A stretch of 64,000 bases of DNA, taken from the NCBI GenBank assembly GCA_001724175.1, contig MEDT01000042.1, forward strand, positions 22,605 to 86,604, written 5' to 3'. The position numbers were made by a program, and so were the translations under genes. Positions within the stretch are counted from its first letter, which is position 1; each line of letters opens with the position of its first letter. This document shows positions 1 through 64,000 of this stretch, one piece after another. This stretch comes from Cytophagaceae bacterium SCN 52-12. GTDB taxonomy: Bacteria; Bacteroidota; Bacteroidia; Cytophagales; Spirosomataceae. The notes beneath the pieces were generated by a model. That model had not been told where the DNA came from, made no database searches, and saw only the letters and a list, made by a program, of their open reading frames with translations.

Positions 1-2
1 GC

Positions 3-302
3 AACCCGACCAACGACAAATTCTACTATCACATCGGGCTCTATGGCGGATACGACAAGCCGACCGTCAACAATACCCGGATCGTCAAAATCAAATTCGG
101 GGACGACCTCGCCAGGGTAACGGAAGGCCATACGCCCGAAGTGCACCTTTTTGCAGACGTGCTTAAGTTTTTTGACGGACCCGCCACAAATCTGAGTATC
201 GCAGAGTACCCGGGTATTATGGCCGCCGAGGTGCACAGGCCTTACACGCAGAAAATCGCAGATAACTATAAGCAAATGTTCTCCTACGATCACATCCATT
301 AG
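3..302 (+). CDS. MbnP-like periplasmic copper-protein family, C-terminal fragment (5' end outside window)
   Basis: Open frame from base 3 to TAG at 300-302: NPTNDKFYYHIGLYGGYDKPTVNNTRIVKIKFGDD...FDGPATNLSIAEYPGIMAAEVHRPYTQKIADNYKQMFSYDHIH*. C-terminus (KIADNYKQMFSY) resembles KTIADNFSQKAFGF of the complete paralogue at 2526-3326. Confidence 0.7.
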   Translation, partial: NPTNDKFYYHIGLYGGYDKPTVNNTRIVKIKFGDDLARVTEGHTPEVHLFADVLKFFDGPATNLSIAEYPGIMAAEVHRPYTQKIADNYKQMFSYDHIH

Positions 303-306
303 CTTT

Positions 307-1446
307 ATGATGTCCGCTGAAAAGAAATATGCCGTTTCCGGGCTTCTTGCGTTATGGCTGCTCACGGTCGTCGCCGTATCATGCGGGAAGAAGAACGACG
401 ACCCTGAACCCGAACCGGGCGGTCCTACGCCCTACAATTGGGTCAAGCCTGTCCATTTCCCCGATCCGGTGTACGATTTTTCAAAGAATCCGCTTACGAA
501 TGAAGGCATCAGACTGGGCATGTTCCTTTTCTACGACGGGATTATGTCGCGCACAAACGAGATAGGCTGCGGCACCTGTCACCAGCAGCAGGCGGCTTTT
601 ACGCACCACGGTCATGAGCTCAGCCACGGAGTAGACGACCTGATCGGTACCAGGAACTCGCTTGCGGTACAGAACATGGCCTGGAGCCCGCGCTTTTTCT
701 GGGACGGTGGCGTTCACGATCTTGATTTCTCACCGCTTAACGCCATAGAGAACCCGGTCGAGCTCGACGAGTCGGTGCCATCCATTATCGAAAAGCTAAA
801 GGCCGGGCCCCGGCCCGGGGCAAAAATGCCGGTCGACTACCCGCAGCTTTTCAGGGAAGCTTTCGGCACGGAAGAGATCACGACCGGGCGCACGATGCGT
901 GCGCTGTCGCAGTTCATGCTCACAATGGTTTCGGCTACCTCCAAGTACGACTTCTACCTGATGGGAGACCAATCGGCCCTGAATACGCAGGAAAAAGAGG
1001 GAATGCTTCTATTTGAAAAAAACTGCTCTTCCTGCCACGCAGGGGTGCTCCTCACGGATCACTCTTTCCGGAACAACGGCCTGGTCCCGATGCGCATCAA
1101 TGACAGGGGGCATTCCGAGATCACGGGCGACAAAGCCGACAGGTACAAATTCAAAGTTCCCAGCCTCAGAAACGTCGGCGTCACTTTGCCTTATATGCAC
1201 GACGGGCGCTACCACTCCCTGGAAGAAGTATTGAGCCACTACAGCGACTCCGTCCGGCTTTTCATGAAGTCCGGCTCCGAAGCGGTCGAAACGCTCGACC
1301 CGCTTCTGGCCAATCCCGAAAAGCCCGGGATACCGCTTACAAAAAGCGAGCAGCAGGCTATTATCGCCTTCCTGCATACGCTGACCGACGAAATATTCCT
1401 GAAAGATCCGAAGCTCGCCGACCCGGGGATAGGGAATGCGCTGTGA
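307..1446 (+). CDS. Di-heme cytochrome c peroxidase (MauG/MbnH-like)
   Basis: 379 aa, lipoprotein-like N-terminus (VVAVSCGKK), two CxxCH motifs (CGTCH, CSSCH), typical TLPYMHDGRYHSLEEVLSHY segment. Confidence 0.88.
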   Translation: MMSAEKKYAVSGLLALWLLTVVAVSCGKKNDDPEPEPGGPTPYNWVKPVHFPDPVYDFSKNPLTNEGIRLGMFLFYDGIMSRTNEIGCGTCHQQQAAFTHHGHELSHGVDDLIGTRNSLAVQNMAWSPRFFWDGGVHDLDFSPLNAIENPVELDESVPSIIEKLKAGPRPGAKMPVDYPQLFREAFGTEEITTGRTMRALSQFMLTMVSATSKYDFYLMGDQSALNTQEKEGMLLFEKNCSSCHAGVLLTDHSFRNNGLVPMRINDRGHSEITGDKADRYKFKVPSLRNVGVTLPYMHDGRYHSLEEVLSHYSDSVRLFMKSGSEAVETLDPLLANPEKPGIPLTKSEQQAIIAFLHTLTDEIFLKDPKLADPGIGNAL

Positions 1447-1550
1447 GGAGAGGAGGAAGGGGTGAGAGGGAGAAGGATGAAGAAGGGACACATCATCACA
1501 TCATCACATCATCACATCATCACATTATCTAATTGTCTAATTGTCTAATC

Positions 1551-2459
1551 ATGAAAAAGATATTTATTCCATTCATACTTTTTACGCTCGCCTCACTGAG
1601 GGGATTTGCCTGCGACGTATGCGGCTGCGCAAACAGCGGCTCCTATTTCGGGCTGATGCCGCAGTCGCACAAATCGATTATAGGCGTAAGGTACAACTAC
1701 CTTTATTTCGATACGCATCCCGACAGCAAGCTGCTGGCAACAAAGGAAACTTTCAACGTAGCAGAGCTTTACGGCAGATTTTTCCCGTTCAAAAGGGTAC
1801 AGGTAATGGCTTTTGTTCCGTATCGGTTCGATGAGCAGGTGACGTCTGCCATCACCAAGAAGAACTCCGGCCCGGGCGATATCACGGCGCTGGCCAGCTA
1901 CAGTATTTTCAACGGCCTCATGGACGGTGAAAGCAGCTCCGATTTCACACATTCTTTCCTCGCAGGCGGAGGCGTCAAGCTGCCTACCGGCAAATTCAGG
2001 TACAACGAAAACGACCCGTTGCAGGTAGCAAATGCAAATTTCCAGCTGGGAACAGGGAGCGTAGATTTTATTTTAAACGCTTTTTACACGCTCAACTGGA
2101 AAAAATGGGGCCTATCGACCAACATTTCCCGGAAATTCAACACTAAAAACGCTGAAGGCTACCGGTTCGGAAATCAGCTGTATGGCTCTGCCGATCTTTT
2201 CCACACCATCAGCCTGGGCAGGCTGAGCCTGATGCCCGGCATCGGTATCTACGGAGAATACTCGGCACATGGCAGGCAAAACGATGTGATACTGGATATT
2301 ACCGGCGGGACAATCATAAACGGAAGCGCAGGCCTTACGCTCTTTGCCGAAAAATGGATGTTGGGTATAACCGCTCAAAAGCCCGTTCACCAGAAAAGTG
2401 CTTCGGGCCATGTTTTCCTCAGGGACCGGCTCCAGGTACAGCTCGGCTTTCTGTTCTGA
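1551..2459 (+). CDS. Putative outer-membrane beta-barrel / transporter-like protein with N-terminal CDVCGC motif
   Basis: Signal peptide then CDVCGCANSGSYFGLMPQSHKS; beta-barrel-like pattern ending QLGFLF. ATG at 1551 preferred over the 1533 ORF start because it begins a clean signal peptide. Confidence 0.6.
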   Translation: MKKIFIPFILFTLASLRGFACDVCGCANSGSYFGLMPQSHKSIIGVRYNYLYFDTHPDSKLLATKETFNVAELYGRFFPFKRVQVMAFVPYRFDEQVTSAITKKNSGPGDITALASYSIFNGLMDGESSSDFTHSFLAGGGVKLPTGKFRYNENDPLQVANANFQLGTGSVDFILNAFYTLNWKKWGLSTNISRKFNTKNAEGYRFGNQLYGSADLFHTISLGRLSLMPGIGIYGEYSAHGRQNDVILDITGGTIINGSAGLTLFAEKWMLGITAQKPVHQKSASGHVFLRDRLQVQLGFLF

Positions 2460-2525
2460 TTCGCCTGAAGCGTCTCCCTATTTATTTTCTTTTACTCGCA
2501 GCTAACTGCTAAAACCTTTATACAT

Positions 2526-3326
2526 ATGAAAGCAATCCTGCTTCCAGTCATTTTCCTTACCGGAATATGCGCTTGTTTTATTTCCTGTACAAAAGAGGAG
2601 ATAGTAGAACAAGTTGTTGTTGCACCCTCGGAAGCCACGCTGGTGCTTGATGCCCGTGTAGGCAACGAAGATTTTTCGCTGAACAGGGACTTCACCATTG
2701 GCGGAATTACCTATAATTTCGAAAAGCTGCGCTATTGGATCAGCAATATCGTACTGGTCAACGAAAACGGGACCGAATATGCTGTGCCGGATTCTTATTT
2801 CCTGATGGAAGAAGTGGGAAACCTGGATCTGACAGGCACCATATCCGACAGGAATATCGTGTACCCGGCCAATAAGCGCGAGGAAGTGGTGCTCGCCAAA
2901 ATCCCGGAAGGGAACTATAACACCCTACGCTTTTCAGTAGGCGTCGATCAGAAGCATAATGACAATCTCAGCCTCCAGCCGGGTGAGCTGTCTATCTCGA
3001 ATGGCATGAGCAATATTTCCTGGATGTGGCATACCAGCTATATCTTCAGCTCGATCGGTGGAAAAGCCGGGGCAAACGCTAAAAAATTTGTAGCTGAAAC
3101 AGGTTTGAACGATAATTACAAAACCGTGACGGTTGCTCTTTCCTCTCCCCTTAAAGCTGAGGCCGGCGCTTCGCCCAGGGTGATTGTCAACCTGGACGTT
3201 GCTAAAGTACTGGAAGGTATCGACCCGGTAACCAATCCCACCATCGGGGCGGGTCAGCCGGAAGCGATGAAGACCATCGCCGATAATTTTTCACAAAAAG
3301 CTTTCGGCTTCGCTTCGGTACAATAA
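2526..3326 (+). CDS. MbnP-like family lipoprotein
   Basis: 266 aa, lipoprotein signal (CACFISCTKEE), NLRYWISNIVLVNENG-type segments and a NISWMWHTSYIFSSIGG segment like MbnP-family proteins; directly upstream of an MbnH-like peroxidase. Confidence 0.75.
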   Translation: MKAILLPVIFLTGICACFISCTKEEIVEQVVVAPSEATLVLDARVGNEDFSLNRDFTIGGITYNFEKLRYWISNIVLVNENGTEYAVPDSYFLMEEVGNLDLTGTISDRNIVYPANKREEVVLAKIPEGNYNTLRFSVGVDQKHNDNLSLQPGELSISNGMSNISWMWHTSYIFSSIGGKAGANAKKFVAETGLNDNYKTVTVALSSPLKAEAGASPRVIVNLDVAKVLEGIDPVTNPTIGAGQPEAMKTIADNFSQKAFGFASVQ

Positions 3327-3335
3327 AGGGCGGCT

Positions 3336-4394
3336 TTGAAGTTGGCAGGGATAAAAAATACAGCGCGGGCCGCAGGGCTGGCATTATGGCTGGCTGCCTG
3401 CAACGCCGGGAAAACGGATATCCCGCCGGCAGAAACGCCGCTGGTACGTATTCCTGCCAACTTCCCTTCCCCCCGGCTCAACGCCGACAATCCCCTGACC
3501 CCGGAGGGCGTGGCCCTGGGCAGGCAGCTCTTTTACGACAAACGGCTTTCCGGGAACAACCGTATAGCTTGTGCCTCCTGCCACGACCCGGCAAAATCGT
3601 TTAGCGACGGCGTAGCTTTAACGAGCGCGGGTGTAACCGGAACACCCCTGCTCAGGCATTCCCCCGCTCTTATTAACCTTGCCTGGGCCAATACGGGTCT
3701 CTTTTGGGACGGCGGCTCCACCAATCTCGAATCCCAGGCGCTGGCGCCGCTCAGAGCCGAAGACGAAATGCACCAGGACCTGGTAGAACTGGTGGAAGAG
3801 CTAAGCGCTGTACCGGATTATGTCTCCGGGTTCAGGAAGGCCTTCAATGATGATATCCGTCCCGGCTATGTGATGATGGCATTAGCGCAGTTTCAAAGGA
3901 CACTCGTATCTGCGGATTCACGTTACGACAAATTTGTCAGAAGAGAGGACGATGAAGACCTGTCTCCTATGGAGAAAGAAGGACTTCTTTTAGTCCGGCA
4001 GAAATGTCAGTCCTGCCACAGCACCGACCTGTTCACCGATTTTTTGTATCATAACAACGGCCTTGATCCGGTATTCCCGGCTGAGTCTTATGACGGGTTA
4101 TATACGGGCCGCTACAGGATAACCTACGACAGGCAAGACATGGGAGCCTACAAAACCCCGACGCTAAGAAACCTGAAATTCACCGCCCCGTTTATGCATG
4201 ACGGAAGGTTTTCGACACTAAAACAGGTAATAGACCACTATTCGGAGGGGGTCAGGTCTTCCGAAACGCTTTCACCTTTCATACCTGAAAACGGGTTCCG
4301 GTTTAGCGAAAGAGAGAAAGAAGCGGTTCTTGCCTTCCTGGAAACCCTTACGGATGCAGCTTATACCGTAAACCCCGGTTTTACCGCACCATAA
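3336..4394 (+). CDS. Di-heme cytochrome c peroxidase (MauG/MbnH-like)
   Basis: Two CxxCH motifs (CASCH, CQSCH), FTAPFMHDGRFSTLKQVIDHY; apparent TTG start giving lipoprotein signal ALWLAACNAG. Confidence 0.87.
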   Translation: MKLAGIKNTARAAGLALWLAACNAGKTDIPPAETPLVRIPANFPSPRLNADNPLTPEGVALGRQLFYDKRLSGNNRIACASCHDPAKSFSDGVALTSAGVTGTPLLRHSPALINLAWANTGLFWDGGSTNLESQALAPLRAEDEMHQDLVELVEELSAVPDYVSGFRKAFNDDIRPGYVMMALAQFQRTLVSADSRYDKFVRREDDEDLSPMEKEGLLLVRQKCQSCHSTDLFTDFLYHNNGLDPVFPAESYDGLYTGRYRITYDRQDMGAYKTPTLRNLKFTAPFMHDGRFSTLKQVIDHYSEGVRSSETLSPFIPENGFRFSEREKEAVLAFLETLTDAAYTVNPGFTAP

Positions 4395-4504
4395 CGAATC
4401 ACGCAGGTTATCCGCATCAAATTGTCTGAGAGAATAGCACCCATGTAAGGTAAATCCGTAATTTTGTGGCGTTTTTATTTAGGCACGTAAGAGATCCTGA
4501 TGAT

Positions 4505-4834
4505 ATGAGAACTTCCGATCAAGCTACAGAGTCCTGGCTTCAGCGTTTGAAGGAAAAATGGTCCCTTTCCAGCTATTGGCAGGTAGTAGCGGTGTTGGTA
4601 GTATTTTCGCTGGCAGGCTCATCGGTAGTGGCGCTGCGTAAATGGCTGTTTGAAATTCTTGCCTATACTGACCAGACGCCCATGTGGCTGAAAGTCATTA
4701 CTTATCTCGCCTTCGTATTTCCGGCTTACCAGGTTCTGCTGTTGTTCTATGGGTTCATCCTGGGCCAGTTTCATTTTTTCTGGTCGAAGGAAAAGCGCAT
4801 GATCCAGTGGGTAGCAAAGAAGGTTTCAAGGTAG
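4505..4834 (+). CDS. Small membrane protein of unknown function (DUF6787-like)
   Basis: About 109 aa from ATG at 4505, two hydrophobic segments; TAATTTTG (-7-like) element at 4459-4466. Confidence 0.5.
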   Translation: MRTSDQATESWLQRLKEKWSLSSYWQVVAVLVVFSLAGSSVVALRKWLFEILAYTDQTPMWLKVITYLAFVFPAYQVLLLFYGFILGQFHFFWSKEKRMIQWVAKKVSR

Positions 4835-4876
4835 AGATCAGTCTTTCACCGCCCAAAGCCGCTATGACCGGCAGGC

Positions 4877-5221
4877 TCAGTAGTGATCGGCTCCCAGCAG
4901 CTCCAGGGAAATTCCCTGCAGATACCTACCGGGCATCAGCTGGCAAGAAAGCCTGCTCCGGGGTGTCGCGTCGGGAATGACATCCAGCGTTTCCAGCTCC
5001 TGCCACCCGGGTTCGGGCAGCCGGTCCAGCCCGTCGACAATCTTACAATGGCAGTCGGCGCATAATCCCATTCCTCCGCAGGTCGCACGCATTTTATAGC
5101 TGAAAGTTTTCAGCACTTCCATCAGGTTATACTCCGCATCCCCGGGGATTTCTATATTCCGGACATTCCCGCTCCGGTCTTTGATGGTCAGCCTAACCGG
5201 CTCAGAATCCGTGAACGCCAT
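4877..5221 (-). CDS. 2Fe-2S ferredoxin
   Basis: 114 aa with MRATCGGMGLCADCHCKI cluster motif and a distal RLSCQL cysteine. Confidence 0.85.
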   Translation of the reverse strand: MAFTDSEPVRLTIKDRSGNVRNIEIPGDAEYNLMEVLKTFSYKMRATCGGMGLCADCHCKIVDGLDRLPEPGWQELETLDVIPDATPRSRLSCQLMPGRYLQGISLELLGADHY

Positions 5222-6215
5222 AAACCGTGGTATATTTAAAAGTCCTTTTCTTATCGGGGTATACGATATGGAAGGCGCTTTGCGCCATCAGAGCCGCTTC
5301 GTGGAAGCCGCATAATATCAGCTTCAGCTTGCCGGGATAGGTATTGATATCGCCGATAGCAAAAATACCGGGTACATTGGTAGCATAATCGAAAGTGTTT
5401 ACCTCTATCGCCGCATGATGCAGGTTGAGCCCCCATTCTGCAATCGGGCCGAGCCTGGGCGTCAGCCCGAAAAGCGGAATAAAGAAGTCGGCCTTAATGC
5501 CGCCGGCCGAGCCGTCGGCATGCTCCAGCCGCACAGCCTCGAGGTGATCCTCTCCTACAAGACCGGTCACATTGGTCCGGAGCAGCAGGTCTATTTTTCC
5601 TTCACCAGCCAGGTCGAACACCTTCCCGGCCGAATCGGGAGCTCCCCTGAAAGAATCGGAACGGTGAACCAGCGTTACCCTTTCGGCGATACCGCTGAGA
5701 AAGAGCGTCCAGTCAAGAGCAGAGTCGCCGCCGCCCGCGATCACGACGTGCCTGTCGCGGTAGATCTCCGTATTCCTGATGAAATAATTAACTCCCCTTC
5801 CTTCAAACCGCGCCAGGTTTTTCAGCTCCGGCTTCCGGGGTTCGAAGCACCCGAGACCGCCCGCTATAACGATAACCCTGGCTTCTACAATGGAATTTTC
5901 GCTCGTCCTGATGAGGAATTCACCGGTTTCCAGCTTGATCACTTCCTCTACCTTTTCACCAAGCGTAAAGGTCGGCCTGAAAGGAGCTATTTGTTCCTTC
6001 AGGTTTTCGATCAGCTCCTGGGCATTGATAGCCGGGAAGCCCGGGATGTCGTAAATAGGCTTCTGCGGATAAATTTCAGACAGCTGGCCACCCACCTGCG
6101 GCAGCACGTCGATCAGGTGGCAGCGCATTTTCAGCAGCCCTGCTTCAAAAACAGCGAACAGCCCTACCGGACCTGCTCCTATAATGCATACATCTGTGAT
6201 TACTTTATTTTCCAT
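5202..6215 (-). CDS. NAD(P)/FAD-dependent oxidoreductase, thioredoxin-reductase-like ferredoxin-NADP+ reductase
   Basis: VCIIGAGPVGLFAVFEAGLL, VVIAGGGDSALDW, GIFAIGDIN motifs; start MENKVITD internal to the 6254 ORF. Confidence 0.85.
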   Translation of the reverse strand: MENKVITDVCIIGAGPVGLFAVFEAGLLKMRCHLIDVLPQVGGQLSEIYPQKPIYDIPGFPAINAQELIENLKEQIAPFRPTFTLGEKVEEVIKLETGEFLIRTSENSIVEARVIVIAGGLGCFEPRKPELKNLARFEGRGVNYFIRNTEIYRDRHVVIAGGGDSALDWTLFLSGIAERVTLVHRSDSFRGAPDSAGKVFDLAGEGKIDLLLRTNVTGLVGEDHLEAVRLEHADGSAGGIKADFFIPLFGLTPRLGPIAEWGLNLHHAAIEVNTFDYATNVPGIFAIGDINTYPGKLKLILCGFHEAALMAQSAFHIVYPDKKRTFKYTTVYGVHGF

Positions 6216-6340
6216 TTCCTTATCGTTTTGATGCGAATTTGGGACGGAAAACAAAGGTTATCAAACGATTAATCGTTATATCCCATTACTTTTGGTTATG
6301 GAGCCCGGATAGAAGTATCGGGAAGCAGCGCCTTCAGCCA

Positions 6341-7282
6341 TCACGGTTCCAGGGAGATGGCCAGCTCCTGCCTTCGTGTGCCCGGGGAAGATACAAGGAT
6401 GGAGCCCGCCGTCAGCGTTATCTCCCGCCATTCATGCGGGTTCCTGGCAAATGCTGCGGTCTGAACCTGCACGAGCTTCTGCTGCGGCCCCAGGTGGCGC
6501 ACCAGGTTTTCATGATTATGGCCCGACAGGATCAGTTTCAGGGAAGGGTGGCCCGACAAAATATCATAGAGCTCGCTGCCCGCCGTGTCCTTCCCGAAGG
6601 GGATATGCATCAAGACGATTTCTACGTCGTCTTTCGATTCGTTCAGCTGCTCTTTCAGCCACTCCAGCTGGATCCGGTCGAGATAGGGCGGCTTGCCTTT
6701 TTCATATTCTCCCGCGGAGTTATACCCGTTATCGAGAAAGATAAGCCTGTATTGTGTTCCCCCGGCTGTCAATAACCTGCTGTAATAAGTCCCCTCACCA
6801 AAGGCCTGGGCAGAGCGGATCCAGGCGGCCCGCGCTTTACCCGCAATCCGCTGGGATGAAGTCATCCGCTCCCCGTCCCACCCGTACGCAGCAATGTCAT
6901 GATTGCCCAGGTTCAGAAAAACCGGTATCGGGTAGCTGTTGATAAGCCGGGCAAATCTTTCGATCTGGTAAACCTGTTCCTCGCCAGTCGCAGTTGCCGC
7001 CCCGTAAAAATCTATCATATCTCCTGTAATTGCCGCAAAACGGGTACTTTTTGAGGTCGACAGGGAGTCCAGCATCTTCTTCAGCGGGCCGATGCCGTTC
7101 CCGTAATGCTTTCTCAGCCGGATTATATCGGGATGGCAGTGCTCGAGTCCGAAAATAAGATGCGTATCGGTGATATGCACAAATGACACCGTGTCGGATT
7201 GGGCAGAAGCGGGCCGCGGAAACGATATCGTAAAAAGACCGCAAGCCAATGCGGACAGGCGGAGGAGCCGGGAAAAATTCAT
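6341..7282 (-). CDS. Calcineurin-like metallophosphoesterase
   Basis: Signal peptide; HITDTHL, ITGDMID, NLGNHD, LSGHNHEN motifs. Confidence 0.85.
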   Translation of the reverse strand: MNFSRLLRLSALACGLFTISFPRPASAQSDTVSFVHITDTHLIFGLEHCHPDIIRLRKHYGNGIGPLKKMLDSLSTSKSTRFAAITGDMIDFYGAATATGEEQVYQIERFARLINSYPIPVFLNLGNHDIAAYGWDGERMTSSQRIAGKARAAWIRSAQAFGEGTYYSRLLTAGGTQYRLIFLDNGYNSAGEYEKGKPPYLDRIQLEWLKEQLNESKDDVEIVLMHIPFGKDTAGSELYDILSGHPSLKLILSGHNHENLVRHLGPQQKLVQVQTAAFARNPHEWREITLTAGSILVSSPGTRRQELAISLEP

Positions 7283-7308
7283 AAGTTGTAAAAGGGTTTG
7301 TTTTTAAT

Positions 7309-8478
7309 TTACTTTTGAGGATGCAGCTCCAGGGAATCGGTTACCTTTCCCTGCTGGTCGACCACTTCTATCAGCAGCTTCCGGTCATCCGCCTTAGCCC
7401 TGAGCAATGCATTGTTCGAATTGACCAAAACCGGGAATTTGTGGTTGCCGGCGGTAGCTGCCACCTTCATATGGCGGTGCAGGTGTCCGCTGAGCATTAC
7501 CTGGGCCCCCGCGTCATTCAGCAGCGGTACAAACTTGGCAGCGACCTCGCCTTCTCCGTGCCAGCCGCCGAAGGGCGGCATATGGCATATCACGACCTTG
7601 TAAGGCGCGTTCACATATTCCGGCCGTTTCAGGGCTTCCTTCAGCCATTCGGCCTGTTCCGACCGGTAATGATCCATATTGACGATGCCTGAGTATTCTA
7701 TGTCCGAATCGGGCTTGTCTTCGCCGCAATCCAGCACGACAAAACAAATGGGTCCCCTTCGAACGAGGTAATACAGGTTGCCCGTCGAGGTCGGGAAATA
7801 GTCGGGGAACGGGCTTGCATACTGGCCTCTTGTTTCATGGTTCCCGCGGGCGTAGTACATCGGGACCTCGCCTGCAAAAACTTTCGTACCCGTATCCATA
7901 AAATCGGTAAACATCTGGTCTTCCGTGCGAAGGTCGTTCGCCATATCCCCGTTGAAAAACACGAGGTCCGTTTTCTTCAGATCCAGGTAGCCCAGGAGCT
8001 TTTCCATCACGTCATTACGTCCGTGTATATCGTTCACAACTCCGAAAATAACTTCTTTCTGATCCGGCCTGCCGGTGGTAAAGCGGAGCGGCGCGACACG
8101 GTATACCTGGGTAGCTGCCACATCGCCGTACAGCACTTTGGCTCCCACGTGGCTGAGCACTTCCCGGGAATATACGCGGTAGCGGTAGGCGGTTCCCGGC
8201 GTAAGGCCTTTCAGCGTCACCTTGTGCAGCTTCGAAATATTTTTAAAGCCGTGGGAGCTGGCAAAAAACCGGGGGCGCTCCTTCTGGTAAAAGTGGGTGC
8301 TGTCATCAGGCGCCAGCTCTACCCAGCCCGTTGCCTCCGAGTCTGTTGTCCAGACAATCGTCACACCGGTATCGTGAAGCGCCTGCAGGTAAGGGCCGTG
8401 CGTAATTTTGATGTTACTTTGGGAGAAAGCAGGCAGAGCGGCTAAAAGCCCGGCCGCAAAAAGCAATATTTTTCCCCG
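7309..8478 (-). CDS. Metallophosphoesterase with N-terminal FN3/purple-acid-phosphatase-like domain
   Basis: GLTPGTAYRYRVYS FN3-like segment; VVNDIHG, FNGDMAND, ARGNHETRG, LSGHLHRH; start MRGKILLFAAG internal to the 8544 ORF. Confidence 0.85.
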   Translation of the reverse strand, partial: RGKILLFAAGLLAALPAFSQSNIKITHGPYLQALHDTGVTIVWTTDSEATGWVELAPDDSTHFYQKERPRFFASSHGFKNISKLHKVTLKGLTPGTAYRYRVYSREVLSHVGAKVLYGDVAATQVYRVAPLRFTTGRPDQKEVIFGVVNDIHGRNDVMEKLLGYLDLKKTDLVFFNGDMANDLRTEDQMFTDFMDTGTKVFAGEVPMYYARGNHETRGQYASPFPDYFPTSTGNLYYLVRRGPICFVVLDCGEDKPDSDIEYSGIVNMDHYRSEQAEWLKEALKRPEYVNAPYKVVICHMPPFGGWHGEGEVAAKFVPLLNDAGAQVMLSGHLHRHMKVAATAGNHKFPVLVNSNNALLRAKADDRKLLIEVVDQQGKVTDSLELHPQK

Positions 8479-8691
8479 CATTTTACAATGGTTTACGAAA
8501 GATGTAAGGCAGATCATTCTGTAAAAGTAGAAAACCCGTGTCATTTTACCATCAGGCCGTCAGCTCTTAAAGAAAAACGGGCAACGCATTGCCGGATTGA
8601 CAGGCGATTGAATGTTTTAACTAAAAATTGTTACTTTGCATATAGCTCGGTCAAATTGCCATTGCTTCCGTTCATGTACCCATAACCCGGC

Positions 8692-9288
8692 ATGCGTCCC
8701 AAACTGATCCTACAAGAAGACCCGGTAAGCCCGCTGTGGCAGCTGCTCTGTTCGGGAGATAAGGACGCGTTCGGTCAGATTACCGAAAATTGTTACAAGC
8801 CGCTGTACCACTACGGCACGAAATTTACTGATGACCGCGAGCTGATTAAAGATTGCCTCCAGGACCTTTTCCTCGATATATGGGAAAAGCGCGCTCATTT
8901 ATCTGGGGTCGCAAATCCGCGTCCCTACCTCTTCCAGGCTTTTCGCAACAATCTCCTGCGCCGCACGAGAAGGGTATCCAGGTTTTCGGAAATCGGGGCG
9001 GAGGATGAGCTGGAGTTCAGCTCTTTCTCTTATGAAGCGGAATGGATCCACCGGGAAACGGAAGCAGGTCTCGAACAGAAGCTTCAGCTCGTGATGAAGC
9101 AGCTTCCCAAGCGCCAGAGGGAAGCGCTGTACCTGCGTTATTACGAGAACCTCACCTATGAAGAAATCGCAGATGTAATGGGATTACGGCGTCAGGCTGT
9201 AGCCAATTACCTCCAGTACGGGATACAGAAGCTGCGGGATTACTGGCAGCAGGTAGTAATCTCGCTGGTTTTACTCCTGGCAAGCTAA
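8692..9288 (+). CDS. ECF RNA polymerase sigma factor (locus L1)
   Basis: DCLQDLFLDIWEKR region 2; LPKRQREALYLRYYENLTYEEIADVMGLRRQAV region 4; hydrophobic C-terminus VVISLVLLLAS. Confidence 0.92.
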   Translation: MRPKLILQEDPVSPLWQLLCSGDKDAFGQITENCYKPLYHYGTKFTDDRELIKDCLQDLFLDIWEKRAHLSGVANPRPYLFQAFRNNLLRRTRRVSRFSEIGAEDELEFSSFSYEAEWIHRETEAGLEQKLQLVMKQLPKRQREALYLRYYENLTYEEIADVMGLRRQAVANYLQYGIQKLRDYWQQVVISLVLLLAS

Positions 9289-9401
9289 TTTCATCACAGC
9301 CTGCATTTGTAAACTACAATTTTTTGCAAAAAAATTCCCGCCGCCGTGGGTACTATCATGCCGCCAGGTACTCTTCCCGGTGTATCACAACCTGCCGTTG
9401 A

Positions 9402-10523
9402 ATGGACGACTACAGAGAATTAAAACCGGAAGACCTGGTGGAAGACCCTGCTTTCAGGGCATGGGTGTATCACGGAACAGGCGCCGAAGCCTGGAACGAG
9501 TGGGTGAATGAGCATCCCGACCATGCCCAGGCTGCCGACCTCGCGCGAAATATACTGGCTTCAGTCAGGGGAGAGCTTGACAGCTTTCCCGGATCCGAAG
9601 TAAAAAACAGGGTTCAGCGCATACTGGAGTCTCTGGATGCCGGAAGATCCGGCACTCATCCGGCCGATCGTTCCGCAAATCACCGGGACCGGCGGCTTTG
9701 GTGGCAGGCTGCTGCAGCCGGGTTAGTCCTGGCAGCGGGGCTGGGGGCGCTTATTTACACCCGGTTACCCGAAGCGCCCGCAGAAAAGAAAAGCGTGGCA
9801 TTCGTCCGCGCTCCCGGAACATCCGATCAGACCCACCTGGAAATTGTCAACGATTCCGAAAGCCCCAGGCTGGTGAACCTGCCCGACGGCAGCTCGGTTT
9901 TATTAAAGCGCGCCTCGGGTATCCGCTTTCCCAGGCAATTCGCCGTCGCGAAGCGGGAGGTCGAGCTTTCGGGCGAAGCGTTTTTTGAAGTAAAGAAGAA
10001 TCCTGAGCATCCGTTCTTTGTATACGCAGGCCAGATGGTTACCCGGGTGATCGGCACCAGCTTTACGATCAGGTCCTACCAAAGCGACGCAACCGCGAAA
10101 ATACGGGTGAAAACGGGGAAAGTGTCGGTTTGGGCAGCAGAAACCGTGCTTACGGCGTCACAGGAGCCTTCGACCGGTATTCAAGAGCTGGTCCTTGAGC
10201 CCAACCAGCAGGCTGAATTCTCCCGCTCGGACCTGAAATTTGCCTTGCTCGAAAACGACAGACCGGAAGTCGCGCCGATACCCATCGAGCAAATGAGCTT
10301 CGAATTCAGGAGAACCGCAGTTTCGGACGTATTTGAAGCCATCAGGACCGCCTACCAGGTAGACATCCGGTATGATGCCGGCCTCCTCAGGCGCTGCTCC
10401 GTTACTGCCTCGCTGGGCGATGAGCCGCTCACCGAAAAGCTCAACATGATCTGCGAGGTAATCGGGGCTACCTACAGGGAGAAAAACGGAAAAATCTATA
10501 TAGAGGCGGGTGGCTGCGAATAA
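9402..10523 (+). CDS. FecR-type anti-sigma factor (L1)
   Basis: FVRAPG...NLPDGSSVLLKRASGIRFP, VELSGEAFFEV, TRVIGTSFTIRSY. Confidence 0.9.
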   Translation: MDDYRELKPEDLVEDPAFRAWVYHGTGAEAWNEWVNEHPDHAQAADLARNILASVRGELDSFPGSEVKNRVQRILESLDAGRSGTHPADRSANHRDRRLWWQAAAAGLVLAAGLGALIYTRLPEAPAEKKSVAFVRAPGTSDQTHLEIVNDSESPRLVNLPDGSSVLLKRASGIRFPRQFAVAKREVELSGEAFFEVKKNPEHPFFVYAGQMVTRVIGTSFTIRSYQSDATAKIRVKTGKVSVWAAETVLTASQEPSTGIQELVLEPNQQAEFSRSDLKFALLENDRPEVAPIPIEQMSFEFRRTAVSDVFEAIRTAYQVDIRYDAGLLRRCSVTASLGDEPLTEKLNMICEVIGATYREKNGKIYIEAGGCE

Positions 10524-10583
10524 CTCCCCGGATTTGCGAAATTCTATGTTCCACTTTAAACGTCCTGCTCATATGCTTTAAAA

Positions 10584-10686
10584 TCTCCATAAAAAAACCG
10601 GAAATGCTGGTAACATTCCCGGTCCCGATAGAATCGTAATGTCCTCCGGTAGTCTGGTAAACTACGGCCCTCAAGGGCCGGGAGGA
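10584..10686 (+). ncRNA. Candidate structured 5' leader of SusC (divergent copy of recurrent motif, L1)
   Basis: ACCGG-AA-ATG-CTGGTAA-CAT-TC-CCGGT apical hairpin at 10597-10623 preceded by ATAAAAAA; second hairpin CGGCCCT-CA-AGGGCCG at 10665-10680. Confidence 0.55.
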
Positions 10687-10729
10687 TAGGTTAGCTAACT
10701 CTGGTAAATCACCTAACCTTGACAAATTT

Positions 10730-13700
10730 ATGCAAAAAAAACAAAACGCTTATGGTGTTCTTCCTGCCATTATGAGGATCACAATTCAACAATTTGTAAT
10801 GGCTGTCGTGTTTGTCAGCTTCTCCCACGCCGGTAATCTGAGCGCGCAGGAGCTGCTCAACAGGCGTGTTACCCTTTCGGTCTCAGACACCAGGGTTGAA
10901 TCTGTACTGGATATGATCACCAGGCAGACCGACGCACGCTTCGTATATAGCCCTGAGGTAATACGTGCAGAGCGGCCGGTGTCGATCAGCGTGAAAGAAA
11001 GCAGGCTGGAGCAGGTTTTGGGAATGCTGCTTGAACCTTTAGGGGTCGGCTATACCGTCACGACCCGGGGGACGGTATTGCTCAAAAAGACAGGAAAAGA
11101 GCTGAGCGCTGCCGAACCGGGGGAATCAGGCATGACCGCATTCGCGGCCGACCGCACCATAACCGGCAAAGTCACGGATGAAGAAGGCGAAGCGCTGCCG
11201 GGGGTAAATATCGTGGTGAAAGGGACTCAGAGAGGAACCATTACCGATGTCGATGGAACCTATAATCTCCTTATTCCCGAAGGGCCTCAAACGCTTATTT
11301 TTTCCTTTGTGGGGTATGTCTCCGACGAAGTCCCTGTAACCAGTGAAAAAGCCATAGTCGACATTACGCTGAAAACAGACCAGAAATCGCTGGAGGAAGT
11401 GGTGGTGATCGGTTACGGCGAACAACGCAAGGTGACGCTGACGGGCTCGGTAGCAAGCATCCGGGGAGACCAGATGCAGCGGAATCCTTCCACGAACCTG
11501 TCGGGCGCCATAGCAGGTCTGCTGCCGGGGGCGATCGCTTTAAGCCGCACAGGAGAACCCGGAAGAGATAATTCCAACATCCTCATCCGCGGAAGCAGCA
11601 CCACGGGGAATACAGGGCCGCTGGTGGTCGTCGACGGTATACAGGGCGCTACCGGCTGGGAGCGCATCAATCCCAATGACATCGAATCCATATCGATACT
11701 GAAAGACGCTTCGGCCGCCATCTATGGCGCCCGCGCTGCAAACGGCGTCATACTGATCACAACCAAAAGAGGCTCTTCGGGCAAACCTGTTATCAGCTAC
11801 ACCATGAACCAGGGATTTGTAAAGCCTACCCGGATTCCCCGGCTGGCCAGCTCTGCCGTATTTGCAGATTACCTGAACTACCTTTTCGAAAAATCGGGAC
11901 AGCCGCCCAGGTATACCGAAGAAGAAATTCAAAAATTCAGGGACGGCACCGATCCTGCCTACATAAACGAGGACTGGTACGGGGAGGTGCTCAAAAAAAC
12001 CTCCCGGCAAAACCAGCATAACCTGAACATCAGGGGAGGCGGTGAAAATATTAAATACTCCGTATCCGGTTCCTATTTAAACCAGGACGGCATGTTTAAA
12101 AAAGGAAGCCTGGATTTCAAGTCCTACTCGGTACGCGCCAACCTGGATGCGGGCATCAACCAGTACATTAACGTCGGTGTGGATTTAAACGCAGGCATGG
12201 ATGTCGGCAACTATCCCGCCTACAACACCGCTACGGCATTTGCGAGGCTCAGGCAGCTTCCTTACATCCCGGTTTACTGGGAAAACGGCCTGCCGTCAGC
12301 GGGAATTGAAAATGGTGAAAATCCCGCCGTAATGGTCACCGAAGCGACAGGCAATTTTAACGAGGATAAGCAGCGTTTCCAGATGAAACTCTCTTTTGAT
12401 GTAAAATTACCCTGGGTCGAGGGCTTGGGTACAGACGGCTATTTTGCCTTTATCAATGATAATACCTTTACAAAAAACTGGAGGACTCCCTGGACCGTTT
12501 ATGATTATGACCGCAACCAGGATGTTTACATCAGCAGGACGGGAGGAGGAATTACAAAGCCCGAATTGACCCAGGCTACCACCAATTTCAGGAATTCGCT
12601 GGTAAACCTGCGCCTGAAATATGCCAGGCAGTTCGACAGGCATTATGTGAATACATTTATTGCCTACGAGCAGATAGACGAGAAAAACAGCAACTTCTCG
12701 GCTTTCCGGAGAAATTATATTTCCAGCGCTATCGACGAATTATTTGCCGGCAGCCTCATCGACCAGTCTACAGGCGGAACCCGTTCTGAAACAGGACGCC
12801 AGAACTTTTTCGGGCGCATCAGCTATAACTTCTCCGAAAAATACCTGGTCGATTTCAACGCGAGGTACGACGGCTCCTCGGCATTTCCGAAAGGAAAAAG
12901 GTTTGGCTTCTTCCCGGGGGTTTCGGCTGCCTGGAGGATTTCCCAGGAAAATTTTCTACAATCGAACAAATTCGTTACAGACCTCAAGCTAAGGGCTTCC
13001 TATGGTAAGATGGGGAATGACCGGATCAACGCATTCCAGAACCTCATCCTTTATACTTTAGGGAACACCGGCTATCCTTTCGGAGCATCTTCAGCCGCTA
13101 CACAGGGACTGGTCGCCGGCGTCAGCCCGAACCCGAATATCACCTGGGAAGTAGCTGCTACTTATAATGCCGGCTTTGATCTCGACCTGCTGAACGGGCT
13201 TTTCGGGCTGAGCGTCGATGTGTTCAAACAAAAACGGTCTAACATTCTAACCACAAGAGACCTGGCAGTTCCTTACTATACCGGGTTGAAGCTTCCTAAC
13301 GAAAATATCGGGGTCGTTCAGAATAAAGGAGTCGAGCTCCAGCTGACCCATCTCAAAACCTTCAATGACTGGAGCCTGAGGATCAACGCCAATATGGCGT
13401 ACGCTAAAAGCAAAATATTGGATATCAGCGAAGCAGGCAATGTCCCTGAATGGCAGAAGGCTGAAGGGCACGCCCTTGGAGCCGGGCTCTACTATATGCA
13501 TGACGGGATTGCAAGAACACAGCAGGACGTCGATAACGCGCCTGACAGGAACGGTATGGTAGTGGGCGATCTTATGTATAAAGACATGAACCAGGACGGC
13601 AAAATTGATGCTGCCGACCGCGTACGTCTCGACAAAACAAATATTCCCAGGCTGACATACGGATTCTCCGCTTCGATAAGCTACAGGAACATTTCACTAT

Positions 13701-14113
13701 GGTCGCACTTTGCCGGCGCGGGAAAGGTCTGGCAGTACTACCTGCTTTCTGCCAGGAGCGGGATGAACCAGCTGTCGGATCTCCTGGAAAACAGGTACAG
13801 GCCAGGTAGTATGGACTCAGAATACCCGGTTCTGCCAACCGTCGACACCGAATCTGAGGTAAGCGGGCTACGCTCCGACTTCTGGCTGAAAGATGTTTCC
13901 TATCTGCGGCTGAAAACCCTCGAAGTGTCTTACACACTCCCTCAGCAGCTGCTGAACTCGCTCAGAATCAAATCCATGAGAATATATGTCAACGGGAACA
14001 ACCTGCTGACCTTCGACAAGCTAAAATGGTTTGACCCCGAAAACAGCAACGAGATGGGAGCCTTTTACCCCCAGAATAAGATTTTTAACGTAGGATTCGG
14101 ATTAAACTTTTAA
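10730..14113 (+). CDS. SusC/RagA TonB-dependent outer-membrane receptor with STN domain (L1)
   Basis: STN region, carboxypeptidase-D-like ITGKVTDEEGEALPGVNIVVKGTQRGT, EEVVVIGYGEQRKVTLTGSV plug, C-terminal FNVGFGLNF. Confidence 0.95.
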   Translation: MQKKQNAYGVLPAIMRITIQQFVMAVVFVSFSHAGNLSAQELLNRRVTLSVSDTRVESVLDMITRQTDARFVYSPEVIRAERPVSISVKESRLEQVLGMLLEPLGVGYTVTTRGTVLLKKTGKELSAAEPGESGMTAFAADRTITGKVTDEEGEALPGVNIVVKGTQRGTITDVDGTYNLLIPEGPQTLIFSFVGYVSDEVPVTSEKAIVDITLKTDQKSLEEVVVIGYGEQRKVTLTGSVASIRGDQMQRNPSTNLSGAIAGLLPGAIALSRTGEPGRDNSNILIRGSSTTGNTGPLVVVDGIQGATGWERINPNDIESISILKDASAAIYGARAANGVILITTKRGSSGKPVISYTMNQGFVKPTRIPRLASSAVFADYLNYLFEKSGQPPRYTEEEIQKFRDGTDPAYINEDWYGEVLKKTSRQNQHNLNIRGGGENIKYSVSGSYLNQDGMFKKGSLDFKSYSVRANLDAGINQYINVGVDLNAGMDVGNYPAYNTATAFARLRQLPYIPVYWENGLPSAGIENGENPAVMVTEATGNFNEDKQRFQMKLSFDVKLPWVEGLGTDGYFAFINDNTFTKNWRTPWTVYDYDRNQDVYISRTGGGITKPELTQATTNFRNSLVNLRLKYARQFDRHYVNTFIAYEQIDEKNSNFSAFRRNYISSAIDELFAGSLIDQSTGGTRSETGRQNFFGRISYNFSEKYLVDFNARYDGSSAFPKGKRFGFFPGVSAAWRISQENFLQSNKFVTDLKLRASYGKMGNDRINAFQNLILYTLGNTGYPFGASSAATQGLVAGVSPNPNITWEVAATYNAGFDLDLLNGLFGLSVDVFKQKRSNILTTRDLAVPYYTGLKLPNENIGVVQNKGVELQLTHLKTFNDWSLRINANMAYAKSKILDISEAGNVPEWQKAEGHALGAGLYYMHDGIARTQQDVDNAPDRNGMVVGDLMYKDMNQDGKIDAADRVRLDKTNIPRLTYGFSASISYRNISLWSHFAGAGKVWQYYLLSARSGMNQLSDLLENRYRPGSMDSEYPVLPTVDTESEVSGLRSDFWLKDVSYLRLKTLEVSYTLPQQLLNSLRIKSMRIYVNGNNLLTFDKLKWFDPENSNEMGAFYPQNKIFNVGFGLNF

Positions 14114-14117
14114 TAAG

Positions 14118-15794
14118 ATGAAAAGGCAGATATATACCGGAAATATATTTTCAATCCTGGCCAGGATCCTTCCCGCAATATTCCTTATCCATTTAAACTG
14201 GGCGTGCGATTCAAACGTCCTGGATAAAGTCCCGCTCGACCGGTTTTCGGATGAAGCGGTATGGCGGGACGCCGCTCTGACCGAAGCGTTTGTAAACAAT
14301 ACGTACCGTGTCATGCCTCAGGGACATACGAGCGGCGCGCAGATGCTGGCAAGCGTAACAGACGAAGCATATTACCGTACCGGAAGGCCGGACTACATTT
14401 CGGCAGGCAACATTACGCCTGCTGAGCTCGGCGTGCTCAATTTCTGGACGCAGGGAGGTGAGGCAGGGGCCAACTACAGCTACTGGTCCGTTATCACGAA
14501 GTGCAATATCTTCTTTGATAATATCGCTAATTCTCCGATAGAGGAAACCATTAAACAGCGTATGATCGGTGAAATGAAGTCTTTAAGAGCCTATGCATAC
14601 TTCCGCCTGGTCGCATTCTTTGGGGGAGTCCCCCTGATCACAAAGTCCTTCACGCTAAACGACGATTTTAATGTCGCCCGGAATTCTTACAACGAGTGTA
14701 TGGATTTTGTCGTCAACGAGCTGACCGAAGCCGCCTCCCTGCTCCCGGTAACCTACAACGACGAGAATAAGGGAAGAATTACGAAAGGCGCAGCCCTGGC
14801 TATCAAATCGAGAGCCCTCCTGTATATGGCGAGCCCGTTAAACAACGCGGGTCAGGACAAAACCAAATGGGAAAAAGCGGCGGCGGCGGCCAAAGAAGTA
14901 ATCGACCTGAAGGTATATGCGTTGTTTCCTGACTATAAAGACCAGTTCCTGAAAAAAAACCTTCACAACCAGGAATCCATATGGATCCGGCCGTTCAACT
15001 ACGCTGTCGACCCCGAGGGAGCGAATGTTGAGCAAACGCTTTATCCGAACGGCTATAACGGGTTCGGGCAATCGTCACCGCTGCACAACATGGTGGATGC
15101 CTATGAGATGATCAGCGGGAAGCTACCCAAAGACGATCCGGCTTACGATCCCCAAAATCCCTATGTAAACAGGGACCCGCGCTTTTATGCCAGCATATTG
15201 TACGACGGAGCTCCCTTCCAGCACAGAGAGGTGGAAACATTCCTGCCGGGCGGGCTTGATACACAGGAAGGACCGGTTTCTTCCTGGAACGCTACGCTGA
15301 CCGGATATTACTTCAGGAAATTTATTGACGAAACGGTCGTAAACCCGGGAGGGGTAGTAAGAGGCGATTCTCCCTGGATTTATTTCAGGTATGCGGAAAT
15401 CCTCCTGAATTATGCAGAAGCAAGCTACTTTTTGGGTAACGAAGAGATTGCCAGGGAATACGTCAACATGGTCAGAAGCCGGCCGGGAGTCCAAATGCCC
15501 CCTGTTACCGAAAGCGGCAGCGCCCTGTTTGACCGGATTATCAACGAACGCCGGATCGAGCTCGCATTTGAAGAGCACCGGTATTTCGATGTCAGGCGCT
15601 GGAAGATCGCCCCCGATGTTCTGAACAGGGACGGCTCCAGGATGAACGTACGCAAGGATCCTGCCACCGGGAAAAAGACGTACCAGGTCCAGGAATTTAC
15701 GGCCAAAAACTTCTATGAAAAGAACTACCTGGTGCCGATCCCGCAATCTGAAATCGAGAAAAACCCGTTGCTGGAACAGAACCCGGGTTATTAA
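14118..15794 (+). CDS. SusD/RagB nutrient-binding lipoprotein (L1)
   Basis: Lipoprotein-like NWACDSNVLDKVPLDRF, RAYAYFRLVAFFGGVPLIT, NERRIELAFEEHRYFDVRRW, C-terminal NPLLEQNPGY. Confidence 0.93.
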   Translation: MKRQIYTGNIFSILARILPAIFLIHLNWACDSNVLDKVPLDRFSDEAVWRDAALTEAFVNNTYRVMPQGHTSGAQMLASVTDEAYYRTGRPDYISAGNITPAELGVLNFWTQGGEAGANYSYWSVITKCNIFFDNIANSPIEETIKQRMIGEMKSLRAYAYFRLVAFFGGVPLITKSFTLNDDFNVARNSYNECMDFVVNELTEAASLLPVTYNDENKGRITKGAALAIKSRALLYMASPLNNAGQDKTKWEKAAAAAKEVIDLKVYALFPDYKDQFLKKNLHNQESIWIRPFNYAVDPEGANVEQTLYPNGYNGFGQSSPLHNMVDAYEMISGKLPKDDPAYDPQNPYVNRDPRFYASILYDGAPFQHREVETFLPGGLDTQEGPVSSWNATLTGYYFRKFIDETVVNPGGVVRGDSPWIYFRYAEILLNYAEASYFLGNEEIAREYVNMVRSRPGVQMPPVTESGSALFDRIINERRIELAFEEHRYFDVRRWKIAPDVLNRDGSRMNVRKDPATGKKTYQVQEFTAKNFYEKNYLVPIPQSEIEKNPLLEQNPGY

Positions 15795-15835
15795 ATGCTG
15801 ACTACGTCTCTAAATGCTTACCAATTGAATACCCG

Positions 15836-18016
15836 ATGAAATTGACACTGAAAATCCCGATCCTTTCCGTTTGTATTGCGCTGCTGGCTGTTATGTCTCC
15901 CTCTGATTCAGCCGCACAGGCCGAGCTGGACGTCGTGAAAAATAAATGGATCCGATACGGTGACCCCTCGTATCTGCTCTATCATCACCTGGCTGAAGAT
16001 GCCTACAGCCTGCTGGACAAAGAGGCGGACCTTGTCGCCCGTATCAAAACCAGAACGCAATGGCAGCAGCGCCAGCAGGAAAAGAAGGCCGCCATGTGGA
16101 ACCAGATTGGCAGCTTCAGGGAGAAAACTCCCTTAAATGCCAGGGTCACCTCGGTGATCCGGAAAGACGGGTTCAGGGTTGAAAACGTGATCTACGAATC
16201 CTTACCAGGCTATTATGTAACCGCCTCATTGTTTATCCCCGATCAGGCAACCTCGCCGGCGCCGGCCATACTTTTCTGCAGCGGGCACAGCGCCCTGGCC
16301 TACCGGCGGGACGTATACCAGCTTCCCCTGCAAAACCTGGTTAAAAAAGGATTTGTCGTATTGGCCATCGACCCGGTAAGCCAGGGAGAAAGGCTGCAGT
16401 ACCTGAACCGCGAAACCGGGGAGTCGGAGGTCGGGAGTTCCACTAAAGAGCACTCCTACCCCGCCGTGCAGGCATTCCTGATCGGCCAGTCGGTGGCCCG
16501 GTATTTCGTTTGGGACGGAATCCGCGGGATCGACTACCTCGTGAGCCGCAAGGAAGTAGACCCTGCCCGGATCGGGGTGCATGGCCTTTCCGGAGGGGGG
16601 ACCCAGGCGGCCTACATCGGCGCCCTCGATGACCGGGTCGTTGCATCTGCACCCTGCGGGTATATCACAGGATTTAAGCGGTTAATAGAATCTATCGGGG
16701 CCCAGGACGGCGAGCAGAATTTCTATCACGGTATTAAAGAAGGGATCGACCATGCGGATATGCTGGAAATACGCGCTCCCAGGCCAACGCTCATCATGGC
16801 CACCACCCGCGATTTTTTTAACATAAGCGGAACCCGGGACGTATTTAAAAGGGTAAAAAGGACTTATGAAATCTTCGGAGCCGCCGGAAACGTCGAAATG
16901 GTCGAAGGCGACTACGAGCACGGGTATGAGCAGACTATCCGCGAAGCGATGTACGCTTTTTTTCAGAAACATCTGAAACTCCCCGGCTCTTCCGCCGAGC
17001 TGCCCATCACCCTGCTCACCGAAGAAGAGCTGCAGAAAACGCCGACCGGACAGGTAGCTACCTCGTATGCCAGCCACGAAACCGTATTCTCCCTGAATAA
17101 AAAAGAATCGGAGCAGTGGACCAGCCGCTTGCAGAAAGCCCGGGAGAATACGGCTGTACACCTGAAAAAGGTAGTGGCCGATGCCAGGCAATACAGCGGG
17201 TTCAGGGCCCCGTCCGGCGTTGAAACCCCGGTTTTTACAGGCAGGATCCACAAAGACGCCTATGTGATCGAGCGATACTTTCTGAAAGGAGAAGGCAGCT
17301 ACCCGATCCCCTACCTGCTGTTTGTTCCCGCTGAACGATCGGGAAAAACCGTCATCTACCTGCACCCGGACGGAAAGGCCAGGGAGGCATCGGGAGAAAT
17401 AGAAAGGTTGGTGAAGCAGGGCCTGACAGTTCTGGCGCCCGATCTTCTCGGCGTAGGCGAGCTCATTTCAGACCGTTTCAAAGGAGATGCCGCCATCGGG
17501 GGCATCTCCTATAACATCTGGTTTACAGCCGCATTGACGGGCCGGAGCATCGTGGGCGTACACGCCGCAGATCTGATACGGCTTGTCAATATGGTAAAGC
17601 AGGACGCTCCGCAGGAAGAGATATGGGGTGTGGCCCGGGGCGAGATGGGCCCCTCGCTACTGCACGCGGCTGCGTTCGATCCCCGGATCAACCGTGCGGC
17701 TATCTTTGGTATGTACAGCTCCTACCAGGCCGTGACGGACCAGGAGCGCTACAACCCGAAGTTTGTATACAGCATGGTTCCCGGAGCCCTCCGGGCTTAT
17801 GACCTGCCCGACCTCGCCGCTGCCGTCGCTCCCAGGCCGCTGCTCCTGGCCAACTTTGTCGACAGCAACGGACGCCCCCTCGATCCGGCGGAAATGAGCA
17901 GGGCTTTCGCAGTGGTCAGCAGGTATTATGAAAGCAATCGCGCCGCGCATTCTTTGAAGACAACCGTCGATCCCGATCCGGCGGCTTATTTAATCGACTG
18001 GATAAAAGAAAACTGA
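15836..18016 (+). CDS. Tandem alpha/beta-hydrolase (acetyl-xylan-esterase-like), secreted
   Basis: Signal peptide; N-domain nucleophile elbow GVHGLSGGGTQAAYIG with later MATTRDFF and EGDYEHGYE; C-domain alpha/beta fold (VIYLHPDGKA..) with no GxSxG. Confidence 0.7.
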   Translation: MKLTLKIPILSVCIALLAVMSPSDSAAQAELDVVKNKWIRYGDPSYLLYHHLAEDAYSLLDKEADLVARIKTRTQWQQRQQEKKAAMWNQIGSFREKTPLNARVTSVIRKDGFRVENVIYESLPGYYVTASLFIPDQATSPAPAILFCSGHSALAYRRDVYQLPLQNLVKKGFVVLAIDPVSQGERLQYLNRETGESEVGSSTKEHSYPAVQAFLIGQSVARYFVWDGIRGIDYLVSRKEVDPARIGVHGLSGGGTQAAYIGALDDRVVASAPCGYITGFKRLIESIGAQDGEQNFYHGIKEGIDHADMLEIRAPRPTLIMATTRDFFNISGTRDVFKRVKRTYEIFGAAGNVEMVEGDYEHGYEQTIREAMYAFFQKHLKLPGSSAELPITLLTEEELQKTPTGQVATSYASHETVFSLNKKESEQWTSRLQKARENTAVHLKKVVADARQYSGFRAPSGVETPVFTGRIHKDAYVIERYFLKGEGSYPIPYLLFVPAERSGKTVIYLHPDGKAREASGEIERLVKQGLTVLAPDLLGVGELISDRFKGDAAIGGISYNIWFTAALTGRSIVGVHAADLIRLVNMVKQDAPQEEIWGVARGEMGPSLLHAAAFDPRINRAAIFGMYSSYQAVTDQERYNPKFVYSMVPGALRAYDLPDLAAAVAPRPLLLANFVDSNGRPLDPAEMSRAFAVVSRYYESNRAAHSLKTTVDPDPAAYLIDWIKEN

Positions 18017-18046
18017 TCCTCCGTTACGGACTTATTTTTCTGCATA

Positions 18047-18094
18047 GAGATCAGCCACAGGCCCCCGGAAAATCAATCGCCTGTGGCTGATCTC
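18047..18094. terminator. Perfect 15-bp hairpin between L1 hydrolase and L2 sigma gene; terminator-like
   Basis: GAGATCAGCCACAGG (18047-18061) / CCTGTGGCTGATCTC (18080-18094), 18-nt loop. Confidence 0.65.
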
Positions 18095-18137
18095 TTAAAT
18101 AATGATTTTAAACAAGCCCCTTCATAATAAATTTAAT

Positions 18138-18145
18138 TACATTTG
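18138..18145 (+). promoter_or_regulatory. Bacteroidota-type -7 element TACATTTG upstream of L2 sigma factor
   Basis: Exact match to TAnnTTTG, 43 bp before the ATG at 18189; -33 element not clear. Confidence 0.5.
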
Positions 18146-18188
18146 TCTACCGTCAAAGTTATATTGCAGGGTTCGGCTGGCTTTATCT

Positions 18189-18848
18189 ATGAATATGCCT
18201 CTTCTCTCCGACGAAGAACTACTCCACCTGACCAGGTCGGGAGAAGAAGCTGCATTTTCTGAAATTTACAACCGGTACTGGAAAAAGCTCCTCACGGTTG
18301 CGATCAATAAAACCGACGGCAACGTAGAGGAAGCAGAAGAAATCGTACAGGATATTTTTGTCTCGCTTTGGAAGCGCAGGGACCAGTTGGAGCTTTCTTC
18401 CAATCTCGGCAACTACCTCGCCGCCTCGGTTAAATACCGGGTGATCAAAAACCTGGCCAGGAAAGACCTGAGACGCCGGTACGAGGCTGAAAACCCCCAC
18501 GTATTTTCTACTTCCGATAATTCTACACAGGATTGGCTGGATTTTGAAGAGCTGCAATCGCGTCTTGAAGCGCTGGTAGCGGCATTGCCCGAAAAGTGCC
18601 AGCTGATATACCGGATGAGCCGCGAAAACGGCTATTCCCAGAAAGAGATCGCAGGCGAGCTGAGCATTTCCGAAAAAACAGTCGAAGCACACCTGGGAAA
18701 AGCGCTGAAGTCGCTCCGGAACGGACTGTATTCCCTGAAATTCATCCTCTTCCCGTTGCGCTTAGCCAGCTGGCTAGTTCGTATCAGGTACCACTTTGTT
18801 ATCGCACTACCCCCTATCTATTATATTACCCTCTTATCACATCATTAA
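18189..18848 (+). CDS. ECF RNA polymerase sigma factor (L2)
   Basis: Start MNMPLLSDEELL; EIVQDIFVSLWKRRD; LPEKCQLIYRMSRENGYSQKEIAGELSISEKTVEAHLGKAL; ~35-aa hydrophobic C-terminal extension. Confidence 0.92.
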   Translation: MNMPLLSDEELLHLTRSGEEAAFSEIYNRYWKKLLTVAINKTDGNVEEAEEIVQDIFVSLWKRRDQLELSSNLGNYLAASVKYRVIKNLARKDLRRRYEAENPHVFSTSDNSTQDWLDFEELQSRLEALVAALPEKCQLIYRMSRENGYSQKEIAGELSISEKTVEAHLGKALKSLRNGLYSLKFILFPLRLASWLVRIRYHFVIALPPIYYITLLSHH

Positions 18849-18860
18849 ATTTCGCCTTGC

Positions 18861-19268
18861 ATGAAAACCATCACAACCTTAGCACTGTTGTTCGCCCTCA
18901 CGCTGTCTGCCTGTAGCAAAAACGATGATTCGGATCCTGATCCGCAATCCGGAAAAGAAACCACGGTCAATTTCAAGAATGAGCTGGAAATACCGCTTAC
19001 CAAAATGATGGTCGGCATCTACAAAGGGTCTTCGGTAAAGCTGGCAAAGAACTACGGCACCCTTGCAATAGGCGCTTCCACAGGAGATATCGTTATCAAC
19101 GATGATGACGATATTCTTCAGCTTTTCGTATATTTTGAGGACGATGACGGAGTCTATTACTCATCACCAGGGTTTCTAATTGACAAGGGCCAAAAGAAAA
19201 CATTCAATATCGGTCGCAGTACTTCTTTTCTTAAGATAGATAAAACAAGCTTTATGTATCCGAAGTGA
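18861..19268 (+). CDS. Small lipoprotein of unknown function between sigma and FecR genes (L2)
   Basis: 135 aa, lipoprotein signal LALLFALTLSACSKNDD; starts 12 nt after the sigma stop. Confidence 0.65.
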   Translation: MKTITTLALLFALTLSACSKNDDSDPDPQSGKETTVNFKNELEIPLTKMMVGIYKGSSVKLAKNYGTLAIGASTGDIVINDDDDILQLFVYFEDDDGVYYSSPGFLIDKGQKKTFNIGRSTSFLKIDKTSFMYPK

Positions 19269-19346
19269 CCGGGGTAGTCATTTTTTTTCAACCTCACTAA
19301 GGGATTGTTGTCATTTAAAGTACTACTATTATAAACGGTACTTTTT

Positions 19347-20513
19347 ATGACACCATCCGAAAGGCAGCGGCTGGAAAGGCTGGCCGGGAAATGGCTGGAA
19401 GGCAGCATTACCCCCGAAGAACAGGAAGAGTTCTCCGCCTGGTACAACCGCGGCCAGGACCTGCCGGCTGTTATCCCGCCAACATCGGCCGAATGCGAAA
19501 CGGAGCACCGCGAAAAGATCCTGTCGGGTATCCTTCATGCCATGCGCCGCCGGAAACCGGTCGGCTGGTGGAAACCCGGTATAGCCGCTGCGCTTATCCT
19601 GGTGGCAGTCGGCTACGGTGTTTACCTCTTGTTTTGTGAGTATCAGCACCGGGTGAATCATGCAGAAATAGCTATCTTCAACGACATTGCGCCGGGTACC
19701 GACAAAGCAACGCTTACCTTCGACGATGGCCGGTCGGTTACGCTGGACGAGCAGCAAAACGGGGTTTTGAAATTTGACGGAAGCGTCCGGATCAGGAAGG
19801 AAGATAGTATGGTGGTATACGAAACCACCGATTCGGAACAGGAAAAAACTCATTATAACATCATTACAACGCCCCGGGGAGGCCAGTACTCCCTGCGCCT
19901 GCCCGACGGAAGCACGGTATGGCTCAATGCCGCCTCTTCGCTCCGTTACCCCACCACCTTTACAGGGAGCAGCCGGACGGTGGAGCTCAGGGGCGAAGCT
20001 TTTTTCGACATTGTACCCTTTACAGCTTCAGACAAACCTGGCGCCGGTAAGATCCCCTTTATCGTAACCGTTAACGGGAAACAGACCGTAAAAGTGCTGG
20101 GCACCCGGTTCAACATCAACGGCTATGAAGACGAGCTGTCGGTCAAAACGACGCTGGTCGAGGGCAGCGTCGAGGTATCGGCCCAAAAGGGCGGGTCGGC
20201 CCTGCTCAAGCCCAACCAGCAATCGGCCCTGACCAAAACGGGCAAGCTCACCGTTACGGAAGACGCCGACCTGGAAGAGGCGATCGCCTGGAAAAACGGC
20301 CAGATACTTTTCAGAGATACCGATATCAGGGATATCATGCGGCAGATCGCGCGCTGGTATGATGTGGATGTCGTTTACCAGGACGACATCCCGGAGAGGC
20401 TTTTTAACGGCGGAATTTCGAGGAATTCAAAGCTTTCGAGCCTTCTGCAGATACTTGAAACCAGCGGTATCCATTTTAAAGTAGAGGGCAAACAGATTAT
20501 TGTAACACGATAG
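19347..20513 (+). CDS. FecR-type anti-sigma factor (L2)
   Basis: TTPRGGQYSLRLPDGSTVWLNAASSLRYPTTF, VELRGEAFFDI, VKVLGTRFNINGY, IRDIMRQIARWYDVDVVY. Confidence 0.93.
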   Translation: MTPSERQRLERLAGKWLEGSITPEEQEEFSAWYNRGQDLPAVIPPTSAECETEHREKILSGILHAMRRRKPVGWWKPGIAAALILVAVGYGVYLLFCEYQHRVNHAEIAIFNDIAPGTDKATLTFDDGRSVTLDEQQNGVLKFDGSVRIRKEDSMVVYETTDSEQEKTHYNIITTPRGGQYSLRLPDGSTVWLNAASSLRYPTTFTGSSRTVELRGEAFFDIVPFTASDKPGAGKIPFIVTVNGKQTVKVLGTRFNINGYEDELSVKTTLVEGSVEVSAQKGGSALLKPNQQSALTKTGKLTVTEDADLEEAIAWKNGQILFRDTDIRDIMRQIARWYDVDVVYQDDIPERLFNGGISRNSKLSSLLQILETSGIHFKVEGKQIIVTR

Positions 20514-20640
20514 GCTGAAGAGGTGGGAAACTCCGCAAATTCCGGCAAAGGAGGATATGGAACTTGCTTACTTTTGTTGCAACCTGAATATTTAAACCTA
20601 ATTAACAATTTCTTATGATCAGAACCGATACATAACCTTC

Positions 20641-20694
20641 TGCCCATAAAAATGCCGGAAGCGCTACCAACACTCCCGGCTGATCGTCAGGGCA
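20641..20694 (+). ncRNA. Candidate structured 5' leader RNA upstream of SusC (L2)
   Basis: TGCCC(20641-45) ATAAAAAT GCCGG-AA-GCG-CTACCAA-CAC-TC-CCGGC(20654-80) TGATCGTCA GGGCA(20690-94); closing stem perfectly complementary. Confidence 0.7.
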
Positions 20695-20744
20695 AATTCC
20701 ACAAAGTCCTATTTGTTACATTTTCACCTAACGTATACAAAACT

Positions 20745-23700
20745 ATGATTTTTTGTATTAGCAATGGTTCTGTTTCCCCAAAATTGAGCCATTCACGCCT
20801 CTTTAAAAGGTCTTCCGACCAGGTGCGGTTCACCGGAACCTCCCAAAAGAAAATCATCATGCAGATCAAGCTTATCTCTTTCTTCATTCTGCTGGCCGGA
20901 ATTCACGTGTTTGGCGAAAGCTATTCGCAGAAAGTTTCGCTTTCGGAGAAAAATGCATCCCTCGAAAAAGTTTTCCGGGAGATCAGGAAGCAAAGCGGCG
21001 TTATTTTCTGGTACGAAAGCAGCCTTCTGAAAAATGCCGGGAAAGTCGATATCCGCGTCAGGAACGCATCGCTGCCCGATGTGCTGAGCCGCCTGTTTGC
21101 AAACCAGCCTTTCAGCTACAGCATCGTAGAGAACACGGTGGTCATCAAGCCTAAAAAAATGCCGGCGAAAAGCGCTTCCGGCGCCGGTACGGACGAGTTC
21201 CCCGTCATGCCGGCCCGCGAAGCCACCACTACCGGGCAGGAATGGAGGACTCCGGCGCTCGTATCGAAAATCAAAATGCTCGCTGTGGAAACCATACCCG
21301 TCCGCGGAAGGGTTACCGACGAAAAAGGCGAAGGCCTCCCCGGTGTAAGCATCCTCGTCAAAGGCACCCAGCAGGGTACCGTCACGGACGGGACCGGCGC
21401 GTTCGTTCTGAACGTTCCGGACGAAAACGCCGTGCTGGTTTTTTCCTTTGTCGGGTATACAACCGTAGAGCGGACTGTCGGCAGGCAGACATTGCTCGAC
21501 GTTTCGCTGCAGGTCGATCAGAAAGCCCTGGAGGAGATCGTAGTGGTAGGTTACGGAGAGCAAAAGAAGGTGAACGTGATCGGCTCCGTTGCCCAGATCG
21601 GATCGGAGGCCCTGGAAAACCGGCCCGTGACCCAGCTCGCGCATGCCATTACGGGGCAGATGCCGGGCGTGACGGTAACCGTACGGTCGGGCCGCCCCGG
21701 CGCTAACCCCGGTACGGTGCGGGTAAGGGGGGTAGGCTCATTCGGCGCCACACCCGACGCCCTTGTCCTGATAGACGGTATCCCGGGGAATATGAATGAT
21801 ATCAACCCCGATGACATACAGACTATTTCTGTACTGAAAGATGCCTCTGCCGCGGCTATATATGGCGCCCGCTCGGCAAACGGCGTAGTCCTGATCACGA
21901 CCAAAACAGGTACGACCGGAAAAGTAGCCATTTCCTACAGCGGCTATACCGGTTTCAACAAGGCCACGAAGCTGCCCGACTTTGTAAACTCATGGGAATA
22001 TGCCGAGATGTACAACATTGCTTCGGGCACCAACAGCTTTACCGCCGACGATATTGCCAAATACCGCAGCCAGTCGGATCCTGACAACTACCCGAATACC
22101 CGCTTCCTCGAGCAGCTTTTTTCGGGGAAAGGCTTCCAGACCGGCCATACCGTGAACCTCAACGGCGGCAACGAGAAGGCCAGGTATTTCCTCTCTGCAG
22201 GCTATCTCAACCAGAAGGGGATTATCCCCAAAAACTCCTACGAGCGCTATAATTTCAGGCTGAACCTGGAAAACAATCTGGGCAGGAATTTCTACCTTAC
22301 CACGCGGTTGAGCGGCTCTTTCGACGAAAGGGACGAACCCCAGGCTACCGCCAATAAAGGCGGGGAGCTGACCGATCAGCTTATCCAGAATGCCATCAGA
22401 TACCCGGCCGTATTCCTCGGGCAGGCTTCTAACGGCGACTACGGGATCGGACCGGAAAGCGGAGGCACGCCGGTATCGTGGCTGGCGTCGGGTTCTTACC
22501 TCAGAAACCCGAGAACAAGGATCGGTACTAATTTTAAGCTTGACTGGAAGCCTGTCAAAGAGCTTGTGTTCTCGGCAATCGGCGGCTATAACTTCGATTT
22601 CATCGAGCAAACTTCCTACCGGTCGTCGCAAAAGCTCAATGAGCAGGTTTACCTCGGTCAGTCTAACCTGAATCAGTTCCGCAACAAAGGCATATTCAGG
22701 ACAGCGCAGTTCCTGGGCGAGTATTCCAAAGATATCGGTCGGACAAGACTGGACTTCCTCGTTGGTTATTCTTTTGAAAACCAGAAGCTTGACAGCTTGT
22801 CGGGCTACCGGCAGAATTTCCCCAGCAACGACTACACCTACCCGTCCATGGGCGGCGCCGACAACCAGCAGTTTAACGGGAGTGCGCAGGAATGGGCTAT
22901 ACAGTCATTGTTTTCGAGGTTAAAGCTGAACATAAATGAGAAATATCTTTTCGAAGGAACCCTGCGGTACGACGGCTCATCGAGGTTTCCGGATAGCAAC
23001 AAATATGCCGTATTCCCGGCTTTTGCCGCAGGATGGCGTATTTCCGAAGAAGAGTTCCTGAGAAATCTCCAGTGGCTGTCCAATTTAAAGCTGAAGGCTT
23101 CCTGGGGGATACTGGGTAACCAGAATATAGGCAATTACCCCTACCAGGTGGTATTGAACTCCGGCAGGAACTATCCTTTCGGAAGCGCGATCTCCACAGG
23201 CGCAGCCTATTCGACCTATAAAGATGCCAACATCAGATGGGAATCGACCGAAACCACGGATGTCGGGATCGAAGCCGGGTTCTTTAAAAACAGCCTGGGC
23301 GTGAACGTCACCTATTTCAGCAGGAACACGACCGACATTCTCTTCAAGCCTTCTTCCAGCGTGTCGACCATCCTGGGTGTCGGGATCAGCGAGACCAATA
23401 CCGGCCAGGCAACCAACAAAGGCTGGGAGTTTGATGCTATCTACCGGAACAGCTACCGGAAGCTCCAGTATTCCGTAAAAGGCAATTTCTCCATTATCAA
23501 CAACAAGGTAGTGACGCTCGGCCTGGGCAATGTTATCCAGCCCAACGGCCTGGTAGGGAACGGATCCGATCTTTTTGTGGGCTACCCGATGGAGATGTAT
23601 TACGGCTATGTGTCGGACGGCGTTTTCCTCGACCAGGACGATATCAGCTCATGGCCGACCCAAACCGCCGTTACGCCGAGCCCCCAGGCAGGAGATTTCC

Positions 23701-24272
23701 GGTATAAGGATATCAGCGGCCCTGACGGCGTGCCCGACGGCAAGGTCGATCCTACCTACGACAGGGTATTCCTGGGGAGCAGGATCCCGAAATATACCTA
23801 CGGCTTTAATTTCGATGTCAAATACCGCGGGTTCGACCTGGGGATATTCCTCCAGGGAATTGCCGGGGTAGAGGGGCGGCTGACCGGCTATGCCGATGTA
23901 GCCTTCTTCAACCTGGGCAATATACAGCGCTGGCAAATGGAAGGCCGGTTTAACCCTGACCAGCCCGTAAGGTACCCGGCGTACCCGCGCCTCGAAGTAG
24001 TGAGCAACAGCGGTACGCCCAACAACGTGATTTCCGATTTCTGGGTGCTGAATGCTTCCTACCTCAGGCTGAAAAATATACAGCTGGGCTATACCCTGCC
24101 GTCCATCCTGACAAACAAGCTCAGGATCAATCACGTCAGGATTTATTCCAGCGTCGAAAACCCGGTCACCTGGAGTAATTACCGCCCCGGCTGGGACCCT
24201 GAGATCAATACCGGCGGGGCCTATTATCCCATTCTTTCTACCTATACATTTGGTCTTAATGTCAGGTTTTAG
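20745..24272 (+). CDS. SusC/RagA TonB-dependent receptor with STN domain (L2)
   Basis: STN (KVSLSEKNASLEKVFREIRKQSGVIFWYE), VRGRVTDEKGEGLPGVSILVKGTQQGT, EEIVVVGYGEQKKVNVIGSV. ORF-track ATG at 20652 lies inside the leader hairpin; ATG at 20745 preferred. Confidence 0.93.
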   Translation: MIFCISNGSVSPKLSHSRLFKRSSDQVRFTGTSQKKIIMQIKLISFFILLAGIHVFGESYSQKVSLSEKNASLEKVFREIRKQSGVIFWYESSLLKNAGKVDIRVRNASLPDVLSRLFANQPFSYSIVENTVVIKPKKMPAKSASGAGTDEFPVMPAREATTTGQEWRTPALVSKIKMLAVETIPVRGRVTDEKGEGLPGVSILVKGTQQGTVTDGTGAFVLNVPDENAVLVFSFVGYTTVERTVGRQTLLDVSLQVDQKALEEIVVVGYGEQKKVNVIGSVAQIGSEALENRPVTQLAHAITGQMPGVTVTVRSGRPGANPGTVRVRGVGSFGATPDALVLIDGIPGNMNDINPDDIQTISVLKDASAAAIYGARSANGVVLITTKTGTTGKVAISYSGYTGFNKATKLPDFVNSWEYAEMYNIASGTNSFTADDIAKYRSQSDPDNYPNTRFLEQLFSGKGFQTGHTVNLNGGNEKARYFLSAGYLNQKGIIPKNSYERYNFRLNLENNLGRNFYLTTRLSGSFDERDEPQATANKGGELTDQLIQNAIRYPAVFLGQASNGDYGIGPESGGTPVSWLASGSYLRNPRTRIGTNFKLDWKPVKELVFSAIGGYNFDFIEQTSYRSSQKLNEQVYLGQSNLNQFRNKGIFRTAQFLGEYSKDIGRTRLDFLVGYSFENQKLDSLSGYRQNFPSNDYTYPSMGGADNQQFNGSAQEWAIQSLFSRLKLNINEKYLFEGTLRYDGSSRFPDSNKYAVFPAFAAGWRISEEEFLRNLQWLSNLKLKASWGILGNQNIGNYPYQVVLNSGRNYPFGSAISTGAAYSTYKDANIRWESTETTDVGIEAGFFKNSLGVNVTYFSRNTTDILFKPSSSVSTILGVGISETNTGQATNKGWEFDAIYRNSYRKLQYSVKGNFSIINNKVVTLGLGNVIQPNGLVGNGSDLFVGYPMEMYYGYVSDGVFLDQDDISSWPTQTAVTPSPQAGDFRYKDISGPDGVPDGKVDPTYDRVFLGSRIPKYTYGFNFDVKYRGFDLGIFLQGIAGVEGRLTGYADVAFFNLGNIQRWQMEGRFNPDQPVRYPAYPRLEVVSNSGTPNNVISDFWVLNASYLRLKNIQLGYTLPSILTNKLRINHVRIYSSVENPVTWSNYRPGWDPEINTGGAYYPILSTYTFGLNVRF

Positions 24273-24365
24273 GCTGGAGGTTTTAGGTTTCAGCATACAA
24301 ACGATTGATAAACAAACAGCTAACGGCTAAAACCTAACAGCTAATAGCTCAACCCTTTTATTCAA

Positions 24366-26006
24366 ATGAAAGTCAAGATAAAACAATATATGATGTGGGG
24401 CGCCCTGGCCATTTCGTGCGCCTCGTGCGATGACCAGCTCAGGCAGTTCCCTACCGATGCATTCGCACAGGATAACTTCTGGACTTCGGAATCCAATACC
24501 ATGATCGCGCTTGCCGGCATGTACAGGGGCGGGATCACCTACGGAACTGGTGTAGTCCCCAACGACTGGTGGTCTTATTTCGGAAGCATTCACCTGGAAT
24601 TTGCTACAGACAACGCCTATGACAGGAGAGGAGATAACTCCACTTACAACCGGCTGACCAACGGAACGCTGCTGCCCAACAACGACGTGATCAAAGGATA
24701 CTGGTCAGCCTCCTATAAACGAATCGCGATATGCAACGATTTTCTCCAGAACATCGGGAAAGTGCCCATGGAGGAAAGCAAGATAAAGCGCATGGCAGCC
24801 GAGGCGAAGTTTCTCCGGGCTACCCAGTATTTCTATCTTTCCCAGTATTGGGGGAGCGTCCCGCTCGTAACCAGCACCCTGACTCCGGATGAAGCCAACA
24901 ACGTGGACAAAGAAAGCAAAGCCGCTGTTGTCAGCTTTGTCATAGAAGAGCTGAAGGCTGCAGCCGCAGACCTTCCGCAGTTCGGAGCACTCGGGGAATC
25001 AGAGCACGGCAGGGCTTCCAAACAGGCTGCGCTGGCCTTCCTGGGCAGGATCCTGCTAAGCGAGAAAAAATTCGGGGAAGCGTCCGACGCATGGCGGGCC
25101 ATCATCGACCTGGGCGACAATGATATCGACCCGGAATATGCCGGGCTGTTCAATCCTGCCAGGGAAATGAGCAAGGAAAATATATTCAACCTGAAGTACC
25201 TGGGCGGACAGGCCAGCAATGCCATGCCGCAGCACTCTTACCCGGCCATGTTAGGCGGCTGGCACCTCTTTAACCCGCTCGGAAGCCTGGCCGATGAGTA
25301 CGGTTTTGACGACGGTACCCCTTTCTCTTACGACAGCCCCAAATTCAACTACAAGAACATGGGCGCCAATCGGGATCCCCGGTTCAGGTATACCTTCGTG
25401 TGGGACGGCAGCACATTCGGAGGCAAAAAATATGTCTGTCATCCCGATTCCGTCAACTCGCTCGACCAGCTGACCTATTCGAAGCAGGCTACGCGTACGG
25501 GTTACGGGCTCCGTAAATTCTTTGATGAATCGTTTACCGGCGGATTGGTGACGGATTACGGCGGGGATATTCCCGTTATCCGGTACGCCGAAGTGCTGCT
25601 GAGCTACCTGGAAGCCGAGCTGGAAGGAGGGAAAGCAATCAGCCAGGAGCTTCTCGATCAAACCATCAACAAAGTACGGGGCAGGGCGTCGGTCGGCTTG
25701 CCCCCGGTTACGGTCACTGATCCGGAGCAGCTAAGAACCATACTCCGCCGGGAAAGAAGGATCGAGCTTGCTTTTGAAGGCCACCGGCTCTGGGATCTGC
25801 TGAGATGGGGCATCGCCGACCAGGTGCTTGCCGGCGACTTCTGGGGAGCGGCTTTCCCCGACTCCAAACGTTATCCTACGGCTTCGCAGAAAACAGACCC
25901 GCTTTCACGCTGGTTTGTGACTTCCAAAAAATTCAGGAAAGGACAGGACGAGACCTGGCCCGTTCCCGAATCGGAAGTGAACGTGAACCCGAAGCTGGGG
26001 AATTGA
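24366..26006 (+). CDS. SusD/RagB nutrient-binding lipoprotein (L2)
   Basis: AISCASCDDQLRQFPTDAF, RATQYFYLSQYWGSVPLVTS, RRERRIELAFEGHRLWDLLRWG. Confidence 0.93.
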   Translation: MKVKIKQYMMWGALAISCASCDDQLRQFPTDAFAQDNFWTSESNTMIALAGMYRGGITYGTGVVPNDWWSYFGSIHLEFATDNAYDRRGDNSTYNRLTNGTLLPNNDVIKGYWSASYKRIAICNDFLQNIGKVPMEESKIKRMAAEAKFLRATQYFYLSQYWGSVPLVTSTLTPDEANNVDKESKAAVVSFVIEELKAAAADLPQFGALGESEHGRASKQAALAFLGRILLSEKKFGEASDAWRAIIDLGDNDIDPEYAGLFNPAREMSKENIFNLKYLGGQASNAMPQHSYPAMLGGWHLFNPLGSLADEYGFDDGTPFSYDSPKFNYKNMGANRDPRFRYTFVWDGSTFGGKKYVCHPDSVNSLDQLTYSKQATRTGYGLRKFFDESFTGGLVTDYGGDIPVIRYAEVLLSYLEAELEGGKAISQELLDQTINKVRGRASVGLPPVTVTDPEQLRTILRRERRIELAFEGHRLWDLLRWGIADQVLAGDFWGAAFPDSKRYPTASQKTDPLSRWFVTSKKFRKGQDETWPVPESEVNVNPKLGN

Positions 26007-26101
26007 AGCTATTCTTGTTTATTTTGATGAAATGTCCGTGACTAAATCAAAGATTAGTACACAAGCGGTCCGCCGCCGCGGTCGTCATCAATAACAGAGT
26101 A

Positions 26102-26187
26102 GATGCGTAGCATCGACCGATTGCGTAGCCCCCGACTGAAGTCGGGGGAATGCGAAACCGGGTAATCAAACCAAGAGCCGTAGGCTC
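26102..26187. repeat. Cluster of three short hairpins, two with GTA loops
   Basis: GATGC-GTA-GCATC (26102-26114), CCCCCGACT-GA-AGTCGGGGG (26129-26148), GAGCC-GTA-GGCTC (26175-26187). Confidence 0.75.
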
Positions 26188-26211
26188 GACACATTTTAGA
26201 AATTTATACAC

Positions 26212-27951
26212 ATGAAACAATTCCGTCAATGGCTGATAGGGGGTGCCCTGCTGATCTCGGCAGCGTACACCGGCTCCATTATCCCCAGGGTCTTCCAGAA
26301 CGATGTCCCGATCGTACAGCAGGAATACCTGAAAGCTTACGGGAAACGCGAGCCGGTCAAACCCAAAACCGCGCAGCCCAATATCCTGTTCATTACGAGC
26401 GACCAGCATTACTGGATGCGCATGGGATACAACGACCCGACGGTTAAAACTCCTAACCTCGACAGGCTCGCAAAATCGGGCACGATCTTCGACAGGGCCT
26501 ATACCTGTAATCCCGTTTGCACCCCTACCAGGGCATCGATGATCACAGGGCTGTATCCCTCCCAGCACGGCGCGTACGCGCTGGGTACCAAGCTGCCTGA
26601 AACGGTTCCTACCATCGGGAACTATCTCAGCGAATTGGGCTACAGCTCCGCGATAGTCGGGAAGGCGCATTTTATGCCGCTGGCGGGGAATGCCGAATAC
26701 CCGTCGCTGGAAGCCTACCCGGTGCTCCAGGACCTGGATTTCTGGCGAAAATACCGCGGCCCGTTCTACGGGTTCGAACATGCCGAGCTGGCGCGCCCGC
26801 ACGGGGACGAATCTCATATCGGGCAGCACTATGCCATCTGGATGGAAGAGAAGCTGAAAAAGGAAGGGCGTTCGCCCGATGAATGGAAAAAATGGTTCCG
26901 CAAGCCCGATGCAGCCAAATTCAGGGATTCTAATCCTGCCATGCGTAGGATCATGGAGGAACATTCCGCCACCGGAGAAGCCCAGTATGGCGCCTGGAAT
27001 ATCCCGGAAGACTACCACCTCAATGCCTGGATCGCTTCGCAGACCATCGCCAATCTCGACAGGGCAAAAAAAGAAGGGAAGCCGTTCTTTATCTGGGCCA
27101 GCTTCTTCGATCCGCATCCACCCTATCTCGTATCCGAACCGTGGGCTTCCATGTATAAGCCGGAGGACATGAAAATGCCTGAGGTAGCGAAAAACGACCT
27201 CGACGATATGCCCTACCATTACCGCATGACCCAGACCTATGAAAAAGGCTGGGGCGCCCGGTTTGACGAGGATGGGTTCGGTATCCACGGGCTGCATACC
27301 CACCTGAGAGATCCTGAGAAAAACAAAAAAGACATGGCCATCTACTACGGCATGATCTCGATGATGGACAAGTACATCGGCCTTATACTCGATCATCTTG
27401 ACAAAACGGGGTTGAGAGAAAATACCGTCATCGTATTCACCACCGATCACGGGCACCATATCGGCACCCACAATTTGTACGCCAAGGGCGGATTTGCTTT
27501 TGAAGAAGACCTGCGCATTCCTTTCATCGTATCCTGGAAAAACCAGGTACCGGCGAATAAAAGAACCGATGCGCTGGTTTCTGTCGTGGACCTCGCGCCC
27601 ACCTTTCTGACCCTGGCGGGAAGAGAAAAGCCCCTGACGATGGCCGGTCTGGACGTCTCGCCGTTGTGGCTCGGGAAAACAGACCGGGTAAGAGACTGGG
27701 TAATTGCTGAAAATCATTTTCAGCGCACCAAATTTTACCAAAAAAGCTATATTGAGGACCGGTACAAGGTAACCTGGTACATGCAAAGCGATGAAGGCGA
27801 GCTTTTTGACCTTGAAAAAGACCCGGGCGAATTCAATAACCTATGGGATCAAAAGGAATACCAGGAGCTCAAGCTGCAGCTCCTGCACCGGGCCATGAAA
27901 GCCGATATGGCGAAGGAAACCTGCTGGATGCCGAGGATCGGGCCGGCGTAG
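26212..27951 (+). CDS. Sulfatase (S1 family, Cys-type)
   Basis: PNILFITSDQHYWMRMG, PVCTPTRASMITGLYPSQHG formylglycine signature, VFTTDHGHHIGTHNLYAKG. Confidence 0.92.
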   Translation: MKQFRQWLIGGALLISAAYTGSIIPRVFQNDVPIVQQEYLKAYGKREPVKPKTAQPNILFITSDQHYWMRMGYNDPTVKTPNLDRLAKSGTIFDRAYTCNPVCTPTRASMITGLYPSQHGAYALGTKLPETVPTIGNYLSELGYSSAIVGKAHFMPLAGNAEYPSLEAYPVLQDLDFWRKYRGPFYGFEHAELARPHGDESHIGQHYAIWMEEKLKKEGRSPDEWKKWFRKPDAAKFRDSNPAMRRIMEEHSATGEAQYGAWNIPEDYHLNAWIASQTIANLDRAKKEGKPFFIWASFFDPHPPYLVSEPWASMYKPEDMKMPEVAKNDLDDMPYHYRMTQTYEKGWGARFDEDGFGIHGLHTHLRDPEKNKKDMAIYYGMISMMDKYIGLILDHLDKTGLRENTVIVFTTDHGHHIGTHNLYAKGGFAFEEDLRIPFIVSWKNQVPANKRTDALVSVVDLAPTFLTLAGREKPLTMAGLDVSPLWLGKTDRVRDWVIAENHFQRTKFYQKSYIEDRYKVTWYMQSDEGELFDLEKDPGEFNNLWDQKEYQELKLQLLHRAMKADMAKETCWMPRIGPA

Positions 27952-28053
27952 CAGCGATCCGGAGACCGGCTATCGGAAGTCAGCTATCGGCGCGCCGCAT
28001 TGCCTCATCATCACATTGTCACATTACCTCATCGTCTCATTAATTTTTTTAAT

Positions 28054-29592
28054 ATGAAAATTATCGTTAGCTTTTCCCTGCTAATATGCCTGGCGGCCTG
28101 TCAGACCCGTCATAAAGAGGAAAAAGAGAACTCCGGAAAACCCAATATCATCATCATCAACATGGACGACCTCGGCTACGGGGACGTGGGAGCCTATGGC
28201 GCGACGGAATTGAAAACACCTAATTTTGATCGCCTGGCCAATGGGGGGATCCGTTTCACCAATGGTCATTCGACCTCCTCTACCTGCACGCCGAGCAGGT
28301 TTGCGCTGATTACCGGTGTTTATCCCTGGCGGAATAGTGAAGCCAAAATTCTCCCCGGGACAGCGCCCCTCATCATCGACACTGCCCAGGCCACCATCGC
28401 GTCGGTGCTGAAGGGAGCAGGCTATCGTACGGGCGTGGTCGGCAAATGGCACCTCGGATTGGGCGACGGGCATGCCGACTGGAACAAGCCCATTTCACCG
28501 GGCCCTAACCAGCTCGGATTTGACTATGCCTACATTATGGCGGCCACGCAAGACCGGGTGCCTACTGTCTATATTGAAGACGGATCCGTCGTAGGGCTGG
28601 ACCCGAACGACCCGATCGAGGTAAGCTACGAGCAGAACTTTGAAGGCGAGCCGACCGCCCTCACCCACCCCGAAATGCTCACCATGAAATGGCACCACGG
28701 CCATAACCAGAGCATTGTAAACGGCGTACCCAGGATAGGGTTTATGAAGGGCGGGAAAAAAGCGCTCTGGAAAGACGAGGATATGGCCGATCATTTTCTG
28801 GCAAAAGCCCGTGATTTTGTCGAAAGCAATAAAAACCAACCGTTCTTTCTCTATTACGCTATGCAGCAGCCTCACGTGCCGCGTACCCCCCACCCCCGCT
28901 TCGCCGGGACGACCGGCCTGGGCCCCCGGGGAGACGTGATCGCTGAAGCCGACTGGTGCGTAGGGGAGTTTCTGAAGACGCTTGAAGACAATAAGCTGCT
29001 GGAGAACACGCTTATTATCTTCACCAGCGACAACGGCCCGGTCGTCAACGACGGATATCATGACGACGCCGTCGAAAAGCTTGGGAAACATACGCCTGCA
29101 GGCCCGCTGAGAGGCGGCAAATACAGCTTATTTGAAGGCGGGACCCGTGTCCCGTTCATTACCTACTGGAAGGGGACGATCCAACCGGGCGTTTCGGATG
29201 CTCTCGTATGCCAGGTCGACCTGATGGCTTCACTGTCTGCCCTGGCAGGCCAAAGCTATTCAGGACAGGACAGCCAGGACCTCCTCGATGTTCTGCTTGG
29301 AAAAAGCAGCCGGGGAAGAGCCAATCTGGTGCTGGAAGCTTCGGGCAGGACTGCGCTCAGGGAAGGCGACTGGCTGCTTATTCCGCCTTATAAAGGACAG
29401 GCCGTGAACAAGCACGTGAATATCGAGCTGGGGAATGCGCTCGAATACCAGCTGTATGATCTCGGCAAAGATCTGGCCCAGCAACATAATCTTGCGAAGG
29501 AAAACGAAGAAAAGGTAAAACAAATGGCTCAAACGCTGGAGAGCATCCAGGGCAAGCCTGCCGGCGACGTCCCTGAGCTGGAGCTGAAATAA
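28054..29592 (+). CDS. Sulfatase (S1 family, Cys-type), lipoprotein
   Basis: LLICLAACQT lipobox; PNIIIINMDDLGYGDVGAYG; STCTPSRFALITG; VGKWHLGLG; FTSDNGP. Confidence 0.93.
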   Translation: MKIIVSFSLLICLAACQTRHKEEKENSGKPNIIIINMDDLGYGDVGAYGATELKTPNFDRLANGGIRFTNGHSTSSTCTPSRFALITGVYPWRNSEAKILPGTAPLIIDTAQATIASVLKGAGYRTGVVGKWHLGLGDGHADWNKPISPGPNQLGFDYAYIMAATQDRVPTVYIEDGSVVGLDPNDPIEVSYEQNFEGEPTALTHPEMLTMKWHHGHNQSIVNGVPRIGFMKGGKKALWKDEDMADHFLAKARDFVESNKNQPFFLYYAMQQPHVPRTPHPRFAGTTGLGPRGDVIAEADWCVGEFLKTLEDNKLLENTLIIFTSDNGPVVNDGYHDDAVEKLGKHTPAGPLRGGKYSLFEGGTRVPFITYWKGTIQPGVSDALVCQVDLMASLSALAGQSYSGQDSQDLLDVLLGKSSRGRANLVLEASGRTALREGDWLLIPPYKGQAVNKHVNIELGNALEYQLYDLGKDLAQQHNLAKENEEKVKQMAQTLESIQGKPAGDVPELELK

Positions 29593-29605
29593 CGATGGGA
29601 AAGCT

Positions 29606-29651
29606 GCCTGGTCTCCCTCGCCGGCAAGGGCCGCGGGAGACCAGGCTTTTT
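29606..29651. terminator. Rho-independent terminator between convergent genes
   Basis: Perfect 12-bp stem GCCTGGTCTCCC (29606-29617) / GGGAGACCAGGC (29635-29646) followed by TTTTT. Confidence 0.85.
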
Positions 29652-30718
29652 CAGTCAAAAGTATCCTCGAACCTGAAAACCTCTTTTTCGAAGTGTATGT
29701 AATGTTCAGTGAGGTAAAGAAGCTGCGCGGAGTACTTCTGCGCAAGCTTCGCATAAGCAGCAACAGACTCCCATTCGGCGGGAGTCAGCTCTTGTGAAAT
29801 TCCTTTCAAAGACGTTACATGAAACCTGATGGCCGCGCGCACCAGGCAGAAATATTTAAAGATCAGCACATCTTCCTTCATCAGGATCACGGGCAGCCGG
29901 TACTGGTAAGCAGACAAAAAAGCTTTCTTCAGATGCTCATAACCGTAAAAATCAAGATCCGTGCAGAGGAATGCTATCTCATAAAGTAAATCTATCTCTC
30001 TGAAAGAATCATCGAATTCAAGACAGTCGAAAATGACCGGGTTGTTTTCGTAGCAGAAGATATTCCCCGCATGCAGATCCCCGTGCACATCCCGCATAAA
30101 ACCTTGCGAGATCCTCTGCTCGAACCGCCAGCGGAATAGCTCGTTAACCGACTCCGCCTGCCGGATCCATCCGTCGGCCCATGCCGGGTCATAGCCTTCC
30201 ATTTTTCCGGCCAGCCATTCTCTCCCTGAGCCGATTTCCCGGAACGTTTTCAGCGCAACCGTTTCGTCCCACTCGTTATACACAGGCGCTTCGCCCTGGT
30301 GGAAGGCGGCCAGCTTTGACGCCAGGTTCTCCATGAATTTTTCAGTAACAGCTCCCGATTTCAGCTTCTCCGACAACAACAGGGTGTTATCCAGCTTCCG
30401 CATGACGACCGCGTAGTCTACGATCTCGCCCTCTCCGGCAACAAAGCTGAACCGGTCGCCCTCTTTGAAAACCGGCGTAACGGCCAGGTAAATATCGGGT
30501 GAAAGCCGCTGGTTAAGCTGCAGCTCGCGCCGGCAGTAGTAATGCCGTGCCTGGAGCTCCGTAAAATCCAGGAAATCGAGCTTTACCGGCTTTTTTATTT
30601 TCCAGGCCAGCGCTGTGCCCAGCAATACCCAGGAGATATGCGTTTCCATGAGCCGGACGTCGCCCTGTCCGCTTTCCGCCAATCCGGCCCTTAATTTTTC
30701 TATCTGGCTGCCTGTCAT
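29651..30718 (-). CDS. Aminoglycoside-phosphotransferase-like (APH/kinase fold) protein
   Basis: MRDVHGDLHAGNIFCYENNPVIFDCLEFDDSFREIDLLYEIAFL: HGDxHxxN and catalytic Asp motifs. Confidence 0.75.
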   Translation of the reverse strand: MTGSQIEKLRAGLAESGQGDVRLMETHISWVLLGTALAWKIKKPVKLDFLDFTELQARHYYCRRELQLNQRLSPDIYLAVTPVFKEGDRFSFVAGEGEIVDYAVVMRKLDNTLLLSEKLKSGAVTEKFMENLASKLAAFHQGEAPVYNEWDETVALKTFREIGSGREWLAGKMEGYDPAWADGWIRQAESVNELFRWRFEQRISQGFMRDVHGDLHAGNIFCYENNPVIFDCLEFDDSFREIDLLYEIAFLCTDLDFYGYEHLKKAFLSAYQYRLPVILMKEDVLIFKYFCLVRAAIRFHVTSLKGISQELTPAEWESVAAYAKLAQKYSAQLLYLTEHYIHFEKEVFRFEDTFD

Positions 30719-31242
30719 GTCCTTAACAGTTCTTCTGTGAGCTCGTCCGCTGTTTTGCCTTCATCCGTGCGGACTACATAATCGATGATCTCCGGTTCTT
30801 CATATTCATTTTTAAGAAGCAGGTATACCTGCCAGTCAGCTTCGCTATCCGGCCTTTTGCGCTGCAGGCGGCGCTTCGTTTCTTCTTCTCCCGCCTTCAC
30901 CTGTATCACTACCGGCCTGGCATGCATTTCAGCGGCAAGCGCCTCGAATGCTCTTCGGCGCGATGCCTTATGAAAAGTAGCGTCAAGCACTACCTTCCCG
31001 TTATGGCGCAGCACTTCCCGCGCCTTCGTCCACATTTCCCGGTAAACCAGCTCCTTGTCGCTTTCGTCATACCTGCCGCGTTTTTGCAGCTCCGTCCTGA
31101 TGGCGTCGCTGCTCAGATGGACCAGGTCCAATGCCCGTGCAAGCTCCCGGGCCAGCATCGTTTTTCCCGATCCGGGGAGCCCGGTTACAAGAATGAGCGG
31201 TGCGTGGTGCAGATGAGTTTCCATGTGTATGCGGTGCTCCAT
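30715..31242 (-). CDS. P-loop ATPase / small-molecule kinase (AAA_33-like)
   Basis: LILVTGLPGSGKTMLAREL Walker A; LSSDAIRTEL; 4-nt overlap with the downstream APH gene. Confidence 0.75.
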   Translation of the reverse strand: MEHRIHMETHLHHAPLILVTGLPGSGKTMLARELARALDLVHLSSDAIRTELQKRGRYDESDKELVYREMWTKAREVLRHNGKVVLDATFHKASRRRAFEALAAEMHARPVVIQVKAGEEETKRRLQRKRPDSEADWQVYLLLKNEYEEPEIIDYVVRTDEGKTADELTEELLRT

Positions 31243-31374
31243 ACTTCTTTAACTCCCGGCCTTCGTGTTTTAGTATATTCCGGGATCAGGCCGGAATGGA
31301 GCCCGGGCAGGCATGCTTTTTGCGTACAAAGACCTGTCAACAAATATTTAAGTGTCACACACAATACAAACATC

Positions 31375-32835
31375 ATGAGAAAGTACCTTTTAATTGCAGG
31401 CCTGTTGTACTTCAATATCGTATCCGGACAGTCCCCGGAAATGAACAGCTACCCTGAAAGCGTGAGGCAGGAAGCGCTCGCTGCCCGGCAGCATCTGAAT
31501 GAGCTGAAAGCCCGGCATGCAAAGCTGCAGAAGGACATCGATGAGAAAAAGCGGGCTGCAGAGGAAGCGATCGCGAAGGCCGAGGAAAATACCAGGGCCG
31601 CTACCGAAGCGACAAGCAGGCTTTCCCAGAATCCGCAGGACAAGTCGCTTTCATCGACGGTGAAAAAGATGAACCGGGAATCCAAACGGCTCGATCGACA
31701 GGCACAGAAGGCCGCCAGCGACGTGGCCAAAGTCCAGGACGAGATAGAAGACGTGGAAAAACAGATCGTTGAGGCCGAACAGCGACTGGCCGTCTTTTCT
31801 TCCGCCGGCGGCAGCATGGATGCCGGGGCGGGCGCACCTGGAGCGGCAACTGCAGATCCGGCGTTGTCAGGTGTAAGGAAAGATTCTCTTTCCGCCCCTG
31901 CCCGGGCGGCGCAGGCAGAGGGAACGATGCCCGAGGCAGCGCAGCGCGTAGTAGAGCAGACCTATAAAAATTACCCGCAGCAACCTGGTCAGCCGACCAT
32001 TATCATCAACAATATCATTGTTCCTTCAGACTACCAGAACAGGCAGGCCGGCGCCTTTTCACCGGCTTCGGGAGTAGCAGGGTATTCATCCGGGTATCCC
32101 GCCGGAGGCACCGCCCGCGATGCTGCACGCCCGCAGCCGTCGGAAGAAGAGTGGCGTGAATACCAGGCCTACCGGGATTGGCTCAGGTACAACGGTCAGG
32201 GTCCCCGGTCGCGGCGCTATACGGGTGCCTATAGGGGTGATGAGGAGCAGGCATACCGGAACCTGACTTTCAAAGAACGCTTCGGGGAGCTGTCTGCCCG
32301 CAAATCAGGCGTTTGGGTAATACCCAGGGTAGGGCTCCACGCTGCCAATTTTGAGGCAGATTTCAAAAACAACGAAGCCACGGGCCGCAGCGGCTGGAAT
32401 GCGGGACTTGATTTCCGCGCACATGTCAACCGGCTTTTCATCCAGCCCGGAGTACATTATTTTAATACCTCACTCGACCTGACCAGCAAAGACAGCCTCG
32501 ACAATGTGTCGCTGACGTCGGGACCAAAGATCCATTCGCTGAAAGTTCCTTTGCTGGCAGGGCTTTACCTGACGAAAGCCCGGGACGCGTTTCTGAAATT
32601 CAACATACGCGGCGGGATCGTCGGTAACTATGTGATGTCGGTCGATAAGGCGGCGGACTCCGATTTCAGGAAGGAAAACCTTGAGACTTACACCTATGGT
32701 CTGAATGCCGGTATCGGGATAGAGCTCGGGCTGATTACCATCGACATTTCTCACGAATGGGGCATGAACAGCATGTTCAAAGACGCAGACGTTAAGAATA
32801 ACCTGCTCCGGGCTACTTTGGGCGTCAAGCTCTGA
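31375..32835 (+). CDS. Coiled-coil plus outer-membrane beta-barrel protein (OmpW/PorT-like C-terminus)
   Basis: Signal peptide MRKYLLIAGLLYFNIVSGQ; Lys/Glu/Ala-rich coiled coil; C-terminal barrel with PGVHYFNTSLDLTSKDSL and final TLGVKL. ATG at 31375 preferred over the 30922 ORF start. Confidence 0.7.
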   Translation: MRKYLLIAGLLYFNIVSGQSPEMNSYPESVRQEALAARQHLNELKARHAKLQKDIDEKKRAAEEAIAKAEENTRAATEATSRLSQNPQDKSLSSTVKKMNRESKRLDRQAQKAASDVAKVQDEIEDVEKQIVEAEQRLAVFSSAGGSMDAGAGAPGAATADPALSGVRKDSLSAPARAAQAEGTMPEAAQRVVEQTYKNYPQQPGQPTIIINNIIVPSDYQNRQAGAFSPASGVAGYSSGYPAGGTARDAARPQPSEEEWREYQAYRDWLRYNGQGPRSRRYTGAYRGDEEQAYRNLTFKERFGELSARKSGVWVIPRVGLHAANFEADFKNNEATGRSGWNAGLDFRAHVNRLFIQPGVHYFNTSLDLTSKDSLDNVSLTSGPKIHSLKVPLLAGLYLTKARDAFLKFNIRGGIVGNYVMSVDKAADSDFRKENLETYTYGLNAGIGIELGLITIDISHEWGMNSMFKDADVKNNLLRATLGVKL

Positions 32836-32911
32836 TGCCGGGAAAAACCTCGCTGTCGGTCACTGGCGACAGTTTGTAGTAAAAATCCACTCTTCGGCAG
32901 TGGCGCGTCTC

Positions 32912-34378
32912 CTAACTGCTGCTGAACGCTTCTTCATGCACCGGGTTGCCGTCTACGTCACGATGTATAAATTTAATGACGGCTGCAGACCGGTCCGACG
33001 GTACTACCGCGATTTCCAGGAAGCCTCCTTTTACCCTGAGGAACTTATGCTCGGGGCGTACATCTTCCTGGTCCCAGCCCTGGGCGTGCGCATCGCTCAC
33101 CGGCCCGGACCCGAATTCCGTCAGCCCGGTCTTTTTGTCCACCGAAACATACTGCCAGTGACGGTCCCCGTTAACCACGAACATATTTTCCTGGGCCGAC
33201 AGGTATTCCCGCAGCCAGTTTCCTTCGGTTTCAAAAGCCTTGTTGGCATGGTTATCCGTTTTCCGGTCGCGATCGGGGCCTACGACCGGCGTCGGTGAAA
33301 ACAGCAGCCTGAAGGTGGCATCAGAGCCGGCAACCGTTTCGAGGAGCCACTTTTTTTGCTCCTCTCCCCAGATCGTCTTACTGGCGCTATCCTTGTCCTG
33401 GTTGGAAGAACGGTATTCCCTTCCTTCCATCAGCCATATCTGGAGATGCCTGCCCCAGCGGAAGGTACGGTAGGGCTTGCCGGCTATAGGTGCGTTCTCC
33501 CGCCACAATTTCAGCCCGTCGCCAAAGGTAAGCTGCCCGTAGGCAGGTGAAAACGGGTGTACGTCATCGCGCAGCAGATCGTGGTCGTCTTTGGTCATGT
33601 AGACTGGCACGCCCTTATAAAAATCGACCAGGGAAGGCCATCCGTCCATTGCATGCCATTGGTGCCTGGCTTTTTCGATGGTCGTGCCGAGCGGCCCGGG
33701 TTTGTCGTAATAGACATAATCGCCCGTATGGACAAAAAAATCCGGGTTCAGCCGACGCATGCTGTCGTAGATCCTGAAGCCTCTTTCGTCGTGGTCATAG
33801 CTCCAGAAATACTGGCAGGTAGAAGTAACGAGCCTTACGGCATCCGGGGAACTGAACTGCGGGGCGGTCCTGAATGTCCCGGCGGCTGTGTGCAGCGCGT
33901 CGGAGCCGGGGAGTTTTGCGGTCCAGGTGACCCGGTAAGAAGTAGCGGGTTTCAGTCGGTCAAAGGGGATCCGGACCGTAAAATCATTTTCAGTGTCTGC
34001 GGAATGCCATTCCGATTCCAGGATCTGGCCACCTCCCGACAGCTGCACTTTCACGCTTCCTCCTATCCCTTTCACCCCTCCGTCCATGGAGCCGACAGGC
34101 ATTTCTTCGTCAAAATCGATGGGATGCCTGAAAATAGCTTCTCTTCGCCGATGCACGACCGGGTTGGGTTTTTCCTGCCCGCAGAGCCGCGTCCAGAGGA
34201 TCACAGAGTCGGTAGTCACCTCGGCAGCCTTGAAACCGGTAGTAAAAAAAACCTCCTGTTTTTCAGGCCGGTCCGGGACCGATCCGGTCATTACGGCAGG
34301 TATATCGGATAGCGACAGGGAAGCAACGATCCCGATCCCTGCCTTTTTTACGAATGTCCGCCTGTTTTCATTTTTCAT
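32912..34378 (-). CDS. PhoD-like alkaline phosphatase, Tat-type signal
   Basis: RRTFVKKAGIGIVASLSL Tat-like signal; STCQYFWSYDHDERGF, FVHTGDYVYYDKPG, MTKDDHDLLRDDVHPF. Confidence 0.85.
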   Translation of the reverse strand: MKNENRRTFVKKAGIGIVASLSLSDIPAVMTGSVPDRPEKQEVFFTTGFKAAEVTTDSVILWTRLCGQEKPNPVVHRRREAIFRHPIDFDEEMPVGSMDGGVKGIGGSVKVQLSGGGQILESEWHSADTENDFTVRIPFDRLKPATSYRVTWTAKLPGSDALHTAAGTFRTAPQFSSPDAVRLVTSTCQYFWSYDHDERGFRIYDSMRRLNPDFFVHTGDYVYYDKPGPLGTTIEKARHQWHAMDGWPSLVDFYKGVPVYMTKDDHDLLRDDVHPFSPAYGQLTFGDGLKLWRENAPIAGKPYRTFRWGRHLQIWLMEGREYRSSNQDKDSASKTIWGEEQKKWLLETVAGSDATFRLLFSPTPVVGPDRDRKTDNHANKAFETEGNWLREYLSAQENMFVVNGDRHWQYVSVDKKTGLTEFGSGPVSDAHAQGWDQEDVRPEHKFLRVKGGFLEIAVVPSDRSAAVIKFIHRDVDGNPVHEEAFSSS

Positions 34379-34538
34379 TTGTATAAAAAAGGTTTGAGCT
34401 GTTAGGTATTAGCCGCGCGGCGGATCACCTTATTCATCGGTGGCAGGCGGCGTACCGCTTTGTGTGCCGCTAAAACCTAAAACCTAACACCTCATGGCTA
34501 TTTCATACGAATAAAAGCGGATTTCGGGAAATCATACC

Positions 34539-35369
34539 CTATTGTCTCTGATAAACCAGCGGGTTCAGATCAGAAGCGGCTTCGCTTCCCACGGGCAAAT
34601 TGCAGAGCCACCGCTCAAGATCGGCGCGCTGGTATTGGTTCCGGGGTTCGGTAATCTTTGCGCCGTCGGCAAAAAATATCACGGTCATCACCTCCCTCAT
34701 CTTATCGGGTGTATGATTACCCGGCGCCGCATGAAAAGTCCAGCCATAATGCCAGGTAGCATCGCCCGCGTTCATGGTTTTCGCACGGGTGACCTCCAGG
34801 CCCTTGTCCCTCACAAGCTGCTGAAACATCTCCTCCGATTCATCCGAAATCGCAATATCCCCTTCAAACTCCGCCTTGTGAGACCCTGACGCAAACGTGA
34901 GCATTCCCATATCTTCGGTGATGTCTACCAGCGGCATCCACATGGTCACTGTATCGGGGGTATCCAGGGGCCAGTAATACTGGTCCTGGTGCCAGGGCGT
35001 ATGGCCGCCTCCCGGCTCCTTATACAACGCCTGATCATGGTAAATCCTCACGCCGTCGACACCCAGCAGATCAGCCGCTATTTTTCCAAAGCGCCGGGCC
35101 AGGGTGAAATCCGCAACGGCCGGGTCGACCTCCCAGAGGTTCATCACCTGGAGGAAAGCCTTCCCGTATGTGTCCCGGTCCTCCAGCTTACGGGTTTCGG
35201 TATTGTTGGCAGCCGTTGCGTTGTTGATCACATCGCGGTAATACGCTATTTCCTCCCGGCTCAATATACCCGGGATCAGCACGTGGCCGTCTTTTCTAAA
35301 AGATGCTACCTGCTGCTCTGATACATTTTTAAATCCGCTCAAATCCGGCGGGGTCAGGGTTGTCTTCAT
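34539..35369 (-). CDS. Phytanoyl-CoA dioxygenase (PhyH) family protein
   Basis: PWHQDQYYWPLDTPDTVTMWMPLVDITEDMGMLTFASGSHK and WTFHAAPGNHTPDKMREVMTVIFF. Confidence 0.85.
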   Translation of the reverse strand: MKTTLTPPDLSGFKNVSEQQVASFRKDGHVLIPGILSREEIAYYRDVINNATAANNTETRKLEDRDTYGKAFLQVMNLWEVDPAVADFTLARRFGKIAADLLGVDGVRIYHDQALYKEPGGGHTPWHQDQYYWPLDTPDTVTMWMPLVDITEDMGMLTFASGSHKAEFEGDIAISDESEEMFQQLVRDKGLEVTRAKTMNAGDATWHYGWTFHAAPGNHTPDKMREVMTVIFFADGAKITEPRNQYQRADLERWLCNLPVGSEAASDLNPLVYQRQ

Positions 35370-35506
35370 GATTCCAATAAATAATATGATGATACATAGG
35401 ACAAATTTCAATCATCCGGCATGGATTTACGAGGCAAAAAATGCCTATTTTATGGATTATTTTGTCTTACTTTATCGAAATGAATAACAAACCAGTAAAA
35501 TAAGCG

Positions 35507-36376
35507 ATGATAAAAGCCCGGTTTGAAACGATCAGACCCAACGACAGGGCCTCGTTCGTGGTCAATGCCTTCGCGTTGGAGAAATTTACGGCGCCCTATC
35601 ATTTCCACCCGGAATATGAGCTTACCTGTATCATACAGGGGGCCGGTACCCGTTTTGTCGGTAAGAACATGCAGGCATACGGCCCGGGTGACCTGGTATT
35701 CCTCGGGGCAGATCTTCCGCATTGCTGGAAATCGGAAGACTTTGCTGCAGGAGAGCTCCGTTCGCAGTCGATTGTCATACAATTTGAAAATGCTTTCCTC
35801 GGAAAGGAGTTCTTTGAAAAGCCTGAGCTGGAATCCATAGCCGGCCTGCTTAAAAGAGGCGCTTCAGGTATCCGCTTCCTGGGAGAGACGGCAAAGAACG
35901 TCACGATGCGGATGGAAGCGCTGAGCCGGGAAGAAAGCAGGTTCAGCCGGATGCTGGGCCTGCTGGAAATCCTGGATATCCTGGCCGGCTCCACCGAATA
36001 CGTCCTTTTGGATAACGACGGGATGACAGCCCGGTCTCACCCGGCCGAACGCGGGCGGCTAAATGTTTCACTGGGCTATATCGTAGACAATTTCAGGACG
36101 GAGATTGCTTTGGATGAAGTCGCCGCAACGGTCAATATGTCGGTCAGCGCATTCTGCAAGTATTTCCGGAAAGCCACGGGCAAGACATTCATCGAGACAG
36201 TGACCGACTACCGGGTCCACTTCGCGACAAAGCAGCTCCTGCTGACCGATAAGTCTATGGCCGATATTGCTTTTGACAGCGGCTTCGGGGATATATCCCA
36301 TTTCTATAAGGTTTTCAGACGCAGGCTGAAAACAAGCCCGCTCCAGTACCGGAAAAGCTTTTTGAAGGGGGTTTGA
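35507..36376 (+). CDS. AraC-family transcriptional regulator (N-terminal cupin)
   Basis: FHPEYELTCIIQGAGTRFVG; C-terminal VNMSVSAFCKYFRKATGKTF...MADIAFDSGFGDISHFYKVFRRRLKTSPLQYRK. Confidence 0.9.
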   Translation: MIKARFETIRPNDRASFVVNAFALEKFTAPYHFHPEYELTCIIQGAGTRFVGKNMQAYGPGDLVFLGADLPHCWKSEDFAAGELRSQSIVIQFENAFLGKEFFEKPELESIAGLLKRGASGIRFLGETAKNVTMRMEALSREESRFSRMLGLLEILDILAGSTEYVLLDNDGMTARSHPAERGRLNVSLGYIVDNFRTEIALDEVAATVNMSVSAFCKYFRKATGKTFIETVTDYRVHFATKQLLLTDKSMADIAFDSGFGDISHFYKVFRRRLKTSPLQYRKSFLKGV

Positions 36377-36405
36377 CCACACCCCCTCCTATTCCTCACA
36401 GCTAT

Positions 36406-37929
36406 TCATAAATGAGCTTTTATATGCCCCAGAAAACCAATCGCATACTGGGCGATGACGCGATACGATCCCCGCTGCAGAAGATTGATGCTCCCGGCGT
36501 TGTGCTGGGTGACGTCCGTCAGGAAGCCATCTGCAGTCGTGCTTTTCAATAACCTGTTGTAAACCGCCAGCAGGTCTTTTTGGGAGAACTCAGGCAGCCA
36601 GCCGATGCGATGGCCGTGTGCAAAAGCCGCGGCCAGGCCGGCGGTCGCGGAGCTTTCGAAGCGGGTTCCGGGCTGGTCGAGGTAGGCCTTCCAGCTATGG
36701 TCCGGCTGTTTGAAAGACATGGCTATCTGTGCGTAATGCCGGTATACCTCCTTCAGTCTCTTTACGCCCGGATCGTTCTTAAGCGGGCTTTCGCTTTGCA
36801 GAATCTCGCCGCAGCGCACTATTCCCAGCAGGAACCATACATAGCCGCGGCCCCAGTTTCGCCTTATCCGCGTTTTGCCTTTCGAGATGCTCCCGATATT
36901 GTACACGGCGCCGTCATCCGTAAGATATTTAATCCTTTGCTCCAGCTCCAGGAGCGCCATTTCATATAATTCGGGAGCCTTTAATGCGGTTCCCAATGTA
37001 GTGAGCGGGTAGGCCAGGGTATAGCAGCCTTCGGTACTTAACCCGTCGGGCTTAAACCTCATTCCGGCATCAAATCGCTCTTTGCAGAAATCGAGGAATA
37101 ACTTTACGGACGCATGGGAAGGGCGGTGATGCGCCAGCGTAGCAAAAGGGAGCCCTGCCTCCAGGTTAGTGAAGGTATTATCCCTGGGCCTGGCCCACAG
37201 GTCTGCATATACCAGGTTCTTTTCGTCCGGCCAGTAAAGATCGAGATGACGCCGGATAGCCTGCAGCGCCTGCGGATCTTTTTTTCTCGCATATAGCTGC
37301 TGCAGCCCGTCGAGAGTGCACCCCTCTGTCCAGCCGAAAGGCTGCAGCGACCAGTCGGAGCAAAGCAGGTTTTTCCATTCCTCGTTTACCGAAGCGCTAT
37401 TCCCGCCCGATTCGACGATCAGCAGATGGGACCCGTTTTCTGCGCCGGAAGAGAAATAATAAGTCGTGTCCGACCCGCCCAGCAGCTTAAGCCTTATGCC
37501 TTCATTCTTAAGCGACGTTATGTCGCAATCCAGCGGAGTTTCAAAGATCTGCAGCCCGGTAGGGTACCAGATCGATAACTGCCCGATCTTCCGGTCAGAA
37601 CCGTCCAGGTACACTTCTACTTCGTCTTCCTGCCTTGTATCGATCGCCACCTGGAGCCGTAAAAAAGCTATAGCGCCGCTTGCTGCGGGCAGGTCGGCAC
37701 AGTCAAAAACCGTCCCTTCATCGTTGGCGTTCAATGAAAAGTAATCTTGCCCGAAAGCCACACGAAAGCCATCCGGCACCTTTGCTTTCGCCTGTGCCGG
37801 GTTTCGGGGTATAATGGCTTTATACTGAAATTTCTGCACGTGGGAAAGCCTTTCGGCGCCGGTGTAGGACAGGAAAGGTAAAGCGCTTCCGGCCAGCATA
37901 GCCTTCTCACAAAAATCTCTGCGATTCAT
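36406..37929 (-). CDS. Glycoside hydrolase GH88/GH105-like (unsaturated glucuronyl hydrolase type)
   Basis: Twin-Arg-like NRRDFCEKAMLAGSALPF; PFGWTEGCTLDGLQQLYARKKDP, TFTNLEAGLPFATLA, RRNWGRGYVWFLLGI. Confidence 0.7.
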   Translation of the reverse strand: MNRRDFCEKAMLAGSALPFLSYTGAERLSHVQKFQYKAIIPRNPAQAKAKVPDGFRVAFGQDYFSLNANDEGTVFDCADLPAASGAIAFLRLQVAIDTRQEDEVEVYLDGSDRKIGQLSIWYPTGLQIFETPLDCDITSLKNEGIRLKLLGGSDTTYYFSSGAENGSHLLIVESGGNSASVNEEWKNLLCSDWSLQPFGWTEGCTLDGLQQLYARKKDPQALQAIRRHLDLYWPDEKNLVYADLWARPRDNTFTNLEAGLPFATLAHHRPSHASVKLFLDFCKERFDAGMRFKPDGLSTEGCYTLAYPLTTLGTALKAPELYEMALLELEQRIKYLTDDGAVYNIGSISKGKTRIRRNWGRGYVWFLLGIVRCGEILQSESPLKNDPGVKRLKEVYRHYAQIAMSFKQPDHSWKAYLDQPGTRFESSATAGLAAAFAHGHRIGWLPEFSQKDLLAVYNRLLKSTTADGFLTDVTQHNAGSINLLQRGSYRVIAQYAIGFLGHIKAHL

Positions 37930-37974
37930 CTGGTCAATGATTTAGTACTTGTATAAATATATCGGGGCCGCCGG

Positions 37975-39735
37975 TCATTTGATGTCGTCGACAGGCGGGA
38001 GATTTTTTTCCGATCCGAGGTATCCTTCGTTCTGGTTGATGACGCCCAGCGTATTCGCCGCGATAATGGTCTCCGGAACCGGCCATAAAGCATTGTGCGG
38101 CGCGATCCTGAAAACCTGCTCGCCCCATGGGAGCGCGACTTTAAAAAACCAGTTTTTGGCCATTACGCGGTCATGGAACCAGTTTTTTTGACTGAAATTG
38201 CTTAAGGAATAGCCCGCTGTTCCTGCTTTTGCCAGTAAAAATGAGGCGCGTACCATCTCGCCGTGACGGGGTTCTTCGGCAAACAGCTCGCGCGCTCTTT
38301 CATCGAATATAAAATCCAGCGTCACTTCATTTTGGGAAACCGGCAGCGCTTTGGCCCTTCCCCTCACCCTATTGATATCTTCCGCGGCCGCAGCATGGTT
38401 CCCTTTCCAGAAATAAGCTTCAGCCCGTACCAGGTAAGTCTCCGCCAGCCTGAAAATATACATGTCGCCGTGCCCGCCCATAGGCCTCACGGTCGGGAGC
38501 TGCTCCGGTATATAGGTCTTGTAGTGCGGGAAGGAATAGCTGTGCTTCAATGTATCGGCCGGTATGGGGTAGTTGGCCCTGCTGACCGGTTTCCCGAAGT
38601 CGACGGAGGCCGGGTTGTTGTACCTGATCTGCCACCATTCCACCCAGTTATTGCCTTTCCTCCGGATGTCGTTCCGGAAATCCCATATTTCGTACACATA
38701 ATACTGGGTCGGCCTGCTCTGCGCATTTCCTTCAAAAAGCGTGTCATATTGAGCCCCGTTCAGCACCATACCGTCTTTTCCCTCGCTGTCCCTGCCGTTC
38801 TGCCACCACGCCGGGTTATAGGCCCTGGCGAGCACATTGCCTTCCACCGTTCTCGCTCCCTCAGGGTCGGTATACCTGTCTACCACTGCCAGGATCGTTT
38901 CGGTATTGACGGGGTCGTTCATATTTTCAGGCCGGTGGAGGTCCCATATCACGTTCCTGTCGGGGTTGTTCCTGTGTATTCCGAACCTTCCCGACATCAG
39001 GGCATAAGGACCTTCAATCACATTCGTAGCCGCCCTTATCGCCTCGTCAAAATCACCTTTCGCCAGCGCCACCTTTGACAGGAGGTGATTGGCGGCGCCC
39101 TTCGTCTCGGCGCCGGGCACGTTTCTTTCCGGCAGCCATGCGACGGCCCATTGCAGGTCCTTCATGATCTTGCCCAGTATCGCCCATCTCGAATGCGTAT
39201 AGAAATCCAGCTTCGGGCCTGTTACTTCCTCGCCGATAAACGGGACGTCGCCATACGAATTGACCAGCCGGTAATACCAGTACGCCCGGTAGAAAAGCGC
39301 CCCTGCCAGCAGCCTGTTGCGTGTGCTTTCGTTCTGCCAGGTAATGTTGTCGATCCTTGAAACCAGCACGTTCGTATTCTTGATGGAATTATAAGCCAGG
39401 TTGAACAGCTTGCCGGGAAAGTCATGCGCGCCTCCGTCGCCCGAAGGGGTCAGCCGGGTAGCAAAATCTTTCACCACTACGCTCGGCAGCGAGAGCGTGG
39501 CGCCCACATCGGAAACAGCATGCTCATTGACAATAGGGCTTCTGCCGTCGTAATGCTCGGCCCTGAGGTCCTTTCTCATGGAGATCAGAAGCGCGTTAAA
39601 GCCGTCTTCGTCAATATATACGTTTTCCGGTGCGTAAAATGACAGCGGCTTCGGCTTCAGCCAATCCGCGTCGGCACACGACGAAACTGTTGTCGCAAAC
39701 AGCCCGCAGAACAGGTAAAGGCATATCTTTTTCAT
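37975..39735 (-). CDS. SusD/RagB nutrient-binding lipoprotein (L3)
   Basis: MKKICLYLFCGLFATTVSSCADADWLKPKPLSFY; NRLLAGALFYRAYWYYRLVNSYGDVPFI; ARELFAEEPRHGEMVRASFLLA. Confidence 0.92.
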   Translation of the reverse strand: MKKICLYLFCGLFATTVSSCADADWLKPKPLSFYAPENVYIDEDGFNALLISMRKDLRAEHYDGRSPIVNEHAVSDVGATLSLPSVVVKDFATRLTPSGDGGAHDFPGKLFNLAYNSIKNTNVLVSRIDNITWQNESTRNRLLAGALFYRAYWYYRLVNSYGDVPFIGEEVTGPKLDFYTHSRWAILGKIMKDLQWAVAWLPERNVPGAETKGAANHLLSKVALAKGDFDEAIRAATNVIEGPYALMSGRFGIHRNNPDRNVIWDLHRPENMNDPVNTETILAVVDRYTDPEGARTVEGNVLARAYNPAWWQNGRDSEGKDGMVLNGAQYDTLFEGNAQSRPTQYYVYEIWDFRNDIRRKGNNWVEWWQIRYNNPASVDFGKPVSRANYPIPADTLKHSYSFPHYKTYIPEQLPTVRPMGGHGDMYIFRLAETYLVRAEAYFWKGNHAAAAEDINRVRGRAKALPVSQNEVTLDFIFDERARELFAEEPRHGEMVRASFLLAKAGTAGYSLSNFSQKNWFHDRVMAKNWFFKVALPWGEQVFRIAPHNALWPVPETIIAANTLGVINQNEGYLGSEKNLPPVDDIK

Positions 39736-39748
39736 AATCGATCCGGGT

Positions 39749-42700
39749 TTAGAAGGAAACATTAATACCAGCTGAGTACGTCCTGGGCATCGGCACATTG
39801 CCCGATTCCGGGTCCCAGCCTTCCCATTTGTCAAACGAATACAGGTTCCTGGCAGAGAGGTATATTTTCAGGTTGTCAAAGCCTTTAAATACCCCGGTGA
39901 AAACCGAATGGGGTAAGTTATATCCCACGGAAAGATCCTGTACCCGCACGAAGGATTTGCTGAAATAGCGTCCGTATCCACCGGCAAATGCCGAAGAAGC
40001 GGCTGTAATGGAGGCGTACTTATCGGAAGGATTTTCGGGCGTCCAGTAGGGAACGGAGCGCATGCCCCGCCGGTCGTAAACTCCGTTGTTAGGATGAATG
40101 AAGTCGGGAATATCGTCTATGTGCCCCAGCTCGCTTCTTAAAAATACGGCGGCAAATAAGTGCTTGCCGAAATTGAACTCATTTCGCAAACCGATCCTGA
40201 ATCTTGGTTCCCGCCACCCGATAAACCGCTTGTCGTCGAGGGAATACCTGCCGTCATTATTGATATCCAGCGCTTTGTAGTCTCCGGGTGTAAGCGCATA
40301 CCGTTTGGCTTCTTCGGCTTCATCCAGCTGCCATACGCCGACAATGTCATAGTCCCAAACCCGGTCGACCGCTTCCCCGATAAACCAGCGGTTTGTGATG
40401 TCGGACACTTCCTGTCTTACGATTTTCCCGTCTTTCTCCACTTCCCGGTAGTCGCCGAACAGGTGGATAATTTTGTTCCGGTTTAAAGAAAAAACGAAGT
40501 TGGTCCTCCAGGAAAATTTATCATGGTTGTAGTTGACCGAATTGACGGACAGCTCCACTCCCCTGTTCCGAAGCTCGCCGAGATTGGCTGCTATATTCTG
40601 AAACCCGGTTATGCGGGGCAGTACCCGGTTCATCAGAAGGTTGGTGGTAGTCATATTGTAAAAATCCAGGCTACCGTCTATCCTGCCGCCCGTTATCCTG
40701 AAATCCAGACCGAAATTTAAGGCGGTCGTCTTTTCCCAGGCCAGGCCCGGATTTGCCAGCGAATTATTGATCCCTCCTACCAGCACCTGCGAGCCGTCGG
40801 AATACAGGTTTTGCGAAAGTCTCGCCAATGCGGCATACCTGCCTATCTCGCGATTCCCGTTCGCTCCCCAGGAAGCGCGCAGCTTGACCAGGTCCAGGAA
40901 CGGCACTTTAAAGAATTTTTCCTCGGAGATCTTCCAGGCAAGCGCTCCCGCCGGGAAATTGGCTCTCGGGTTGCCCTGGCCAAACGCCGAATACCCGTCC
41001 CTCCTGACGGACAAGGTCAGCAGGTATTTGTCTTTAAGCGCGTAGTTTAACCTGGCCATCAGCGCATCGCCCGTAGAGTAGTTGTCACTGTTGGACAGCA
41101 CCTGCCGCGTCGCAAACTGCAGTGCATGGTAGCTCAGGTTTTCGTTTGGCGAGAATCCCTCTGCAACCAGGTTTGAGCCCCAGGATTGAAACTTTTCCAG
41201 GTTATATAAAAAAGTAAAATCGAACGACTGGCCGGCTGTTTCTTTCCGCCAGGTGAGCAGGTTATCGACCATCCATTCGTATACCCTGTCCTCATTCCGA
41301 GTACCTCTGCCCTTTACATTAAAACCGGTTGGCGTCGACGAAGGGTAAAAAGCGTAGTGATAGGTTCCGGAAAGCCTGGGTTGGAACGACAGCTTGTAGT
41401 TAAACCCGAAAGGTAGCTTCAGGTTGGCGTACAAAGAAGCGAAGATGGAGTTGGTTTTATTTTTATTATGATGCAGCTTATGCTCCATGAGGGGGTTTAC
41501 ATCGCTGATAAAATCATTGGGGAACCACTTCAGAGATCCATCTTCTTCATACATCGACCCGTAGGGGCTGGCGCTCAGCATCCGGGTTACAGACGCAGGC
41601 AGCGCGCTGTTGTCCTGGCTGGTAAACTGCGCATTTATGCCCAGGTCTATGAACGGGTTGATCCTGGCATTTGCATTGATCCTGGTTCTCAGGATAGAAA
41701 AGTCATCGCCGACTACAGGGCCTTTGTTGTTGGTATACCCCATCGACCAGTAATACGAGATGTTGTCGGTGCCCCCTCCGACGCTGAGATCGTAGTTTTG
41801 CTTTACGCCTTTCCTGATCACCCTGTCGTACCAGCTCTCTTCATGCCCGCTGAGGTAGTTTGCCATTTCCGTCGGAAAAAAAAGCAGCCTGTTGAGCCAT
41901 TCGGTTACGATGTCCGGGTTCGGATTGGCGTTAAACCCGTACCATTCCGCTACGCTGATTTGAGAAGGGAGCTCGCGGGGGTCGTGGAAATAATATTCCG
42001 GCTGATTGGGCCGCAGCTTTCTCTGCCAGTCCCTGCGGAAATCGGTGTATTCTTTTCCCGATAACGGCCTGATACCCGGATTCGTCACTTCCGAGACACC
42101 TGTTTCCATCGAAAAATTAACCTTCGGTTTTCCTTTGGAGCCTTTTTTGGTAGTAATGAGAATGACCCCTGAGGCGGCACGGGCTCCGAAAACCGCTGCC
42201 GAGCTGGCATCTTTCAGAATGTCGACGGATTCGACATCGGAAGGAGCTATGTCGCGGATATTCCCGTTAAAGATCACGCCGTCCAGAACCACCAGCGGGT
42301 TGGTATTTGCGTTCAGCGAAGTCCTCCCGCGTATTTCCATCGACCCGCCCCCGGCTGCCGAGGTAGCCTGGGTGGAATTGAACCCCGCGACAGTACCCGC
42401 AAGCATATCCGTTACCTGCGTCATCTGCTGGTTTTCAAAGTTTTTCCCGCTCACCCTGACTACCGAGCCGGTCAGGTCGCTCTTTTTCTGAACGCCATAC
42501 CCGACCACTACCAGCTCATCGAGCGCCTTTGTGTCGACCGCCATTTGGATTTCCAGGCTCGTTTTGTTCCCCACCACCAGCTCCTGGCTCACGTACCCGA
42601 CAAAAGAGAAGATCAGCGCCGCTTCTTCGTCCGGAACCAACACGGAGAAGGTACCGTCGATATTGGTAATCGTTCCCTGCTGAGTCCCTCTGACCAGGAT

Positions 42701-43168
42701 ATTCACACCCGGCAGCCCCTCTCCTTTTTCGTCGACGACCCTGCCCGAAATTTTCCGCTCATCCACCTGCTTCCCCGTCCCCGGAATAACGACCGATTTT
42801 TTATCAACGGCCTCTAGCTCGCTGATCACGTAAATATTGCCAACCTTCCGGAACGTAAGGTTGGCGGGCTTCAGCATCGCTTTCAGCCTGGCCTCTACCC
42901 CAGCATCGCTTTCCAGGTCGACCCGCACCTTCCGCTGCTTTATCCTGCTGCCTTTGTACATAAAATAAATGTCGTGCTTTTCCTTCAGCCGGTCCAGGGC
43001 TACATTCAAAGGTTCGTATAGCTGTCCCTGGTAGCTTGCCGGTTTCCCGGGATTTTTCTCATGGTGGCTGGTAACGGCCAGCTCCTGGGCAAAGAGGTCA
43101 CAGGCGGGTATACCTATGCTCAGGGAGCATAGCAGCGTATACCGAAACATCCGCAAGGTTGCTTTCAT
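39749..43168 (-). CDS. SusC/RagA TonB-dependent receptor with STN-like domain (L3)
   Basis: ISGRVVDEKGEGLPGVNILVRGTQQGT; DELVVVGYGVQKKSDLTGSVVRVSGK; C-terminal TYSAGINVSF. Confidence 0.94.
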   Translation of the reverse strand: MKATLRMFRYTLLCSLSIGIPACDLFAQELAVTSHHEKNPGKPASYQGQLYEPLNVALDRLKEKHDIYFMYKGSRIKQRKVRVDLESDAGVEARLKAMLKPANLTFRKVGNIYVISELEAVDKKSVVIPGTGKQVDERKISGRVVDEKGEGLPGVNILVRGTQQGTITNIDGTFSVLVPDEEAALIFSFVGYVSQELVVGNKTSLEIQMAVDTKALDELVVVGYGVQKKSDLTGSVVRVSGKNFENQQMTQVTDMLAGTVAGFNSTQATSAAGGGSMEIRGRTSLNANTNPLVVLDGVIFNGNIRDIAPSDVESVDILKDASSAAVFGARAASGVILITTKKGSKGKPKVNFSMETGVSEVTNPGIRPLSGKEYTDFRRDWQRKLRPNQPEYYFHDPRELPSQISVAEWYGFNANPNPDIVTEWLNRLLFFPTEMANYLSGHEESWYDRVIRKGVKQNYDLSVGGGTDNISYYWSMGYTNNKGPVVGDDFSILRTRINANARINPFIDLGINAQFTSQDNSALPASVTRMLSASPYGSMYEEDGSLKWFPNDFISDVNPLMEHKLHHNKNKTNSIFASLYANLKLPFGFNYKLSFQPRLSGTYHYAFYPSSTPTGFNVKGRGTRNEDRVYEWMVDNLLTWRKETAGQSFDFTFLYNLEKFQSWGSNLVAEGFSPNENLSYHALQFATRQVLSNSDNYSTGDALMARLNYALKDKYLLTLSVRRDGYSAFGQGNPRANFPAGALAWKISEEKFFKVPFLDLVKLRASWGANGNREIGRYAALARLSQNLYSDGSQVLVGGINNSLANPGLAWEKTTALNFGLDFRITGGRIDGSLDFYNMTTTNLLMNRVLPRITGFQNIAANLGELRNRGVELSVNSVNYNHDKFSWRTNFVFSLNRNKIIHLFGDYREVEKDGKIVRQEVSDITNRWFIGEAVDRVWDYDIVGVWQLDEAEEAKRYALTPGDYKALDINNDGRYSLDDKRFIGWREPRFRIGLRNEFNFGKHLFAAVFLRSELGHIDDIPDFIHPNNGVYDRRGMRSVPYWTPENPSDKYASITAASSAFAGGYGRYFSKSFVRVQDLSVGYNLPHSVFTGVFKGFDNLKIYLSARNLYSFDKWEGWDPESGNVPMPRTYSAGINVSF

Positions 43169-43203
43169 GCGTTAAAAGGGTTTTTAGGGTATGAAATTCG
43201 GAA

Positions 43204-44181
43204 CTACATAATTCGGATCTGCGAGCCGTCCCGGCTGATCTCCAGGTCGAGGGTTGCCGCCAGCGACTCCAGGAGCAGGTCGAGGCTCCCGGTCGGCACA
43301 ATACCGTTCAGGATCAGCGTTCCGTGCTTTGGATCCGCTATCAGGATCTTTACGTTAAATTCCTGTTCGATTTTTTTTGCGAGCTTTTCCAGCGGGACAT
43401 CGGTAAGCACCCATTCTTTTTCTTTCCCGTCTATAACGCCATTCGGGGGTATCTTCTGCACCCGGAACGTATCATGCCAGTAGACGATCTGCTCTCCCGG
43501 GATGAGTGAAGCTTTCCCGGTTCCGCTGCCGTCGGGGTAGTCGAGTACCACCCTGCCCTCATCAAGCTTCACGCGGGTGGCCCGGCTGCTCTGCCTGACC
43601 GTAAACTCGGTCCCCAGTACCCTGATGCGCAGGGAATCGGCCAGCTCTACCGTAAATTGCCGGTGGTCGCTCCGGCGGACTACCGAAAATTCGGCCTCGC
43701 CGCTGAGGAGTTTTACCTTCCTGTCGAAAGGAAGAAAATTAAAACGCGGCGCTACCAGCGAAGCATTCGCGTGCAACACCACCCGGCTGCTGTCGGGGAG
43801 CCGGAGCGAAAGGGTCTCTCCCGCTCCGGCCACCACCGTTCTGCGATTCCAGTGAGGGTGGGTCAGGTAAGCTAAGGAGCACAGAACAATCGCCAGGCAC
43901 CCGGCCGCCAGGTAGGATATCATCCCTATACGCCGGGGCTTTTCTTCTTCCGGACCGGCGACAGGCAGGGAATTTTCCCTCTTTTCCAGAAATCGCCGGT
44001 AGGCTGCCGGGCTTTCTGTCACAACCAGAGGATTCAGGCGCTCCCACTCCTGGAGATAATTGTAATACAGCTCCTGGTTGGCAGGAACAGCCAGCCATTT
44101 CTTCAGGATCTCGATCTGAAGCGGAGTCGACCTCCCTTCAAAATGATTGAACAACAGTTGCCTGATATTGGAAGAATTCAT
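43204..44181 (-). CDS. FecR-type anti-sigma factor (L3; shorter variant)
   Basis: LRLPDSSRVVLHANASLVAPRF, VKLLSGEAEFSV, IRVLGTEFTVR. Confidence 0.9.
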   Translation of the reverse strand: MNSSNIRQLLFNHFEGRSTPLQIEILKKWLAVPANQELYYNYLQEWERLNPLVVTESPAAYRRFLEKRENSLPVAGPEEEKPRRIGMISYLAAGCLAIVLCSLAYLTHPHWNRRTVVAGAGETLSLRLPDSSRVVLHANASLVAPRFNFLPFDRKVKLLSGEAEFSVVRRSDHRQFTVELADSLRIRVLGTEFTVRQSSRATRVKLDEGRVVLDYPDGSGTGKASLIPGEQIVYWHDTFRVQKIPPNGVIDGKEKEWVLTDVPLEKLAKKIEQEFNVKILIADPKHGTLILNGIVPTGSLDLLLESLAATLDLEISRDGSQIRIM

Positions 44182-44819
44182 GAGTTTTCGGTCGGGAAAA
44201 GTTTTCGTATACTATGCAGCGCCCGGGTGATATGGCTTTCAACCGTTTTGGTGTTGATGCCCAGCTCCGCAGCTATCTGCAGATGAGGCTTCCCGTCATA
44301 ACGGCTCATAATGAAGACACGGCGCGCCATGGGCGGAAGATCGCCGACCACCCGGTTGATCCGGTGGACAAGCTCGTCGAGCAGGATGATCTGGTCGGGC
44401 TGCTCGACCTCCTGAAAGTCTGCGGACTCAGGCGTTCCTTCCGGGGAAGGCGCATATTTTCCCAGCTCAAACCGCAGGTAATTGTAGGCACGGTTACGTA
44501 CGGCCCGGAACAAATAGGCCCTGTAGGATATCCGTATGGTTTCGAATGAACGGTTGTTCCAGAAATTCAGGAACACTTCCCCGACTACATCCTCGGCGAT
44601 CTGCCTCGAATATACCATACGGATTGCGGTGCTGCACAGGTCGTTATAGTATGCGCGGAACAGCAGCTCACACCCTTTTTCCGGATCTTCAGCAAACGCT
44701 TTCCGGATAAACAGCTCTGAATCAACAGGCTCCGTCTCATCAGATGCTGTTACTTCCGGCTCTTTCCCGAAGGGAACAGGCGAGCTGTCGGAACCTGTAT
44801 TCACATGATCTGCCTCCAT
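44178..44819 (-). CDS. ECF RNA polymerase sigma factor (L3)
   Basis: IAEDVVGEVFLNFWNNRS; LPPMARRVFIMSRYDGKPHLQIAAELGINTKTVESHITRALHSIRKLF; 4-nt overlap with FecR gene; no hydrophobic tail. Confidence 0.92.
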   Translation of the reverse strand: MEADHVNTGSDSSPVPFGKEPEVTASDETEPVDSELFIRKAFAEDPEKGCELLFRAYYNDLCSTAIRMVYSRQIAEDVVGEVFLNFWNNRSFETIRISYRAYLFRAVRNRAYNYLRFELGKYAPSPEGTPESADFQEVEQPDQIILLDELVHRINRVVGDLPPMARRVFIMSRYDGKPHLQIAAELGINTKTVESHITRALHSIRKLFPTENS

Positions 44820-44980
44820 TAGTCAAAAGTTTGTTTTACACCAACTATCAACTAAGACAAATAAAGTGCGCCTACCCCCGGGACTTAAATATAATTTTTA
44901 TGAAAAACAGATAACATTAATTCAATTGACTTATATTCAAGTCAATTAATACCTATATTTGATCTGAATACAAGGCAAAT

Positions 44981-46183
44981 GTGCAGATGGAAACACTTAT
45001 TGAGTACCAGCAAAACGTGGTGGATGGAGTCGGCAACGATTTCCATCGCTTTCTTTATAATCGGCTTCCGTGGGAAAGCAGGATGCTATCCATCAAGGGT
45101 TTACGCGGCGCAGGCAAGACTACCATGCTGCTTCAGCACCTCAAATATGGGCAGCCGGAAGGCACTAAAAGTCTCTACGTGACAGCCGACCATCCCTGGC
45201 TATATACACATACCTTGTTAGAAACAGCCAAACTGTGGGTACAGAACGGAGGCCGGGCACTCTACATAGATGAAGTGCACAAATACGTCAACTGGTCACG
45301 TGAACTGAAGAATATCTATGACGGATTTCCCGGGCTACAAGTCTTTTTTACCGCTTCCTCCGCACTCGATATCTATCGGGGGGAGAGCGATCTCAGCCGT
45401 CGTGTACTGACCTTTACGCTGCCGGGAATGTCGTTCAGGGAATACCTGAATTTAGTGTATGGCCAGGCACTCCACCCCGTTTCCTTAACGGAATTGCTGA
45501 ACAACCCTACAGAAATCCCTGCCGTCATCCGAAAACAGATCGAAACCCCCATACCGCTGTTTCGTGAGTACCTGGTGAAAGGATACCTACCCTTTGTTCG
45601 TGACGATCAGAAGTCCTATCTCACAAGGCTGGTGCAAGTCATCGAAGCTTCCATCACGAACGACCTGGCATTTATAGAAAACTATTCTGCAACCCATGTC
45701 GTCAAAATCAAAAAACTGTTAGGTGTAATTGCCGAGTCCGCCCCATTTGAACCCAATATATCTTCGCTTGCCCGCAAGCTCAACCTGGGCCGTGACACGG
45801 TGAACAATTTTCTATATCATCTGGAGCGGGCATTTCTACTCAATCTGGTCAACAGGCCGTCGGAGGGAGTGGCAGCCCTGCAGAAGCCCGACAAAGTTTA
45901 CCTGGAAAACGCCAACTTCTCCCACGCGTTGAAGGAACATCCTGATCGCGGAACTACCCGGGAGACTTTTTTTCTCAACCAACTGCGTAATGCCGGACAC
46001 GAAATCCACCTGGCCGAAAAAGGCGATTTCCTGGTGGACAGAACGTATACCTTTGAGGTCGGCGGACGCAGTAAGTCCATCAAACAGATCGCAGGAATAT
46101 CCAATGCCTATATTGTCTCAGACGACATAGAGATCGGGTTTGGCAATAAAATCCCGCTTTGGCTATTTGGGTTTCTCTATTAA
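44981..46183 (+). CDS. ATP-binding protein, AAA/DUF4143 family
   Basis: LSIKGLRGAGKTTMLLQHL Walker A; ALYIDEVHKYVNWSRELK Walker B; VFFTASSALDIYRGESDLSRRVLTFTLPGMSFREYL. Confidence 0.85.
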   Translation: MQMETLIEYQQNVVDGVGNDFHRFLYNRLPWESRMLSIKGLRGAGKTTMLLQHLKYGQPEGTKSLYVTADHPWLYTHTLLETAKLWVQNGGRALYIDEVHKYVNWSRELKNIYDGFPGLQVFFTASSALDIYRGESDLSRRVLTFTLPGMSFREYLNLVYGQALHPVSLTELLNNPTEIPAVIRKQIETPIPLFREYLVKGYLPFVRDDQKSYLTRLVQVIEASITNDLAFIENYSATHVVKIKKLLGVIAESAPFEPNISSLARKLNLGRDTVNNFLYHLERAFLLNLVNRPSEGVAALQKPDKVYLENANFSHALKEHPDRGTTRETFFLNQLRNAGHEIHLAEKGDFLVDRTYTFEVGGRSKSIKQIAGISNAYIVSDDIEIGFGNKIPLWLFGFLY

Positions 46184-46208
46184 GGAATGTTATCAAAAAC
46201 CCCGGCCT

Positions 46209-47606
46209 TTACTTTTTCCAGCCCTTCGTAAGCTGGTTGGGCACTTCCTCTACAGTGGCACGGTGCGCTTCCGCTACTTTCTTCAGCTCGCTTACAAGGG
46301 CCGGGTTCTCCTTTGCAATATCAAACCGCTCGGAAGGGTCGGTCAGCACATTGAACAGGGTGGGCGTTCCCAGCATTTCAATTTTAGGAGGATACCCTTC
46401 GGGGTTATTGGATTTGAAATACAGCTTGTGAGCGCCTTTTCTAACCGCAAACAGCTCCGTACCGTGATAGAAATACATCACATCCCTGGGCGCTGCGCTT
46501 TCGCCGCGAAATACAGGCGACAGATCATACCCGTCCAGCACCCGGTCTTTGGGCAGCTGTACTCCCGCCAGCCGGCAAATAGTAGGCAGCAGGTCGAGGG
46601 TACTGCCCGTTTTCGACACCACGCCGGGCTTTACGTCTTTACCCCAGATAACGCAGGGCACGCGCTGCCCGCCTTCATAGCTGGTACCTTTTCCCCCGTA
46701 CAGCAGCCCGGCCGAGCCGCCGTTTTCCCCGAACACCAGCCAGGGGCCGTTATCGGTGGTGAAAACGACATAGGTATTTTTTTCCAGTCCTTCCGAGCGT
46801 AGCGTTTTGAAAATCTCTCCTACGCTCCAGTCTATTTCTTCTATCACGTCGCCGTACAGGCCTCTTTCACTTTTTCCCCTGAAGTCGTCGTTCGCAAAAA
46901 GAGGGATATGCGGCATGCTATGCGCCAGGTACAGGAAAAACGGCTTTGACTTATGTTCTTTAATGAACCTGACCGACTCCTCCGTATACCGCCTGGTTAT
47001 CGTCGACTGCCCGGCCGGCCTTTCGATTTCCTTACCATTTCTCATGATAGGGACATTGAAGCCTCTTATATCCGGGTTGGTCTTCTGGAAGCGCTCATAG
47101 GCATACTCCCTGTTCCGGTCCATATCGTTGGAGTAGGGAATGCCGTAGTAGTAGTCAAAGCCATTAGCGTTGGGGGAGTATTGAGGCAGGTGGCCCAGGT
47201 GCCATTTCCCGACGCAGGCGGTACTGTAGTTCTTCGTTTTCAGCAATTCGGCGATGGTCAGCTCATTTTCAGGAATACCGCCCTCCGAATCCGGGAAAAG
47301 CACCCTTCTCGAATCAGGTCCTTCCATGCCGCCCCGAACCGGCAGCCTGCCGGTGAGCAGGCCGAAGCGGGAAGGCGTGCACACGTTGGAAGCCACATAG
47401 AAGTTGGTCCATTTCTGTCCTTCGGACGCCATTTTATCGATAAAAGGAGTCTTGATGGTAGGGTGCCCGAAACACCCGAGATCTCCATAGCCCTGGTCAT
47501 CGGTGAAGATGATGATGAAGTTGGGAGATTGATTGTTACGCTGACAAAATCCCGGCTGCATATACAGCACAAACAAGGCCGGAAACAGGAATTTTAGTTT
47601 TTTCAC
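46209..47606 (-). CDS. Sulfatase (S1 family, Cys-type), secreted
   Basis: PNFIIIFTDDQGYGDLGCFG; SNVCTPSRFGLLTGRLP; VGKWHLGHL; VFTTDNGPW. Confidence 0.93.
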   Translation of the reverse strand: MKKLKFLFPALFVLYMQPGFCQRNNQSPNFIIIFTDDQGYGDLGCFGHPTIKTPFIDKMASEGQKWTNFYVASNVCTPSRFGLLTGRLPVRGGMEGPDSRRVLFPDSEGGIPENELTIAELLKTKNYSTACVGKWHLGHLPQYSPNANGFDYYYGIPYSNDMDRNREYAYERFQKTNPDIRGFNVPIMRNGKEIERPAGQSTITRRYTEESVRFIKEHKSKPFFLYLAHSMPHIPLFANDDFRGKSERGLYGDVIEEIDWSVGEIFKTLRSEGLEKNTYVVFTTDNGPWLVFGENGGSAGLLYGGKGTSYEGGQRVPCVIWGKDVKPGVVSKTGSTLDLLPTICRLAGVQLPKDRVLDGYDLSPVFRGESAAPRDVMYFYHGTELFAVRKGAHKLYFKSNNPEGYPPKIEMLGTPTLFNVLTDPSERFDIAKENPALVSELKKVAEAHRATVEEVPNQLTKGWKK

Positions 47607-47639
47607 GTGTATAAAATTTTTAAATTATACTTCAACACT

Positions 47640-48992
47640 TTAAGGCCTCCCGGGCTGCTGCCAGGGTGTCTGGCCGCCCTTTTGAATATAGGTCATTAAA
47701 AGCTTGTTTAAAGCACTTACTTTTTGAGGCTCCTTATCGGCGAGATTAGTCTTTTCATAAGGATCGTTCTCCAAATGGTAGAGCTCGAGGGGAGCGTACG
47801 GGTTGTTCTGCAGCAATTTCCAGCCCTGGCAGATCAATGCATGGTAATCGTTGCCGCCGTATCTCAGTCCTCCTTCCCTTCTCACGAAGTATAAAGGCCG
47901 TTCTTCCATTTTCGCCTTGCTGTCGAAGAGTATACCGGCAAAGCTTGCCCCGTCGTAGCCGTTGCCTTCCTGCCCGGATACAATGGCCTGTATCGTCGGA
48001 AGCACATCCATGGTGGCCAGCTTTTCATTTGAGGCGGTACCTTTCGCGATCCGGGCCGGCCAGGTAGCGAAAGCAGGGATCCGTATCCCGCCTTCATACA
48101 TGCTCTGCTTCCCGTTCCGGTAAGGCTGGTTATTGGCCAGGTCATCGAGGTTCCCCCCGTTATCGCTCAGGAACAGGATCAGCGTGTTGTCATATTGCCC
48201 GGATTCTTTCAGGGCCCGCACCACCCGTCCGATACCATCGTCGAGATGCTCTATCAGCGCAACCAGCTTTGCCCGTTTGGGGTCGATGCCGGGCTGTCTG
48301 GCCAGCACCTTATCGTACCACTCTTTGGGCGGCTGCACCGGGAAATGAGGCGCGTTGTAGGCCAGGTATAGAAAGAACGGGTCCTGTTTTTGAGAGGCCT
48401 TGCGGATATAGTCGACAGACCAGTCTGTAAACAGGTCAGTGGCGTGGCCTTGCGGATGAATGACCTCTTCATTTTCCCTCATAAAATTGATCCCGTGCCG
48501 CTTATGGTCATAGTAGTCCTCCATCATATCCTCCAGCCAGCCGTGGAAATAGTCGAAGCCTTTTTGATTAGGCAGGTTCGGCAACGCCAATCCCAGGTTC
48601 CATTTCCCGACCAGGGCGGTCGCATAGCCGTATCTCTTCAAAACTCCCGGCATGAGCGGCACATCAGGCTTCAGGTAGCCCCAGTTGTCGAACTTATGGT
48701 ACCTGATCAGTCCTGGTACGCCCACCGCATCGGGGTAGCGCCCCGTCATCAGCGACGCCCGCGTAGGCGAGCACACGGGAGAATTGGCATAAAAGCTGTC
48801 AAACCTGATGCCGTCCTTACACAGGGCATCTATATGAGGGGTTTTCACATCGCCCCTGTTGTAGTACGAGACGTCGTTAAAGCCGAGATCGTCTGCCAGG
48901 ATGACGAGGATGTTGGGTTTTTCCGGCTGCGCGAACATCGTCAGCGGCATCGACAGGAGCAGCAGGATGCATTTTGTTAGCTGGTTCGTCAT
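47640..48992 (-). CDS. Sulfatase (S1 family, Cys-type), secreted
   Basis: PNILVILADDLGFNDVSYYN; SPVCSPTRASLMTGRYP; VGKWNLGLA; FLSDNGGN. Confidence 0.93.
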   Translation of the reverse strand: MTNQLTKCILLLLSMPLTMFAQPEKPNILVILADDLGFNDVSYYNRGDVKTPHIDALCKDGIRFDSFYANSPVCSPTRASLMTGRYPDAVGVPGLIRYHKFDNWGYLKPDVPLMPGVLKRYGYATALVGKWNLGLALPNLPNQKGFDYFHGWLEDMMEDYYDHKRHGINFMRENEEVIHPQGHATDLFTDWSVDYIRKASQKQDPFFLYLAYNAPHFPVQPPKEWYDKVLARQPGIDPKRAKLVALIEHLDDGIGRVVRALKESGQYDNTLILFLSDNGGNLDDLANNQPYRNGKQSMYEGGIRIPAFATWPARIAKGTASNEKLATMDVLPTIQAIVSGQEGNGYDGASFAGILFDSKAKMEERPLYFVRREGGLRYGGNDYHALICQGWKLLQNNPYAPLELYHLENDPYEKTNLADKEPQKVSALNKLLMTYIQKGGQTPWQQPGRP

Positions 48993-49002
48993 GGTGCTTA
49001 TA

Positions 49003-50547
49003 CTACCAGTTCGGGTTTTGATTGAGCCCGGGATTCAGGGAGATTTCACTTACCGGTATAGGAAGCAGGTTGTAATACTCCAGGTATCCCGCCGGGAACC
49101 TCGTCTCGATTATCCCTCCCAGGTGATCTTTGATCGTCAGGGGATAAATGTCCTTCCCGATTTTCCACCGCCTGATGTCGGACCAATATAAGCCTTCCAG
49201 GGCAAATTCTATCCTTCTTTCATGCCTTAATTTCTGGCGGGCCTCCGCCTGGGACAAGCCTGCCGGCAGCGTGGAGATCTTCACATCGGCCCGCCCGGTC
49301 CTGACCCGGTTGATAAGGGCAATCGCTCCCGGGATATCCTGATTCAGCTCGATCATAGCCTCCGCTTTGGATAGCAGCACGTCTGCATAACGCATTACGA
49401 TATTGTTGATCTCCGACTGGCCGGAAACCGGGAGCTCCGCCATATTATTTTCCCGGTATTTGCGGCAGCTCAGGTGCTTGAGCCTGTTCCCCGGATGGTT
49501 AAACGCTCCCCCGGAATAGATATAATTCGGAAACCGGAAGCCCAGGATATAAGACCCCGGGATCACGATCGTGAATTCCAGTCTCGGATCCCGGTTCCGG
49601 AACTTGTCATTGGGGTCTACCGGCGAGCCGTCGATGGTTTCGTAGGCATCTACCAGGTCGTCAGTGGGGACATAGCGGCTTCCTCTTGTAAAGCTGCCGG
49701 TCCCGGTGCCGCAATACTGGTCGTGAAATGAGCCCTGGTTGTTTTCCCCGCGGATATACTGGATATCGAAGATGACTTCCTCATTGTTTTCGTTTTCCTT
49801 TTTGAAGAGGCCTTCATAGCTAGGGAACAGCGCATACTGGTTCAAAGCCTCTACCTGGTTAGCCGTCTCCAGCACCTTATCATACTTGTTCTGGTACAGC
49901 CAGGCCCTCATTTTCATCGCCATGGCGGCCCCTTTCGTAGCACGGCCGGTCTGCGGCGCTTTCAGCTCAAGATTACTGATCGCCACATCGTAATCGGCGA
50001 TAACCTGGGCCCAGGTTTCTTCAAGGGAGGCGCGCACCAGGTTCTTGGCTTCATCGGCCGATATCGCCGACGTGATGATCGGTACGCCTCCATAGGTATC
50101 GGCCAGCAGGGAATAGGCCAGGCCCCGTAAAAAGTGGGCTTCCCCGGCATACATCTTTTTCCTGTCTGCCGGTAAATCTACCTCGTCCAATATCTTCAGC
50201 AGGTAATTGGCCCGGAAAATAATGGCGTAGGCACGGGTCCAGCGATAGGTAACCAGGTCTCCGTCGGAAGAAGACAGCTGCCCGTTGCCCGCCTTGGCTA
50301 TCGGGCCGTTGCCCCAGTTGAACGCATTCGGCGTGGCGCCGTCAAGCACTCCAAACCCGAACAGGCCTTCGTTGTAAATGGAATTTTCCTTTAAGAGCGA
50401 GTAGACGCCGTTCAATGTGTATTGGATGTCCGTTTCATTTTCAGGGAAGCGGGCGGATGTGATCTTGTCTTCGGGAAAAACCTCCAGGTAGTCGGCACAT
50501 CCCGAAGCGCCGAGAAGCAGGAGCAGATATATAAGTCTTTTGAGCAT
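49003..50547 (-). CDS. SusD/RagB nutrient-binding lipoprotein (L4)
   Basis: LLLLLGASGCADYLEVFPEDKIT; LRGLAYSLLADTYGGVPIITS; RHERRIEFALEGLYWSDIRRW; NPGLNQNPNW. Confidence 0.93.
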   Translation of the reverse strand: MLKRLIYLLLLLGASGCADYLEVFPEDKITSARFPENETDIQYTLNGVYSLLKENSIYNEGLFGFGVLDGATPNAFNWGNGPIAKAGNGQLSSSDGDLVTYRWTRAYAIIFRANYLLKILDEVDLPADRKKMYAGEAHFLRGLAYSLLADTYGGVPIITSAISADEAKNLVRASLEETWAQVIADYDVAISNLELKAPQTGRATKGAAMAMKMRAWLYQNKYDKVLETANQVEALNQYALFPSYEGLFKKENENNEEVIFDIQYIRGENNQGSFHDQYCGTGTGSFTRGSRYVPTDDLVDAYETIDGSPVDPNDKFRNRDPRLEFTIVIPGSYILGFRFPNYIYSGGAFNHPGNRLKHLSCRKYRENNMAELPVSGQSEINNIVMRYADVLLSKAEAMIELNQDIPGAIALINRVRTGRADVKISTLPAGLSQAEARQKLRHERRIEFALEGLYWSDIRRWKIGKDIYPLTIKDHLGGIIETRFPAGYLEYYNLLPIPVSEISLNPGLNQNPNW

Positions 50548-50551
50548 GAGC

Positions 50552-53500
50552 CTAGAAGTTTAAATTGACACCAAATGACAGAATTCTCGGAATGGGGTAT
50601 ACCCTGGCGCCCGCATCGAACGTATTCCGTTCGGGATCATACCCGTCATATTCTTTACTCGCGATCGTCCACAGGTTTTGCGCGTTCAGATAGAGATATG
50701 CTTTCTGAAGCTTCAGCCTGCTGGTAATGTTTTCAGGCAATCCATAGCCCAGCTGCAGGTTTTTTACTTTCATAAAGCTGCCGTTCACTACCCAGAAGTC
50801 GGAGTCTGCGTTGTTCCAGGAGTCGTCGAATCGCGCCATCGGCAGATCGGACCCGCTGTTTTCCGGAGTCCAGGCGTCCAGCCACCGGGTCTGGATGACC
50901 CTGTTTTCAAACGACAGGTCCGTGAAAAGGCTTCGATTGAACAGCTTGACCCCGCTAACCCCTTGCAGCAGGATGTTCAGATCGAACCGTTTGTATTTAA
51001 AGGACGGCGAGATTCCGTATGTAAACCGGGGTATCGTGTTGCCCAGCGACTGCTTATCCTGGTAATCCAGCCTGCCGTCCTTGTTCACATCCTGAAATTT
51101 CAGGTGACCTGCCCGCGGTACAAATCCGTTTGCATGCATATGCTCCTTTGCCTCCGCATCCGACTGGTAAATGCCTTCTGTTTTATACCCGTAAAGCTCG
51201 CGGAAAGAATACCCCTCACGGATGAGAAACAGCTGATCGGGCGATCGTTCGGTACCGAAGTCGGTCACCTTATTGTTGATATAGGTGAGATTGAATCCCA
51301 GGTCCGCTTTAAGCCTGTCCGTTCCCGACGCCAGGTTGCGGTAATTCAAAATGATTTCTACGCCATCGTTCTGCATAGCCCCCTTGTTTTCAAAAGGCGC
51401 GGTCAACCCGCCGAGCACCAGTGGTATCGGAAGCTGTACAAGGATATCCGTCGTATTCTTACGGAAATAGTCTGCCTCAACCGAGATTCTATCGTTCCAG
51501 AAACCCGCTTCGACCCCGATGTCCAGGGTAGAAGTCTGCTCCCACGAGATATTTTCGTCTACGAGCGAAGTAATGGCCATACCGGGAGCGAATGTCCCGC
51601 CGAAGCTGTTGCTCAGCAGGTTGCTCTGGTCGATAATGGTCAGGTAAGGCGAGTAGCTGGCCACGTTCTGGTTTCCGAGCTTTCCCCACGAAGCCCTCAG
51701 TTTCAGGTTGGAGATCAGGTCTGAATAGCGCAAAAATGCTTCCTCCGAAACCCTCCATCCCAGCGAAACACCGGGGAAATACCCCCACCTGTTACCCTGG
51801 CGGAACCGGGAAGAGCCGTCGGCCCGGAAATTGGCCTCAAAGAGGTATTTGTCTTTAAGGGCATAGTTCAGCCGGCCGAAATACGACAAAATCCGCAGGC
51901 GGTTCATATTGCCGGTGCCCTGGATCCCCGACGTCCCGGCGTCGACCTGGGTGAGCCCTTCTTTCGGGGGATTATTGCGCCTGGCATACAATGTCTGTAT
52001 TTTATTGCTTTCGTTCTGGAAACCTGCCAATAGCTTGAAATCATGGCCTTCAAAGGCTTTCGACCAGGTGAGGGTAGAAAAGAAGTTGGTATTCATCGAA
52101 TAGTCCGCGCCGCGGTTCATCTCCAGCCCTTCCCTGTTGTAGTTTTTGGTGATCGTCTCTATGCCGGAATCGGTGTACCCGAACACGCTGGAATTGTACC
52201 TGTCGACCAGGCTCCACGCCCCGTTGGAAGCGAATGTCGTCTTGAACAGCAGGTCTTCCGTGAGGTTGATATCTGCCGTGGCATTGATCGTCACCAGGTT
52301 ATCCTGGGTAGTGGTCCGTCCGTTGGCGGCGTCGATCAGCGGGTTCCGGTTGTCGTACAGCATGGCTCCCGCCTGGTCAAAAACTTCCACTGAGCCAAAC
52401 CTGCCCATACGGTCATAAGGGGCGATATAGGGGGCCGCACCGCCAAGCATCTCGAAAACCCTGCCCAGCGAGCCATACGTAATATCGGAATAGGGCTCTT
52501 TGGACAATCGGTTCAAAAAGCTCAGCCTGCCGCCCAATTTAAACCACGAGTTGATTTTGGTATCCACGTTGGCTCGAACGCCGAGCCTGCGGGAATTCGT
52601 ATTGGGCACAAGCCCCTGCTGGTTAAGGTTATTGAGCGAGAGATAGGTGGACGTCTTCCCTGACACCCCCGATACCGACAGGTTATTTTGCTGGATCAGG
52701 GCGTTCCGGAACAATTCCCTGAACCAATCGGTATTGGGATATCTGAATGCGTCCGTTCCCTGCTTGTAGCGGTCGATCAGCTCCTGCGGAAAAAGGGGGC
52801 TGGAGCCGTTGTTGATCATCGCCGCATTGGTCAGCTCCATGCTTTGCGCACTGTTATTGATGAGACTATAGTGCCTTCCCAGCGATTGCATTCCCACATA
52901 TGAATTGACATTCACCTGCATTTTATCAGTGCCGGTCCCCATTCTCGTAGTAATCAATACCACGCCGTTAGCAGCCTTAGAACCATAGATAGCTGCGCTG
53001 GCGGCGTCTTTCAGCACTGAAATGGATTGGATATCCGAAGGGTTCAGCTGCTCGAAGGAACCTTCCACGCCGTCTACGATAATAAGCGGGTTGGAATTGT
53101 TGAGCGTGCCCCAGCCCCTGATGCGGATCTGGGCGCCGTCACTGCCCGGCTTGCCGGAGTTCTGGCTCACCCACACCCCGGAAGCAGTGCCGCCGAGGGC
53201 CTGCGAAGCGTTCGTGATGGGACGGTTGTCCAGCTTTTCATCGTATTGAATAGTCGAGATCGCGCCTGTCAGATTTACTTTCTGGGTGCCGCCGTAGCCG
53301 ACCACGACAATTTCTTCCAGCGATCTCGCATCAACCCTGAGATTGACCTCCAGGCTTGTCTTATCTCCTACCGCTACCTCCTGGCTCAGGTACCCGACAA
53401 ATGAAAAAACCAGCACGGCATTTTGATCCGGCACCTCGATGCTGAACGAGCCGTCCACATCCGAGATCATACCGGTTTGCGTTCCCTTGACCAGGATGCT

Positions 53501-53983
53501 GACGCCCGGGAGTCCCTCTCCTTTTTCATCTGTAACCTTTCCTGTCACGATATGGGCGAAACCCGGCCGCAGACTCCCAAGCTTCGATTCGATCTGAGGT
53601 TCTTTTACCGCGCCGTTCTGATTCCTCCTGATCACGATATTATGCCTGAAAATTTTGTAGGTCAGCGGGAGCCCTTCAAAGAGCCGTTTGAGGGTCTCTT
53701 CAATGGATTCATGCCGAATGCTGACCGACACCCGGTGGTCAACCGGGATTTCCATCTTGTCGTATAGAAAAAGATAGTCAGTTTGCTTCTCTATAGCCTT
53801 GAGAGCGGATTCCAGCGTAATATTTCTCTTTTCCAGGGAAATTTTCTGGCTGTAACCCGTACCCCATACCTGGGTGAGGATCACTAGCAGGAAAAAGGTC
53901 AGCAGTTTCATTTTCATCAACAAGTTAGGCGGTATGATCAAATCATACCATGCCTTGTGGCAGGATATGGGTTTTATCTCCAT
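50552..53983 (-). CDS. SusC/RagA TonB-dependent receptor with STN domain (L4)
   Basis: STN (KISLEKRNITLESALKAIEKQTDYLFLYDKMEI), VTGKVTDEKGEGLPGVSILVKGTQTGM, EEIVVVGYGGTQKVNLTGAIS. Confidence 0.94.
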   Translation of the reverse strand: MEIKPISCHKAWYDLIIPPNLLMKMKLLTFFLLVILTQVWGTGYSQKISLEKRNITLESALKAIEKQTDYLFLYDKMEIPVDHRVSVSIRHESIEETLKRLFEGLPLTYKIFRHNIVIRRNQNGAVKEPQIESKLGSLRPGFAHIVTGKVTDEKGEGLPGVSILVKGTQTGMISDVDGSFSIEVPDQNAVLVFSFVGYLSQEVAVGDKTSLEVNLRVDARSLEEIVVVGYGGTQKVNLTGAISTIQYDEKLDNRPITNASQALGGTASGVWVSQNSGKPGSDGAQIRIRGWGTLNNSNPLIIVDGVEGSFEQLNPSDIQSISVLKDAASAAIYGSKAANGVVLITTRMGTGTDKMQVNVNSYVGMQSLGRHYSLINNSAQSMELTNAAMINNGSSPLFPQELIDRYKQGTDAFRYPNTDWFRELFRNALIQQNNLSVSGVSGKTSTYLSLNNLNQQGLVPNTNSRRLGVRANVDTKINSWFKLGGRLSFLNRLSKEPYSDITYGSLGRVFEMLGGAAPYIAPYDRMGRFGSVEVFDQAGAMLYDNRNPLIDAANGRTTTQDNLVTINATADINLTEDLLFKTTFASNGAWSLVDRYNSSVFGYTDSGIETITKNYNREGLEMNRGADYSMNTNFFSTLTWSKAFEGHDFKLLAGFQNESNKIQTLYARRNNPPKEGLTQVDAGTSGIQGTGNMNRLRILSYFGRLNYALKDKYLFEANFRADGSSRFRQGNRWGYFPGVSLGWRVSEEAFLRYSDLISNLKLRASWGKLGNQNVASYSPYLTIIDQSNLLSNSFGGTFAPGMAITSLVDENISWEQTSTLDIGVEAGFWNDRISVEADYFRKNTTDILVQLPIPLVLGGLTAPFENKGAMQNDGVEIILNYRNLASGTDRLKADLGFNLTYINNKVTDFGTERSPDQLFLIREGYSFRELYGYKTEGIYQSDAEAKEHMHANGFVPRAGHLKFQDVNKDGRLDYQDKQSLGNTIPRFTYGISPSFKYKRFDLNILLQGVSGVKLFNRSLFTDLSFENRVIQTRWLDAWTPENSGSDLPMARFDDSWNNADSDFWVVNGSFMKVKNLQLGYGLPENITSRLKLQKAYLYLNAQNLWTIASKEYDGYDPERNTFDAGARVYPIPRILSFGVNLNF

Positions 53984-54045
53984 ATATTTGTATGGTTTGG
54001 GTTAAAACATGAGTTACTTTCTGAACAAAGGTCATTTCGTGAAAC

Positions 54046-54100
54046 AGCCCGGACATCCGCAGGGAAGATGTTGCAAGCATTTTCCCTGTTTTTTTGGGCT
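54046..54100 (-). ncRNA. Candidate structured 5' leader RNA upstream of SusC (L4)
   Basis: Minus strand: AGCCC AAAAAAA CAGGGA-AA-ATG-CTTGCAA-CAT-CT-TCCCTG CGGATGTCC GGGCT. Confidence 0.7.
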
Positions 54101-54177
54101 TTGCCAGTTAAGGAGATTTCGCTTTTACAGCCATATCTGGTGTTTAAATGATTACACTAACTATAATTAATATACGT

Positions 54178-55383
54178 TTACCGGGTTATGATCATTTTCC
54201 GCCCTTCCATCCTGTAGTTGACTCCTGCATACTGAAGCATAGCCATAAATTCGGATAACTCAACATCCCTGCGTACCCTGCCGGCAAATTGCTTTTCCGG
54301 CAGGACGCCTTCATAGCCGACCTCTATGTCATACCAACGTGAAACCTGCTGCATGATCGTTTTGATATCGGCTTCTTTAAAATAAAACAAGTCGTTTTTC
54401 CACGCGATCATTTCCTCGACATCTACGGCTGCGATGCTGATCGCCCCGTCTCTGGTAATGCTGGCTGCCTGCCCGGGTACCAGCGTATTTTTCTTATTGC
54501 CATTTTTCAGCGCTACCGATCCTTCGACAAGCGTAGTGCGCGAAACCACTTCGTCGGGATAGTAAGCAATATTGAACCTGGTTCCCAGAACGGCCACTTC
54601 ATTGGCGCCGAAAATAACCCTGAACGGCCGCGTAACGTCTTTTTTAATATCAAAAAAAACTTCGCCCTCTATCTCCACCTTTCTTTCGTCTGCTCCAAAA
54701 CCTGCCGGGAACTTTATCGACGAGGAAGCATTAAGCCATACAGCGCTTCCATCAGGCAAGCCGACCTTATACCGGCCTCCTCTCGGCGTCGACACAGTAT
54801 TGATCCCGTTGGCATAAACCTTGTTCCCGGCTACTTTATATACGATATAACCGTCTTCTACCTTACTGATCTCGATCGCGCCCTGCCGTGATATCACACC
54901 GTCCGCCGCATCGTCAAGCAAGACTGTCGACCCGTCGGCCAAAGTCAGCATCGCCCGGTTGGTCGCCGGCTTTATATCGGATTGTATCCCCGCTAAGCCC
55001 TCTTTTTCTTTCCTGTCGCCATCCCATTTCCACCAGGCGCCCGCAATACAGATAAGGGCTACAGCCGCTGCCACCGAATATTTTCTCCACCAGCCAATTT
55101 TCCGGCTATCGTTCTGATCAGGCCCGTCGTAATTTTTCTCCGCGGGCAGCTCATCCTGCGAAAATGATACGATCGAATTCAGTATCCTGTCCTTTACCTC
55201 TTCCGGGAAGACCTGGTCCGCCTCATGCAGGTTCTCCCATACCTCCCTCGTCAGGTCTGAAAGCCGCTCGTCATCTTTCGACTTTCTTACCAGCTCCATC
55301 AGCTCATCTATTTCCCTCCCGGTGGCCTCACCGTTATAGTAGCGTTGAAACAAGTAAGACAACCGGCTATGCGATGTGTTCAT
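54178..55383 (-). CDS. FecR-type anti-sigma factor (L4)
   Basis: STPRGGRYKVGLPDGSAVWLNASSSIKFP, VEIEGEVFFDI, VAVLGTRFNIAYY. Confidence 0.93.
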   Translation of the reverse strand: MNTSHSRLSYLFQRYYNGEATGREIDELMELVRKSKDDERLSDLTREVWENLHEADQVFPEEVKDRILNSIVSFSQDELPAEKNYDGPDQNDSRKIGWWRKYSVAAAVALICIAGAWWKWDGDRKEKEGLAGIQSDIKPATNRAMLTLADGSTVLLDDAADGVISRQGAIEISKVEDGYIVYKVAGNKVYANGINTVSTPRGGRYKVGLPDGSAVWLNASSSIKFPAGFGADERKVEIEGEVFFDIKKDVTRPFRVIFGANEVAVLGTRFNIAYYPDEVVSRTTLVEGSVALKNGNKKNTLVPGQAASITRDGAISIAAVDVEEMIAWKNDLFYFKEADIKTIMQQVSRWYDIEVGYEGVLPEKQFAGRVRRDVELSEFMAMLQYAGVNYRMEGRKMIITR

Positions 55384-55466
55384 TCGATCGGGTATTAGTC
55401 AATAAAAACCTTACACCCGTTAAGACAACAGGCAACCTGAAAAAGGGGGTATGGCGCCGGTATTTT

Positions 55467-56057
55467 TTAGAAAAAAAAGGAAAAAATCAACGATATGCTG
55501 ACAGAGGCTTTGCCGAGGACATAGGTGCTGATCGATTCAGTCGCCAGCTGCAGGTACTTTTTTACCGTCTCCCTGGATAAGCCCAGCTGATCTGCTATTT
55601 CGGTGTACTTCTTCCGCTCATGCCGGCTTAAAAGGTACACTTTCTGCTGCTGGGGCGGAAGGCGGTTGATCGCTTCGTCTATCAGTCCGTAGTGACCGGG
55701 CTCCTCGGATTCAGCGGGAATAAAAGATTTCTCCAGAAAGTTCCAGTCGGCATCGCTGAAGGTCGCCCGCTCCCTTGCGATTCTCTTCAGGCCGTTGAGC
55801 GCATGGTTCTTCGATACGATATAAAGGTAGGCCCGCAGGTCATGAATTTCGGAGAGTGTCTCACGGCTCATCCATATTTTCAGAAAAACGTCCTGCACGA
55901 TCTCTTCCGTCAGCTCCTGCGACCGTGTGATCCGCATGATATGCGTAGCCAGCAGCCGGTGGTACTGCTCAAACAGAGCGCAAAATGCTCTTTCGTCGCC
56001 TTCTGCTACCTTCAGAAGCAACGTTCTCTCATCGTACAGGCAGGCATACGACACCAT
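55467..56057 (-). CDS. ECF RNA polymerase sigma factor (L4)
   Basis: EEIVQDVFLKIWMSRE; LPPQQQKVYLLSRHERKKYTEIADQLGLSRETVKKYLQLAT; hydrophobic C-terminus SISLIFSFFF. Confidence 0.92.
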   Translation of the reverse strand: MVSYACLYDERTLLLKVAEGDERAFCALFEQYHRLLATHIMRITRSQELTEEIVQDVFLKIWMSRETLSEIHDLRAYLYIVSKNHALNGLKRIARERATFSDADWNFLEKSFIPAESEEPGHYGLIDEAINRLPPQQQKVYLLSRHERKKYTEIADQLGLSRETVKKYLQLATESISTYVLGKASVSISLIFSFFF

Positions 56058-56089
56058 ATTTTTAGAGAATGAGAATTAAAGAGACCGGA

Positions 56090-56097
56090 CAAATATA
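56090..56097 (-). promoter_or_regulatory. Bacteroidota-type -7 element TATATTTG upstream of L4 sigma factor
   Basis: Minus-strand TATATTTG, exact TAnnTTTG match ~33 bp before the ATG at 56057. Confidence 0.5.
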
Positions 56098-56151
56098 GCT
56101 TTTATATTATAAAATGAAAATATTTTAAGTCCGGTATCCGGCCAGGTATTC

Positions 56152-56598
56152 CTATTTCTTCCCTTCGGTCGCTGTTGTACGCCAGCTGAATACGTGGTAA
56201 GTAGCCGGAACATCTCCGACGTTCCGGATAGCGTGCATCTGCTGCGAAGCCTGGAAGATCACAGACCCCGGTCCTATCGTTTTAGTAACGCCGTTGACCA
56301 GCGACTCAACGGTACCTTCCCTGATGATAATAATTTCTTCTGCCGCGTGCTTATGAGGAGGGTGCGGGGTTTCGCCGGGATTCAGCGTTGTAATATGGCA
56401 TTCCAGCTCTTCCAGCGTCGCGGTAGGCGATCTGAAAACTGTTCTCACCTCCCCTGTTCTGGTCTTTCTGACTGCCATGTCCTTCCATTCGAACGCCGAA
56501 GATTCCATCTTTTCAAGCTGTATGCCTGTTGCCGCCAGCGCCGCAGTCGCGCAGAACGTTATGGCCGCTACGGTGAGGTCCCTTTTGCTGATTTTCAT
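56152..56598 (-). CDS. Cupin-domain protein, secreted
   Basis: HPPHKHAAEEIIIIREGTVESLVNG and PGSVIFQASQQMHAIRNVGDVPATYHVFSW. Confidence 0.85.
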   Translation of the reverse strand: MKISKRDLTVAAITFCATAALAATGIQLEKMESSAFEWKDMAVRKTRTGEVRTVFRSPTATLEELECHITTLNPGETPHPPHKHAAEEIIIIREGTVESLVNGVTKTIGPGSVIFQASQQMHAIRNVGDVPATYHVFSWRTTATEGKK

Positions 56599-56721
56599 AG
56601 TCGATCCGGGATAAAATTAGTTTACCTGCACTTTTGCTTAAGACCGCACGAGCGAACTTCTACCCTTATCCCTATCCTCTATTCTCTATTTTTTTATGTA
56701 AATCATGAAAATTATTCATTT

Positions 56722-56755
56722 TTGGGCATCACAAAGTATAAGTTCCCTATCTTTG
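56722..56755 (+). promoter_or_regulatory. Putative promoter of L5 sigma factor (TTG, ~23 bp, TATCTTTG)
   Basis: TTG within CATTTTTGGG around 56722 and TATCTTTG at 56748-56755 fit the Bacteroidota -33/-7 consensus; ATG at 56773. Confidence 0.5.
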
Positions 56756-56772
56756 ACAATTTAAAGCCGGTA

Positions 56773-57345
56773 ATGTCATCCTACAGAACCCATAGCGAGC
56801 TGCAGCTTACCGCCTTATTGCGAGAAGGCGACGGGGAAGCCTTTGTGGAGATATACAGGAGAAACTGGCGAATGATGTATAACTCGGCTTTCAAACGTCT
56901 GCGCGACGAAAAGCAATGCGAAGACCTGGTGCAGAACGTCTTTACGGATCTGTGGGAAAGGCGCGGGGAAGTGGAAATTGACAACCTTTCCGCCTACCTG
57001 AGCACCGCCGTAAGGTTCCAGGTCATTAAGCACAGCACCAGGACGCGCGACGCTTCTCCGCTGACAGACACCCTGGAAAGCTCATTGATTTCTTCCCTGC
57101 GGTCGGAGGATCCGCTGATCGAAAAAGAAATCCTTGAAATTGTAAAGCTCTGGATAGCCGCCCTCCCTGAAAAACGGCGGGAGATCTTCCTGATGCACTA
57201 TATGGAAGAGCTGAGCTCGTCGAGGATAGCGGAAGTACTTGGAGTTTCTCAGAAAACGGTCCAGAACCAGATTGCTACGGCTACGAATAGCATACGGGAC
57301 CAGTTGTCAAAAATATTGTTTATTTTACTTATAGCTGCTAATTGA
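56773..57345 (+). CDS. ECF RNA polymerase sigma factor (L5)
   Basis: Start MSSYRTHSELQ; CEDLVQNVFTDLWERRGEVEIDN; LPEKRREIFLMHYMEELSSSRIAEVLGVSQKTVQNQI; tail KILFILLIAAN. The 56194 ORF start runs antisense through the cupin gene and is rejected. Confidence 0.92.
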   Translation: MSSYRTHSELQLTALLREGDGEAFVEIYRRNWRMMYNSAFKRLRDEKQCEDLVQNVFTDLWERRGEVEIDNLSAYLSTAVRFQVIKHSTRTRDASPLTDTLESSLISSLRSEDPLIEKEILEIVKLWIAALPEKRREIFLMHYMEELSSSRIAEVLGVSQKTVQNQIATATNSIRDQLSKILFILLIAAN

Positions 57346-57371
57346 GGTGCCTTCGACTCCGCTCAGGCACC
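57346..57371 (+). repeat. Palindromic repeat copy R1
   Basis: GGTGCCTTCGACTCCGCTCAGGCACC, 7-bp terminal inverted repeat GGTGCCT/AGGCACC. Confidence 0.9.
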
Positions 57372-57422
57372 GGGGCGATTCTACTAACATGTGTTGGCCC
57401 CTAAGCAAATATAAAAATCAAA

Positions 57423-57447
57423 GGTGCCTGAGCGGAGTCGAAGGCAC
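57423..57447 (-). repeat. Palindromic repeat copy R2 (inverted relative to R1)
   Basis: GGTGCCTGAGCGGAGTCGAAGGCAC on + strand, reverse complement of R1 core. Confidence 0.9.
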
Positions 57448-57469
57448 GATACTATACTTCTATATAAAA

Positions 57470-57880
57470 ATGAAAGGATGGATGTACATACTGAAATGTA
57501 GCGATGGAAGCTACTATACCGGAAGCACAAATAATCTGGAATTAAGACTAGCACAGCATCAGAGCGGCTTAGGGGCGATACACACAAGTAAATTCTTACC
57601 GGCTGAACTTGTTTACTATGAAGAATTTCCACGAATTGATATGGCTTTTTACAGGGAAAAACAAGTACAGGGCTGGAGCAGAAAAAAGAAGGAAGCGCTC
57701 ATTGACGGCAAGACCGAAAATCTTAAAAAAGCCGCAGAATGTATAAACGATACACACTTTAGGAATTGGAAGGGTGCCTTCGACTCCGCTCAGACACCAG
57801 AAGGAGATTTCACTCAGACACCGGAACGAGATTTCACTCAGGCACCGGAACGAGATTCCACTGAGGATCACTGTGCCTGA
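57470..57880 (+). CDS. GIY-YIG nuclease family protein (YhbQ/UPF0213-like single domain)
   Basis: MYILKCSDGSYYTGSTNNLELRLAQHQSG...AFYREKQVQGWSRKKKEALI: GIY/YIG-equivalent, Arg and Glu motifs. Last ~35 aa are repeat-derived. Confidence 0.88.
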   Translation: MKGWMYILKCSDGSYYTGSTNNLELRLAQHQSGLGAIHTSKFLPAELVYYEEFPRIDMAFYREKQVQGWSRKKKEALIDGKTENLKKAAECINDTHFRNWKGAFDSAQTPEGDFTQTPERDFTQAPERDSTEDHCA

Positions 57881-57896
57881 GCGGAGTCGAAGGCAC
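57773..57896 (+). repeat. Degenerate repeat cluster R3 to R4 at and beyond the 3' end of the GIY-YIG ORF
   Basis: R3 GGTGCCTTCGACTCCGCTCAGACACC (57773-57798); 24-nt degenerate units (AGAAGGAGATTTCACTCAGACACC, GGAACGAGATTTCACTCAGGCACC, GGAACGAGATTCCACTGAGG..); inverted R4 GTGCCTGAGCGGAGTCGAAGGCAC (57873-57896). Confidence 0.9.
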
Positions 57897-57971
57897 GGAT
57901 TCTGAAAAAAATTTCCACTTCATCTTGGGAGTTTTCCAATTTGCCGGTACATATGGTTATAAAGCCCTATT

Positions 57972-59168
57972 ATGAAACCATTCGACCACCGGCAGGAGCT
58001 GATCATTATTTTCAGAAAATACCTGGACGGGACGGCTACGCCGGAAGAAAAGCAGTTTGTGGAAGCCTGGTACGGGTCTTTCGAAAAAGAACCCGGAATA
58101 CTTGACAATTACCCGGAAACCGGGCAGGAGCTGCTCGAAGCCCGGATGGAGCAGGCGCTGAGGATACATATCGATAATGACCGTCCGCGGTCCACCTGGA
58201 AAACTATAACCAGGAACATCAGGCTGGGTCGTGTGGCTGCTGCTGCGGTCCTGATCCTGTCGCTTGCGGGTTCCTGGTACTATTTCACTAACACCGGGCT
58301 GCGGGAGCCGGCCCAAACCGCTATGGCCGCCGGACCGGACCTGGCCCCGGGCGGCAACCGCGCCGTGCTCACCCTCAGCAACGGGAAGCAGATCGTCCTG
58401 GACAGCGTCTCGACCGGGATGCTGGCCCGGCAGGGCAATACGGTGATTCACAAGGTAGAAGACGGCCTTGTTTCCTATACGGGAGAAGGCCCCCGGGCCG
58501 GGCAGGATTTTAACACCATTACAGCTCCCGCCGGCGGCAAATACAGCGTCGTGCTGCCCGACGGAAGCAGGGTCTGGCTGAATGCAGAATCTTCCATTAC
58601 GTTCCCGACTGCTTTCTCACCGGAAGAAAGGTCGGTAAAGATTTCCGGTGAGGTTTATTTCGAGATCGCGAAAGACGCCCGGCGCCCCTTCAGCGTACAG
58701 GTAGGAGCCCTTCAGAAGGTGCGGGTGCTCGGTACGCATTTCAACATCAACGCCTACCGCGATGAAGGCAACATTACGACCACACTGCTCGAAGGCAGCG
58801 TAGAAGTTTTGGCATCAGGCGACGCGCGCCCGGTTATGCTCAAACCCGGGGAGCAGGCCGCTCTGTCGGGATCAGGCAGGATCAATGTCCGCGGCGACAT
58901 CAATACAGAGGAGATCGTCGCCTGGAAAAACGGGATGTTCCAGTTTGAAAAAGCCGATATAGAGACGGTTATGAGGCAGTTCAGCCGCTGGTACAACGTC
59001 GATGTCATTTACGAAGGCCCGTTGCCGTCTAAAACCTTTTCAGGGAAAATAGATCGCAAGGTCAACGCCTCCGAAGCGCTTGATATCCTGTCTTTTACGG
59101 GGCTTAATTTCAGAATAGAAGCTTTGCCGGCCGGGTCGAAAAAAGGAAAAATTGTAATACTTCCCTGA
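57972..59168 (+). CDS. FecR-type anti-sigma factor (L5)
   Basis: TAPAGGKYSVVLPDGSRVWLNAESSITFPTAF, VKISGEVYFEI, VRVLGTHFNINAY. Confidence 0.93.
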   Translation: MKPFDHRQELIIIFRKYLDGTATPEEKQFVEAWYGSFEKEPGILDNYPETGQELLEARMEQALRIHIDNDRPRSTWKTITRNIRLGRVAAAAVLILSLAGSWYYFTNTGLREPAQTAMAAGPDLAPGGNRAVLTLSNGKQIVLDSVSTGMLARQGNTVIHKVEDGLVSYTGEGPRAGQDFNTITAPAGGKYSVVLPDGSRVWLNAESSITFPTAFSPEERSVKISGEVYFEIAKDARRPFSVQVGALQKVRVLGTHFNINAYRDEGNITTTLLEGSVEVLASGDARPVMLKPGEQAALSGSGRINVRGDINTEEIVAWKNGMFQFEKADIETVMRQFSRWYNVDVIYEGPLPSKTFSGKIDRKVNASEALDILSFTGLNFRIEALPAGSKKGKIVILP

Positions 59169-59236
59169 GCCCGGACAAATTCAGTTATACACTTAAATCC
59201 TATTCAATATGACTAAAAAACCAGGAAGCCCCTAGC

Positions 59237-59333
59237 AGCAGGACAGCCGGGTTCAAAATAAAACCGCAGAAGTGTTGGAGCCACTTCCGCGGTAAGCGTC
59301 TGAGCCCTCCTGCTTCCCGGTAAGGAAAGCAGG
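59237..59333 (+). ncRNA. Candidate structured 5' leader RNA upstream of SusC (L5), with alternative pairings
   Basis: AGCAGGA..GGGTTC AAAATAAAA CCGCAG-AA-GTG-TTGGAGC-CAC-TT-CCGCGG TAAGCGTCT GAGCCC TCCTGCT; CCTGCTTCC can alternatively pair with downstream GGAAAGCAGG. Confidence 0.7.
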
Positions 59334-59380
59334 CAACAATAGATCTGGTAATCTTTTTAAAACCCAAACATGCAAAGATA

Positions 59381-62300
59381 ATGAAAATCTGTGCGAAGAT
59401 GATTCCTGTTCCCCTCATACAGAGGTGGACCAGCACCCGGCAGGCCGGGCAGGAAGCCCTAATTGTAAAGCAACTGATTAGACAGATGAAACTGATCATG
59501 ATACTTCTGACACTGGCGCTGGTACAGGCGGGAGCAACCGGCTACAGTCAAAAGGTGACGATCAGGGAAAAAAATGCCTCCGTCGAAGCTGTATTCCGCG
59601 CTATCGAGAAGCAGACGGGATATGTCTTTTTCTACAACAATGCAGACCTAGTAAATGCAAAGGTGAGCATCAATCTAAAGGGGGTATCGCTCACAGAAGC
59701 GCTGGACCGCTGCTTCGCCGGGCTGCCGCTGACCTATAAGGTAATCGGAAATACGATTGCTATTAAGAAAAAGGACGAATCCATATCCTTACAAAACCGA
59801 AACAATAATGTATTGCTGCCTGCGATCCTTTCGCATAAAGCACTGGTTGGAGGCGCACCTCCACTAATCAATCGCACATCTGAACTACCCAGGCCTGCCA
59901 AAAGACGTATAACAGGCATCGTCACGGACGACCGGCTAGAAGCGCTTCCCGGTGTCAACATTTTAGTCAAAGGTGCCCAACAGGGAACGATAACTGAAGC
60001 GGATGGCTCTTTTACAATAGATGTGCCTGACGAAAATGCAGTACTGATCTTTTCATTTGTCGGATATATCAGTCAGGAAATAATAGTAGGAAGCAGAAAC
60101 TCTCTTAAAGTAGTGCTGATTACAGATAACAAAGCGCTGGAGGAAGTAGTTGTCGTCGGTTATGGTACCAGAAAAAAGAGTGACTTGACCGGTTCAGTAA
60201 GTTCGATAAACGGGCAGACGTTAGAAAATCGCAATATTAGTTCGCTTGAACAGGGACTTCAAGGGCAGGCATCCGGCGTACAGGTAACCCAGGGAGGCGG
60301 CCAGCCGGGCGGCCCAACGATCGTAAGAATCAGGGGACAAAATTCGATTATGGGAGGCAACGATCCTTTGTATGTCATCGACGGCGTTCCGGTACAAAAC
60401 AGTAATGACGGGAATACCAGTATCTTAGCATCTATCAATCCTGCGGATATAGAATCTTTTGATATCCTGAAAGACGCCTCGGCAATTGCAATCTACGGTG
60501 CCAGGGGAAGTAATGGCGTCATTCTCATCACTACAAAGAGGGGGAAAAGCGGCAAAAGCAACATAACCCTCCGTTCTTCGCTTGGCATATCCAATGTAAT
60601 CAGAAAGCTGGAAATGCTGAACAGCCGACAATACGCGGAGCTGGCTAACGATAGAGCCGTCAACGATGGCGTTCCGCTGCCTTTTCCTGATGTCGACCGT
60701 GCAGCATCCGTCAACACAGTATGGCAGGATGAAATCTTCAAAACAGCGTACACACCCGAAACTGTTATCAATATTTCAGGCGGTAGTGAAAAAACAAAAT
60801 ATTTTGTTTCGGGAGATTACTTTAACCAGGGCGGGGCTATTATCGGGAGCAAATTTACCCGCGGATCGTTCAGGCTGAACCTGGACCAGGAAGTTAACAA
60901 CCGGCTGAATATTTCTACTCAGATAGTCGCCTCCAAATCACTGGCAAAACGCTCCGATGCGGAAGAAATTCTTGAGTCGGCACTGGGGATGCCCCCGGTA
61001 AACACACCCTATGACATTGATGGGAACTACACGCCCGGCGATGTACTCCTGGGATACCCTTTCAGCGACAGTAGAGGAGATAACCCGCTGATAACTGCCA
61101 ATGAAATAACCGATAACTTAACAAACTCCCGGCTGTTGGCCAATTTAAGAGCGCGTTACAGGTTGTGGGATGATATGTCGGTGGAATTGATGGCAGGCAC
61201 CGACCAGGTGTCAGGAAGGCGGGACCAGTACAAGACCAGGTTCGTAAGAGGGAATCCTGATGGTTCAGCTGCTGAACGGAGGACCGAGACCAACTCCTAT
61301 ATTATCGAAAATCTTTATCAATATAATAAATCTTTATCATCCAATCGGCATATAATCAATGCTACGCTGGGATTTACCTGGGAATCACAATCCAGCAGGA
61401 CACTTGCCGCATCTTCCCAAGGCTTCGTCACGGATAATTTCAACAATCATAATCTTGGTGCAGGATCGAGATTCGGCGCGCCGGACAACAACACCATAGA
61501 ATGGGACCTTCTTTCATTCCTCGGACGCGTCAACTACACGGTGGATGACAAATACCTCTTTACTATAAGCGGCAGACGGGATGGATCCTCACGTTTGGGT
61601 GCGGGAAACAAATGGGGATTTTTCCCTTCAGCAGCATTTGCATGGAAGATTACGAATGAAAACTTTATGGCAAATATTACACCTCTCTCCGATATGAAAC
61701 TGCGGGTCAGTTGGGGGAAATCCGGGAACCAGGCTATTTCTCCTTACCAATCGCTTCAACGTTATGAGCCGCAGCAACTCGTAATAGGGGCCCAAGGGAC
61801 GATCGGCTTCGCCCCCGCGAACATAGGGAATCCGGATCTGAAGTGGGAAACTACGACGCAACTGGACGTAGGACTCGATATCGGATTATTACAAAACGCC
61901 CTGACGGTAACGCTCGACTATTATCACAAACAAACAGACGATCTGCTTGCAGTTGTGAACTTACCGCCCAGCAGCGGCTTTGCCACTACGCTTCAGAACA
62001 TTGGGTCGCTGGAAAACAAAGGCTTCGAATTTTCGGCGGGAGCCGACGTTTTCAGGAGCAGTCAGTCTTTTTCCTGGAATATTAATGTCAACGGATCTTT
62101 TAACAGGAACAGGATTACAAGTTTGTCCAAAGGTGCTGATATATTCGCCCCGAATATATCGTTCGTAGGCGGAGCTCATATCCTTCGGATTGGCGAGCCT
62201 ATGTCTTCATTCTACGGCTACATAGAAAACGGCCTCACCGAAAACGGATTGATCAATTATGCAGATCTGAACGGGGATGGCACAATCAATGTGCTCGACC

Positions 62301-62815
62301 GGAAAATAATCGGAAGCCCTCATCCGGATTTTATCTACGGCTTAACCAATACGCTAAAGTATAAGAACTTCAACTTTACCGTTTTCATTCAGGGTGAAGA
62401 GGGTAAGCAGCTTTGGAATTCTAACAAGTACTTTTCTGCGTCGTCCTTTTATCGCGGCGTAAACAATATCGCAGAGGTGGCAAACCGCTGGACCCCAAAT
62501 AACCCGAACATGAACGCTCCCTATCCCAAAGCAAGCTCCGCATTAAATTTCATGGCTTCCGACAGGTTCGTAGAGGACGCTTCCTATATCCGTCTGAAGA
62601 ACATTCAACTGGCCTACAGCTTGCCCCTCAAAGGGCGTGCCCTGCAATCGGCGCGGATATTTGTAAGCGGGCAAAATCTGTTAACCTTCACGAACTATTC
62701 GTGGTTCGACCCTGATGTCAGCTCATTTGCCAGCGGCGACCTTCGCATCGGCGTTGATCAGGGCGCATTCCCGATCACCAAGACTATTACATTCGGCGTT
62801 GAAATAGGCTTATAA
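59381..62815 (+). CDS. SusC/RagA TonB-dependent receptor with STN domain (L5)
   Basis: STN (KVTIREKNASVEAVFRAIEKQTGYVFFYNNADL), ITGIVTDDRLEALPGVNILVKGAQQGT, EEVVVVGYGTRKKSDLTGSVSS. Confidence 0.94.
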   Translation: MKICAKMIPVPLIQRWTSTRQAGQEALIVKQLIRQMKLIMILLTLALVQAGATGYSQKVTIREKNASVEAVFRAIEKQTGYVFFYNNADLVNAKVSINLKGVSLTEALDRCFAGLPLTYKVIGNTIAIKKKDESISLQNRNNNVLLPAILSHKALVGGAPPLINRTSELPRPAKRRITGIVTDDRLEALPGVNILVKGAQQGTITEADGSFTIDVPDENAVLIFSFVGYISQEIIVGSRNSLKVVLITDNKALEEVVVVGYGTRKKSDLTGSVSSINGQTLENRNISSLEQGLQGQASGVQVTQGGGQPGGPTIVRIRGQNSIMGGNDPLYVIDGVPVQNSNDGNTSILASINPADIESFDILKDASAIAIYGARGSNGVILITTKRGKSGKSNITLRSSLGISNVIRKLEMLNSRQYAELANDRAVNDGVPLPFPDVDRAASVNTVWQDEIFKTAYTPETVINISGGSEKTKYFVSGDYFNQGGAIIGSKFTRGSFRLNLDQEVNNRLNISTQIVASKSLAKRSDAEEILESALGMPPVNTPYDIDGNYTPGDVLLGYPFSDSRGDNPLITANEITDNLTNSRLLANLRARYRLWDDMSVELMAGTDQVSGRRDQYKTRFVRGNPDGSAAERRTETNSYIIENLYQYNKSLSSNRHIINATLGFTWESQSSRTLAASSQGFVTDNFNNHNLGAGSRFGAPDNNTIEWDLLSFLGRVNYTVDDKYLFTISGRRDGSSRLGAGNKWGFFPSAAFAWKITNENFMANITPLSDMKLRVSWGKSGNQAISPYQSLQRYEPQQLVIGAQGTIGFAPANIGNPDLKWETTTQLDVGLDIGLLQNALTVTLDYYHKQTDDLLAVVNLPPSSGFATTLQNIGSLENKGFEFSAGADVFRSSQSFSWNINVNGSFNRNRITSLSKGADIFAPNISFVGGAHILRIGEPMSSFYGYIENGLTENGLINYADLNGDGTINVLDRKIIGSPHPDFIYGLTNTLKYKNFNFTVFIQGEEGKQLWNSNKYFSASSFYRGVNNIAEVANRWTPNNPNMNAPYPKASSALNFMASDRFVEDASYIRLKNIQLAYSLPLKGRALQSARIFVSGQNLLTFTNYSWFDPDVSSFASGDLRIGVDQGAFPITKTITFGVEIGL

Positions 62816-62828
62816 AATCATAACTCCA

Positions 62829-64000
62829 ATGAGAACAAGATATAAAAAAATGAAAACAAGGATGCTCCCCGCCGTCTACAGGCTGGTATTGGCCTTTATT
62901 ATCTGCATGACCGGGACAGCCTGCGAAGATGTATTGGTAGAGACGCCAAAAACATTCCTGGATGAGAACATTACGTTTTCAAGCGAAAACGGGGCTATTG
63001 CAGCCACCCTGGGAATCTATCAGTCGCTACGTGCAACCGCCTATTACGGCCAGGTCTTCCCGACGCTTGTCATACAGCATGCAGACTATGCCTATGGACG
63101 AGGCAGCTACGTCCCTTCAGGAATCTACCAGTTCGACGCAAATACCGTCATACGTATAGGATCTGTTTGGACCAGTATTTATGCTACCGTCAACCGGGCC
63201 AACATTGTGATTGCAAAAGTTCCTGAAATGGACATGCTCCCCCCTGCACTCAGAGTTCAACTGGAATCCGAAGCTCGTTTTCTCAGGGCTCTCGGCTATT
63301 CTCACCTTGTGAAGCTCTGGGGCCAGGTACCCCTGAGGCTGAAACCGGAAACGACAAATTTCGCATTGAAGAAGGCCTCAACAGACGAGGTGTATGCACA
63401 GATTATCAGTGATCTCCAATTCGCAGAGGAAAACCTGCCTGACACCTATTCCGGTACAGATAACGGTCGTGCCACCAAGTGGGCCGCTAAAACCCTGCTC
63501 GCTGATATCTATCTGACCCGGGAAAAATGGTCGGAGGCTGCCGCAAAAGCGAAAGAAGTGATCAGTTCCGGAAGATACAAACTGGTAAGCGTGACAAGCA
63601 GTCTCGACTTCCATACCAAGCTGTTCGGCCCTGATATTCCCACCAACTCAGAGGATATTTTCTCTATTAAATATTCGGTATTATTCGATAATGATTCCTT
63701 TGTCCGCTTTTTTCATAAACCCGAACCTGGTTATTCCAAAGGCGGTCCGCATGCTATTCTCGGGAATATGAACTCGTTCATATCCCAAGGAGAGTGGTCT
63801 TCTGAGGCAACTCCCGATCTGAGACGCAACCATGCCTTGTATTCCGGCAGTGATACGCAGTATCTGAATGCAAGTGTGCCGATGCTCTTCAGAAAATTCA
63901 GAGGGACTTTAACCAATGTTTCCAACAATACGCCGATCTTCCGCTTTGCAGAAGCTCTCCTGATTTTCGCTGAAGCAGAGAGCCAGGCGAATTCCGGACC
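62829..64000 (+). CDS. SusD/RagB nutrient-binding lipoprotein (L5), truncated by window end
   Basis: MRTRYKKMKTRMLPAVYRLVLAFIICMTGTACEDVLVETPKTFLDE; LRALGYSHLVKLWGQVPLRLKP; frame open to 64000. Confidence 0.88.
   Translation, partial: MRTRYKKMKTRMLPAVYRLVLAFIICMTGTACEDVLVETPKTFLDENITFSSENGAIAATLGIYQSLRATAYYGQVFPTLVIQHADYAYGRGSYVPSGIYQFDANTVIRIGSVWTSIYATVNRANIVIAKVPEMDMLPPALRVQLESEARFLRALGYSHLVKLWGQVPLRLKPETTNFALKKASTDEVYAQIISDLQFAEENLPDTYSGTDNGRATKWAAKTLLADIYLTREKWSEAAAKAKEVISSGRYKLVSVTSSLDFHTKLFGPDIPTNSEDIFSIKYSVLFDNDSFVRFFHKPEPGYSKGGPHAILGNMNSFISQGEWSSEATPDLRRNHALYSGSDTQYLNASVPMLFRKFRGTLTNVSNNTPIFRFAEALLIFAEAESQANSG

Follow-up and report, generated by a model that had tools for sequence, protein, structure and literature searches.

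A hairpin that recurs upstream of susC genes in Cytophagaceae bacterium SCN 52-12 is, as judged from its sequence and surroundings, very probably an intrinsic terminator that ends a cis-encoded antisense RNA transcribed opposite the susC leader. The sequence-only reading had assigned this hairpin to the susC mRNA. The hairpin is real, but its function most likely belongs to the strand opposite susC, on which each copy most likely acts as an intrinsic terminator. The sequence statistics show which strand carries the structure, the shape of the terminator, the promoter box and their coupling, and also that these features are nearly confined to SusC genes of one type, ECF sigma - FecR - SusC(STN).

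Hairpin copies in the window and their gene settings

The window, i.e. the whole stretch of 64,000 nucleotides analysed, contains the L2 sequence at 20641-20694 letter for letter as quoted earlier, and similar hairpins were found at all three of the other loci named (L1, L4 and L5). When the window was scored with the hairpin model, the four expected places reached 36-42 bits, and the rest of the sequence 17.3 bits or less. The predicted antisense terminators are located at 10588..10625 in L1 (minus strand; 42.2 bits), 20645..20682 in L2 (minus strand, hairpin plus U-tract; 37 bits with covariance model R1, compared with 13 on the plus strand), 54059..54096 in L4 (plus strand, the L4 susC being on the minus strand; 38 bits) and 59256..59293 in L5 (minus strand; 35.9 bits). 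The distance from hairpin to ATG, given earlier as ~45-60 nt, was measured as 64-106 nt.

The susC gene of L2 (20745..24272, plus strand) encodes a protein with an STN domain and is preceded by the fecR anti-sigma gene (19347..20513, plus strand); the other susC genes start at 10730 (L1), 53983 (L4, minus strand) and 59381 (L5). In L1, L2 and L4 the genes ahead of susC encode an ECF sigma factor and the anti-sigma factor FecR, and the SusCs of these three loci carry the STN signalling domain (Pfam). TIGR04056 confirms the SusC identity for L2 and L5. The susC of L5 is preceded by FecR, and the ORF at 57347-57880 ahead of this FecR gave no sigma family match. A fifth SusC of the window (39749-43168, minus strand), with FecR 35 nt upstream, has neither the hairpin/antisense element nor an STN match, and is a natural negative case within the window.

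Strand specificity of the structure

Read on the opposite strand, each copy consists of a 9-12 bp stem, a loop of ~7 nt and then a U-tract. A stable hairpin with a U-tract immediately after it, on the strand transcribed, is the layout of intrinsic terminators. Several details described earlier for the susC strand change their meaning accordingly. The "3-bp" apical stem of L2 (GCG/CAC) is not intact on that strand, as it contains a C.A mismatch, and the bulges described as "AA" and "two pyrimidines" include A.C mismatches that are G.U pairs on the other strand; on the minus strand 10 of the 10 stem pairs form, two of them G.U. The A-rich stretch taken for a 5' linker is present, not as a linker of the leader but as the U-tract of the minus-strand terminator. 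Folding of the 54-nt L2 stretch gave -27.8 kcal/mol (z -3.9) on the minus strand versus -17.3 kcal/mol (z -2.0) on the plus strand, and the minus-strand fold of the region of the predicted L2 antisense RNA (20652-20735) had a z of -5.1. Over 29 loci of the same genome the mean z was -4.1 (minus) versus -2.2 (plus).

The strand was assessed more broadly with the upstream regions of 56 SusC genes of this genome and 80 loci of named relatives, using a hairpin score that counted G.U and A.C equally and so favoured neither strand. Among 90 strong hairpins read on the susC strand, an A-tract preceded 42 on the 5' side and a T-tract followed 4 on the 3' side. At the imperfect stem positions of the 42 A-tract hairpins, the susC strand shows 47 A.C and 7 G.U combinations (p=2e-8; 27 versus 2 when counted by locus), which means that these positions pair on the opposite strand, and not on the mRNA strand as would be expected of a sense-strand cis-regulatory leader RNA. 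The opposite strand also folds better in 36 of the 42 hairpins, by 7 kcal/mol on average (p=4e-7). The side of the U-tract, the G.U/A.C asymmetry and the folding energies all assign the selected structure to the strand opposite susC. With the coupled antisense promoter described below, they point away from a structured element within the mRNA leader of susC.

The covariation reported earlier is real, but it is that of the minus-strand stem. In an ungapped alignment of 29 minus-strand hairpins, 96.2% of the stem cells are paired (34-52% in slid controls) and two-sided changes occur at 10 of the 11 stem pairs; these figures are descriptive and not independent proof, since the hairpins were picked for complementarity.

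With regard to the loops, two loci of Larkinella (L082 and L083) share the same stem and carry inverted loops (gtgcgaa and ttcgcac, respectively). Mimicry of an anticodon loop (U-turn) or of a T-loop was considered, as the loops fit N-U-N-N-N-R-A/C on the susC strand, and was rejected on the grounds that orthologous loops are inverted and the strand is the wrong one.

A predicted antisense promoter at the susC start codon

Promoters recognized by sigma-ABfr of Bacteroidota carry TAnnTTTG at -7 and TTTG near -33 (PMC7366714). We found this housekeeping -7 box opposite susC, joined directly to the start codon of the gene, so that the susC strand reads CAAAnnT|ATG. All four window copies have it: TAGTTTTG in L2 (CAAAACTA on the plus strand; 20738..20745, minus strand), which takes in the first base of the susC ATG; 10723..10730 in L1 (minus strand; CAAATTTA on plus); TATATTTG at 53983..53990 in L4 (plus strand); and 59373..59380 in L5 (minus strand; CAAAGATA on plus).

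The box accompanies the hairpin. It is present in 16 of 24 hairpin loci of this genome and in 16 of 28 hairpin loci of relatives; where the hairpin is lacking, it was found in 2 of 16 STN-type SusC genes, in none of 14 non-STN SusC genes and in 3 of 52 other loci of relatives. Control genes had it in 1 case out of 242 (p=6e-19 for the hairpin loci of this genome against the controls). In about a third of these own hairpin loci the box is degenerate. A -33-like CAAA peaks at spacings of 19 and 20 nt from the -7 box, inside the gene (11 and 10 of 39 loci, respectively, compared with 0-2 of 39 at the neighbouring gaps of 17, 18, 21 and 22 nt). This box is weak, being clear in only about a third of the loci.

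The predicted span from promoter to terminator is 69-138 nt, with a median of ~118 nt (29 loci). For L2, a start placed from the -7 box and an end at the terminator would give an antisense RNA of about 89 nt (20645..20733, minus strand).

Distribution within and across genomes

The covariance model built from the 29-hairpin minus-strand alignment holds no positional information. When applied to the 5.1-Mb genome, it matched 33 distinct places at E<=1 (38 matches including palindromic duplicates), 31 of them immediately ahead of a SusC gene and on its antisense strand, without exception in one orientation. For L165, included in the 31, the assignment relies on the start-codon context, as its contig ends there. 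The remaining two are located at a contig end and beside a tRNA. The view of the sequence-only reading that the RNA element is recurrent, covarying and specific to susC is supported. The Rfam covariance models, against which that reading had proposed a cmscan check, gave no relevant match in the window or in 20 loci, with E=1 as the limit.

In five other genomes (those of the Runella, Dyadobacter, Spirosoma and Pedobacter loci and a Chitinophagales MAG), 28 of the 30 matches fetched were antisense and upstream of a SusC, and a Bacteroidales sample yielded nine FecR-SusC junctions with the A-tract, the hairpin and the -7 box at the ATG. A search of a 119-genome sample of the phylum under strict filters returned one match each in 8 genomes besides the window's own, 2 of the 8 at a SusC; the covariance model alone lacks specificity at phylum scale.

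Within the genome, the L2 hairpin (20648-20680) is 91% identical over 33 nt to G000:C257:9893-9925, at another SusC locus (L205). From the sequences, this likeness possibly reflects cross-talk or recent copying.

Relation to known antisense RNAs and proposed mode of action

DonS, an antisense RNA of Bacteroides, was reportedly first described by Cao and co-workers (2016, J Bacteriol). Members of the DonS family are cis-antisense RNAs of 78-128 nt, divergent from susC homologues, whose expression they lower (PMC7366714, Ryan et al. 2020). The antisense layout, the size and the susC setting match this description, and we therefore take the hairpin to be, most likely, the terminator of a DonS-type antisense RNA, likened to DonS by its published description. 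Like the DonS/PUL antisense RNAs of Bacteroides, the predicted RNAs are structured, divergent from susC and antisense to its 5' region, which they overlap from the opposite strand (31 of 33 places in this genome and 28 of 30 in the others). The predicted lengths of 69-138 nt agree with the published range, and the candidates have a housekeeping promoter of their own (TAnnTTTG / TTTG), with the -7 box in 16 of 24 loci versus 1 of 242 controls and a weak -33 box. B. thetaiotaomicron has 32 PUL-associated antisense RNAs (PMC10994844, Ryan et al. 2024); here there are at least 31 candidate terminators. The candidates differ from the DonS reports in that they are known from sequence alone and come from Cytophagales, Pedobacter, Chitinophagales and Bacteroidales loci, and the start-codon-fused promoter and the uniform terminator shape are features described for them here. 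FopS and GibS, described together with RbpB, resemble the predicted RNAs in that they, too, are small and act on the 5' region of susC mRNA (PMC11697453). They are, however, encoded in trans in multiple copies, share a seed and have an Rfam entry (PMC11697453), whereas each of the RNAs predicted here lies opposite its own susC, with differing stems and no Rfam match.

In the mechanism we propose, a sigma-ABfr-type housekeeping promoter opposite susC, with its -7 box on the start codon and, at some loci, a -33 TTTG within codons 6-8, would start antisense transcription about 12 nt upstream of the ATG. Transcription would proceed across the susC leader in the direction of fecR and end at the hairpin and its U-tract. 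The RNA presumably made in this way would keep the receptor gene off, as DonS does in Bacteroides fragilis, by base-pairing with the leader of susC almost as far as the start codon, by colliding with sense transcription, or by both, and the off state would last until, with the ECF sigma factor released, sense transcription prevails. The earlier proposal that the element controls TonB-receptor expression thus probably survives, but through an antisense RNA and not through a leader structure. Repression is not general among the published antisense-PUL pairs, since the B. thetaiotaomicron RNAs show positive as well as negative correlations with their susC (PMC10994844).

Mutual collision of the two transcription units might be the main mode of action, the RNA itself being of little import. 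We give this perhaps one chance in a few: a promoter fused to the start codon and a terminator that confines the antisense unit to the leader would suit it; the strong folding of the RNA (mean z -4.1), dispensable for collision alone, speaks against it. It appears quite unlikely that the element is instead a cis-regulatory structure of the susC mRNA leader, riboswitch-like or a site for a protein or sRNA, as the sequence-only reading held. The element is indeed positioned in the leader, and the closing stem of the L2/L4/L5 subgroup forms on either strand (L5 with a T.G wobble on the susC strand). The A.C/G.U asymmetry, the folding and the model scores nevertheless favour the other strand, the inverted orthologous loops of L082 and L083 speak against recognition of a sense loop, and Rfam offers no match.

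Least probable, and scarcely to be expected, is a feature of the DNA itself (a palindromic operator or a cruciform) or an ordinary terminator unrelated to susC. Short perfect dyads of variable sequence would fit, as would the one genome-wide match that adjoins a tRNA. Palindromes in DNA, however, yield no G.U/A.C strand bias, stems that differ between loci imply no shared operator, and 31 of the 33 genome places are at a SusC, always in one orientation.

If the antisense RNA reading is correct, antisense control of susC would not be peculiar to gut Bacteroides; it would be an accessory of susC loci of the FecR type in several Bacteroidota orders. The antisense unit could be annotated from sequence by means of the 38-nt model and the -7 box at the start codon, and each genome would gain a list of predicted antisense RNAs, one uptake system apiece. 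It would also caution that a "leader" with covariation can be a structure of the other strand, the G.U/A.C asymmetry being decisive.

A putative short ORF upstream of the terminator

Between FecR and the antisense terminator, the susC strand carries TATG, often as (GC)CTATG, at 25 of 31 loci of this genome. In 24 of these 25 loci an in-frame stop follows within 8 codons, compared with 6 and 10 for the other two frames (p=5.5e-8), and the loci of other genomes gave 16 of 21 versus 5 and 6 (p=3e-4). Ordinary same-strand intergenic regions showed no frame bias (8, 6 and 7 of 14). Judging by these sequences, the sense leader seems to contain a translated micro-ORF, although the TATG could be the trace of another signal instead. 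The putative micro-ORF is 1-11 codons long, and its stop lies about 6-39 nt ahead of the hairpin base, adjoining the 3' end of the predicted antisense RNA. The window copies, each ending in a stop codon, are MIRTDT in L2 (20615..20635, plus strand), MFHFKRPAHML in L1 (10546..10581, plus strand, with an inner ATGCTTTAA at 10573), MAVKAKSP in L4 (54108..54134, minus strand) and MTKKPGSP in L5 (59209..59235, plus strand). Further copies occur at L157-L170, L179-L199, L240 and L251, and examples from Bacteroidales are GCCTATGGAATAA and GCCTATGGAGTAA.

A limited literature search returned no paper evidently on such a micro-ORF, which is possibly a new feature. In the antisense control of replication of plasmids such as R1 (CopA/CopT-tap-repA), a structured antisense RNA lies opposite a leader that contains a short ORF, and translation of the leader peptide is coupled to that of the regulated gene. 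The arrangement predicted here is similar in combining a structured antisense RNA with a leader containing a short ORF, and differs in that the micro-ORF lies just outside the antisense target. Tentatively, and with rather less than even confidence, we suggest that the micro-ORF, the end of the antisense RNA and the start-codon-fused antisense promoter form a leader module shared by ECF-sigma/FecR susC loci of Bacteroidota, in which ribosomes on the micro-ORF set the balance of antisense and sense efficacy. Ribosomes stopping there, beside the 3' end of the antisense target, would tune the antisense RNA or sense transcription. If true, this would be a translation-linked switch, so far uncharacterised.

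Closing stem and other inverted repeats

The complementary closing stem described around the hairpin is mostly present in the subgroup resembling L2, L4 and L5; it is not general, as a score of >=14 was reached by 17% of the 42 hairpins versus 4.8% of shuffles. A terminated antisense RNA would not include its second arm, and the terminator leaves this stem unexplained. The "GUC" of the 3' linker is absent from several leaders, e.g. L039. At 20641-20694, L031, L061 and L064-L066, the closing-stem arms read TGCCC/GGGCA, AGCCC/GGGCT, TTCCG/CGGAA, CCCGAA/TTCGGG, CCTGA/TCAGG and GCCTGAA/TTCAGGC.

A supposedly conserved stem ahead of the start codon (GTTTTTG...CAAAAAC) was discarded: it can be seen in some leaders, but its overall frequency did not exceed that of shuffles (26% versus 22%). 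Upstream of the L5 fecR, a long imperfect hairpin is located at 57354-57440 (minus strand). Its match to an Rfam microRNA model falls below threshold and is a chance match in Rfam terms, yet the repeat is a strong inverted one.

Follow-up and report, generated by a model that had tools for sequence, protein, structure and literature searches.

A small GIY-YIG nuclease and its cognate hairpin repeats: a probable mobile module resembling RAYT/REPIN systems

A small GIY-YIG nuclease gene and one class of hairpin repeat travel together, and both the inverted repeat pairs and the whole modules formed with the gene are present or absent at orthologous sites. This enzyme-hairpin pairing recurs across many bacteria, which makes it very probable that gene and hairpin constitute a single mobile unit. 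The 551-bp stretch described here, located in the window (the entire 64-kb stretch of DNA that was analysed), is likely to be an autonomous mobile module in which the nuclease is accompanied by its own cognate hairpins and which, through putative steps of cleavage and spread, would work like a RAYT/REPIN system.

The window belongs to a Bacteroidota MAG of 5.1 Mb and 79% completeness (G000). The features of the module and its surroundings are as follows, in window coordinates.

56773–57345, + strand: ECF sigma factor gene on the upstream side of the module; R1 follows directly on its stop codon (from ORF and sequence)
57346–57371, + strand: R1, hairpin unit GGTGCC-TTCGACTCCGCTCA-GGCACC (stem, fixed loop, stem; from sequence and loop/stem anatomy)
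57372–57422, no strand: 51-nt spacer from R1 to R2, which fold together into one long hairpin
57423–57447, − strand: R2, inverted copy of R1, completing the inverted pair
57470–57880, + strand: single-domain GIY-YIG nuclease ORF, 136 aa, with the conserved domain at about 57470–57754
57773–57798, + strand: R3, second direct copy, with one stem mismatch to R1
57806–57853, + strand: two degenerate half-copies of 24 bp each, arranged in tandem, GATTTCACTCAG(A/G)CACCGGAACGA (repeat family D1)
57873–57896, − strand: R4, inverted copy and right end of the module
57972–59168, + strand: FecR anti-sigma gene downstream of the insertion (from ORF and gap analysis)

That the module was inserted between the sigma and FecR genes is supported by a comparison of gaps within G000. 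The gap is 626 bp at this locus and 75 bp with the module removed; at three further sigma-FecR loci of G000 the two genes are separated by 67, 83 and 103 bp, in agreement with the first-pass annotation, according to which the module separates genes that are otherwise direct neighbours. The core TTCGACTCCGCTCAG matches four times in the window, always at the module, where shuffled sequences lead one to expect 0.16 matches. The suspected AT-richness of the ORF was also confirmed, with a G+C content of 0.41–0.42 across the GIY-YIG gene versus 0.53–0.66 in the flanking genes. No direct duplication is visible at 57346/57896, and at the empty site of the Chryseobacterium module described below the flanks are too diverged or A-rich to show one. 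The annotated order R1, R2, ORF, R3, R4 holds for the positions of the four repeat units and has to be amended for the ORF, which runs through R3 and ends inside R4. To that description must be added the degenerate half-copies that occupy the DNA between R3 and R4; a third such half-copy, at 57782, overlaps R3.

R1 does start at the base following the sigma stop codon, and R2 is, as annotated, its inversion around the spacer, the 25 nt of R2 being 100% complementary. When folded as DNA, R1 and R2 form a single long hairpin (−37.6 kcal/mol, z −9.7) that includes the GGGGC..GCCCC pair already noticed in the spacer. An RNA family at this position was rejected: the Rfam matches are to miRNA models, fall below threshold and would be obtained with any long hairpin. 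Individual units of the window consist of a 6-bp stem plus a T-A pair, a 12-nt loop and a CC(G) tail, and the CGTC tag is absent. The loop hardly varies among the 304 distinct units compared, the CC(G) tail follows after the stem, and five stem positions vary while still pairing. At the inner three of these, pairing was observed at 0.88–0.90 against an expectation of 0.35–0.56, with neighbouring registers at chance; when one unit per locus was taken, 60 of 61 were paired at each of the three. In a set of 39 distinct units, 92.7% of cells were paired (61.8% when shuffled) and stem covariation reached 0.74, compared with 0.17 after shuffling and 0.08–0.14 in slid controls. A stem that covaries around an invariant loop means that the hairpin form is maintained and that the stem sequence is free. 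Selection on the hairpin and copying from arm to arm would both produce this covariation. With palindromic units in the range of 20–40 bp, many intergenic copies and inverted pairs, the window repeats have the DNA features of REP/REPIN sequences.

The assignment of the ORF as a single-domain GIY-YIG protein was upheld by Pfam (PF01541, E 2.7e-17). Its invariant residues are Y6, Y15, Y16, G18, R26, H30 and E63, and the fold of the AlphaFold model (pLDDT 87) is most similar to those of UPF0213 and the structure-selective GIY-YIG nuclease Slx1. The C-terminal tail of the protein (57755–57880) is translated R3 together with its degenerate copies. R3 encodes AFDSAQ at the protein end, and other frames yield peptides such as LSGVEG. 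Over 76 aa the window protein is 37% identical (E 2e-13) to a Neisseria homologue which we take to be the published Ssn. On account of this identity and of the nearness of the model to UPF0213 and Slx1, the enzyme is probably an Ssn-like protein with putative ssDNA-cutting activity. It shares with Ssn-type proteins the single GIY-YIG domain of about 90–140 aa with catalytic residues, the homology to the Neisseria enzyme, and gene-linked cognate sequences present in several genomic copies.

The partnership of enzyme and repeat, proposed in the first-pass annotation together with a check for clustering of repeat copies with GIY-YIG ORFs, was examined in relatives (80 from GTDB genome contigs plus family matches) and the association proved strong. 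Enrichment of 9-mers was calculated without any motif, comparing sequence within 400 bp of the gene with sequence farther away, which was eight times larger. The most enriched 9-mers near the gene were pieces of the window core, CTCCGCTCA occurring near it in 42 loci and far from it in 12. The degenerate core TTCGRCTNCGCTCA gave 264 matches within 500 bp of the gene (134 kb, 108 GIY-YIG loci) against 59 in the 630 kb farther off, while the reversed pattern used as a control gave none near and two far. By a motif-free measure of repeats, the segment around the GIY-YIG gene was the most repeat-rich at 56 of the 64 loci (p 1.5e-39). Loci lacking the window core bear sister hairpins, namely TTCGACARGCTCA, TTCGAGARCCTCA or TGTCA-tagged units. 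One of four loop classes, and usually a single class, is found within 600 bp in 102 of 107 loci. On the GIY-YIG tree, which has few columns and many unresolved forks, three of these classes follow the enzyme, none of 500 shuffles giving as few changes: class A requires 13 changes (34.5 when shuffled), class C 5 (17) and class D 5 (11.6). Class B showed no clustering on this tree. Among 297 Bacteroidota genomes, at least eight cores were present in 22 of the 48 that carry a close GIY-YIG, compared with 26 of the remaining 249 (p 6e-8). These association tests make no correction for phylogeny.

With at most three mismatches allowed in the full unit, G000 contains nine occurrences of the core, of which four belong to the GIY-YIG locus. 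Each of the other five places has a second, inverted core and thus represents a REPIN-like pair without a gene; the stems there differ and are nevertheless self-complementary (e.g. GTGGC/GCCAC, GGGCC/GGCCC). The genome also contains a second, decayed GIY-YIG gene with one TAG (L038, C8:37084–37351), amid many copies of CTTCGACAAGCTCAG / CTGAGCTCCGTCGAAG, which belong to another loop class than that of the window module.

The proposed check for orthologous sites free of the module gave a positive result in Chryseobacterium. There a whole 1,012-bp GIY-YIG and repeat module (L054) is missing from the orthologous site of a sister species (G523), with 79.6% identity over the joined 500 bp, and the empty site contains no repeat at all. 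A second case (L047 compared with G496) is less clean. Individual pairs show the same behaviour: G050 has some 20 dispersed copies of an inverted pair of approximately 72 bp whose outer ends are TGTCA/TGACA, and at several of these sites sister species lack it, often showing an ordinary terminator hairpin instead. Presence and absence were also seen at a site in genus g32 (L162), the junction being unclean because the intergenic DNA is too diverged. In this genus (L226–L243), an ordinary terminator-like hairpin is often found at the same convergent-gene junction when the pair is absent, as though a terminator had been displaced or co-opted by the pair. Dispersed pairs were intergenic in 24 of 25 cases.

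Two further observations concern the copy number of cores and genes. In G178, G238 and G280 the core is present in high copy and the small GIY-YIG is of a more distant type, with 0–1 cores in the 3-kb stretch examined. Tandem head-to-tail arrays of small GIY-YIG genes, with periods of about 317, 323 and 365 bp and apparently no A–D repeats nearby, occur in G238 (C1:1733881–1734727 and 1384667–1385513) and G276 (C1:135236–136894).

Homologues outside Bacteroidota were sought by tblastn against plasmid records. In Azospirillum lipoferum 4B, sufB and sufC enclose the GIY-YIG gene, which has CGTCATCCCCGCGAAGGCGGGGATCCA on either side, and CGTC-type repeats, several of them with a CCA tail, flank GIY-YIG genes in Azospirillum, Shinella, Rhizobium, Neorhizobium, Neisseria gonorrhoeae, Photobacterium and Aeromonas. 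The Neisseria homologue sits amid CGTCATTCCCGCG repeats. In the cyanobacterium Planktothrix agardhii, plasmid p1 (L351) bears a GIY-YIG with TGTCATTCTGAG units between an MmeI-type restriction-modification gene and the DISARM gene drmA. In a plasmid of Sphingomonas paeninsulae (L337, 5001–5270), a GIY-YIG frame between rnc and era has neither repeats nor an annotated full-length gene, and is possibly a decaying insertion. The repeat-linked group does not extend to GIY-YIG genes of the yazA, UvrC, Legionella and Xanthomonas types, which were examined for comparison; such repeats were not found at UvrC-type and yazA-type loci.

According to Di Nocera et al. (PMC3733652), no transposase is dedicated to CGTC REPs. 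Small GIY-YIG nucleases might be the missing partner enzymes of these and related REPs across bacterial phyla, constituting a second, non-HUH route to REPs and REPINs in which loop recognition would co-evolve with the enzyme; we regard this generalisation as close to an even call. Many bacterial genomes contain short palindromic repeats by the hundred. The enzyme that spreads the CGTC class was recorded as unknown (PMC3733652), and the consistent linkage with one GIY-YIG subfamily in Bacteroidota, alphaproteobacteria, Neisseria and cyanobacteria offers a concrete candidate. The matched enzyme-hairpin pairs provide a set for bench tests of specificity, and if the enzymes are sequence-specific ssDNA cutters, every loop class is a new specificity.

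According to the preferred model, the enzyme would recognise the loop sequence in its hairpin form, that is in single-stranded or cruciform DNA exposed during replication or DNA uptake, and would nick the hairpin. Host repair, or annealing of the released strands, could then spread the inverted pairs that lack the enzyme. The whole module would spread more rarely than the pairs, and the targets would mostly be gaps just after genes. Nicking at a hairpin followed by spread through repair or annealing would make the system RAYT/REPIN-like, with a GIY-YIG in place of the HUH-tyrosine transposase. GIY-YIG enzymes are not known to have strand-transfer activity, and for this reason the spread step is the weakest part of the mechanism. 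Two findings run counter to the model, besides the more distant type of small GIY-YIG in the high-copy genomes G178, G238 and G280 mentioned above. One is the existence of core-rich genomes without a small GIY-YIG: the complete genome G108, with 195 class-A cores the richest of all, has no such gene, and in G382, G297 and G384, likewise rich in cores, all GIY-YIG proteins are long (UvrC or others). Either the enzyme was lost from these genomes or another agent is active, both being possible. The other is that no target-site duplication is visible; at most presence/absence sites, which are diverged intergenic DNA with an ordinary terminator hairpin in the relatives, the junctions are not sharp. 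The cores of G108 are mostly arranged as TGTCAT-tagged inverted pairs at about 44-bp spacing, and a replication strand bias among them was considered and dropped (98 and 97 cores).

A serious rival is control of DNA uptake by an Ssn-type enzyme: a site-specific ssDNA nuclease would cut incoming or replicating strands at the repeats, which would spread mainly through natural transformation and recombination, with no transposition by the enzyme. The closest biochemically studied relatives, Ssn of Neisseria meningitidis, reportedly cleave ssDNA at a repeat and thereby influence transformation. The homologue in Neisseria is similar to the window protein and likewise surrounded by repeats, and no transferase chemistry is required. 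However, neither the appearance of the whole L054 module at a new site, between flanks without shared repeats, nor the dispersal of repeat pairs whose architecture is fixed would be expected if the enzyme did nothing but control uptake. The explanation could well be true, short of being what we would expect, and it is compatible with the mobile module. The repeats might alternatively be bidirectional transcription terminators or mRNA stabilisers with an incidental GIY-YIG nearby. The start of R1 at the sigma stop codon, the position of many dispersed copies between convergent genes (12 of 25 by our count) and the ordinary terminator hairpin that often takes the place of a missing pair in relatives all speak for such a function, which may be a true secondary role of the repeats. 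As the sole explanation it is very unlikely, since it fails to predict the concentration of repeats at one nuclease subfamily in several phyla, the matching of loop class to enzyme clade, or a fixed loop with a free stem.

Two other accounts assign the spread of the repeats to a different agent. GIY-YIG is a classical homing-nuclease fold, and the gene could be a free-standing homing endonuclease that inserts into clusters of old REPs. The CTNCG of the loop fits CNNNG, the cutting motif of I-TevI-like enzymes, and core-rich genomes without a small GIY-YIG, such as G108, would be accommodated. Yet in the one clear case (L054) the empty allele contains no repeat and hence no intact recognition site split by the module, the loop class follows the enzyme clade, and Y1/RAYT, the sole other known REP enzyme, never adjoins these repeats (0 of 30 loci); homing is therefore unlikely. 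The remaining candidate is a RAYT, a Y1 tyrosine transposase mobilising the repeats as in classical REP systems. The REP-like design (short palindromes, inverted pairs, intergenic location) and the Y1 genes carried by 55 of 61 family genomes would suit it, but all four repeat classes are absent from the 1.5 kb around each of the 30 Y1/RAYT loci in the same genomes (0 of 30, compared with 23 of 27 GIY-YIG loci; p 3e-12). At the level of gene-repeat linkage the RAYT partnership is refuted, and as a whole it is hardly credible. The Y1_Tnp loci of Bacteroidota (L196–L225) have short palindromes of their own, e.g. GTCCCGTAGGGAC and CGTCGCGTAGCGACC, so that these genomes apparently harbour a REP system distinct from the one described here.

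Returning to the mobile module, its nearest parallel among known systems is to be found in Neisseria. Ssn GIY-YIG nucleases are said to cut only single-stranded DNA at a Neisseria repeat (NTS) and to have many homologues with other specificities. Like them, the window enzyme is a small single-domain GIY-YIG, homologous in sequence, with a multi-copy cognate repeat that also flanks the gene. The window-type repeat differs in its fixed 12–14-nt loop, its freely varying, covarying stem and a CC(G) 3' tail instead of a CGTC tag, and further in that the repeats occur in inverted pairs and the gene and repeats form a module present or absent at orthologous sites. The pairing of a GIY-YIG with a repeat is thus reportedly known already from Neisseria Ssn, and the module with covarying stems is a variant of it. 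Within the papers covered, a literature search for links of GIY-YIG with REP, palindromes or dRS3 found none.

UPF0213/YazA-type proteins (PDB 1zg2, 1ywl) and Slx1 have the same fold and catalytic layout as the window protein, whereas yazA-type genes lie in a conserved housekeeping operon without repeats. CGTC-tagged REPs (PMC3733652) are of the same type as the repeats beside the alphaproteobacterial, Neisseria, Photobacterium and Aeromonas GIY-YIG genes, and class-D units of Bacteroidota share their TGTC/CGTC tags; the window units, in contrast, have a shorter stem and a larger loop and lack the CGTC tag. The combination of a CGTC/TGTC/CCTC tag, an 8–9-bp stem, a 4–5-nt loop and a CCA tail is seen in the repeats of alphaproteobacterial homologues and not in the window units. 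With RAYT (TnpA-REP)/REPIN systems (PMC2817692, PMC3116915) the module shares intergenic, multi-copy short palindromes in inverted pairs, and in both the enzyme gene lies amid repeats of a class that is particular to its clade. It differs in that the partner is a GIY-YIG enzyme instead of the Y1 (HUH) tyrosine transposase of a RAYT-REP system (REPtron), and in that the loop is conserved here rather than the stem or a GTAG tag. The window repeat is therefore REP-like, and neither a RAYT REP nor a CGTC REP.
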